In this document: one piece after another, positions 1 through 36,412 of the stretch
Position numbering within the stretch: the first letter of the stretch is position 1
How the letters are laid out: each line of letters starts with the position of its first letter
NCBI GenBank assembly: GCA_012521995.1
Contig: JAAYLH010000026.1
Coordinates: 1-36,412 of the forward strand
Length of the DNA stretch: 36,412 nt
Direction: 5' to 3'
From: Bacteroidales bacterium
GTDB lineage: Bacteria; Bacteroidota; Bacteroidia; Bacteroidales; UBA7960
The notes under the pieces: generated by a model
What the model was told of the DNA's origin: nothing
The model's input: the letters and a program-made list of their open reading frames with translations, nothing else
The model's database searches: none
Program-made: the position numbers and the translations under genes

Positions 1-1483
1 GGTTGACACCGTATTTGATCTGCGTGCAAAACTCATTGAAGGGTGTGCCGAAGAGAGTGAAGAACTGCTGGAGAAATTCATGGAAGACCCCGACAATATT
101 TCTGAAGAAGAAATGATCGGTATCATTCGTAAGGCTACTATTGACTTAAGGATATCGCCAGTGCTTTGCGGGTCTTCGTTTAAGAATAAAGGGGTGCAGT
201 TGCTGTTGGATGCGGTGGCTAAATTCCTGCCCTCACCGCTTGAGATTGAAGCAGTGACGGGCATTAACCCCAAGAATGAAAAAGAAGAGTTACGCAAGGC
301 CGAATCGTCAGAACCCTTTGCCGCCCTGGCCTTTAAAATTGCCACCGACCCCTTTGTGGGCCGGCTTTGTTTTTTCAGGGTGTACAGCGGGGTGCTCGAG
401 TCGGGCTCTTACGTGCTGAATGCCTCCACGGGCAAGAAGGAACGCATTTCACGCATACTGCAAATGCATGCCAACAAGCAAAATCCCGTTGAGCGTATTG
501 AAGCCGGTGATATCGGGGCAGCCGTAGGGTTCAAAGAGATACATACGGGTGATACCCTTTGTGAGGAGAAACACCCTATCATTCTTGAATCGATGACTTT
601 CCCTGATCCTGTGATCAGTGTTGCCGTTGAGCCCAGGACCCAGGCTGATGTTGACAAGCTCAGCATTGCTCTTGGGAAACTGGCCGAAGAGGATCCTACA
701 TTCCGTGTGAAGGTTGATCCCGACAGCGGGCAGACCGTGATCAGCGGGATGGGTGAGCTGCACCTGGAGATCCTTGTGGACAGGCTTAAGCGTGAATTCA
801 AGGTGGAATGCAACCAGGGTGCTCCCCAGGTAGCTTATAAGGAAGCCATTACAGGAAAGGTTGAACACCGCGAAGTATACAAGAAACAGACGGGTGGCCG
901 TGGTAAGTTTGCCGATATCATCTTTGAGATCAGTCCTGCCGATGATGGCGTTACGGGTCTTCAGTTCATTGATGAGGTAAAAGGCGGTAATATCCCGCGC
1001 GAATTCATTCCTTCCGTTGAAAAAGGATTTAAAATGGCCATTCAGAATGGTGTGCTGGCAGGTTATCCACTGGATAGCCTGAAGGTTCGCCTGAAGGATG
1101 GCTCTTTCCATACAGTGGACTCTGATCAGTTGTCGTTTGAGCTTGCTGCAAAGATTGGCTTCAAGGCTGCAGCAAAAAAAGCCGGCAGCATTTTGCTGGA
1201 GCCCATTATGAAGCTTGAAGTGGTTACGCCCGATGAATATGTGGGTGATGTGGTGGGCGATATCAACCGCCGCAGGGGCCACTTGAGTAACCTTTCGAGT
1301 CGTGCAAATTTGCAGGTGGTGGATGCCAAGGTTCCGCTTTCGGAGATGTTTGGCTATGTGACCTCGCTGCGTACCCTTACCAGCGGCCGGGCCACCAGCA
1401 CCATGGAGTTTTCGCATTATGACGAAACCCCGAAGAACATTGCTGATGATGTAATTTTTAAACAGTTTGGAATAAAAGCATAA
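1..1483 (+). CDS. fusA: Elongation factor G, C-terminal part (5' end outside window)
   Basis: EF-G is the GTPase that drives tRNA-mRNA translocation on the ribosome. The reading frame is open from base 2, so the gene begins upstream. About 493 residues are present of a family length near 700. The fragment starts late in the G domain; [11 protein letters not shown] corresponds to the SAFKNKGVQ-type G5 region. It then covers domains II and III, domain IV ([11 protein letters not shown]) and domain V ([24 protein letters not shown]). The GTP-binding P-loop lies outside the window. rpsJ follows after 26 bases, the Bacteroidota order, with no tuf gene between. The assignment is secure. Whether this is the only fusA copy in the genome cannot be seen here. 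Confidence 0.97.
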
Positions 1484-1509
1484 TCGTTTAATTCAAAATA
1501 AATTAAACC

Positions 1510-1815
1510 GTGAGTCAGAGAATCAGAATCAAATTGAAATCTTACGATTACAACTTGGTGGACAAGTCTGCCGAGAAGATCGTAAAAACTGTAAAATCAA
1601 CAGGAGCAGTGGTAAACGGACCCATTCCCTTGCCAACGAACAAGAAGATCTTTACCGTTTTACGTTCGACATTCGTAAACAAAAAATCAAGAGAGCAGTT
1701 CCAGCTATGTTCATACAAGCGATTGCTGGACATTTATTCGTCTTCGTCCAAAACTGTTGATGCGCTCATGAAGCTTGAGCTGCCCAGCGGTGTAGAAGTG
1801 GAAATCAAAGTGTAA
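1510..1815 (+). CDS. rpsJ: 30S ribosomal protein uS10
   Basis: This is the S10 protein of the 30S head; in many bacteria it also acts as NusE in antitermination with NusB. It has 101 residues, the usual length. It begins [13 protein letters not shown] and carries the conserved GPIPLPTNK segment of the extended loop. Translation starts at a GTG codon at 1510, and no in-frame ATG gives the conserved N-terminus. It opens the S10 cluster 26 bases after fusA with no visible terminator between them, so it is probably transcribed from the fusA side. Confidence 0.98.
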
Positions 1816-1855
1816 TTTTTTAAACTATTGCCTAAAGAGCAGAAAAATCTGAAAA

Positions 1856-2485
1856 ATGTCAGGAATTATTGGAAAGAAGATTGGAATGACCAGCATATTC
1901 GATGCCTCTGGGAAAAACATCCCATGCACGGTAATAGAGGCTGGTCCCTGCGTGATTACGCAGATCAAGACGAAGGATAAGGATGGTTATGATGCCATCC
2001 AGATGGCCTTCGACGAGAAGAAGGAAAAGAGAACGACCAAGGCACTGAAGGGCCATTTTGCCAAAGCAGGCACGACCCCTAAGAAATACATTGCCGAATT
2101 CACCCGTTTTGAAAAAGAACACCAGAAGAAGTTTGGTGATATACTCACGGTTGACATCTTTATTGAAGGTGAATTCATTGATGTGGTAGGTATTTCCAAG
2201 GGTAAGGGCTTCCAGGGCGTTGTGAAACGTCATGGATTCAGCGGGGTGGGCCAGGTGACCCACGGTCAGCACAACCGTCTGAGGGCTCCGGGTTCCATTG
2301 GCGCATCCTCATGGCCCTCACGGGTATTTAAGGGAATGCGTATGGCCGGCCGCATGGGCGGTAACCGGGTGAAAATGATCAACCTTCAGGTCATGAAACT
2401 CGTTCCCGAGAAAAACCTTGTTGTTGTTAAAGGTTCTGTGCCAGGACCAAATGGATCATATTTAATTCTTGAGAGATGGAGTTAA
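1856..2485 (+). CDS. rplC: 50S ribosomal protein uL3
   Basis: uL3 is an early-assembly 50S protein whose extension reaches the peptidyl-transferase centre. It has 209 residues. Family hallmarks include [12 protein letters not shown] at the start, [11 protein letters not shown] near residue 120 and [17 protein letters not shown] further on. In E. coli the segment after GSIG carries a glutamine that PrmB methylates. Here that segment reads GSIGASS, so the methylation site appears to be absent; this is inferred from motif memory and not from an alignment. The last 10 bases overlap the start of rplD, which suggests coupled translation. Confidence 0.98.
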
Positions 2486-3105
2486 CAGTATATAATATTG
2501 ATGGAACCAAAACCGCCAGGACCGTTGTACTGAACGACGGGATTTTTGGCGTTGAGCCCAATGACCATGCCATCTACCTGGATGTTAAGCAGTACCTTGC
2601 CAATCAGCGACAGGGCACTCATAAATCCAAGGAGAGGAATGAAATCGCAGGAAGTACGCGTAAGCTTCACAGGCAAAAAGGTACCGGTGGATCACGAAAA
2701 GGCGATATCAAATCGCCCCTATTCCGTGGCGGCGGTCGCATTTTTGGACCAGTTCCCCGCGACTATTCCTTTAAGGTGAATAAAAAGGTTAAGAGACTGG
2801 CCCGTAAATCAGCGCTTACTTATAAAGCCAAGGACAACAATATCATGGTGCTTGAGACCTTTAAGATGGATGAGCCCAGGACCAAGAACTACCTTGAGAT
2901 CCTGAAGAAATTCAACCTCGAGAATAAGAAGTCGCTGCTGGTGGTGCCCGAGGTGGACCGTAACCTGGTTCTTTCCTCACGCAACATTCCCAAGGCAAAA
3001 GTTGCTTTGGCTTCGGATCTGAATACCTATATGATCCTCAATGCCGATCATTTGCTTTTGGTTGAAAGTTCGCTGCCTGAAGTTGAAAACATTTTGCTGG
3101 ACTAG
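2476..3105 (+). CDS. rplD: 50S ribosomal protein uL4
   Basis: uL4 binds 23S rRNA, and its long loop lines the peptide exit tunnel. In E. coli it also represses the S10 operon; nothing here shows that role. It has 209 residues. The tunnel loop carries [23 protein letters not shown], here interrupted only by normal family variation, around residues 64-88. The ATG at 2476 lies inside the end of rplC (10-base overlap). A 52-base gap with a small hairpin separates it from rplW. Confidence 0.98.
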
Positions 3106-3119
3106 AAAAACAATGAAAC

Positions 3120-3140
3120 GGGTTGGAAAAAGATCGACCC
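3120..3140 (+). promoter_or_regulatory. Small hairpin between rplD and rplW
   Basis: GGGTTG (3120-3125) can pair with CGACCC (3135-3140) through six base pairs, one of them G-U, around a nine-base A-rich loop. No T-run follows, so it is not a classical terminator. It ends 17 bases before the rplW start codon and could be an mRNA processing or stability element, or chance. Confidence 0.3.
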
Positions 3141-3157
3141 CTAAATGAAAGACAAAC

Positions 3158-3451
3158 ATGGAAGTTTTGATTAAACCCCTGATTACCGAGAAAATGACCG
3201 CGGTAACCGAGAAATTTCCCACCCGCTTCGGGTTTATCGTTGACAAGCGCGCCTCCAAGAATCAAATTAAGGCTGCAGTTGAAGAAATGTACGATGTAGA
3301 GGTAGCAACTGTCAACACCATGGTTTACCTGGGCAAACGCAAGACGCGATTTACCAAAACCGGGATCCAGAGCGGCAGGAAAAATAGTTTCAAGAAGGCC
3401 ATCATCACCTTGGCCGAAGGTCAAACCATTGATTTTTACAGCAATATTTAA
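3158..3451 (+). CDS. rplW: 50S ribosomal protein uL23
   Basis: uL23 sits at the peptide exit of the 50S subunit and is the docking site for trigger factor and contacts SRP. It has 97 residues. It opens MEVLIKPLITEKMT, the usual PxxTEK signature, and later has FIVDKRASKNQIKAAVEEMYDV-type conservation (quoted in part). The end of the protein, with GQTIDFYSN, fits the family. The trigger factor gene that would use this docking site lies at 29261-30640. Confidence 0.97.
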   Translation: MEVLIKPLITEKMTAVTEKFPTRFGFIVDKRASKNQIKAAVEEMYDVEVATVNTMVYLGKRKTRFTKTGIQSGRKNSFKKAIITLAEGQTIDFYSNI

Positions 3452-3457
3452 GGATAA

Positions 3458-4282
3458 ATGGCTTTAAGAAAATTTAAACCAACCACGCCCGGACAGCGCA
3501 ATAAAGTAATCAGCGCTTTTGATGACATAACTGCCTCCGCTCCCGAGAAGAGCCTGGTGGTTGGTAAGAAACATTCAGGAGGTAGGAATAATTCCGGAAA
3601 AATGACCATGCGCTATTTGGGTGGTGGTCATAAGAGACGCGTTCGAATCATCGACTTCAAGCGAGAGAAGGATGGCGTACCCGCAACGGTAAAATCTATT
3701 GAATACGATCCCAACCGTTCGGCACGTATTGCCCTTCTTTTTTATGCTGATGGCGAGAAGCGATACATCATTGCTCCCAATGGGCTTAAGGTAGGTCAGA
3801 CCATCATGTCAGGTGAAAAAGCTACGCCTGATATTGGTAATACCCTCTTCCTTCGCGATGTTCCGCTGGGTAGCATCGTTCACAATATCGAGCTGAACCC
3901 GGGACAGGGTGGTAAAATGGCGCGCAGCGCAGGCACCTACGCCCAGCTCATGTCAAGGGAAGGCAAGTATGCCATCCTGAAGCTTCCCTCAGGCGAATCG
4001 CGCATGGTGCTTATCACCTGCCGTGCTACCATTGGAAGTACTTCTAACCCCGACCATATGCACGAAGTATCGGGTAAGGCAGGTCGCAACCGTTGGTTGG
4101 GACGTCGTCCCCGCACACGTGGCGTTGCCATGAACCCCGTAGATCACCCCATGGGTGGTGGTGAAGGGCGTGCCTCAGGTGGTCACCCACGCAACCGTAA
4201 GGGCCTCCCTGCAAAAGGGTACAAAACCCGCAACAGGAAGAAGTTGTCCAACAGGCTGGTGGTTGAAAGAAGGAAGAAGTAA
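3458..4282 (+). CDS. rplB: 50S ribosomal protein uL2
   Basis: uL2 is one of the most conserved 50S proteins; it is needed for subunit joining and lies near the peptidyl-transferase centre. It has 274 residues. It begins [15 protein letters not shown], and near residue 225 it has [15 protein letters not shown], which holds the conserved histidine of the family. The basic C-terminus ([14 protein letters not shown]) is typical. It begins six bases after the rplW stop codon, so the two are probably cotranslated. Confidence 0.98.
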
Positions 4283-4313
4283 TACGAATTGAAAACAGGA
4301 AAAAACAATTGAT

Positions 4314-4592
4314 ATGAGCCGTTCACTTAAAAAAGGACCATTCATTAGCGTTAAGCTGGAGAAGAAAATCCTTGCCATGGCCGCCAGCAACAAGAAAAGC
4401 GTTGTTAAGACCTGGTCGAGGGCTTCAATGATCTCTCCCGAGTTTGTTGGTCAGACAATAGCCGTTCATAATGGCAATAAATTCATCCCGGTATATGTTA
4501 CCGAAAACATGGTAGGCCATAAACTGGGTGAATTTGCACCTACGCGAATTTTCCGCGGACATGCAGGTAAAAAAGACAAAGCAAAAAAATAA
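4314..4592 (+). CDS. rpsS: 30S ribosomal protein uS19
   Basis: uS19 is a 30S head protein that contacts uS13 and the A-site tRNA region. It has 92 residues and opens [12 protein letters not shown], the family signature. It carries [20 protein letters not shown] in the middle and KLGEFAPTR near the C-terminus. It lies in the standard position between rplB and rplV, with short spacers of 31 and 15 bases. Confidence 0.98.
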
Positions 4593-4607
4593 AAATTTCA
4601 TCTTAAA

Positions 4608-5012
4608 ATGGGATTAAGAAAACACTTAAGGGCTGAGAAACTCAAGGAAGAGAAGAAAACTCAGTATTTTGCCAGCCTCCGGAATTGCCCCACATCGCCC
4701 AGGAAAATGCGCCTGGTAGCTGATATGATCAGGGGTAAAGAAGTCAATAAAGCCCTTGGAATACTTAGGTATTCAAAACAAGATGCCAGCTACAGGCTCG
4801 AGAAGCTTCTGTTGTCTGCCATCGCAAACTGGCAAAGCAAAAATGAAGGCGTAAGGATTGAGGACAGCAACCTCTTCGTGAAAACGATTCACGTCGACGG
4901 TGGCCGCAGCCTCAAGCGCCTGCGCCCAGCACCCCAAGGCCGTGCATACCGGATCCGGAAAAGGTCCAACCATGTTACCATTTTTGTTGATAGTAAAATT
5001 AAAAACGATTAA
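4608..5012 (+). CDS. rplV: 50S ribosomal protein uL22
   Basis: uL22 binds all domains of 23S rRNA, and its beta hairpin lines the exit tunnel where macrolides act. It has 134 residues, with an N-terminal stretch of about 20 charged residues ahead of the core ([17 protein letters not shown]). The hairpin region is [20 protein letters not shown] (residues about 97-116). It is cotranscribed with rpsC, which starts 11 bases later. Confidence 0.97.
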
Positions 5013-5023
5013 ATCTTTTTCAG

Positions 5024-5755
5024 ATGGGACAAAAAACAAATCCGATCGGTCTTAGGCTTGGTATCATCAAAGGTTGGGATTCAAACTGGTATGGTGGCCG
5101 CAAGTATGAGGCCAAACTTGTAGAAGACGAGAAGATCCGTCAATATCTCAACGCCCGCCTTTCGAAGGCCAGCGTTTCTAAAATTATCATTGAGCGCACC
5201 CTAAAGCTTATTACCGTTACCATTAATACTGCCCGGCCCGGGATTATCATCGGGAAAGGTGGCCAGGAAGTGGACAAGCTGAAGGAAGAATTGAAGAAGA
5301 TCACCCAGAAGGAGGTACAGATCAACATCAGTGAGATCAAGCGCCCCGAGCTGGATGCTTTCCTGGTGGCCACCACGGTTGCCAAGCAGATCGAAGGCAG
5401 GATCTCTTTCCGTCGTGCAGTGAAAACTGCGATCGCATCAACAATGCGCCTGGGCGCAGAAGGAATCAAGGTTACCGTTGCAGGTCGTGTGGGTGGCGCC
5501 GAAATGGCCCGTACCGAGACTTACAAGGAAGGCCGCATTCCGCTGCATACGCTCCGAGCCGACATCGACTATGCCACTGCCGAAGCACATACCACTTACG
5601 GCCGTATTGGCATTAAGGTATGGATCTGCAAGGGTGAAGTATTTGGCAAGCGCGACCTGACCCCCTTCGTCGAAGATCCTTCAAAAGGCAGGCCTGCTCC
5701 CGCTGGCGTAGGTGGCGGTGGCCGTTACAGGGGACGCCCGAAAAACAAAAGGTAA
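5024..5755 (+). CDS. rpsC: 30S ribosomal protein uS3
   Basis: uS3 sits at the mRNA entry of the 30S subunit and takes part in unwinding mRNA structure. It has 243 residues, slightly longer than in E. coli. It begins [14 protein letters not shown]. The KH domain carries the nucleic-acid loop [13 protein letters not shown] near residues 75-87. The C-terminal domain has [13 protein letters not shown] and [11 protein letters not shown] basic, glycine-rich tail ([16 protein letters not shown]) ends the protein. Confidence 0.98.
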
Positions 5756-5789
5756 TTTTTGATTTGTAGAAAAGAAAAACTGTTGAATA

Positions 5790-6209
5790 ATGTTACAGCC
5801 TAAGAAAACCAAATTCAGGAAACAGCAGAAAGGCCGCATGAAAGGCAACACCAAGCGTGGTGCTGAGCTTGCCTTCGGTTCGTTTGGCATTAAGGCACTC
5901 GACACCTGCCTGCTTACCGGTCGCCAGATCGAAGCTGCCCGTCAGGCCATCACCCGTTTTATGAAACGTGAAGGTCAGCTGTGGATCAGGGTATTTCCCG
6001 ATAAACCCATTACCAAGAAGCCCGCTGAAGTGCGTATGGGTAAAGGTAAGGGTGCTCCCGAATATTTTGTTGCACGCATCACACCCGGTCGTATTCTTTT
6101 TGAAGCTGAGGGGGTTAACCTCGAAACCGCTAAGGAAGCAATGCGTCTTGGGTCACAGAAATTGCCTATCCTGACCAAATTTGTGGTGAGGAAGGATTAT
6201 GTTGAATAA
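5790..6209 (+). CDS. rplP: 50S ribosomal protein uL16
   Basis: uL16 is a late-assembly protein that positions the A- and P-site tRNAs at the peptidyl-transferase centre. It has 139 residues. It begins [19 protein letters not shown] and carries the conserved loop [16 protein letters not shown] (residues about 72-87), followed by the ITPGRILFE segment. It is followed by an unusually long 161-base spacer before rpmC that contains a promoter-like box. Confidence 0.98.
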
Positions 6210-6214
6210 TGAGG

Positions 6215-6245
6215 TTTTTTATTCAGAAATAATTTTGTAACTTTG
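6215..6245 (+). promoter_or_regulatory. Candidate internal promoter ahead of rpmC
   Basis: TAACTTTG at 6238-6245 is an exact match to the Bacteroidota -7 box TAnnTTTG and is followed by CA, as is common in such promoters. The matching -33 position, 19 bases upstream, is a T-run (6215-6220) and not a clean TTTG. The box lies in a 161-base gap between rplP and rpmC, the longest gap inside the ribosomal cluster, so transcription of the spc part may be boosted here. Confidence 0.5.
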
Positions 6246-6370
6246 CAGCCTTTTTGCAGGGAACCAAAACCAACGCAGCCGTTACCTGTCTGGATTGTTC
6301 TCCCCATTAAAGCCCGCCCGGAAAAGAACGAGCGGGATTGAGCTGGCAAAAATTAAAATTCACGCAAAAG
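6246..6370 (+). promoter_or_regulatory. 5' leader of rpmC with hairpin
   Basis: If transcription starts just after the box at 6238-6245, the rpmC message has a leader of about 120 bases. It contains a hairpin of CCCGC (6313-6317) with GCGGG (6332-6336) around a 14-base A-rich loop, ending 34 bases before the start codon. Ribosomal protein operons often carry leader structures for feedback control. That role here is an inference only. Confidence 0.3.
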
Positions 6371-6577
6371 ATGAAACCTAACGTAATACGTGAAATGTCA
6401 ACCAGTGAGCTCAAAGAGCGTTTGGTCGAGGAGAAGAAACAACTGCGTAAGCTCAAGATGAACCATGCGGTTTCTCCCCTTGAAAATCCGCTCAAGATTC
6501 CTGCTTATCGCAAGACGATTGCCAGGATCATTACTGAGCTCAACAAGAGGGAAAAAGAAGAACTTAAACAAAAGTAA
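6371..6577 (+). CDS. rpmC: 50S ribosomal protein uL29
   Basis: uL29 lies beside uL23 at the exit of the peptide tunnel. It has 68 residues from the ATG at 6371 (MKPNVIREMSTSELKERL). The frame is open further upstream to a TTG at 6338, but that would add 11 residues not seen in the family. The helix-turn-helix core includes LRKLKMNHAVSPLENPLKI, followed by the RKTIARIITELNKRE helix. rpsQ starts nine bases later. Confidence 0.96.
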   Translation: MKPNVIREMSTSELKERLVEEKKQLRKLKMNHAVSPLENPLKIPAYRKTIARIITELNKREKEELKQK

Positions 6578-6586
6578 TTTTTAACA

Positions 6587-6844
6587 ATGGAAACCAGAAC
6601 TCCCAGAAAAGAAAGAACGGGCATTGTGGTGAGCAACAAGATGGAAAAGTCCATCGTTGTCGAGGTTCAGCGCAGGGTAAAGCACCCCAAATACGGGAAA
6701 TTTGTCAAGCGTTCGTCCCGTTTCATGGCTCATGACCAAAAGAATGATTGCAACATCGGGGATACCGTACGCATCATGGAAACCCGTCCTTTGAGCAAGA
6801 ATAAATGTTGGAGATTAGTTGAAATACTTGAAAGAGCGAAGTAA
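6587..6844 (+). CDS. rpsQ: 30S ribosomal protein uS17
   Basis: uS17 is a primary 16S rRNA-binding protein with an OB fold. It has 85 residues. It begins [19 protein letters not shown], and later has [20 protein letters not shown] and a [17 protein letters not shown] segment typical of the family. Only two bases separate it from rplN, so translational coupling is likely. Confidence 0.97.
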
Positions 6845-6846
6845 TT

Positions 6847-7215
6847 ATGATACAACAAGAATCCAGACTAGCGGTAGCGGACAACAGCGGTGCAAAGGAA
6901 GTTCTTTGTATTCGTGTGCTTGGCGGGACTCGGCGCAAATATGCCGGTATTGGCGATAAGATTATCGTCACGGTAAAAGACGCGCTTCCCTCGGGCAACG
7001 TGAAGAAAGGTACGGTTACAAAGGCTGTGGTGGTGCGCACCAAGAAGCCTGTTCGCCGTGCTGACGGCAGCTATATTCGCTTTGACGACAATGCAGTAGT
7101 GCTTTTGACGGCCAACGAAGAGATGCGCGGAACCCGTATTTTCGGGCCTGTGGCTCGCGAGTTGCGTGAAAAGCAGTTTATGAAAATTGTTTCCTTGGCA
7201 CCCGAAGTGCTTTAA
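6847..7215 (+). CDS. rplN: 50S ribosomal protein uL14
   Basis: uL14 forms an intersubunit bridge and contacts bL19. It has 122 residues, the usual length. It begins [19 protein letters not shown] and carries the [20 protein letters not shown] segment and [13 protein letters not shown] near the C-terminus. It opens what is the spc cluster in other bacteria, here continuous with the S10 cluster. Confidence 0.98.
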
Positions 7216-7234
7216 TGCAAAATTTACCTGAGCT

Positions 7235-7555
7235 ATGCAAGCCAAATTACACATAAAAAAAGGAGATACCGTAAAGGTGATTGCCGGTAACGAAAAAGGT
7301 TCCCAGGGCAAAGTGCTGGAAGTATATCCCGAAAAACTTAGGGCGCTTGTAGAGGGCGTAAACATGGTGTCGAAGCATACCAAGCCCAACGCAGCCAACC
7401 CCCAGGGTGGCATCCTCAAGAAGGAAGCCCCCATTCACATTTCCAACCTTATGGTGGTGGACGGCAAAGGCAATGCCACCCGCATCGGCCGTAAGCGCGA
7501 CGAGAAAGGCAAACTGGTACGTTATTCCAAAAAGACAGGGGAGGTAATTAAGTAA
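7235..7555 (+). CDS. rplX: 50S ribosomal protein uL24
   Basis: uL24 is an assembly-initiator protein at the tunnel exit. It has 106 residues with the KOW motif [20 protein letters not shown] near the N-terminus and VSKHTKPN in the middle. Its TAA stop overlaps the ATG of rplE by one base. Its last codons also contain GGAGGT, which may serve as a ribosome binding site for rplE. Confidence 0.97.
7540..7545 (+). promoter_or_regulatory. Shine-Dalgarno-like GGAGGT ahead of rplE
   Basis: GGAGGT, a full complement of the anti-SD core, ends nine bases before the rplE ATG and lies inside the end of rplX. Most genes in this window show no such sequence, as is normal for Bacteroidota, so this match stands out. 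Because the bases also encode the end of uL24, coincidence cannot be excluded. Confidence 0.35.
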
Positions 7556-8112
7556 TGAGCTATATCCCGAGACTAAAGCAAAAATATACAGAGGAAATCG
7601 TTCCTGCACTGATGCAGGAATTCCAGTATAAGAGCCAGATGGAGGCCCCCAAGCTCCTGAAGATCAGTCTTAACCAGGGCGTTGGCGATGCGATCGCCGA
7701 CAAGAAGATCATTGAAGCTGCCCTGGAAGAAATGACGCAGATATCAGGTCAGAAAGCCGTTCCCACTAAGTCGAAGAAAGACATCTCCAACTTCAAACTC
7801 AGGAAGGGGATGCCTATCGGTGTCAGGGTTACCCTGCGCGGCGAACGTATGTACGAATTTCTCGACAGGCTGGTAGCCGTTTCTCTTCCCAGGATACGCG
7901 ACTTTAAAGGGATCAATGAGAAAGGTTTCGACGGCCGGGGTAATTTTACCCTTGGCGTACCTGAGCAGATCATCTTCCCGGAAATCAACATTGACAAAGT
8001 GAACCGCATCGGTGGCATGGACATTACTTTTGTTACTTCCGCCAAAACCGATAAGGAAGCTTTTGCCCTGCTCCGCGAATTTGGTCTTCCATTCAAGAAC
8101 CTTAAAAAATAA
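7555..8112 (+). CDS. rplE: 50S ribosomal protein uL5
   Basis: uL5 binds 5S rRNA and contacts the P-site tRNA and uS13. It has 185 residues. Conserved parts are [11 protein letters not shown] near residue 37, [20 protein letters not shown] (the loop for 5S rRNA and tRNA contact) near residue 80, and [19 protein letters not shown] near residue 141. It starts by a one-base stop/start overlap with rplX. Confidence 0.98.
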
Positions 8113-8122
8113 AAAAAGAATA

Positions 8123-8392
8123 ATGGCAAAAGAGTCAATCAAAGCCCGTGAGCTCAAGAGAGCAAAGCTGGTAGCCAAGTACGCTGCGAAAAGAGCTGAA
8201 CTGAAAGCCCAAGGTGACTACGAAGCGCTGCAAAAACTTCCCAAGAATGCATCGCCCGTGCGCCTGCACAATCGCTGTAAATTGACCGGTCGCCCCAAAG
8301 GCTATATGCGCCAGTTTGGGATTAGCCGTATCAACTTCCGCGAGATGGCCAACAACGGTCTTATCCCTGGTGTTACAAAAGCCAGCTGGTAG
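8123..8392 (+). CDS. rpsN: 30S ribosomal protein uS14, zinc-free long form
   Basis: uS14 is a 30S head protein. It has 89 residues from the ATG at 8123 ([17 protein letters not shown]). The frame is open further upstream inside rplE, but that part is antisense to family expectation and rejected. Only one cysteine is present ([20 protein letters not shown]), so the CxxC zinc motifs of the short form are absent. This is the long, zinc-independent form. Confidence 0.97.
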
Positions 8393-8424
8393 TATTTATT
8401 TAACACAACTTTTATTAAAACACA

Positions 8425-8823
8425 ATGGTAACCGATCCAATTGCAGATTATCTGACCAGAATAAGGAATGCCGTGAAGGCCAATCACAGGATTGTTGAAA
8501 TTCCTGCATCGAATCTCAAGAAGGGGATCACCAAAATTCTTTTTGAAAAAGGGTATATTCTCAACTACAAATTTGAAGATGAGCTTAAACCCGCTATGAT
8601 CAAGATTGCCTTGAAATACCATCCGGTAACAAAGGTTGCGGCCATCAACGAAATTACGCGAATCAGCAAGCCCGGTTTGCGTCAGTATTGCGGTGCCGAC
8701 AAACTGCCCCGCGTGCTCAATGGTCTTGGCATAGCCATTATTTCCACTTCCCAAGGTTTGATCACTGATAAAGAAGCCCGCGAACGAAAAGTGGGCGGTG
8801 AAATCATTTGTTACGTAAGCTAA
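8425..8823 (+). CDS. rpsH: 30S ribosomal protein uS8
   Basis: uS8 binds the central domain of 16S rRNA. In E. coli it represses the spc operon, but no matching site was sought here. It has 132 residues, beginning [19 protein letters not shown]. The C-terminal segment [20 protein letters not shown] is a clear family signature and ends in GEIICYVS. Its stop codon abuts the strong SD of rplF. Confidence 0.98.
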
Positions 8824-8829
8824 AGGAGG
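8822..8829 (+). promoter_or_regulatory. Strong Shine-Dalgarno sequence ahead of rplF
   Basis: AAAGGAGG lies seven bases before the rplF ATG at 8837, an ideal SD spacing, and shares bases with the rpsH stop codon. Bacteroidota ribosomes largely ignore SD sequences, and I see almost none elsewhere in the window. This and the GGAGGT ahead of rplE are exceptions. Confidence 0.6.
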
Positions 8830-8836
8830 GGAAAAA

Positions 8837-9394
8837 ATGTCAAGAATAGGAAAATTGCCCATCAGCCTGCCCGCTGGAGTTAGCGTACAGGTATCCGATA
8901 ATAATGTGGTGACCGTGAAAGGTCCCAAAGGTGAACTGAAGCAGGCCGTTGACCAGGATATCAAGATCCGCCTGGATGATGGTACCTTGCATGTAGAACG
9001 TCCTTCAGAACAGAAGCGTCACAAAGCCCTTCATGGGCTCTATCGCTCCCTGATTCACAATATGGTGATTGGGGTGTCGGAAGGTTATAAAATTGTCCAG
9101 GAACTGGTTGGGGTAGGCTATAAAGCCTCCAATGAAGGCAACCTGCTCGAGCTCAGCCTGGGATATTCGCACAACATCTTCTTTGAGTTGCCTCAGGAGA
9201 TTAAACTGCAAACGATTACTGAGCGGGGTAAAAACCCTACCATTATTCTTGAATCGCATGACAAGCAGCTCATCGGTCAGGTAGCGGCCAAGATTCGTTC
9301 CCTGCGCAAGCCTGAGCCTTACAAAGGTAAAGGTATCCGCTTCCAGGGTGAAGTTCTTCGCCGTAAAGCTGGTAAAGCCGCTGGTGCGAAGTAA
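8837..9394 (+). CDS. rplF: 50S ribosomal protein uL6
   Basis: uL6 lies near the factor-binding site of the 50S subunit. It has 185 residues and begins [17 protein letters not shown]. Two similar domains follow; the second ends with the signature [20 protein letters not shown]. The start codon follows a near-perfect SD sequence, unlike its neighbours. rplR starts 31 bases later. Confidence 0.98.
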
Positions 9395-9425
9395 CTTTTG
9401 TAAATTTTTTAAATTCCTTATCAGG

Positions 9426-9785
9426 ATGGCAACAAATAAGAAACTAAATAGAAGGACGAAGATAAAATACCGTATCCGGAAGAAAGTGCAAGGCACGTCC
9501 GATCGTCCCCGTTTAACGGTATTCCGTAGTAATAAGGGCATTTATGCCCAGGTGATCAATGACCTGGAAGGCCGTACCCTGGTATCCGCTTCTTCGGTAT
9601 CGAAGGAACTGGCCGATAAGAAAATTACCAAGAGCGAAATGGCCAAGGAAGTGGGCAAGCTGCTCGCAGGCAAAGCTGTTGAAGCTGGTATTGAAAAGGT
9701 AGTTTTCGACCGTAATGGTTATCTGTATCACGGAAGAGTTAAATCATTGGCAGAAGGCGCCCGTGAAGGCGGCTTAAAATTCTAA
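9426..9785 (+). CDS. rplR: 50S ribosomal protein uL18
   Basis: uL18 binds 5S rRNA with uL5 in the central protuberance. It has 119 residues from the ATG at 9426 ([20 protein letters not shown]). The frame extends upstream into rplF but without family similarity. The core has [20 protein letters not shown], and the protein ends with [20 protein letters not shown], the conserved C-terminal motif. Confidence 0.97.
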
Positions 9786-9789
9786 GAAC

Positions 9790-10308
9790 ATGACAAACGC
9801 GAATATCAAGAAAGTAAAGTCAAGCGAGATTGAATTTAAAGACCGGCTGGTAAGCATTCAGCGGGTTACTAAGGTTACCAAGGGTGGCCGTACCTTCAGT
9901 TTTTCTGCTATTGTTGTTGTTGGAAACGAGAACGGCGTGGTAGGTTACGGGCTGGGAAAAGCCAAGGAAGTAACCACTGCAATCAGCAAGGGAATTGATG
10001 ATGCCAAGAAGCATTTGATCAAAGTTCCCGTACACAAAGGTACCATTCCACACACCCAGGAGGGTAAATACAGCGGCGCCCGCGTTCTGATCAAGCCTGC
10101 TTCCCACGGTACCGGTGTTATTGCCGGTGGTGCTATGCGCGCCGTTTTGGAAAGCGTTGGCGTGACCGACGTCTTAGCCAAGTCAAAAGGCTCGTCCAAC
10201 CCCCACAGCGTGGTGAAAGCTACAATCGACGCCCTGACTAAACTCAGGGATCCTTTTATGGTTGCCCAGCAGCGTGGTATTGAGGTCGACAAGGTTTTTA
10301 ATGGTTAA
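9790..10308 (+). CDS. rpsE: 30S ribosomal protein uS5
   Basis: uS5 controls decoding accuracy together with uS4 and contains the spectinomycin-resistance loop. It has 172 residues. The double-stranded RNA-binding-type domain carries [20 protein letters not shown] near residue 25, and the second domain has [19 protein letters not shown]. It begins four bases after rplR. A stable hairpin follows before rpmD. Confidence 0.98.
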
Positions 10309-10312
10309 AAAC

Positions 10313-10341
10313 CTGCCCGGGCTTCTGTTGAAACCCGGCAG
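10313..10341 (+). promoter_or_regulatory. Hairpin between rpsE and rpmD
   Basis: CTGCC (10313-10317) pairs with GGCAG (10337-10341). The stem continues with GGG (10319-10321) on CCC (10334-10336) past one bulged C. No T-run follows, so it should not end transcription. It lies in a 65-base spacer and may mark RNA processing or pausing inside the operon. Confidence 0.4.
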
Positions 10342-10373
10342 CAATTAATTTCTTATCTGAAAAATACAGAACA

Positions 10374-10559
10374 ATGAAGAAATACAAAATAGTTCAGGTG
10401 AAAAGCGGCATCGGCCGACCCGAACGTCAGAAAAGAACGTTGATCGCCCTTGGATTGCGCAAGCTTAACCGTCCCGTTATTGTGGAAGGCAGCCCGCAGG
10501 TGGAAGGGATGATCAATGCCGTGAAGCACTTGCTCCATGTGGAAGAAGTGACTGAATAA
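10374..10559 (+). CDS. rpmD: 50S ribosomal protein uL30
   Basis: uL30 is a small 50S protein missing from some bacteria. It has 61 residues. It begins [20 protein letters not shown], and the middle [20 protein letters not shown] is typical; the C-terminal helix is [13 protein letters not shown]. It lies between rpsE and rplO as in most bacteria. The start is preceded by an AT-rich stretch and no SD sequence. Confidence 0.96.
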
Positions 10560-10596
10560 TTTGATATTGTCAATAATCTTTAATGCACACAATACA

Positions 10597-11043
10597 ATGG
10601 ATTTAAGCAATCTTAAACCAGCAAAAGGCTCCGTAAAAACCAGGAAACGCATCGGTCGCGGTGAAGGATCAGGCAAAGGAGGGACTTCTACAAGGGGTCA
10701 CAAAGGCGCCCAATCACGTTCGGGGTATAGCCGTAAGGCTGGCTTCGAGGGTGGTCAAATGCCCATGGCACGTCGCCTCCCCAAATTTGGTTTCAGAAAC
10801 CCCAATCGCGTTGAGTACGCCGGTATCAACCTGGACGTGATCCAGAAACTGGCGGATGAAAAAGGCCTTGAACAAATTGATATTAACGTAATGTTGGATA
10901 ACGGCCTTGTTTCAAAGAAAGACCTGGTGAAAATACTGGGACGCGGTAAACTCACTTCCAAAGTGGAGGTTACTGCCCATGCTTTTTCGGCTACTGCCGT
11001 AAAAGCTATTGAAGCCAATGGAGGAAAAGTTAACAAGATTTAA
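10597..11043 (+). CDS. rplO: 50S ribosomal protein uL15
   Basis: uL15 is a late-assembly 50S protein with a long, basic, rRNA-embedded N-terminus. It has 148 residues from the ATG at 10597 ([12 protein letters not shown]). A TTG at 10561 would add 12 residues without family support. The signature [20 protein letters not shown] is near residue 22, followed by [18 protein letters not shown]. secY follows after nine bases. Confidence 0.97.
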
Positions 11044-11052
11044 ACCTGCGTA

Positions 11053-12405
11053 ATGAAACGATTTATCCAAACGCTGAAGAATATTTATCGGATCGAGGAC
11101 CTGCGTATCCGCATTATAAATACCCTGGGATTCTTACTCATTTATCGCCTAGGTTCCTTTATTGTGCTGCCAGGGGTTGATCCGGCCCAGCTGGATGCCC
11201 TTCAAGCCCAGACCCAGGAAGGTATCCTGGGCCTGCTGAATATGTTCTCGGGAGGCGCATTCTCAAATGCATCCATTTTTGCCCTTGGGATCATGCCTTA
11301 CATTAGTGCCTCCATCGTTATTCAGCTCCTTGGCATTGCAGTTCCTTATTTCCAGCGCCTGCAAAAAGAAGGCGAAAGCGGCCGCAAAAAGATCAATCAA
11401 ATCACCAGGTATCTTACTGTACTTATCACAGGTGCCCAAGCTCCTGCCTATCTGGCAAATCTTATTTCACAGCTTCCGCCCCAGGCTATCTCTCCCTTTG
11501 ATCCTGCAGCCACTTCACCCTCTACATTCTTCATGATCTCCTCGGTGATTATCCTCATCGCAGGGACCATGTTTGTGATGTGGCTTGGTGAGAAGATTAC
11601 TGATAAAGGGATTGGAAATGGGATTTCGCTTATCATTATGATTGGTATCATTGCCCGTCTGCCCTTTGCCCTCTTTGGAGAATTGGTGGCAAGGGCTACT
11701 GAAGGCGGTGGTCTTGTTGTGTTCCTGATTGAAATAGTGATCCTGATGGCCGTTGTGGTCCTCAGTATCCTATTGGTACAGGGCACCCGAAGGATCCCTG
11801 TGCAGTTCGCCAAACGGGTTGTTGGCAATAAGCAGTATGGCGGCGTGCGTCAGTACATCCCCCTGAAGGTTAATGCTGCCGGTGTTATGCCTATTATCTT
11901 TGCACAGGCCATTATGTTCATTCCCATTACCCTTGCGGGCTTCTCTGAATCTCTTGGAGGCTTTGCTGCCACCATGTCGAACTTCTATGGGTTCTGGTAC
12001 AACTTTACCTTCGCCATCCTGATCATCCTGTTTACTTATTTCTATACCGCCATTACGGTGAACCCGAATCAAATGGCTGAAGATATGAAAAAGAATGGTG
12101 GTTTTATCCCGGGGGTTAAACCTGGTAAAAAGACCGCTGAATTCATCGACAATGTGATGTCGAAAATAACTCTACCCGGCTCGTTGTTCCTTGCTTTTGT
12201 GGCTATTATGCCTGCCTTGGTTGGTATGATGGGCGTTACTGCGCAATTTGCTCAGTTCTTTGGCGGAACCTCTCTGCTGATTATGGTAGGGGTTGTTCTG
12301 GATACATTGCAACAGATTGAGAGTCATCTTTTAATGCGTCATTATGATGGGCTTACCAAATCCGGTAGGATCAAGGGACGTTCATCTATGGGAATGACAG
12401 GCTAA
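11053..12405 (+). CDS. secY: Sec translocon channel subunit SecY
   Basis: SecY forms the protein-conducting channel of the inner membrane for secretion and membrane insertion. It has 450 residues and the expected ten hydrophobic segments. Family signatures are visible: MFSGGAFSNASIFALGIMPY near residue 64, with the plug region following it, KGIGNGISLIIM near residue 185, and the cytoplasmic loop RRIPVQFAKRVVG near residue 245. It sits in the usual place after rplO. map follows 11 bases after the stop; adk, which lies here in E. coli relatives' maps or in Gram-positives, is absent. Confidence 0.98.
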   Translation: MKRFIQTLKNIYRIEDLRIRIINTLGFLLIYRLGSFIVLPGVDPAQLDALQAQTQEGILGLLNMFSGGAFSNASIFALGIMPYISASIVIQLLGIAVPYFQRLQKEGESGRKKINQITRYLTVLITGAQAPAYLANLISQLPPQAISPFDPAATSPSTFFMISSVIILIAGTMFVMWLGEKITDKGIGNGISLIIMIGIIARLPFALFGELVARATEGGGLVVFLIEIVILMAVVVLSILLVQGTRRIPVQFAKRVVGNKQYGGVRQYIPLKVNAAGVMPIIFAQAIMFIPITLAGFSESLGGFAATMSNFYGFWYNFTFAILIILFTYFYTAITVNPNQMAEDMKKNGGFIPGVKPGKKTAEFIDNVMSKITLPGSLFLAFVAIMPALVGMMGVTAQFAQFFGGTSLLIMVGVVLDTLQQIESHLLMRHYDGLTKSGRIKGRSSMGMTG

Positions 12406-12416
12406 TCGTAAGGGTA

Positions 12417-13217
12417 ATGATCCATTACAAGACCAACGAAGAAATTGAATTAATTAGGGAAAGTTCTTTGCTTGTTGCTAAAACGCTGGCAGAGGTTGCC
12501 CGGCTCATAAAGCCCGGCATCACCACCCAGCGCCTCGATCAGATGGCTGAGGAATTTATTCGCGACCATCAGGCTTCTCCGGGATTCAAAGGTTACAACG
12601 GGTTTCCGTTTACGCTTTGCATTTCTCCCAACGAAGTCGTCGTACATGGATTTCCTTCCAAAAGAGAATTGAAGGAAGGAGAAATTCTCTCAGTCGATTG
12701 TGGCGTGCTTAAGAACGGGTATTATGGTGACTCTGCTTATACATTTGCCATTGGCGAGATCAGTGAATCACTCAAGCGGCTGTTAAAGGTTACACACTCC
12801 GGTCTTTATCTTGGAATAGAGCAGGCAGTTGAAGGTAACACTTTGGGTGATGTGTCCTGGGCCATTCAGCAGCATGCTGAACAGGCAGGGTTCTCTGTCG
12901 TTCGCGAACTGGTAGGCCACGGAGTAGGCCGCCATCTGCATGAAGCTCCCGAAGTCCCCAATTACGGGGCCAAAGGAAAAGGGCTGAAATTCAAAGAGGG
13001 CTTGGTCATTGCTATCGAGCCAATGATCAATATGGGTCAGCGATTTGTTGTACAGGAACGTGATGGCTGGACCATCAGGACCTCCGACCGCAAACCATCA
13101 GCCCATTTTGAACATACAATTGCCGTCAGGCAAGGCAAAGCAGATGTGTTATCATCGTTTCAGTACATTGAAGAAGCTTTAATGGAAAACCAAAATAATT
13201 CAATCATTATTCGGTAA
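12417..13217 (+). CDS. map: Methionine aminopeptidase, type I
   Basis: This enzyme removes the N-terminal methionine from nascent proteins after deformylation. It has 266 residues. All five metal ligands are visible in family context: D94 (SVDCGV), D105 (GDSAYTF), H168 (GHGVGRHLHE), E201 (IEPM) and E232 (HFEHT). The substrate-binding histidine H77 (VVHGFP) is also present. No N-terminal SH3-like extension is seen, so it is the bacterial type Ia. It sits between secY and infA, as commonly found in Bacteroidota and Firmicutes. Confidence 0.97.
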   Translation: MIHYKTNEEIELIRESSLLVAKTLAEVARLIKPGITTQRLDQMAEEFIRDHQASPGFKGYNGFPFTLCISPNEVVVHGFPSKRELKEGEILSVDCGVLKNGYYGDSAYTFAIGEISESLKRLLKVTHSGLYLGIEQAVEGNTLGDVSWAIQQHAEQAGFSVVRELVGHGVGRHLHEAPEVPNYGAKGKGLKFKEGLVIAIEPMINMGQRFVVQERDGWTIRTSDRKPSAHFEHTIAVRQGKADVLSSFQYIEEALMENQNNSIIIR

Positions 13218-13223
13218 GATAAT

Positions 13224-13442
13224 ATGGCAAAACAGTCATCAATACAACAAGACGGCGTGGTTATAGAATCACTAGGCAACGCTATGTTCCGGGTCGAACT
13301 CGAGAACGGTCATGTCATCACCGCGCACATTTCGGGCAAGATGCGGATGCACTACATCAAAATCCTGCCAGGAGACAAGGTGAAAGTTGAAATGTCGCCC
13401 TATGATCTTACTAAAGGTCGGATTACATTTAGGTACAAGTAA
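13224..13442 (+). CDS. infA: Translation initiation factor IF-1
   Basis: IF-1 is a single OB-fold protein that blocks the A site during initiation. It has 72 residues, the normal length. It begins [20 protein letters not shown] and continues [20 protein letters not shown] with [20 protein letters not shown], all conserved. The start lies six bases after map, and the stop is 32 bases before rpmJ. Confidence 0.98.
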
Positions 13443-13474
13443 GAGGTTTTACAACACACACAAAACACCGTAAA

Positions 13475-13591
13475 ATGAAAGTCAGAGTGTCGGTTAAGAA
13501 AAGAAGCCCTGAGTGCAAAATCGTTCGCAGGAAAGGGAAGATTTACGTCATTAACAAGAAGAATCCCAAGTACAAACAGCGTCAGGGATAA
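13475..13591 (+). CDS. rpmJ: 50S ribosomal protein bL36, zinc-free form
   Basis: This is a 38-residue gene read directly from the sequence. It begins [20 protein letters not shown] and ends NPKYKQRQG. bL36 binds 23S rRNA at the base of the L7/L12 stalk. Classical bL36 binds zinc with three cysteines and one histidine. Here only one cysteine remains (C14), and the histidine position reads tyrosine (KYKQRQG), so zinc cannot be bound in the usual way. It lies between infA and rpsM, the standard place. Confidence 0.96.
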
Positions 13592-13620
13592 TAGTTCGAA
13601 ATTTAACAAGGTAAAAACAT

Positions 13621-13998
13621 ATGGCACGTATAGCTGGAGTTGACATTCCGAGAAATAAAAGAGGCGTTGTTGCCCTTACCTACATTTTTGGTATTGGCCA
13701 GAGCACCGCTGCCCTGATCCTTGATGAAGCCGGAGTTGACCAATCAATAAAGGTTGAACAATGGAACGATGACCAGGTGACTGCAATTCGAAATATCATC
13801 AATGAGAAGTATAAGGTTGAGGGTTCATTGCGCTCTGAAGTACAGATGAACATCAAGCGATTGATGGACATTGGCTGCTATCGCGGGATTCGCCACCGTA
13901 TCGGACTTCCGCTCAGGGGGCAGAAAACCAAGAACAATGCCCGTACCCGTAAAGGGAAGAAAAAGACTGTTGCCAACAAGAAGAAGGCAACCAAATAA
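13621..13998 (+). CDS. rpsM: 30S ribosomal protein uS13
   Basis: uS13 is in the 30S head and contacts the P-site tRNA and uL5. It has 125 residues. It begins [20 protein letters not shown], and the helix-two-turn-helix core carries [10 protein letters not shown]. The C-terminal part has [20 protein letters not shown], followed by a lysine-rich tail. It opens the alpha cluster, 29 bases after rpmJ. Confidence 0.98.
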
Positions 13999-14016
13999 TC
14001 CTTAAATTTTTGAAGT

Positions 14017-14033
14017 GGGTACTTCTGGTGCCC
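14017..14033 (+). promoter_or_regulatory. Hairpin between rpsM and rpsK
   Basis: GGGTAC (14017-14022) can pair with GTGCCC (14028-14033), with one G-U pair, around a five-base loop. An alternative hairpin GAAGT/ACTTC (14012-14016 with 14021-14025) uses some of the same bases, so the two exclude each other. The 64-base spacer has no T-run. The function is unknown. Confidence 0.3.
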
Positions 14034-14062
14034 CTTGATCAGAGCAAAAACAGAATTTTACA

Positions 14063-14461
14063 ATGGCAAAAACAACCAAAGGCGCAAGAAGCGCTAAAAA
14101 AAGAGTTGTAAAGGTTGAGCCTCAGGGACAGGCTCACATTTTCGCTTCTTTTAACAATATCATCGTAACGCTCACCAACCAGAACGGACAGGTGATCTCC
14201 TGGGCTTCTGCCGGTAAGATGGGATTCAGGGGTTCGAAAAAGAACACCCCCTATGCTGGTCAGATGGCTGCCGGCGATGCTGCAAAAGTAGCATACGACC
14301 TTGGCCTTCGCAAAGTGAAGGTGTTCGTCAAAGGACCCGGCTCAGGCCGTGAATCCGCTATTCGTACCCTCCACGCTTCAGGCATTGAGGTGGTGGAGAT
14401 CATGGATGTGACCCCGCTGCCCCATAATGGCTGCCGCCCCCCCAAAAGAAGGAGAGTTTAA
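14063..14461 (+). CDS. rpsK: 30S ribosomal protein uS11
   Basis: uS11 lies on the 30S platform near the mRNA exit. It has 132 residues. It carries [20 protein letters not shown] near residue 25, [19 protein letters not shown] in the middle, and ends with [18 protein letters not shown], an unmistakable family C-terminus. It lies between rpsM and rpsD as in other bacteria. Confidence 0.98.
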
Positions 14462-14499
14462 GCGTTTGTATTTGTTTTTGAAAAAAAGAATCATAACCC

Positions 14500-15105
14500 A
14501 TGGCAAGATATTTAGGCCCTAAATCAAAAATAGCCCGCAAGTTTGGTGAACCCATCTTTGGCGCTGACAAGGCGTTCGAAAAAAAGAAGTACCCCCCTGG
14601 ACAACATGGCCAGACCAAGAAGCGTAAGAAAATGTCGGAATATGGCATTCAGCTCCTTGAAAAACAAAAAGCCAAGTACACCTACGGACTGCTCGAACGC
14701 CAGTTTGCAAATACCTTCGAAAAAGCCGTTCGAATGAGAGGCATTACCGGTGAAAACCTGCTTGGTTTGCTTGAGTCGCGCCTTGATAACGTGGTGTATC
14801 GCTTTGGTATTGCACCTACTCGCCGCGCTGCCCGTCAGCTGGTAGGCCACCGTCACATCACCGTCAACGGCGAAGTGACAAACATCCCTTCCTTCATCGT
14901 AAAGCCTGGTGACATCATCGGCGTTCGTGAAAAGTCAAAAAGCCTTGAAGTTATTGGTGACTCCCTGGCAGCCAGGCCCTCCAGCTACTCTTGGCTCGAA
15001 TGGGATAACGAACACATGCATGGTAAATTCCTGAACATCCCCGAACGGGAAGCCATCCCTGAGAATATCAAGGAGCAGCTCATCGTGGAACTTTACTCCA
15101 AGTAG
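14500..15105 (+). CDS. rpsD: 30S ribosomal protein uS4, zinc-free form
   Basis: uS4 is a primary 16S rRNA-binding protein that nucleates 30S assembly and helps mRNA unwinding. It has 201 residues. It begins [20 protein letters not shown], and PPGQHGQ lies near residue 33. The S4 RNA-binding domain has [20 protein letters not shown] and [11 protein letters not shown]. No cysteine occurs anywhere, so the N-terminal zinc knuckle of some uS4 proteins is absent. It is followed by rpoA after 36 bases. Confidence 0.98.
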
Positions 15106-15141
15106 TGATCAGTATCTTTTTCAAATTTAAAACCAACAATA

Positions 15142-16134
15142 ATGGCCATTATAGCTTTTCAAAAACCGGATAAAGTGATCATGCTCGAATCGAACGATCG
15201 GTTCGGCAAGTTCGAATTCCGTCCGCTGGAACCCGGGTATGGTATTACCATCGGCAATGCCCTCAGGAGAATCCTGCTCTCATCGCTGGAAGGGTTTGCC
15301 ATTTCTTCGGTCAGAATTGAAGGTGTCGATCACGAATTTTCGACCATCAAAGGCGTGGTGGAAGATGTCACCGAGATTATCCTTAACCTCAAGCAAATCC
15401 GGTTTAAAAGGCAAGTGGAAGAAGTGGAAAGCGAAAAGTTCTCCATCACAATCACTGGCCAGGATGTGCTTACAGCTGGTGACCTCAACGCTTCCCTCTC
15501 CAATTTCCAGGTGCTCAACCCCGAAGTGGTAATCTGCAAAATGGAATCCAGCGTTAATCTGACAATGGAATTTACCATTGAAAAGGGCCGTGGTTATGTT
15601 TCTGCAGAAGATAACAAACCACTGAACCCTGTTATCGGTACCATTGCCGTTGACTCCATCTTCACTCCAATCAAAAACGTGAAGTTTGTTGTGGAGGACT
15701 ACCGCGTGGAACAAAAAACCGACTACGAAAAACTGGTCCTGGAGATCTCTACTGATGGTTCCATTAACCCCAAGGAAGCCCTGAAAGAAGCTGCCAAGAT
15801 TCTGATCGTTCATTTCATGCTGTTCTCTGACGAAAAAATCACCCTCGACACTGAGGAAAAAGCAGCCAGCGAAGAGTTTGATGAGACTTCACTCCATATG
15901 CGCCAGTTGCTAAAGACCAAACTGGTCGATATGGACCTTTCGGTCAGGGCACTCAATTGCCTCAAGGCTGCTGACGTGGAAACCCTTGCCGACCTGGTAG
16001 TGCTTAATAAGCACGACCTGCTGAAGTTTCGCAACTTCGGTAAGAAATCACTCACTGAGCTGGAAGAACTGATCAAGTCAAAGAACCTCAGCTTTGGAAT
16101 GAACCTCGCGAAATATAAATTAGACAAGGAATAA
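15142..16134 (+). CDS. rpoA: RNA polymerase alpha subunit
   Basis: The alpha subunit dimerises to nucleate RNA polymerase and contacts UP elements and activators through its C-terminal domain. It has 330 residues. The N-terminal domain (about 1-230) holds [20 protein letters not shown] and [15 protein letters not shown] linker with many charged residues leads to the C-terminal domain (about 255-320), which has [17 protein letters not shown] and [14 protein letters not shown]. It sits between rpsD and rplQ, the universal order. Confidence 0.98.
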
Positions 16135-16139
16135 CAGAA

Positions 16140-16745
16140 ATGAGACACAGAAAGAAAGTCAATCATCTGGGAAGGAAATCTGCACACCGCAAGGCTATGC
16201 TTTCAAACATGGCTGCTTCCCTCATCCTCCATAAGCGCATCAACACCACCGTTCCCAAGGCAAAAGCCCTGAAGGTGTACGTTGAGCCCCTGATCACCAA
16301 GTCGAAGGAAGATACCACGCATTCGCGCAGGGTTGTTTTCAGTTACCTGGAAAACAAACATGCCGTAAGTGAATTATTCCGCGAGGTTGCCCAGAAAGTA
16401 GCCGATCGCCCGGGTGGTTATACTCGTATCCTGAAAACAGGGTTCCGTCAGGGTGATGGCGCTGAGATGTGCATGATCGAGCTGGTTGATTACAACCCCA
16501 ACCTTTTGAGGAAGGCCGATGCCGATCAGAGCAAGAAGACCCGTCGGGCCGGTCGCCGTAAAAAATCCGATGAAGAAATCACTGCAACCAAGAAAGCCCC
16601 TCCCAAAGCTGCCAAGGACGAAAAGCCTGTAGAAGAACCCAAGGCTGAAGAACCCCAGGTAGAAGATGTGAAGGCCGAAGCCAGTGAAGTCCCTGAGGAT
16701 ACTCAGCCCACTGAAGAATATCCCGACGCAGAAACTGAGAAATAA
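16140..16745 (+). CDS. rplQ: 50S ribosomal protein bL17 with acidic C-terminal extension
   Basis: bL17 is a 50S protein near the tunnel exit. The core (about residues 1-125) begins [20 protein letters not shown] and carries [20 protein letters not shown]. The whole protein has 201 residues against about 120-130 in most bacteria. The extra 70 or so residues start lysine- and arginine-rich and become acidic, with repeated EEP and KAE words ([19 protein letters not shown]), and look disordered. Extended bL17 is common in Bacteroidota. It is the last gene before the superoperon terminator. Confidence 0.97.
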
Positions 16746-16772
16746 TCCTTTCCTGCTATCGGAGACCTCATT

Positions 16773-16817
16773 AAAAGGATAAAGCTGGCAAAGCTGCTTT
16801 ATCCTTTTCTTTTTTTG
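16773..16817 (+). terminator. Rho-independent terminator of the ribosomal superoperon
   Basis: A perfect 13-base stem, AAAAGGATAAAGC (16773-16785) with GCTTTATCCTTTT (16796-16808), encloses a ten-base loop and runs into a T-rich tract to 16817. It lies 28 bases after rplQ and before eno, and clearly closes the ribosomal transcript. Confidence 0.9.
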
Positions 16818-16860
16818 AGGTATTCTTTTTTGTATTTTTACATCTTGATCACAAGTTTAA

Positions 16861-18168
<1,308 letters not shown>

Positions 18169-18189
18169 TACCTTTGCAGCTGCCACAGC

Positions 18190-18217
18190 AAAAAGGGGCC
18201 TGAACGGCCCCTTTTTT
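18190..18217 (+). terminator. Rho-independent terminator of eno
   Basis: AAAAGGGGCC (18191-18200) pairs perfectly with GGCCCCTTTT (18206-18215) around the loop TGAAC. A flanking A-T pair and the T-run to 18217 extend it. It lies 21 bases past the eno stop codon. Confidence 0.92.
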
Positions 18218-18253
18218 GGCTGCCTTTGAACCTGTTATCCTTAATCCGATTCC

Positions 18254-19534
18254 GTGAAAAAAAGCCTTCTCGCCCTGCTATTCCTGGCATGCTCTGCTGC
18301 CTCCCTGGCCCGGGATACGCTCACCGTAATGCATTATAACCTGCTGTATTACGGCATCACTACCTCTTTTTGCAACAACCAGAACAACAATGTGGATCTG
18401 AAAGATCAATACCTGTCGAACATTATCGATTTTGTCAGGCCCGATATTTTCACCGTCAATGAGTTGGGACGGGGTCAGGATAATGCAAACAGAATTCTTG
18501 ACAACGTCATGAATGTGGTGGGTAACAATCGATACAGCGCTGCCTCCTACACCAATACGACGAACTCCACAATCGTCAATATGCTGTATTACGATCACAA
18601 TAAGTTCAGCCTTTATTTTGAGGCCGTGGTGGCCAACCTGATGCGCGACATTAATCTCTATACCCTTTATTACAATGATCAGGAGATGCTGGCAGCAGGC
18701 GATACCATTTTCCTGACGGCCATCGTTGCCCACCTGAAGGCAGGCGGCGCTGCTGAGGACCAACAAACCCGTACTGCAGAGGCACAGGCTGTCATGGCCT
18801 ATATCAACGCAAACAATATGAAGGGCAACCTGCTTTTTTTGGGCGATTTTAATATGGGCTCCTCTTTTGAGCAAGCCTTTCAGCACATTACCTATCACCC
18901 CAACGAAGCCATCCGCTTTTACGATCCCATCAACCAACCGGGGCAATGGTACAACAATCCGAACTTTGCTCCTTATCATACCCAGAGCACTCGCTCAGGG
19001 AGCCACGATTGCTTTGTGTCGGGTGGGCTCGACGACCGCTACGACCTGATCCTGGCTTCAAGGGCCGTGATGCAGGGCTATTACGGGCTGCAATACATCG
19101 ACGGCTCCTATAAAGCCCTTGGACAGGATGGCAACCGTTTTAACCAGTCAGTCATTTATCCCGCCAACAACAGTGCGCCCCAGGTGATCATAGAGTCGCT
19201 TTACGGGATGTCCGACCACCTCCCCGTGGTTATGAAAATGAGAACAGACCAGATCACGGCAGGGCAACAACCGCTCCTGGCAAGCATCCCGTCCATACGT
19301 TTCAATAATCCCGCCCGCGAACACCTGAACCTGCAAGCCAGACAGTCTGCCACTGGCCTGGATATAGCCATTTTTTCCCTTACGGGCGAAAAGGTTCGCG
19401 CATGGACCGGGCTTGACCTCATGGCAGGGGAGGGGCAGTCTTTCGAACTTTCAGGCTTGCAGCCGGGGGTTTACTTAATCCGTGCCCTGGGCAAAGACAT
19501 CCTTCCTTTTTCCGCAAAACTGATCAAACAATAA
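18254..19534 (+). CDS. Secreted EEP-fold phosphodiesterase/nuclease with T9SS C-terminal domain
   Basis: It has 426 residues, starting at a GTG. A signal peptide (MKKSLLALLFLACSAASLA) is followed by an endonuclease/exonuclease/phosphatase fold from about 22 to 330. Catalytic residues in family positions are N29 (MHYNL), E70 (TVNE), H160 (AHLKAG), D198 and N200 (LGDFN), D263 and D321-H322 (MSDHLPVV). Residues about 345-426 form a type A T9SS sorting domain, ending GLQPGVYLIRA and a basic tail. The protein should cross the outer membrane and be released or anchored at the surface. The substrate (DNA, RNA, lipid or phosphoester) cannot be told. Confidence 0.88.
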   Translation: MKKSLLALLFLACSAASLARDTLTVMHYNLLYYGITTSFCNNQNNNVDLKDQYLSNIIDFVRPDIFTVNELGRGQDNANRILDNVMNVVGNNRYSAASYTNTTNSTIVNMLYYDHNKFSLYFEAVVANLMRDINLYTLYYNDQEMLAAGDTIFLTAIVAHLKAGGAAEDQQTRTAEAQAVMAYINANNMKGNLLFLGDFNMGSSFEQAFQHITYHPNEAIRFYDPINQPGQWYNNPNFAPYHTQSTRSGSHDCFVSGGLDDRYDLILASRAVMQGYYGLQYIDGSYKALGQDGNRFNQSVIYPANNSAPQVIIESLYGMSDHLPVVMKMRTDQITAGQQPLLASIPSIRFNNPAREHLNLQARQSATGLDIAIFSLTGEKVRAWTGLDLMAGEGQSFELSGLQPGVYLIRALGKDILPFSAKLIKQ

Positions 19535-19547
19535 GCCCTTTTTAGAA

Positions 19548-19557
19548 GGTTCGAACC
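19548..19557. repeat. Ten-base palindrome after the EEP gene
   Basis: GGTTCGAACC is a perfect palindrome 14 bases past the stop codon at 19534. It resembles a tRNA T-loop word, but no tRNA surrounds it. With no loop it cannot act as a terminator. It may be a protein site or chance. Confidence 0.25.
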
Positions 19558-19595
19558 ATTCGATATTTTTTTGCTTTTCTTTCCTCTCTTTCATC

Positions 19596-19680
19596 TTCAG
19601 GTATAATTTTTGTTACGAAATCATAAAATTTCATATGTAATTTTCTTTTTATTTTACTAGTATGTAACAAAAATCCTGAA
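19596..19680. repeat. Interrupted inverted repeat before the lipoprotein gene
   Basis: ATTTTTGTTAC (19606-19616) is inverted as GTAACAAAAAT (19664-19674). Beyond a TATA insert (19602-19605) on the left arm, TTCAGG (19596-19601) matches CCTGAA (19675-19680). The arms give 17 matched bases around an AT-rich centre of 47 bases, which holds a smaller GAAAT/ATTTC hairpin. The right arm ends three bases before the lipoprotein ATG at 19684. Confidence 0.55.
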
Positions 19681-19683
19681 CCC

Positions 19684-20550
19684 ATGAAAACAAAAAAAAC
19701 GATCAGACAACGGATGTTCCTCCTTGCCCTGGTGGTTTTATCCCTTCCGGGATGTGCCACCCTCGACAAAGCAGCCCTCAATGAATTACAGCGGGTGCCT
19801 TTCGAACCCCTCGCCCTGCAGCCCTCCTTCGATGTCTACCAGATCAGGCTCGACATTATCAGGGCCAAGGATTCGGTAACACAATCCGATTCAACCATCA
19901 CCGAAGAAGCTCAAGCCTATCAAACGCTCGGGTTTTATCTGGGCAACGGGCTCTTTTATGACCTGAACAACAATCTCTCCCTGCTGATTCCCGATCTGTA
20001 CCAACTCAACCCTGCCGAAGGATTTACCATCGAAGAGGCGGATCACAGCACCTACCAGGAGGCGATATACCGTCGTGAGCCTGATGCCTTTATTGTTGAA
20101 TATCCCGGCCTGATTCGTTGGGTAAGGAAAGCCGATTTAACCATAACCGACAGTACCCTGACCTTCAGCAGAGGGCTGCTGAACAAATATTCCCTGTCGT
20201 GGACTGACTCGACCCTGAAGCATAAGGGCCTGGTCTTCTCTACTAAAATCCTGCCCGAACCAGGGGGCTTCTATGTCCCCCGTCTTCTTTTTCGGAGGCA
20301 TTACCATCAGGACGGGCAAACAATAAGCCTGGAAAACAACTATCGCATTGTCAGGGATAATGATGCCATCCTCATCTTCAGGAGAAATCTTTTTGGCAGG
20401 TTTAAGCAGTTCCTGACTATGGAGCGATCGCATTCCGACTTGTATATTTACGACAAGCGCCAGCGTGGCCTCAAAATATCCTTCCGTGGCTCCGAACTGA
20501 TCATTTACGAAAACAGGCGCGAGCTAAAAAGATACCTGCTCCACCAGTGA
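19684..20550 (+). CDS. Lipoprotein of unknown function
   Basis: I do not recognise this family. It has 288 residues with a basic N-terminus, a hydrophobic stretch (FLLALVVLSLPG) and a lipobox LPGC with the lipidated cysteine at 24. The residues after the cysteine (CATLDKAA) do not look like the acidic export signal that sends some Bacteroidota lipoproteins to the cell surface, so a periplasm-facing position is more likely. The body alternates short hydrophobic and polar runs, suggesting beta structure, and has three near-repeats of a DSTL/DSTI word (TQSDSTITE, ITDSTLTF, TDSTLKH). A terminator follows. No neighbour suggests a function. Confidence 0.75.
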   Translation: MKTKKTIRQRMFLLALVVLSLPGCATLDKAALNELQRVPFEPLALQPSFDVYQIRLDIIRAKDSVTQSDSTITEEAQAYQTLGFYLGNGLFYDLNNNLSLLIPDLYQLNPAEGFTIEEADHSTYQEAIYRREPDAFIVEYPGLIRWVRKADLTITDSTLTFSRGLLNKYSLSWTDSTLKHKGLVFSTKILPEPGGFYVPRLLFRRHYHQDGQTISLENNYRIVRDNDAILIFRRNLFGRFKQFLTMERSHSDLYIYDKRQRGLKISFRGSELIIYENRRELKRYLLHQ

Positions 20551-20577
20551 TTCTGCTCAGAAATGATGTTATTTTTG

Positions 20578-20607
20578 AAAGCGCAACCCAAGGGCTGCGC
20601 TTTTTTT
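20578..20607 (+). terminator. Rho-independent terminator of the lipoprotein gene
   Basis: AAAGCGCA (20578-20585) pairs with TGCGCTTT (20596-20603) around a ten-base loop and runs into seven Ts ending at 20607. It lies 27 bases after the lipoprotein stop codon. Confidence 0.88.
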
Positions 20608-20697
20608 GTTTTTCCTGAAAGTTATGTCCGTAAAACAACGCTCCTTTTCGTTTTTTTCGTAATTTGGCAGGTATTAATCGGGGCGCTATATTAAGTT

Positions 20698-20709
20698 TTT
20701 GTTAACAAA
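20698..20709. repeat. Twelve-base palindrome ahead of the Na/Pi gene
   Basis: TTTGTTAACAAA is a perfect palindrome lying 23 bases upstream of the TAnnTTTG box at 20732-20739. That is near the -33 region, a typical place for a regulator site. No known regulator can be assigned. Confidence 0.4.
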
Positions 20710-20731
20710 CCCCTATTGGGTAAGATTTAAG

Positions 20732-20739
20732 TAATTTTG
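20732..20739 (+). promoter_or_regulatory. Candidate -7 promoter box of the Na/Pi gene
   Basis: TAATTTTG matches TAnnTTTG exactly, 28 bases before the ATG at 20768. A clear TTTG at the right distance upstream is missing; the nearest, TTTTTG at 20696-20701, is 30 bases away. The box alone gives moderate support. Confidence 0.45.
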
Positions 20740-20767
20740 ACCCCTTCGAGGATTTAACATCTGACCT

Positions 20768-22468
20768 ATGAATTTTGGCTTTACTCAGATCCTGACCCTT
20801 TTCGGATCCCTCAGCCTGTTCCTCTTTGGGATGAAAACCATGAGCGACGGGATCCAGAAGGTTGCTGGCGATAAAATGCGCTCCATCCTGAGCGCCATGA
20901 CCTCCAATCGTTTTATGGGAGTTTTGACCGGGCTGATTGTTACTACCCTTGTGCAGTCGTCTTCTGCATCAACCGTGATGGTGGTAAGTTTTGTCAATGC
21001 AGGCTTGTTAAATCTTTCCCAGGCCATCGGCGTTATTATGGGCGCCAATATCGGCACTACCACCACTGCCTGGATCATTTCCCTCCTGGGATTCAAGGTC
21101 AGCATTGCGGCCTACTCCCTGCCCCTGATCGCCATTAGCTTTCCCTTGCTGATGATGTCGCGCGAACGCCTGAACTCCCTGGGTGAAACCCTCCTTGGCT
21201 TTGCGCTGCTGTTTATGGGCCTTGAGTTTCTCAAATCCTCGGTACCCGATCTGAACAACAATCCGGAAATCTTTGAAGCCCTGGGCCGCCTCACCGACTA
21301 TGGCTTTTATACAACTCTTATTTTTCTTGGTATTGGTACCCTGCTAACCATCGTCCTTCAGTCCTCCAGCGCCACCATGGCCCTGACCCTGGTGATGTGC
21401 AACAACGGCTGGATAGGCTTTGAACACGGGGCTGCCCTCGTCCTGGGCGAAAACATTGGCACCACAATCACCGCCAACCTCGCTGCCCTGATGGGGAACA
21501 GCCAGGCCAAACGCGCTGCCCTTGCACATACCTTCTTCAATTTGATTGGGGTGATCTGGATGCTGATCATCTTCAAATCCTTTATTGGGCAGATCGACCA
21601 TTTCATGGTGAAATTTGGCCTGGGATCGCCTTTCGCCATCTCAACGATGGTGCCTATCGGGCTCTCCATTTTCCATACCGCCTTTAACATTATCAATACC
21701 TTCCTGCTCATAGGGCTGCTCAAGTATTTCGTAACCGTAGTAGAGTATTTACTGCCTTCGAGGGGCAAAAAATTCGAACGACCTCAGCTGGAGTTCTTCA
21801 GCAGTGGGTTCCTGCAGGCGGCCGAACTCTCCGTCTTCCAGGCAAAAAAGGAAACCATCCGCTTTGCCGAACTGTCCCACCGGATGTTCAACTTCATCCC
21901 TGCCATGATCATCGAAACCGATAAAAAAGAATTTGAGGACCTGAGGGAAAGGGTTAGCAAGTACGAGGAAATCACAGACAGGGTGGAGGTGGAGATCACA
22001 ACCTTCCTTGTCAAGATCTCGAAAAAACAATTGAGCGGCCACGCTGCCGAGGAATTGCGCAGGATGCGTTTGGTTTGTGCTGAGGTAGAAAAGATCGGCG
22101 ACGTGTGCTTTAAGATGTCGACCCTACTGGCCAAGAAAAAGGAAGAGAAGGTATATTTTACCCCGGCCCAGCGCAGTGAGCTGTTCGAAATGTTTAAGCT
22201 CACCAACGATGCCTTCGAGCAAATGCTTGAAAATGCGGAGAAGGGTGAGAGCTTTGCCCGTCAGAACCTCTCGCGCTCCATCCAACTCGAGGCTCGCATC
22301 AATGCCTTCCGCGATGCCGTTGGCGAGGAAGTTATTGAGGACATTGAAAAGGGCGTGGCCCACGTTAAGAGTGCCTTCTACTTCAACAAACTGGTCTCCT
22401 CATGTGAAAAGATCGGCGATACCCTGCTGAACATTTCCGAAGCTGTGGCTGGTGTAAATATCGAATAA
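20768..22468 (+). CDS. Na+/phosphate cotransporter family protein with PhoU-like C-terminal domain
   Basis: It has 566 residues. The membrane part (about 1-330) contains the two inverted-repeat signatures of the NptA/PNaS family: QSSSA at 63-67 with GANIGTT at 92-98, and QSSSA at 198-202 with GENIGTT at 227-233. These build the substrate and sodium sites in the family. Residues about 345-560 are charged and helical, like the PhoU-type tail found in YjbB-like members, and probably regulate transport from the cytoplasm. The likely role is sodium-coupled phosphate movement across the inner membrane; direction and exact substrate are unknown. Confidence 0.9.
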   Translation: MNFGFTQILTLFGSLSLFLFGMKTMSDGIQKVAGDKMRSILSAMTSNRFMGVLTGLIVTTLVQSSSASTVMVVSFVNAGLLNLSQAIGVIMGANIGTTTTAWIISLLGFKVSIAAYSLPLIAISFPLLMMSRERLNSLGETLLGFALLFMGLEFLKSSVPDLNNNPEIFEALGRLTDYGFYTTLIFLGIGTLLTIVLQSSSATMALTLVMCNNGWIGFEHGAALVLGENIGTTITANLAALMGNSQAKRAALAHTFFNLIGVIWMLIIFKSFIGQIDHFMVKFGLGSPFAISTMVPIGLSIFHTAFNIINTFLLIGLLKYFVTVVEYLLPSRGKKFERPQLEFFSSGFLQAAELSVFQAKKETIRFAELSHRMFNFIPAMIIETDKKEFEDLRERVSKYEEITDRVEVEITTFLVKISKKQLSGHAAEELRRMRLVCAEVEKIGDVCFKMSTLLAKKKEEKVYFTPAQRSELFEMFKLTNDAFEQMLENAEKGESFARQNLSRSIQLEARINAFRDAVGEEVIEDIEKGVAHVKSAFYFNKLVSSCEKIGDTLLNISEAVAGVNIE

Positions 22469-22745
22469 GCAGGTTGATCATTGTTTCAGACTTGCCTTCG
22501 GGCAAAACCCCTTTTTGAGATCAGGAGCTCATTGGCTCCCAGTGGGTTGCAATTCCTGTTCATCCATTTATCCTTTCACGATTATCAGCTCTGACCTTTA
22601 TCCCTGCCCGTTTTGGTGCTCACCCGGCAGTTGTTAAACCTTTTCTTTCCTCCCCATTCAATCTGAAATGCAGGACAGAGTCCTTTCCTGAAGCAAGGAA
22701 TGCCCCCCCCCTCGGGGAGGGTATAGTCATTATTCATGCCCTGGC

Positions 22746-22797
22746 TTAAGACGGGATTTCTTCGTGGTTTAGACGTCTTAAACCGGCTAAACCACGA
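22746..22797. repeat. Interlocked inverted repeats (pseudoknot-like order)
   Basis: Arm A TTAAGACG (22746-22753) is complementary to CGTCTTAA (22774-22781). Arm B TCGTGGTTTAG (22762-22772) is complementary to CTAAACCACGA (22787-22797). The order is A, B, A', B', so both can form together only as a pseudoknot. The segment 22766-22784 is also nearly self-palindromic (GGTTTAGACG/CGTCTTAAACC with a bulge), a third competing fold. All arms are exact matches. The function is unknown. Confidence 0.6.
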
Positions 22798-22878
22798 GGA
22801 TGGTACCTGTATGGTATGGGCATGGTCAGCAGGTGTAAACCAGGTTAAGCTGGAATTCCTTAGTGAATTACCGTTCAC

Positions 22879-22912
22879 AAAAAAAGCCACCCCTGGCCGA
22901 GGAGCGGCTTTT
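22879..22912 (-). terminator. Rho-independent terminator of nrfA (minus strand)
   Basis: Read on the minus strand, AAAAGCC (22912-22906) pairs with GGCTTTT (22888-22882). Inside, CTCCT pairs with AGGGG, and a T-run continues to 22879. It starts 21 bases past the nrfA stop codon. Confidence 0.85.
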
Positions 22913-22933
22913 CCGTTAAGGAGCAGGGCAGGA

Positions 22934-24376
22934 TCAGAGTGCGCTGAGCCACTGGGGTAATACCCTGGCTTTCCATTCATCCTTATCCCGGCGCATCTTT
23001 TCGGGGTCGAGTCCGATGAAGCGCTGGGCATTTTCCTTTGTTGAAATATCGGGCAGTTGAATGGGGTATTCGTGGCCATACTTAATGAAAATGGTAGCCA
23101 GGATAATCCGTGCTTCATTCACTTTCTGGATGGAAGTACCCAGTACCCTGAGGGCTTCGGCCGGCGAATGGATGCCCTTACCATTGGCGGCGGCCACCCA
23201 GTCCCAGCGCCATTGTGCGTGGCGGATAAGTTGCAGCACCTCTTTCATATCGGTTTCCGTAGCGCCAGCATCCCAGGCAAATTTGGCTTCGATGTGGACG
23301 GTAGCGAGGTTTTTCTCGGCAATACGCCTCAACTCGGAGATGCGGTCCTGATGATCGTAAACGTTCTTGAGCAGCTCATCTTCGTTTTCGCGGTGACAAA
23401 CCACACAGGAGCCAGAGATGTTGTTCAGGGGGCTCTGGATGTGGTGGTCTGTAAATTTGATTCCTCCTTCGCGTTTATAGGGCATATGGCAGTCGGCGCA
23501 GGCCACGCCGCGCTGTGCGTGGATGCCTGTCATATAGAGCTCATAGTCGGGGTGCTGGGCTTTCAGCATGGGGGTTTTGCTCAGGGCATGGGTAAAGTCT
23601 ACGTGGCCAATGTTGTCGAGGTAAGTTTCCATGTCTTCAGCGGCAAAGCCTTCATCCCAGGGGAATGTGAGGTAATTTCCTTCCTTCCCGAAATAATATT
23701 CTACGTGGCACTGAGCGCAAACCAGAGAGCGCATTTCCTGGCGGGTGGCTTTGCTGATGTCGATGCCCTGGCGTTCGAAGGCTTCAATGAGGGCAGGCCT
23801 GGAGATGCGCAGGTTCATGGTGGCAGGGTCGTGGCAGTCGAGGCAACCGATATGGTTCTGGATATTGGGCCCCATTTCTTCCCAGGTTTGGGCGTAAAAC
23901 CCGGCCACGCCAAGCTCGTTCATCATCCGGGGCACATCGGGGCTCTTGCAGGTCCAGCACGTGGCGGGCTGTGGAATTCCTGTTCGCAGGATGTTCTGCA
24001 CGTCGGTAACGGCGTGGTAGTGGCCGCGGCCTTGGTTGTATTCTCTGGAGAAGGCATAACCAGCCCACATCACCACCAGCTCGGGATAGTTCTCCAGGTA
24101 ATCGATCTTGGCCGATCCCCCATTCTTGCTCGAAAACGTGGTGTCGGCCGTTTTGACGTAGCTCTGGAACTGCCGCGGGAAGTTATCGCCCCAGGCAGCG
24201 TTGTTGGTTTCCCATTCATCGATCGGGTTGATCATCTGGAAATAAAGTTGTGCTTCGCTGCGCCTTTCAAGGATGCTTGCGGCAAACAAACCGATGATAA
24301 ACACGATGACTACTGTGGCAAGAAACAGAACCCAGTTCAGCCAGGGTTTCTTTTTTGATTGCTCTCTGATGCTCAT
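22934..24376 (-). CDS. nrfA: Ammonia-forming cytochrome c nitrite reductase, catalytic subunit
   Basis: NrfA reduces nitrite to ammonium with six electrons on the periplasmic side. It has 480 residues. The active-site haem motif is C140WTCK144, with the lysine ligand that marks NrfA. Four standard motifs follow: C178LDCH, C220AQCH, C293ADCH and C324VVCH, five haems in all. The catalytic tyrosine lies in CHVEYY (Y227) and the catalytic histidine in TGIHAQ (H286). The hydrophobic segment at 14-34 may be an uncleaved anchor or signal sequence. nrfH lies 53 bases upstream on the same strand, so the pair forms the NrfHA complex. Confidence 0.97.
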   Translation of the reverse strand: MSIREQSKKKPWLNWVLFLATVVIVFIIGLFAASILERRSEAQLYFQMINPIDEWETNNAAWGDNFPRQFQSYVKTADTTFSSKNGGSAKIDYLENYPELVVMWAGYAFSREYNQGRGHYHAVTDVQNILRTGIPQPATCWTCKSPDVPRMMNELGVAGFYAQTWEEMGPNIQNHIGCLDCHDPATMNLRISRPALIEAFERQGIDISKATRQEMRSLVCAQCHVEYYFGKEGNYLTFPWDEGFAAEDMETYLDNIGHVDFTHALSKTPMLKAQHPDYELYMTGIHAQRGVACADCHMPYKREGGIKFTDHHIQSPLNNISGSCVVCHRENEDELLKNVYDHQDRISELRRIAEKNLATVHIEAKFAWDAGATETDMKEVLQLIRHAQWRWDWVAAANGKGIHSPAEALRVLGTSIQKVNEARIILATIFIKYGHEYPIQLPDISTKENAQRFIGLDPEKMRRDKDEWKARVLPQWLSAL

Positions 24377-24429
24377 GGTATTTTTAGTTTTGGTTAGTGC
24401 TTGGTTTTATTCAGAGGGTATGTGTTGGG

Positions 24430-25059
24430 TTATTCTTGTTTGGAGACTTCAAGGTCCAGGACTTTAGATGAACGGTTCCCGCTTCCCAGCAGCCATTCAA
24501 GCCAGGAGGGCACCACGGTGGGCAGGCGTTCAACCATTGCATGAGGGGCAGCCGAAAGGCTTTTCACTGTTCCGTGGGGTACTTCGCGGTGGCAGTCCCA
24601 GCACAGTTTGCCGTTGCCTTCTTTGGCTGCTTTGCTTGTAACTTCTACGAGCTGGGTCATCTCGATCATATCCTGGTGGCAACGGATACAGTTTTCCTGG
24701 ACCACCCCAACCCCTGCATGTTTGATCTGGATGACCTGGGGTTCCCAGCGAAAGGTGAACCAGGTGCTGTGGCGCATGCCATCGCTGCCCTTGAAATAAT
24801 ACTTCCTGACGAAATTGTCCTGGGGCACGTGGCAATCCACACAAAGGGCAGCCTGGGCATGGCTGCTTTTTGACCAGGAGGCATACTGGGGGTACATTAC
24901 GTGGCAATTGATGCACGTCTCAGGCTCGTCCGACAAATAGGAGGTAGCCTTCGAAATGTGCACCACCAGCAGCAATATCCCCGTGAAAATCCCTCCCAGG
25001 ATCAAAACGGTCATTCGCCATTTCTCCGGAGGCATCAGGTATTGAAGCAATTTTCTCAT
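24430..25059 (-). CDS. nrfH: Cytochrome c nitrite reductase small subunit, tetrahaem quinol dehydrogenase
   Basis: NrfH anchors NrfA to the inner membrane and passes electrons from menaquinol. It has 209 residues, with one membrane segment at about 15-34 and four haem motifs: C49INCHVM (the CxxCHxM form with methionine typical of NrfH haem 1), C73VDCH, C124IRCH and C153WDCH. The NapC/NirT family resembles it, but the adjacent nrfA and the first motif support NrfH. It is the first gene of the nrfHA pair. A CRP/FNR-type dyad lies 41-56 bases upstream of its start codon. Confidence 0.96.
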   Translation of the reverse strand: MRKLLQYLMPPEKWRMTVLILGGIFTGILLLVVHISKATSYLSDEPETCINCHVMYPQYASWSKSSHAQAALCVDCHVPQDNFVRKYYFKGSDGMRHSTWFTFRWEPQVIQIKHAGVGVVQENCIRCHQDMIEMTQLVEVTSKAAKEGNGKLCWDCHREVPHGTVKSLSAAPHAMVERLPTVVPSWLEWLLGSGNRSSKVLDLEVSKQE

Positions 25060-25099
25060 AAAATCATCGTTTTGGATTATAGCCCGTTTTAAGAAAAAT

Positions 25100-25115
25100 T
25101 GTACCTAAATGTACA
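25100..25115. promoter_or_regulatory. CRP/FNR-type operator candidate ahead of nrfH
   Basis: TGTAC-N6-GTACA is a perfect dyad with the 5-6-5 spacing of CRP-family sites (TGTGA-N6-TCACA in E. coli CRP). It is centred about 48 bases upstream of the nrfH ATG. nrf operons elsewhere are often under FNR/CRP-family control. The exact half-site differs from known CRP and FNR sites, so the regulator is unknown. Confidence 0.45.
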
Positions 25116-25311
25116 TATTAATAGAAATCATTCTTAATTGAAATGATTCGTTTATGTAATTTTTGTTTGGATTAAATTAAAATAGTGAAATATTGAATTG
25201 ATAATCAGTTTTATGGATGAGTTTTGGCTTGGAGGGTAAGAAGGAGAATTTTTTGCATATTCTGGTAGTTTTTTTAGAAATAAGCTATTGATGGGTAGAA
25301 ACTCTGGTTTT

Positions 25312-25334
25312 TATCTTTTAAATCTTTATTTTTG
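25312..25334 (+). promoter_or_regulatory. Candidate promoter of the sensor kinase gene
   Basis: TATTTTTG (25327-25334) matches TAnnTTTG exactly but has no TTTG at the proper distance upstream. TATCTTTT (25312-25319) has one mismatch but follows TTG (25288-25290) by 21 bases. One of these probably serves as the -7 box; which one cannot be decided. Confidence 0.35.
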
Positions 25335-25378
25335 TTGAAAGGAAAATTTTTGAATTCTTCCAATAATAAATCAGTAAG

Positions 25379-27556
25379 ATGAGGGTGTTGCGTTTCATTG
25401 TCTTGTTAATATTACTACCGTTGGGGGGGGTGATGGGCATTGACAAGCCTTCAACGCTGGCCAGTGGTAAGCTGGACAGCCTGAGGACTGTTGCGAACAA
25501 TGAAAATGCAGGAGCTGATGCCCGCATCAATGCGCTTTTGGTGCTTTCGTGGGAGTTAAAATCGATTGAACCCATGCGGGCGCTTGATTATGCCAAGCAG
25601 GCCCTTGAAATGTCCGAGGGGCGGGGCAAGCAGGTGCAGGTTGCCGAGGCCTTGAGACACATCGGGGTGGTGTACAGGCAACTGGGAAGTTTCAATATGG
25701 CTATGGATTTTCTTTATGAATCGAATATTATCTTCCAGCGTGAGGGTGACCTCATCGGCATTGCCCGCACCTATTCAAATATAGGGCTTGTATTCTGGGA
25801 GCAGGGCCACCTTGAGAATGCACTGGAGAACTTTTTCCAGGCCCTGAGGATCCTTGAGGATTTAGGCGACCGGACGGTGCTGGCCCCTGTACTGAATAAT
25901 ATCGGACTTGTTTACCAGAGCCAGAAAGACTATGATCTGGCTGAGGACTTTCATTTGAGGTCGCTGCAAATAAAAAGAGACCTTGCTGACGAAAAAGGGA
26001 TAGCTTATTCATTGAATAACCTTGGGATTGTGAAGCAGGAAACCGGCGATTATGATGGGGCCCTGAATTATTTCACCGAGGCCCTTGTTATCAGGGAGCG
26101 GCTGATGGACAAGCGAGAAATTGCCAATACAATCAACAATATTGGTTACCTGTATTTTCTGATGGGCAACCTTGATTTTGCGCTTGCCAACTTGAGTCGT
26201 GCCGAGGGTCTGTTTTCGGCTGTTGATGACCGGAGTGGGCTGGCGCAAAACTATCATTACCTGGGCCTGGTTTATCAAAAGCGGGGTCAGCCGGCCATGG
26301 CTGTTTCTTACCTTGAGCTGAGCCTTGATATCGCCGAGATGATAGGCCACTCCCGAATCAAGTCGGATAATTATCGCATCCTTTCTGACCTGATGGCCCG
26401 CAGGGGTGATTTCAAGAAAGCCTATCAGTTCCAGGAAAAGTATATGAGTCTGCACGACAGCCTGTTTACACATGAAAGCCAGAAACGAATGGTGGAGATG
26501 CAGATGCTGTATGACCGAGAACGAAAGGAAAGTGAGATAGAACTGCTCAGGAAAACAAACCAGATCAACACCCTGAATTTGGAGAAGCAAAGGATACTGA
26601 GGAACTTCCTGCTTGCAGGCGTGGTGCTGATCCTGATTTTGCTTTTCCTGCTCTACAACAGGTACCTTTATACAAACAGGGCAAACCGCCTGCTCGAGAA
26701 ACAAAAGGAGGAGATCAGCCTGAACAACGAGAAGCTGGTGGTGCTTAACAAAAATCTTGTGGAGCAAAAGCAAAAGGTGGATGAACTGAACCAGAGACTT
26801 AACCAGACCAATCAGCGGCTGGTTGAATCGGAGAAGCATCTGATTGAAACCAATGCTACCAAGGACAAGTTTTTTTCAATAATCTCACACGACCTTAGGA
26901 ACCCCTTTGCCAGCATTGTCAGTTTCTCACGCATCCTGAAAAGGGATATTCAGAACCTGGGTCAGGACGAGTTGCAGGACCTGGCCAGGGAATTGGATAA
27001 ATCGGTGCTGAAGATCAACAACCTTCTGGAGAACCTGCTCCAATGGTCGCGCACCCAGACAGGGAAGATGAAATTCTTCCCTGAATACATTGCCGTAAAC
27101 GACCTGATCAGGGACAACCTGAATCTGTTTTCGGGCAATGCCCGCGAGAAGGGAATCACGCTGGTAGATTCAGTGGACCCGGATCTTGTGGTTTTTGCCG
27201 ACCAGAACATGACCAACACCGTGGTGCGCAACCTCTTGTCGAATGCTTTGAAGTATTCGGATTCGGGAAGCAAAATTGAAATCACAGGGGAGGTAAAGGA
27301 CAAAAAGGCCTATCTTACGATTCATGATGAGGGTGTTGGGATGACGCCTGAGCAATTAGGGCAGCTATGGAGCGTCAACACCATTCACACCACTTACGGC
27401 ACCCGTGATGAGAAGGGGAGTGGCCTGGGGCTGCTGCTTTGTAAGGAGTTTATCGAAAAGCAGGGTGGAACCATCAGCGTGGACAGTGAAAAAGACAAAG
27501 GCACACGTTTTACCTTCTCCCTGCCGCTTGAGCCTCCCGCACAGCCTAAGACCTGA
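25379..27556 (+). CDS. TPR-containing sensor histidine kinase
   Basis: It has 725 residues. A signal peptide (about 1-20) leads to periplasmic tetratricopeptide repeats from about 45 to 360, with TPR words such as NIGLVFWEQGHLENALENFF. A coiled coil, a membrane segment at about 407-427, and a second coiled coil (430-490) follow. The HisKA domain has the phospho-acceptor H504 in ISHDLRNP. The ATPase domain has the N box RNLLSNALKYS (N622), G1 DEGVGM (650-655) and G2 KGSGLGL (679-685). No receiver domain is present and no response regulator gene is adjacent, so its partner is unknown. The signal it senses is unknown. It is divergent from nrfHA, which may or may not be meaningful. Confidence 0.93.
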   Translation: MRVLRFIVLLILLPLGGVMGIDKPSTLASGKLDSLRTVANNENAGADARINALLVLSWELKSIEPMRALDYAKQALEMSEGRGKQVQVAEALRHIGVVYRQLGSFNMAMDFLYESNIIFQREGDLIGIARTYSNIGLVFWEQGHLENALENFFQALRILEDLGDRTVLAPVLNNIGLVYQSQKDYDLAEDFHLRSLQIKRDLADEKGIAYSLNNLGIVKQETGDYDGALNYFTEALVIRERLMDKREIANTINNIGYLYFLMGNLDFALANLSRAEGLFSAVDDRSGLAQNYHYLGLVYQKRGQPAMAVSYLELSLDIAEMIGHSRIKSDNYRILSDLMARRGDFKKAYQFQEKYMSLHDSLFTHESQKRMVEMQMLYDRERKESEIELLRKTNQINTLNLEKQRILRNFLLAGVVLILILLFLLYNRYLYTNRANRLLEKQKEEISLNNEKLVVLNKNLVEQKQKVDELNQRLNQTNQRLVESEKHLIETNATKDKFFSIISHDLRNPFASIVSFSRILKRDIQNLGQDELQDLARELDKSVLKINNLLENLLQWSRTQTGKMKFFPEYIAVNDLIRDNLNLFSGNAREKGITLVDSVDPDLVVFADQNMTNTVVRNLLSNALKYSDSGSKIEITGEVKDKKAYLTIHDEGVGMTPEQLGQLWSVNTIHTTYGTRDEKGSGLGLLLCKEFIEKQGGTISVDSEKDKGTRFTFSLPLEPPAQPKT

Positions 27557-27568
27557 TGTTAGGTTTTT
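27545..27568 (+). terminator. Weak terminator candidate after the sensor kinase
   Basis: CCTAA (27545-27549) can pair with TTAGG (27559-27563), followed by five Ts. The stem is short and AT-rich and overlaps the stop codons of the two convergent genes, which lie only two bases apart. Confidence 0.35.
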
Positions 27569-28353
27569 CTGACAAGGTGTTCCTCTTTCAGGTTATCCAT
27601 CTCATCGAACAGCATTTTTCTGCTCAGCAGAATTGTAAGCACCACCGTCATCATAGTAGCTATAAAAATGCCTAGCATAAGCAGGATCTGGTAACGTATG
27701 GCCTGGTTGGGGCTGCTGCCGCCCAGGATCTGCCCGGTCATTGTTCCCGGCAGGGCGATGAGCCCAATGACTGCCATATTGGCGATCAGGGGGTTGAAGG
27801 CACTTTTCAGGGCATTTCGGATAAAAGGCAGGAGGGCTTCGTGGCGGCTTGCCCCGTTGGCAATGAAGTAACGGTAGGTTGACAGCTCCCTGTATATCTG
27901 TCCGCGGAAACTGTTGAGGGCTATGATGTTGCGTTCCATGCAATTGCCGATGATCATCCCCGTGATGGGGATAAAGTAGCGTGCCTCGAAGAAATTCTCG
28001 GGTCGTATCACCAAGCCCAAAAAGAAGGCATCGATGAGGATCATGCTGAACAGGATGGCCAGGGTTACGGGCAGGAAAAACAGGCGTGGTTTTAGCTCGC
28101 TGCGGCGGGTGGTGGCAGCGCTGGCCACCAGAATCATGATCAGCACCCAGGCAATGTTAATCCAGGGCTTGTTGAGCCTGAAAAGCACCTCCAGGTAAAC
28201 CCCTACCAGGAACAGCTGAATGGTCATTCTGATGACGGCTATCAGGGTCTCCTTCACCAGGCCTGTTCTGAACAGGTAGAGGAGGGCAAAGGGAATAATC
28301 AGCAGGATATAGCCAAGCCCCAGGGCGGGCCAGCTGATTTCGTAGATGTTCAT
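27559..28353 (-). CDS. fetB: FetB/UPF0014-family ABC transporter permease
   Basis: It has 264 residues with six or seven predicted membrane segments. The family signature MTGQILGGSSPNQAIRYQI lies near residue 202, and GMIIGNCMERNIIALN near residue 132, both typical of UPF0014 (E. coli FetB/YbbM). In E. coli, FetAB helps resistance to oxidative stress and has been proposed to export iron. Its start overlaps the end of the ATPase gene by four bases (28350-28353), so the two are cotranslated. The cargo in this organism is inferred from the family only. Confidence 0.88.
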   Translation of the reverse strand: MNIYEISWPALGLGYILLIIPFALLYLFRTGLVKETLIAVIRMTIQLFLVGVYLEVLFRLNKPWINIAWVLIMILVASAATTRRSELKPRLFFLPVTLAILFSMILIDAFFLGLVIRPENFFEARYFIPITGMIIGNCMERNIIALNSFRGQIYRELSTYRYFIANGASRHEALLPFIRNALKSAFNPLIANMAVIGLIALPGTMTGQILGGSSPNQAIRYQILLMLGIFIATMMTVVLTILLSRKMLFDEMDNLKEEHLVRKT

Positions 28354-28982
28354 GATTGTTGCTGTTTTTCAAGGTCAATAATTTTTTCAGAGGCTTCAAT
28401 CCAGTAGTCATCGTGAGAGGCTGCAACAACGGTGGTGTCGGGCCTGCCCAGGATCAGATCTGTGACTTTTTTTCGGGTATCCCTGTCGAGGGCCGAGGTA
28501 GGCTCATCAAGGATCAGTATGGGTTTTTTCTGCAGCAGGCCGCTGGCAAGGCTCAGGCGCTGCTTTTCTCCGCCGGAGATCTGCTTCAGGGGCTGATCGA
28601 GGAGGGCGGGGTTCAGGTTCAAGGCCGCCAGCAATTCTTCGATGTCCTCCTTAGAAGGGCGATTTTCCTTGTTGGCCTTGAAGCTGAAAGGGAACAGGAC
28701 CATATCGCGAGCCAGGGGCAGGTCGAAGGCCAGTTCCTGTGGGACCCATGCCAGCTTGCGGCGAATGGCACGGATGTTCCGGCCGTCGAGGACCAGGCCA
28801 TCGATTGTGATGCTGCCCCGGGTCAGGGGGGTGAATCCCATCAAGGCGCCCAGGATTGATGTTTTTCCTGAGCCTGAGGGCCCTTTGAAGGTGAGCTTTT
28901 CGCCCCGGGCAACCTCCAGGCTGAGGGCGCTCACCAACACCCTTTTGTCGAATGCCAGGGTCAGATCGCTGATTATAATCAT
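28350..28982 (-). CDS. fetA: FetA-type ABC transporter ATP-binding protein
   Basis: It has 210 residues, a single nucleotide-binding domain. Seen are Walker A GPSGSGKT (34-41), the Q-loop glutamine in WVPQE (Q82), the signature SGGEKQ (136-141), Walker B LILILDEP-type ILILDE (155-160) and the switch histidine H190 (AASHD). It is upstream of and overlaps the FetB-type permease, which supports FetA (YbbL). ATPases of this size alone would be ambiguous; the partner gene decides the call. TATCTTTG on the minus strand (29010-29003), 20 bases ahead of the start, is a likely promoter box. Confidence 0.88.
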   Translation of the reverse strand: MIIISDLTLAFDKRVLVSALSLEVARGEKLTFKGPSGSGKTSILGALMGFTPLTRGSITIDGLVLDGRNIRAIRRKLAWVPQELAFDLPLARDMVLFPFSFKANKENRPSKEDIEELLAALNLNPALLDQPLKQISGGEKQRLSLASGLLQKKPILILDEPTSALDRDTRKKVTDLILGRPDTTVVAASHDDYWIEASEKIIDLEKQQQS

Positions 28983-29002
28983 TTTAGGGGATTTATGAAA
29001 GG

Positions 29003-29010
29003 CAAAGATA
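29003..29010 (-). promoter_or_regulatory. Candidate -7 box of fetAB
   Basis: On the minus strand this reads TATCTTTG, an exact match to TAnnTTTG, 20 bases before the fetA ATG at 28982. No TTTG was found at the expected distance further upstream. It lies back to back with the tRNA promoter at 29048-29055. Confidence 0.5.
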
Positions 29011-29047
29011 TGGCATATTTTGGCCTGATCGTATGAAAAAAATGTCG

Positions 29048-29055
29048 TATATTTG
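29048..29055 (+). promoter_or_regulatory. -7 promoter box of tRNA-Leu
   Basis: TATATTTG followed by CA matches the Bacteroidota box TAnnTTTG and lies 17 bases before the mature tRNA end. A TTTG at 29019-29022 is 25 bases upstream, slightly farther than usual. Confidence 0.65.
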
Positions 29056-29072
29056 CACTCCGTAAAAAACGG

Positions 29073-29154
29073 GCGGATGTGGCGTAATTGGTAGCCGCGC
29101 CAGACTTAGGATCTGGTGCCGAAAGGCGTGGGGGTTCGAGTCCCTTCATCCGCA
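29073..29154 (+). tRNA. tRNA-Leu (anticodon TAG)
   Basis: The acceptor stem GCGGATG (29073-29079) pairs with CATCCGC (29147-29153), with discriminator A at 29154. The D loop has AATTGGTAG. The anticodon stem CCAGA (29100-29104) pairs with TCTGG, and the loop CTTAGGA holds anticodon TAG (29107-29109), reading CUA leucine codons. A long variable arm with GCC-GAAA-GGC marks a class II tRNA. The T arm is GGGGTTCGAGTCCC. CCA is not encoded. The length is 82 bases. Confidence 0.97.
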
Positions 29155-29173
29155 CAGAAGCCGGACTATTGAG

Positions 29174-29225
29174 CAGAACCTTGTTATTGGCGTATTTGCT
29201 GCTGTCTGAGGGGGTTCTGTTTTTT
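29174..29225 (+). terminator. Terminator candidate after tRNA-Leu
   Basis: CAGAACC (29174-29180) pairs with GGTTCTG (29213-29219) and is followed directly by six Ts. The stem is sound, but the loop of 32 bases is long. It lies between the tRNA and tig and would separate their transcripts. Confidence 0.5.
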
Positions 29226-29260
29226 ATCACGGGATTATTAACCTTTTTAAATGCCTCTTA

Positions 29261-30640
29261 ATGAATATTGTTCAGGAGAACAAAGGACAGCTGGAAGCTG
29301 TGCTTAAGGTGGAACTCAAGGAAGAAGATTACCGCGAGAAAGTGGAAAAAGAGCTGAAGAACCTTCAGCGCAAGGCCCAGGTGCCCGGGTTTCGCCCAGG
29401 CAAGGTGCCTTTTGGTATGATCAGGAAGATGTATGGCAAAAGCGTCCTGGCTGATGAGGTGAACAAAATGCTTGTGGATGAGGTATACAAGTATATTCGG
29501 GAAAAGGAACTGAACGTTTTGGGAAATCCCCTGCCTAACAATCAGGCAGCAGAAAAGATAGACTGGGATACCCAGACCGAGTTTACCTTCGAATATGAAA
29601 TTGGGCTTGCCCCAAAAGTTGAGCTGGATCTTACAGACAAGATTGAGGTAGATTACCACCGAATCAAGGTAGCCGATGCCACGGTTGATTCCTACGTTCA
29701 GGACATCCGCCGCCAGCATGGCAAGCATGTTAACCCTGAGGTGTCGGAAGCCGGTGATGTCCTTTTTGGTGAGTTTGCTGAACTGGAAGCAGCAGCTAAG
29801 CTGAAGGAAAACGGGCATTCGCACAGGGCCAACCTGATGATCGAATTTGTCAGGGATGAAGATATCAAGAAAGAACTGATCGGGATGAAGATCGGCGATA
29901 CGGTAGAGCTTGACCTGGTGAAGGCGGTTGAAAACGAGACCGAAGCAGCAGGAATGATCGGGGTGAAGAAGGATGAACTTTCGAATTTTAACCCCATGTT
30001 TCGCTACACCGTTGAAAATATCTTCCGCATTGAGCCGGCCGAATTGAACGAGGAATTGTTCACCAAGGCCCTGCCGGGTGAAGAAATCACCACCGAGGAA
30101 GCCTTCCGTCAGCGGATTGCCGATCAACTCAGCGGGCAGTACCAGGTGGATTCAGATAAGCATTTCCGCAATGAAGTGATGAAGAAGCTTTTGGAGGAGA
30201 CCAAACTGGAACTCCCCGAGGCTTTCCTGAAGAGATGGCTTACAGAGGCCAATAAGGACGAGTTTTCAAGCGAACAGGTCGATAGTGAATTCCCTATGTT
30301 GCTCGATACCTTCCGCTGGCAGCTTATTGAGAGCCACATAGCCTCTGAACACAAGCTTGAGGTAAGCAGGGAAGAAATCACAGCACACCTGGGTAGCTTT
30401 ATGAGGGCGCAGCTGAGGCAGTATGGCCAGGAAAATGTCGAGCAAAGCATGATCGATGGTTTTGTAGACAGAATCATGGGCAACCAGGAAGAGATCAAGA
30501 AGGTGTATGATGAACTTTTTGACAACAAGTTGCTTGCCCTGTATAAGGAAAAACTGAGATTGAACGAAGTTGAGATCAGTTATGATGATTTTGTTAAATT
30601 AGTGACCGAGAAATACCAGGCTGAAAAAGCCGCGGTTTAA
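29261..30640 (+). CDS. tig: Trigger factor
   Basis: Trigger factor is a ribosome-bound chaperone that meets nascent chains at the tunnel exit by docking on uL23. It has 459 residues. The docking signature is GFRPGKVP (residues 43-50). The middle region (about 145-250), where other species have an FKBP-type peptidyl-prolyl isomerase, is weakly conserved and lacks a recognisable FKBP core. The C-terminal part (about 260-450) is charged and helical, as in the chaperone arms. clpP follows 30 bases later and clpX after that, the classical tig-clpP-clpX order. Confidence 0.96.
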   Translation: MNIVQENKGQLEAVLKVELKEEDYREKVEKELKNLQRKAQVPGFRPGKVPFGMIRKMYGKSVLADEVNKMLVDEVYKYIREKELNVLGNPLPNNQAAEKIDWDTQTEFTFEYEIGLAPKVELDLTDKIEVDYHRIKVADATVDSYVQDIRRQHGKHVNPEVSEAGDVLFGEFAELEAAAKLKENGHSHRANLMIEFVRDEDIKKELIGMKIGDTVELDLVKAVENETEAAGMIGVKKDELSNFNPMFRYTVENIFRIEPAELNEELFTKALPGEEITTEEAFRQRIADQLSGQYQVDSDKHFRNEVMKKLLEETKLELPEAFLKRWLTEANKDEFSSEQVDSEFPMLLDTFRWQLIESHIASEHKLEVSREEITAHLGSFMRAQLRQYGQENVEQSMIDGFVDRIMGNQEEIKKVYDELFDNKLLALYKEKLRLNEVEISYDDFVKLVTEKYQAEKAAV

Positions 30641-30670
30641 TGATATTCCGAGAATTAAATACTATTTCGT

Positions 30671-31348
30671 ATGAGCAAAAAGGATGAATTCTCCAGGTAT
30701 GCCACTCGGCACCTGGGCATCAGCAGCCAGGCCCTGCACAACTTCACTTCAGTGTATGGCAATTACATCAGCCCTACCATTATAGAGGAGCGGCAATTGA
30801 ATGTGGCCACCATGGACGTATTCAGCCGTCTGATGATGGACAGGATCATTTTCCTTGGCGTTCCCATAAACGATTATGTTGCCAATATTATCCAGGCACA
30901 ATTGTTGTTTCTTGAATCGGTTGATCCCAAGAAAGATATTCAGATTTATCTCAACACCCCCGGCGGGTCGGTATATGCAGGATTAGGCATTTACGATACC
31001 ATGCAATATATCGCTCCGGATGTGGCCACCATATGCACGGGTATTGCCGCTTCCATGGGTGCCGTTTTGCTGTGTGCCGGGACTCCCGGCAAGCGCACAG
31101 CGCTGAAGCACAGTCGCGTGCTGATTCATCAGCCTATGGGCGGCGCCGAAGGGCAGGCCTCCGACATTGAGATTACGGCAAGGGAAATTCTCAAGATGAA
31201 GAAGGAATTGTATGAAATCATTTCCCTGCACTCAAAGCAGGAATATGATAAAGTTTATGCGGATGCAGATCGTGATTACTGGCTGACAGCAGAAGAGGCC
31301 AAGGAATACGGGATGATTGACGAAGTGTTGATCAGCAATAAGAAATAA
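30671..31348 (+). CDS. clpP: ATP-dependent Clp protease proteolytic subunit
   Basis: ClpP forms the barrel-shaped serine protease used by ClpX. It has 225 residues, with about 30 extra at the N-terminus compared with the mature E. coli protein. The catalytic triad is visible: S128 in GIAASMGA, H153 in LIHQPMGG and D202 in DRDYWL. NTPGGSVYAGLGIYDTM is the conserved handle region. It lies between tig and clpX in one probable operon. Confidence 0.98.
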   Translation: MSKKDEFSRYATRHLGISSQALHNFTSVYGNYISPTIIEERQLNVATMDVFSRLMMDRIIFLGVPINDYVANIIQAQLLFLESVDPKKDIQIYLNTPGGSVYAGLGIYDTMQYIAPDVATICTGIAASMGAVLLCAGTPGKRTALKHSRVLIHQPMGGAEGQASDIEITAREILKMKKELYEIISLHSKQEYDKVYADADRDYWLTAEEAKEYGMIDEVLISNKK

Positions 31349-31353
31349 AGAAT

Positions 31354-31370
31354 AGCGGCGGCAAGCCGCT
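31354..31370 (+). promoter_or_regulatory. Hairpin between clpP and clpX
   Basis: AGCGGC (31354-31359) pairs with GCCGCT (31365-31370) around GGCAA. No T-run follows. In a 32-base spacer, this GC-rich stem may stabilise the clpP message or tune clpX translation, which starts 11 bases later. Confidence 0.5.
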
Positions 31371-31380
31371 CGTTTGAATT

Positions 31381-32619
31381 ATGGCAAAGGAAACCAAAAA
31401 GTGTTCATTCTGCGGCAGAGATGCATCGCATGCCGAGGTGCTGATCTCTGGCATCGGAGCCCATATCTGTGAGCGCTGTGTGGAACAGGCAGGCCTGATC
31501 GTGGCAGAAGAGAAAAGCATGAAAGGCAAGACCAGTATCCCTTCTTTCAAGCTTTTGAAGCCTGCCGAGATCAAGAAGTCCCTTGACCAGTATGTGATCG
31601 GGCAGGATGATGCAAAGAAGGTGCTGTCGGTGGCCGTTTATAATCATTATAAGCGTATCAACCAGCCGGAGCAGAAGAAGGAAGAGGATGATGTGGAGAT
31701 TGAGAAATCGAACATCATCCTGGTAGGAGAGACCGGCACCGGAAAGACCCTGCTGGCTCGAACCATTGCCCGGCTGCTGAAGGTTCCCTTTTGCATTGCC
31801 GATGCCACCGTGCTGACCGAAGCGGGATATGTGGGAGAAGATGTGGAAAGCATCCTTGCCCGTTTGCTTCAGGTGGCCGATTATGACGTGGCGGCAGCCG
31901 AAAGAGGCATTGTCTTCATTGACGAGGTCGATAAGATTGCCCGCAAGAGCGATAACCCCTCCATTACCCGCGATGTTTCGGGCGAAGGGGTGCAGCAGGC
32001 CTTGCTTAAAATACTGGAAGGCTCGGTGGTCAATGTTCCGCCCCAGGGAGGCCGTAAGCACCCCGAGCAAAAGATGATACAGGTTAACACCCAGAACATC
32101 CTGTTCGTTTGCGGCGGAGCCTTTGACGGGATCGAGAAGAAGATTGCTTCACGTATCCGGGCCAATGCAATCGGGTATGGGGTTAACAAGAGTGAGCTCA
32201 TCGACAGGGAAAACTTACTGCAGTACATCGCCCCCCAGGACCTCAAGAGCTTTGGGCTGATCCCCGAACTGGTTGGCCGTCTTCCGGTGCTCACCTACCT
32301 CAATCCCCTGGACAGGGAGGTGCTCAGGGCCATTCTCACCGAGCCCAAAAACTCACTGATCAAGCAATACGTCAGGTTGTTCGAGATGGACAACATCACC
32401 CTCAAGGTGGACGATGAGGTGCTCGATTTCATCGTGGATAAGGCACTTGAATTTAAGCTGGGGGCAAGGGGCTTGCGCTCCATTTGCGAGGTGATCATGA
32501 TGGAAGCCATGTTTGAAATCCCCTCACAACAAAAACCCATGAAAGAATTCAGGATTACGCTGGATTATGCGATGGCACGTCTGGAGAAAGCAAAGATGAA
32601 CCGTCTTAAAGTAGCCTAG
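31381..32619 (+). CDS. clpX: ATP-dependent Clp protease ATP-binding subunit ClpX
   Basis: ClpX is the AAA+ unfoldase that feeds tagged proteins to ClpP. It has 412 residues. The N-terminal zinc domain has C8, C11, C30 and C33. Walker A is GETGTGKT (116-123), pore loop 1 is GYVGED (149-154), and Walker B is IVFIDE (177-182). The sensor-2 region has GARGLRS. The ClpP-docking loop reads IGY (264-266) where E. coli has IGF. It is cotranscribed with clpP and ends at a clear terminator. Confidence 0.98.
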
Positions 32620-32636
32620 AAACCAGCACGTTAAGT

Positions 32637-32667
32637 TTTGTTTTTTATAAAATTTTACGTAACTTTT
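32637..32667 (+). promoter_or_regulatory. Promoter candidate of the DUF4294 gene
   Basis: TTTG (32637-32640) is followed after exactly 19 bases by TAACTTTT (32660-32667), one mismatch from TAnnTTTG. Transcription would begin around 32672-32676, inside the left arm of the clpX terminator, so the new transcript could not form that terminator. Confidence 0.5.
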
Positions 32668-32700
32668 AGCGTTTGTTCAAAGGACAGGCGCTTTTTTTTT
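32668..32700 (+). terminator. Rho-independent terminator of clpX
   Basis: AGCGTTTG (32668-32675) pairs with CAGGCGCT (32685-32692), eight pairs including two G-U, around a nine-base loop. Nine Ts follow (32692-32700). It lies 48 bases after the clpX stop codon. Confidence 0.85.
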
Positions 32701-32731
32701 GGCACATTTATTGTCAGTATTATTCTGTACT

Positions 32732-33343
32732 ATGAAACGTATTCTGACATACCTTATCGTGCAGTTTGTTCTGCTTAGTTTCCCAGGTCCTGCCAGCGGG
32801 CAGGATGTTCTAATGCGTGAAGGGATACGGGGTACTGTGGTGATGGCCCGCATTGTAGATGGTGATACGATACCTGTGATCGACCTGGCGCCGGTGGCTT
32901 TTTTTGCGCCGCGCATCTTCAAGAACCGCGCCGACGAGAACCGTTATCGCCGTTTGGTGCACAATGTGAGGCGGGTTTATCCTTATGCCAAACTGGCAGG
33001 CATCAAGTTTGAGGAATACAATGAGCTTTTGCTGGAACTCCCGACAGAAAACCAGCGAAAAAGGGCCATGAAGCAGGCTGAAATGGAGCTCAGGGCCCAG
33101 TTTGAGGATGAGCTGAAACGCCTGACTTTCAGCCAGGGTCTGATCCTTATTAAGCTTGTTGACCGTGAGACCAGCCACACCTCCTACGATGTGGTGAGGG
33201 AATTCAGGGGCATGGTGTCTGCGGTCTTCTGGCAGGGCCTTGGACGCTTGTTTGGCTTTAACCTGAGGACCGAATACGACCCTGAAGGGGAAGATAAGCT
33301 GATAGAAGAGATCGTCCAGATGATCGAAGCAGGAGTGCTTTGA
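32732..33343 (+). CDS. DUF4294 domain protein, exported
   Basis: It has 203 residues from the ATG at 32732 (MKRILTYLIVQF). A TTG at 32699 would add 11 residues but falls in the terminator T-run and is unlikely. A signal peptide ends near SGQDV. The body carries the DUF4294 pattern: VRRVYPYAKLAG, GLILIKLVDRETSHTSYDVV, FRGMVSAVFWQGLGRLFG and LRTEYDPEGEDKLIE. The family is widespread in Bacteroidota, and its function is unknown to me. A Gly-Asp-Thr-Ile-Pro stretch (DGDTIPV) lies near the N-terminus. It ends six bases before the convergent sugar transferase gene. Confidence 0.88.
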   Translation: MKRILTYLIVQFVLLSFPGPASGQDVLMREGIRGTVVMARIVDGDTIPVIDLAPVAFFAPRIFKNRADENRYRRLVHNVRRVYPYAKLAGIKFEEYNELLLELPTENQRKRAMKQAEMELRAQFEDELKRLTFSQGLILIKLVDRETSHTSYDVVREFRGMVSAVFWQGLGRLFGFNLRTEYDPEGEDKLIEEIVQMIEAGVL

Positions 33344-33349
33344 CAGGGC

Positions 33350-34774
33350 TTATTGCCCCCTTCCCTGCAGAATGATCAGCACCGTATATATCAGGATCTT
33401 AAAATCAACCGCGAGCGACATATTCTCGAGGTAAAGAAGGTCATAGCGAAGCCTTTCGATCATCTGCTCCACATTCTCAGCATATCCGTATTTCACCTGT
33501 CCCCAGCTAGTAATGCCCGGCTTCACCTTTTGCAGCAGGCGATAGTGGGGGGCTTTCTTTACGATCTGGTCAATATAGTACTGCCGCTCGGGGCGCGGGC
33601 CAACCAATGACATATTTCCCAACAGAACATTGTAGAATTGAGGGATTTCGTCGAGCCTGACCTTGCGCATGAATTTTCCGAAAGGGGTGATACGTGGGTC
33701 ATCTTTACAGGAGAGTTGGGGGCCGTCCTTTTCAGCATCTACAAACATGGACCTGAATTTATGCATCATAAAGGGCTTGCCGTGAAGACCGATGCGCTCG
33801 TGGGCGTAAAATACGGGTCCGCGTGAGGTGAACTTGACAAGCAGAGAGGTGACAAGAAAAACGGGAGATAGCACCACCAGGCCGATCAGGGCCACAAGAA
33901 TATCCATCAGGCGTTTAATGGATTGCTGCCAGGGGGGCATCAGGCCAGGCTGGATCTGGATCAACGGAGTCCCGAAGATTGAGGTCATCTTCACGGCTCC
34001 CAACAGGATGTCGTGTAGCTCAGGAATGACCTTTACCACAACGTCCGACTGGTAGAGCTCGGTAAGAATCTGGCTGATGTTTTTGTGTTCACGGGGCTCA
34101 ACAGCAAGGATGGCCTCTTCAATCTGGTGTTGTTCAATCACCTCCCTGAGGTCCTTAAACCAACCCAGTCGTGGCAAATGATCCTCGATGAGGTAATTGT
34201 CGTAAACGTTGACGTTGACGTAACCAATAAATTTGTTGCCCGATGATTTTTTCTGTGATTCCAGTTCCTTGTATACCTCCAGGGCTTTTTTCTGGCTTCC
34301 GATGATGATTGTCTTAAAGCCCAGCACCCTGTTGTGGATCTTCTTGATCAGGATGGTGGTAAGGACCAGCCTGAAGCTGGCGGTAAAGAAAAAATGAAAT
34401 AGCAGGAGGAACAGAAATGACTTGTAGTATTCGCTACTGGTACTTACTTCCTGGTCGAGGAGTACGACGAAGAAGATAACCAGCACCCCAATAATGGAAG
34501 TGAAAAGTGTTTGCCCGAATTGCCCCAGGCGTGAAGTACGGAAGATGGATTTGTATGCCCCGCTGACGTAATAGAATAATATCCAGAACAGGGGAATGGC
34601 AAGCAATCCAAAGATCAGGTTCTCATCAATAAACAGTTGCTCCTTTAAGCTGTCCAAACCAATGGTGGAATTGGCTTTCCTGAGACTGATGAAAAAAAAC
34701 CAGGCCAGAGAAGCAGCAAGAAAGTCAAAAATGAGATACCGTAAAAGATAGTGTTTTTGTAGTCTTTTATCCAT
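33350..34774 (-). CDS. Polyprenyl-phosphate sugar-1-phosphate transferase (exopolysaccharide initiation)
   Basis: It has 474 residues from the ATG at 34774 (MDKRLQKHYLLRYL); an upstream in-frame TTG at 34795 would add seven. The N-terminal half has four or five membrane helices and a Rossmann-like central domain. The C-terminal part is a bacterial sugar transferase domain: a membrane helix followed by KFRSM, RLDEIPQFYNVLLG, MSLVGPRPE and PGITSWGQVKYG. Such enzymes move a sugar-1-phosphate onto undecaprenyl phosphate to start capsule, O-antigen or exopolysaccharide repeat units. The sugar cannot be told. No glycosyltransferase cluster lies in the window. Confidence 0.93.
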   Translation of the reverse strand: MDKRLQKHYLLRYLIFDFLAASLAWFFFISLRKANSTIGLDSLKEQLFIDENLIFGLLAIPLFWILFYYVSGAYKSIFRTSRLGQFGQTLFTSIIGVLVIFFVVLLDQEVSTSSEYYKSFLFLLLFHFFFTASFRLVLTTILIKKIHNRVLGFKTIIIGSQKKALEVYKELESQKKSSGNKFIGYVNVNVYDNYLIEDHLPRLGWFKDLREVIEQHQIEEAILAVEPREHKNISQILTELYQSDVVVKVIPELHDILLGAVKMTSIFGTPLIQIQPGLMPPWQQSIKRLMDILVALIGLVVLSPVFLVTSLLVKFTSRGPVFYAHERIGLHGKPFMMHKFRSMFVDAEKDGPQLSCKDDPRITPFGKFMRKVRLDEIPQFYNVLLGNMSLVGPRPERQYYIDQIVKKAPHYRLLQKVKPGITSWGQVKYGYAENVEQMIERLRYDLLYLENMSLAVDFKILIYTVLIILQGRGQ

Positions 34775-34840
34775 GCTGTTGTTTTGGTGTAGCAAGAAGA
34801 ATCCTATTTCATCAGCTCATTATGATTGGTTTAAAAAAAG

Positions 34841-34888
34841 AAAAAAAAGGAGCGGGGAGGCAACAATAAAATGATAACGTTTCCGCTC
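34841..34888 (-). terminator. Terminator candidate of the Gfo/Idh gene (minus strand)
   Basis: On the minus strand, GAGCGG (34888-34883) pairs with CCGCTC (34855-34850), followed by a long T-rich tract (34848-34833). The 27-base loop is long. It lies 88 bases past the oxidoreductase stop codon and 76 bases ahead of the sugar transferase start. Confidence 0.5.
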
Positions 34889-34975
34889 ATTACATATTGT
34901 TTATACAGAAATTAAGAAAATATAAAATTCTGTAATTTCTTAAAGAGGGAAGGTAGTGGTCAGAAAAGCCCATTA

Positions 34976-35971
34976 TTACCCCAGTACCTGGGTGTTGATC
35001 TCTATTTTCTCCATGATCCTGTAGGCCAGTTCCAGTGAGCGGTAACCGTCTTCAATGGTCACAACGGGAATTGTGTTTTCGACAATGGAAGCGTGGAAGG
35101 TCTCCAGCTCGGTTTTTATTGCGTTGATGGGCAGGATCTCGGGTTTTTCGACAAAGATCTGCCGCTTTCCACGTCCTGCACCGAGGTCAATCACCATGGC
35201 AAAGGGATCGTCGTGCTTCACGTAATCTTTCATCCGAATAATCTCGGTTTCCTTCGTCAGAAAGTCAACGGAGAAATATCCATCCTTCTGAAAAAACCTT
35301 GATTTGCGCATACTCTTCATGGAGATGCGGCTGGCTGTAAGGTTGGCTACGCAGCCATTGTTGAATTCTACCCTGGCATTGGCGATGTCGGGGGTCTCGG
35401 AAACCACGGCGACTCCGCTGGCAGAGACCTTCTTGATGGGCGACTTAATTACGTGCAACACGATATCAATATCGTGAATCATCAGGTCCAGAATTACAGG
35501 GACGTCAGTGCCCCGTGGGTTAAAGGGGGCAAGGCGGTGGGTTTCGATGAACATGGTGTTTTCAAGGAATGGATTGGCAGCAATGAATGCTGGATTGAAA
35601 CGCTCCACATGGCCTACCTGCACCTTTACATTGGCCTCCCTGGCAAGTTCGATCAGCTCGCGTGCTTCCCTGAGGGTGGTGGTCAGGGGCTTTTCAATAA
35701 AAACATGCCTTGAGCGGCGAAGCGCCCGCGAAGCACTCTCAAAATGGTCAATGGTTGGGGTTACGATATCTACCATCTGGCAGGCATCGATCAGGGCATC
35801 GGGCGAGGAAAAGCGGCGGATCCCGAATTTCTCCTCCACCTCGGCTGAGATCTCAGGATTGGTATCATAAAAGCCCAGCAGGTCAAAACGCTCCGACTCC
35901 TGGATGCATTTAATGTGGATTTTACCAAGATGGCCTGCTCCCAATACCCCTATTTTGTTCACACTTGTCAT
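34976..35971 (-). CDS. Gfo/Idh/MocA-family NAD(P)-dependent oxidoreductase
   Basis: It has 331 residues. The N-terminal Rossmann fold has GVLGAGHLGKIH (dinucleotide-binding GxGxxG) and the family EKP motif in HVFIEKPLT near residue 94. The C-terminal domain carries GHVERFNPAF and LMIHDIDIVLHV, whose His/Asp residues match the family's catalytic region. Members oxidise or reduce sugars and nucleotide sugars. Similar proteins near lipid A genes act on UDP-GlcNAc, but nothing here proves this substrate. A strong promoter lies just upstream. The adjacent sugar transferase could use a related nucleotide sugar, though a terminator separates them. Confidence 0.88.
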   Translation of the reverse strand: MTSVNKIGVLGAGHLGKIHIKCIQESERFDLLGFYDTNPEISAEVEEKFGIRRFSSPDALIDACQMVDIVTPTIDHFESASRALRRSRHVFIEKPLTTTLREARELIELAREANVKVQVGHVERFNPAFIAANPFLENTMFIETHRLAPFNPRGTDVPVILDLMIHDIDIVLHVIKSPIKKVSASGVAVVSETPDIANARVEFNNGCVANLTASRISMKSMRKSRFFQKDGYFSVDFLTKETEIIRMKDYVKHDDPFAMVIDLGAGRGKRQIFVEKPEILPINAIKTELETFHASIVENTIPVVTIEDGYRSLELAYRIMEKIEINTQVLG

Positions 35972-35981
35972 TATAAATAAA

Positions 35982-36000
35982 TTGTAATGTTCTTGTAATG
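35982..36000. repeat. Tandem direct repeat at the Gfo/Idh promoter
   Basis: TTGTAATG occurs at 35982-35989 and again at 35993-36000, an 11-base period, close to one helical turn. It overlaps the expected transcription start (about 35994, minus strand) and abuts the -7 box. It may be a site for a dimeric regulator. Confidence 0.45.
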
Positions 36001-36030
36001 CAAAAATAGGATATTAAAGGATTGGTCAAA
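36001..36030 (-). promoter_or_regulatory. Promoter of the Gfo/Idh gene
   Basis: On the minus strand, TTTG (36030-36027), an 18-base spacer, and TATTTTTG (36008-36001), followed by CA, give a full match to the Bacteroidota -33/-7 promoter. The start codon at 35971 lies 29 bases downstream of the -7 box. Confidence 0.75.
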
Positions 36031-36121
36031 GGGGTTTTTTTAACAGGATAGTGTCGTTCCCCGAACGAGCGGCTGCCTTCAAGCGGCATATTGGTCTTTT
36101 CCCTGATGAAGTGCATGGCAC

Positions 36122-36156
36122 TTTGGCTAAAATTACCCGGGAATTGATTATTTTAG
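36122..36156 (+). promoter_or_regulatory. Promoter candidate of pcm
   Basis: TTTG (36122-36125) is followed after 23 bases by TATTTTAG (36149-36156), one mismatch from TAnnTTTG, 38 bases before the pcm start. The spacer is at the long end. Confidence 0.35.
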
Positions 36157-36194
36157 CAAGTTATTGCAGGGGTAATCCCTGATCGGGGCAAATT

Positions 36195-36412
36195 ATGATA
36201 GACACGTATCGCCATAAGGGTTTGCGAAGAAAGCTTGCAGAAGAAGTGAAGGGCAAGGGCATCAGTGATGAACGCATCATCCAGGCCATAGAGAAGATTC
36301 CCAGGCACTTTTTTCTCGATTCTTCTTTTGTGGAATTTGCCTACCAGGATAAGCCATTTCCCATTGGGGCAGGACAAACCATCAGCCAGCCCTATACCGT
36401 GGCCTTTCAGAC
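36195..36412 (+). CDS. pcm: Protein-L-isoaspartate O-methyltransferase, N-terminal part (3' end outside window)
   Basis: This enzyme methylates abnormal isoaspartyl residues in damaged proteins with S-adenosylmethionine. The 72 visible codons begin MIDTYRHKGLRRKLAEEVKG. They include AIEKIPRHFFLDSSF, AYQDKPFPIGAGQTISQPYT and the end of the window at VAFQ. The PIGxGQTISQPY signature is diagnostic of the family's N-terminal substrate region. The AdoMet-binding motif lies beyond the window, so completeness cannot be judged. It diverges from the Gfo/Idh gene. Confidence 0.93.
   Translation, partial: MIDTYRHKGLRRKLAEEVKGKGISDERIIQAIEKIPRHFFLDSSFVEFAYQDKPFPIGAGQTISQPYTVAFQ

Follow-up and report, generated by a model that had tools for sequence, protein, structure and literature searches.

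The intergenic region between the Na/Pi symporter gene and nrfA

The DNA analysed here (the window) is a stretch of 36,412 nucleotides from a Bacteroidales genome, in which a Na/Pi symporter gene and nrfA point towards each other across a gap of 465 bp, with nrfH located behind nrfA (Table 1). In addition to its Pfam match, nrfA scores 594.1 bits with NF008339, slightly below the cut-off of 595. The site under study lies outside any gene, as the first-pass annotation had stated, and a terminator scan of 22400-23000 returned three sites, namely 22885-22909 on both strands and 22952-22968. The two-way terminator at the nrfA end stands where the terminator of the relatives' gap stands, the relatives' gaps having been read by eye. 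No Rfam family reaches its gathering score at the site under study, the sole match in the window being a tRNA at 29073-29154. A run of nine C at 22703-22711, followed by TCGGGGAGGG, was also observed in the extra DNA of this gap.

Two exact inverted repeats, A (8 bp) and B (11 bp), had been described in this gap in the order A-B-A'-B' within 52 bases, and both the pairings and their order are correct. A third near-palindrome, previously placed at 22766-22784, is also present and was found over 22768-22781. The claim that chance is an unlikely origin of such a set held as well, as not one of 3000 dinucleotide-shuffled versions of the gap contained it. Longer, imperfect versions extend A to 11 nt (91%) and B to 17 nt (88%). 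The plus strand is predicted to fold better than its shuffles, both over 22730-22815 (z = -3.5) and over 22722-22865 (z = -4.4), and the predicted fold is a long hairpin built on B, with imperfect pairing in the centre and with pairing A left unused, also in the fold of the longer segment.

Table 1. Features of the Na/Pi symporter-nrfA region, in window coordinates; copies are those found in the genome.
Feature	Position	Strand	Basis or remark
Gene for a PhoU-domain Na/Pi symporter, left-hand member of the convergent pair	20768-22468	+	NCBIfam TIGR00704 and NF037997 above cut-off; Pfam PF02690 and PF01895
Extra DNA of about 395 bp, missing from the same gap in two congeners	22469-22875		Gap by aligned ends, relatives' gaps read by eye; ends approximate
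Array of 11-bp units, e.g. CTTAAGACGGG, GTTTAGACGTC, then ATGGTACCTGT ATGGTATGGGC ATGGTCAGCAG	22734-22865		Lag-11 autocorrelation; outer limits approximate
Arm A, left (TTAAGACG)	22746-22753		Array unit, paired fortuitously with the core; complete (8/8) in the window copy alone
48-bp hairpin region, two arms of 22 and centre TTAA	22756-22803		Alignment and pair counts; ungapped in 41 copies
Arm B, left (TCGTGGTTTAG)	22762-22772		Part of the family hairpin; 11/11 paired in 21/41 copies, 3 to 10 in the rest
26-bp core (GTTTAGACGTCTTAAACCGGCTAAAC)	22767-22792		2 mismatches from consensus GTTTANNCGGTTTAAACCGNNTAAAC
Arm A, right (CGTCTTAA)	22774-22781		Inside the core, over the TTAA centre
Arm B, right (CTAAACCACGA)	22787-22797		Part of the family hairpin; 11/11 paired in 21/41 copies
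Two-way intrinsic terminator, nrfA end of gap	22882-22912	both	Inverted-repeat list and terminator scan; relatives' gaps read by eye
nrfA (ammonia-forming cytochrome c nitrite reductase), right-hand member of the convergent pair	22934-24376	-	PF02335, E 1.3e-171

Dispersed copies in the genome

A pattern search located 41 copies of the repeat in the genome to which the window belongs, and none with the reversed control pattern. Many dispersed copies had been proposed beforehand as support for a mobile repeat, and the count is what that proposal anticipated. When applied to 46 further genomes from this family, among them three of the same genus, the pattern matched no place. A blastn comparison of segment 22700-22830 against 39 genomes, its own included, yielded matches within its own genome and none in the relatives; the second place recovered in this way in the genome lies between two other convergent frames.

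A strict two-arm pattern matched the window site alone, and CTTCGTGGTTTA with one mismatch showed no separation from its control (18 places vs. 11). Allowing one mismatch in the bare centre CGGTTTAAACCG produced 40 places, vs. 16 for the control, and longer patterns were therefore used. An earlier pattern, built from the first copies, matched 33 places, again with none for its reversed control; one of these (L055), absent from the 41-place search, is a sister array and is excluded from the 41. The occurrence of 41 dispersed extragenic palindromes in one genome (control 0) is a trait of REP sequences. A short, non-coding element dispersed over intergenic sites is likewise what is found in MITEs, the exceptions being copies L028 and L048, which fall in small open frames of 91 and 121 codons, respectively (frames called by length).

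Architecture of the repeat and covariation of its stem

Alignment of the 41 copies revealed a 48-bp layout in which a TTAA centre is preceded by two 11-bp units and followed by two more in inverted orientation, with outer units, frequently ATGG-ended, recognisable by eye further out. In the window, segment 22722-22865 has a lag-11 autocorrelation of 0.40 (p = 0.001; 0.004 across all lags from 5 to 23), and segment 22792-22865 alone is also phased at lag 11 (p = 0.001; 0.010 across all lags); in segment 22469-22722 the 11-bp phase is non-significant (p = 0.67). Over the flanks of 42 copies (L055 included), autocorrelation peaks at lags 11 (z = 15.1), 22 (z = 5.1) and 33 (z = 4.4), the next value being 2.4. 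Phase statistics up to 70 bp from the centre gave z values of 56 and 16 for period 11, while periods 9, 10, 12 and 13 did not exceed 36 and 12, and between 48 and 70 bp the figures are 16.0 vs. 5.1-12.2 for the same periods. Further out, the lead of period 11 is slight at 70-92 bp (7.1 vs. 3.9-6.5), practically nil at 92-136 bp, and 3.3 vs. -0.1 to 1.3 at 136-180 bp. Regarding terminal inverted repeats of the MITE type, the inversion observed is about the middle of the putative element.

The compensatory changes that had been proposed as a check were found in the stem that contains B; pairing A is complete in the window copy only. Double-changed cells amount to 94, compared with 40.6±4.5 after shuffling (0/500), and 84.6% of the cells are paired, compared with 72.3±1.0 after shuffling and 24.5-37.8% with the partner slid (36 distinct rows). 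Related copies may inflate these figures, yet several pair types occur at the same columns. Moreover, the two columns that the search pattern did not constrain are paired in 34/41 and 33/41 copies (20.3 and 18.3 shuffled), the column at the unit junction is paired in 33/41 (16.4 shuffled), and several outer columns also pair above the shuffled level; one inner stem column shows no excess (26/41 vs. 25.1). Covariation is absent in the 41 copies beyond 24 bp from the centre, where pairing within a copy is no better than pairing across copies. A candidate structure in which the whole insert forms a single fold-back was rejected, as no mutual pairing of the arms was found past 24 bp.

Extra DNA at the same gaps compared with congeners

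Measured by aligned ends, the gap between the Na/Pi symporter gene and nrfA is 471 bp here, vs. 76 bp and 77 bp in two congeners (genomes G003 and G002, respectively), a difference of +395 and +394 bp. Elsewhere in the window, 34 gaps can be compared in both congeners, and these differ by -8 to +15 bp. A larger sample, comprising 384 kb of the genome plus the window compared with contigs C14 and C6 of G003, provided 88 syntenic pairs. Gaps bearing an array were longer here in 5/5 cases, namely by 261, 395 and 629 bp between adjacent genes and by 391 and 1929 bp with open frames in between. Of 80 adjacent-gene gaps without an array, none was longer by more than 100 bp, 72 were within 30 bp and 3 were shorter by more than 100 bp; among three pairs with open frames in between and no array, two were longer, by 801 and 1060 bp. 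The array list behind this comparison consists of 19 places set by hand from the 41-place search and from the hairpin and array scans described below, in part at a lax threshold (the +1929 place included); only 5 of the 19 have a comparable syntenic pair.

In addition, 13 array gaps were queried jointly against G002 and G003. For 11 of them the syntenic congener gap was among the matches listed, each shorter than here, with a shortfall of roughly 170-420 bp by subtraction by eye; for the remaining two (L041 and L049) no syntenic pair was among the matches listed. One gap (L050) is counted in both this query and the 88-pair sample. The extra DNA, at roughly 170-420 bp, extends beyond what can be recognised as array, and this additional part differs from copy to copy: apart from A/T runs and the 11-bp phase, no outer sequence common to the inserts was found. 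For this reason the ends of the putative insert are given only approximately. The shorter congener gaps are candidate empty sites, with flanks too diverged for the exact ends to be placed.

Elsewhere in the window, region 19535-20767 is about 1060 bp longer here than in the two congeners and holds an extra gene (19684-20550) for a lipoprotein-like product of 288 aa, which had no Pfam or NCBIfam match at E 0.001 and no counterpart in the relatives' contigs compared. An imperfect 24-nt inverted repeat (19606-19674) stands immediately before it.

Sister repeats and related arrays

A hairpin scan over 384 kb of the genome found 18 hairpins with at least 18 of 22 pairs, 10 of them with a lag-11 similarity of at least 0.41; in 387 kb of G003 it found 6 hairpins, 1 of them with lag 11. 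Seven ACGG-type copies were already known from the sampled DNA, and the scan missed two of these. Three unit families were distinguished in the genome, namely an ACGG type, an ACGTA type and a TTCAGGCGGG type. The TTCAGGCGGG type occupies three places with 67-109 bp in common at 90-96% identity, inside stop-to-stop frames of 124, 250 and 459 codons, and hence sister repeats need not all be intergenic. The sister repeats noticed include three near-identical long palindromes with TTCGACCGAAGTTCAGGCGGG (L220, at about 6202; L227, at about 7255; L228, at about 8828) and an array with ATGGTACGAG-like units (L217, at about 18290).

With an array threshold of 0.55, 420 kb of the genome, window included, contained 10 arrays at lag 11 vs. 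0-3 at other lags, and G003 contained 2 vs. 0-3. This threshold was used for the counts because a laxer one of 0.48 is not specific to lag 11 (lags 11, 12 and 15 gave 18, 20 and 17 arrays, respectively). The covariance-model search that had been suggested, run on 295 genomes of the order including this one, did return matches in 36 genomes at E 0.1 or better, mostly weak ones. Fifteen places in other genomes were picked by hand, mostly among the best-scoring of these matches; period 11 was the best period in nine of them (six in G148, two in G027 and one in G298) and not in the other six. Related 11-bp arrays are present in one congener and in three other genomes of the order.

Outside the order, four arrays (L064-L067) come from two records titled Nitrospirae or Nitrospira and two titled only 'bacterium'. 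They resemble the window repeat in their GTTNANNCGG centre, which is so by construction of the search, and in having a short fixed unit, but differ in period, the best being 9 in three and 18 in one, rather than 11. Two of them (L065 and L066) carry A and T runs on their flanks and look like two-way terminators. As for a phage or plasmid origin of the repeat, the gap and a sister array were unmatched in phage and plasmid collections, and the centre pattern had no exact match in viral contigs, collections that may omit records close to the genome of the window; this origin was set aside.

Interpretation and alternative readings

The site is probably a degenerate member of a REP/MITE-like repeat family, which is non-coding, dispersed and able to form hairpins and has an unusual 11-bp build. 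This reading was adopted because the genome holds many copies, because their stems covary and because they lie in DNA missing from the corresponding gaps of congeners. Among the options raised by the first-pass annotation, a repeated mobile extragenic element or its remnant is the one borne out, by the 41 dispersed copies without a counterpart in the 46 family genomes, by the covariation of B and by a gap some 395 bp longer than in two congeners. The element would consist of a near-palindromic centre (an 11-bp unit, TTAA and an inverted unit) accompanied on both sides by outer 11-bp units that fade outward, and it may have spread within its lineage by copying and insertion. What is recognised or repaired would be the strand in its folded, single-stranded form, whether during DNA replication or as RNA. 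The window copy seems to have decayed since, and it probably has no function specific to the Na/Pi-nrfA locus; a regulator of nrfA or of phosphate uptake is probably not what lies here.

The pseudoknotted small RNA or switch that had been envisaged at this locus is very improbable. Both pairings are exact in the window and beyond chance, and the strand folds better than its shuffles, but pairing A is complete (8/8) in none of the other 40 copies, where it reaches 0-6 of 8 and mostly 0-3, and the pseudoknot or switch was rejected on the ground that this pairing is not kept among the 41 copies. Partial pairing at 6 or 7 of 8 does occur in some copies, namely 5/41 as read and 12/41 on the opposite strand (range 0-7), a minority that is expected from the similarity of neighbouring 11-bp units. 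Furthermore, the predicted fold of 22722-22865 does without pairing A, Rfam offers no match, and the congeners' gap is too short to contain such a structure. An RNA-level role of a more general kind, in which the hairpins would stabilise transcripts or terminate them in both directions at 3' ends, their stems being kept paired by selection on RNA, is an unlikely reading that nevertheless deserves some weight. It would account for the covarying stems, and among 41 arrays with two flanking frames the raw counts, taken without a genome-wide baseline, are 16 convergent, 19 co-directional and 6 divergent (40 of the 41 copies plus L055, with frames called by length and the small frames over L028 and L048 disregarded). 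In co-directional copies, G-T mispairs exceed A-C mispairs on the gene strand by 15 to 8; this excess is small, however, and is missing in the other copies (16 to 18). The 48-bp hairpins also keep at least 43 bp away from the flanking frames (range 43-739 bp), the terminator scan found no GC-rich stem followed by a T run at the window hairpin, a separate terminator stands at 22882-22912, and congeners lack the repeat at this gap altogether.

The regular spacing invites a further reading, namely that of a platform for a candidate DNA-binding or nucleoid protein, with one unit per helical turn inverted about TTAA, serving as an insulator or chromosome-organising site. Consistent with it are the inverted symmetry, the sharing of one period by more than one unit family and the strictness of the 11-bp phase, which is clearest within 70 bp of the centre. 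Nevertheless, unit letters vary by subfamily, and the covariation of free letters inside single copies is better explained by strand pairing than by the preference of one protein. Moreover, period 11 hardly stands out from the other periods past 70 bp; we regard such a platform as rather improbable. The REP/MITE-like reading is preferred to all of these. A bolder extension of it, which we put forward tentatively and consider doubtful, is that the arrays form an undescribed class of inverted mini-arrays, the unit of which keeps one length within a lineage (11 bp for several genomes of the order, 9 bp for the four outside records), grown or corrected at the hairpin centre by template switching in replication or by some enzyme, so that the youngest and best-paired units would be central and older ones would fade outward. 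No description of 11-bp inverted arrays was found among the titles and abstract beginnings of open-licence papers.

Overall, what appeared as an isolated oddity now belongs to a family of repeats, with several types of unit, that is open to counting, tracing and testing. The strictness of the 11-bp unit, the covarying arms and the presence or absence among congeners offer a handle on the origin and spread of palindromic repeats, and do so in a bacterium where no REP transposase was found.

Comparison with known repeat classes

REP sequences of the GTAG and CGTC families, as described in passages of PMC3733652, resemble the present repeat in being dispersed, mostly intergenic, many-copy palindromes situated mainly between convergent or co-directional genes, and some of their families are species-specific. 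In the same passages, CGTC REPs have a stem of 8-9 bp, as opposed to 22-24 bp and modular 11-bp units here, and most convergent REPs of the two diagrammed species lie less than 20 bp from the 3' ends, as opposed to the distances of at least 43 bp from frames found here. The GTAG or CGTC tag that marks the foot of a REP stem was looked for by eye: the letters adjoining the core mostly pair with the opposite arm, and GTAG does precede the core in four copies (L031, L034, L042 and L080) and in ACGTA-type sister units, but it is paired. A difference from REPs is that no REP-type transposase was found beside the present repeat. In the assembly, which is 97.8% complete in 140 contigs, a search restricted to the Y1 class found a single transposase (PF01797; L083:139-585, contig C20), of the IS200/IS605 type, and by eye the repeat is absent beside it over a neighbourhood that reaches the contig end after 138 bp and holds other hairpins. 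A REP system driven by a RAYT was rejected as an explanation, as no RAYT gene was found in the assembly and the lone Y1 gene is IS200-type without the repeat adjoining.

The STRR sequences of filamentous cyanobacteria (passages of PMC2670836) are likewise short intergenic tandem units, capable of forming hairpins and without known function. Their unit is usually 7 bp, compared with 11 bp here, and the passages of PMC2670836 mention no ordered inversion in which the arms covary.

Finally, the BrickBuilt MITE of Porphyromonas gingivalis (passages of PMC4596501) shares with the present repeat an intergenic, dispersed occurrence, a limited host range and short tandem units. According to those passages, BrickBuilt consists of 23-nt direct repeats with a leader and a tail, whereas 11-nt units inverted about a centre are found here; nothing like its leader or tail was found in our copies, the flanks of which have only A/T runs in common, and the period is 11 and not 23. 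The distance to coding sequence is 49-591 nt for BrickBuilt and 43-739 bp for the present repeat.
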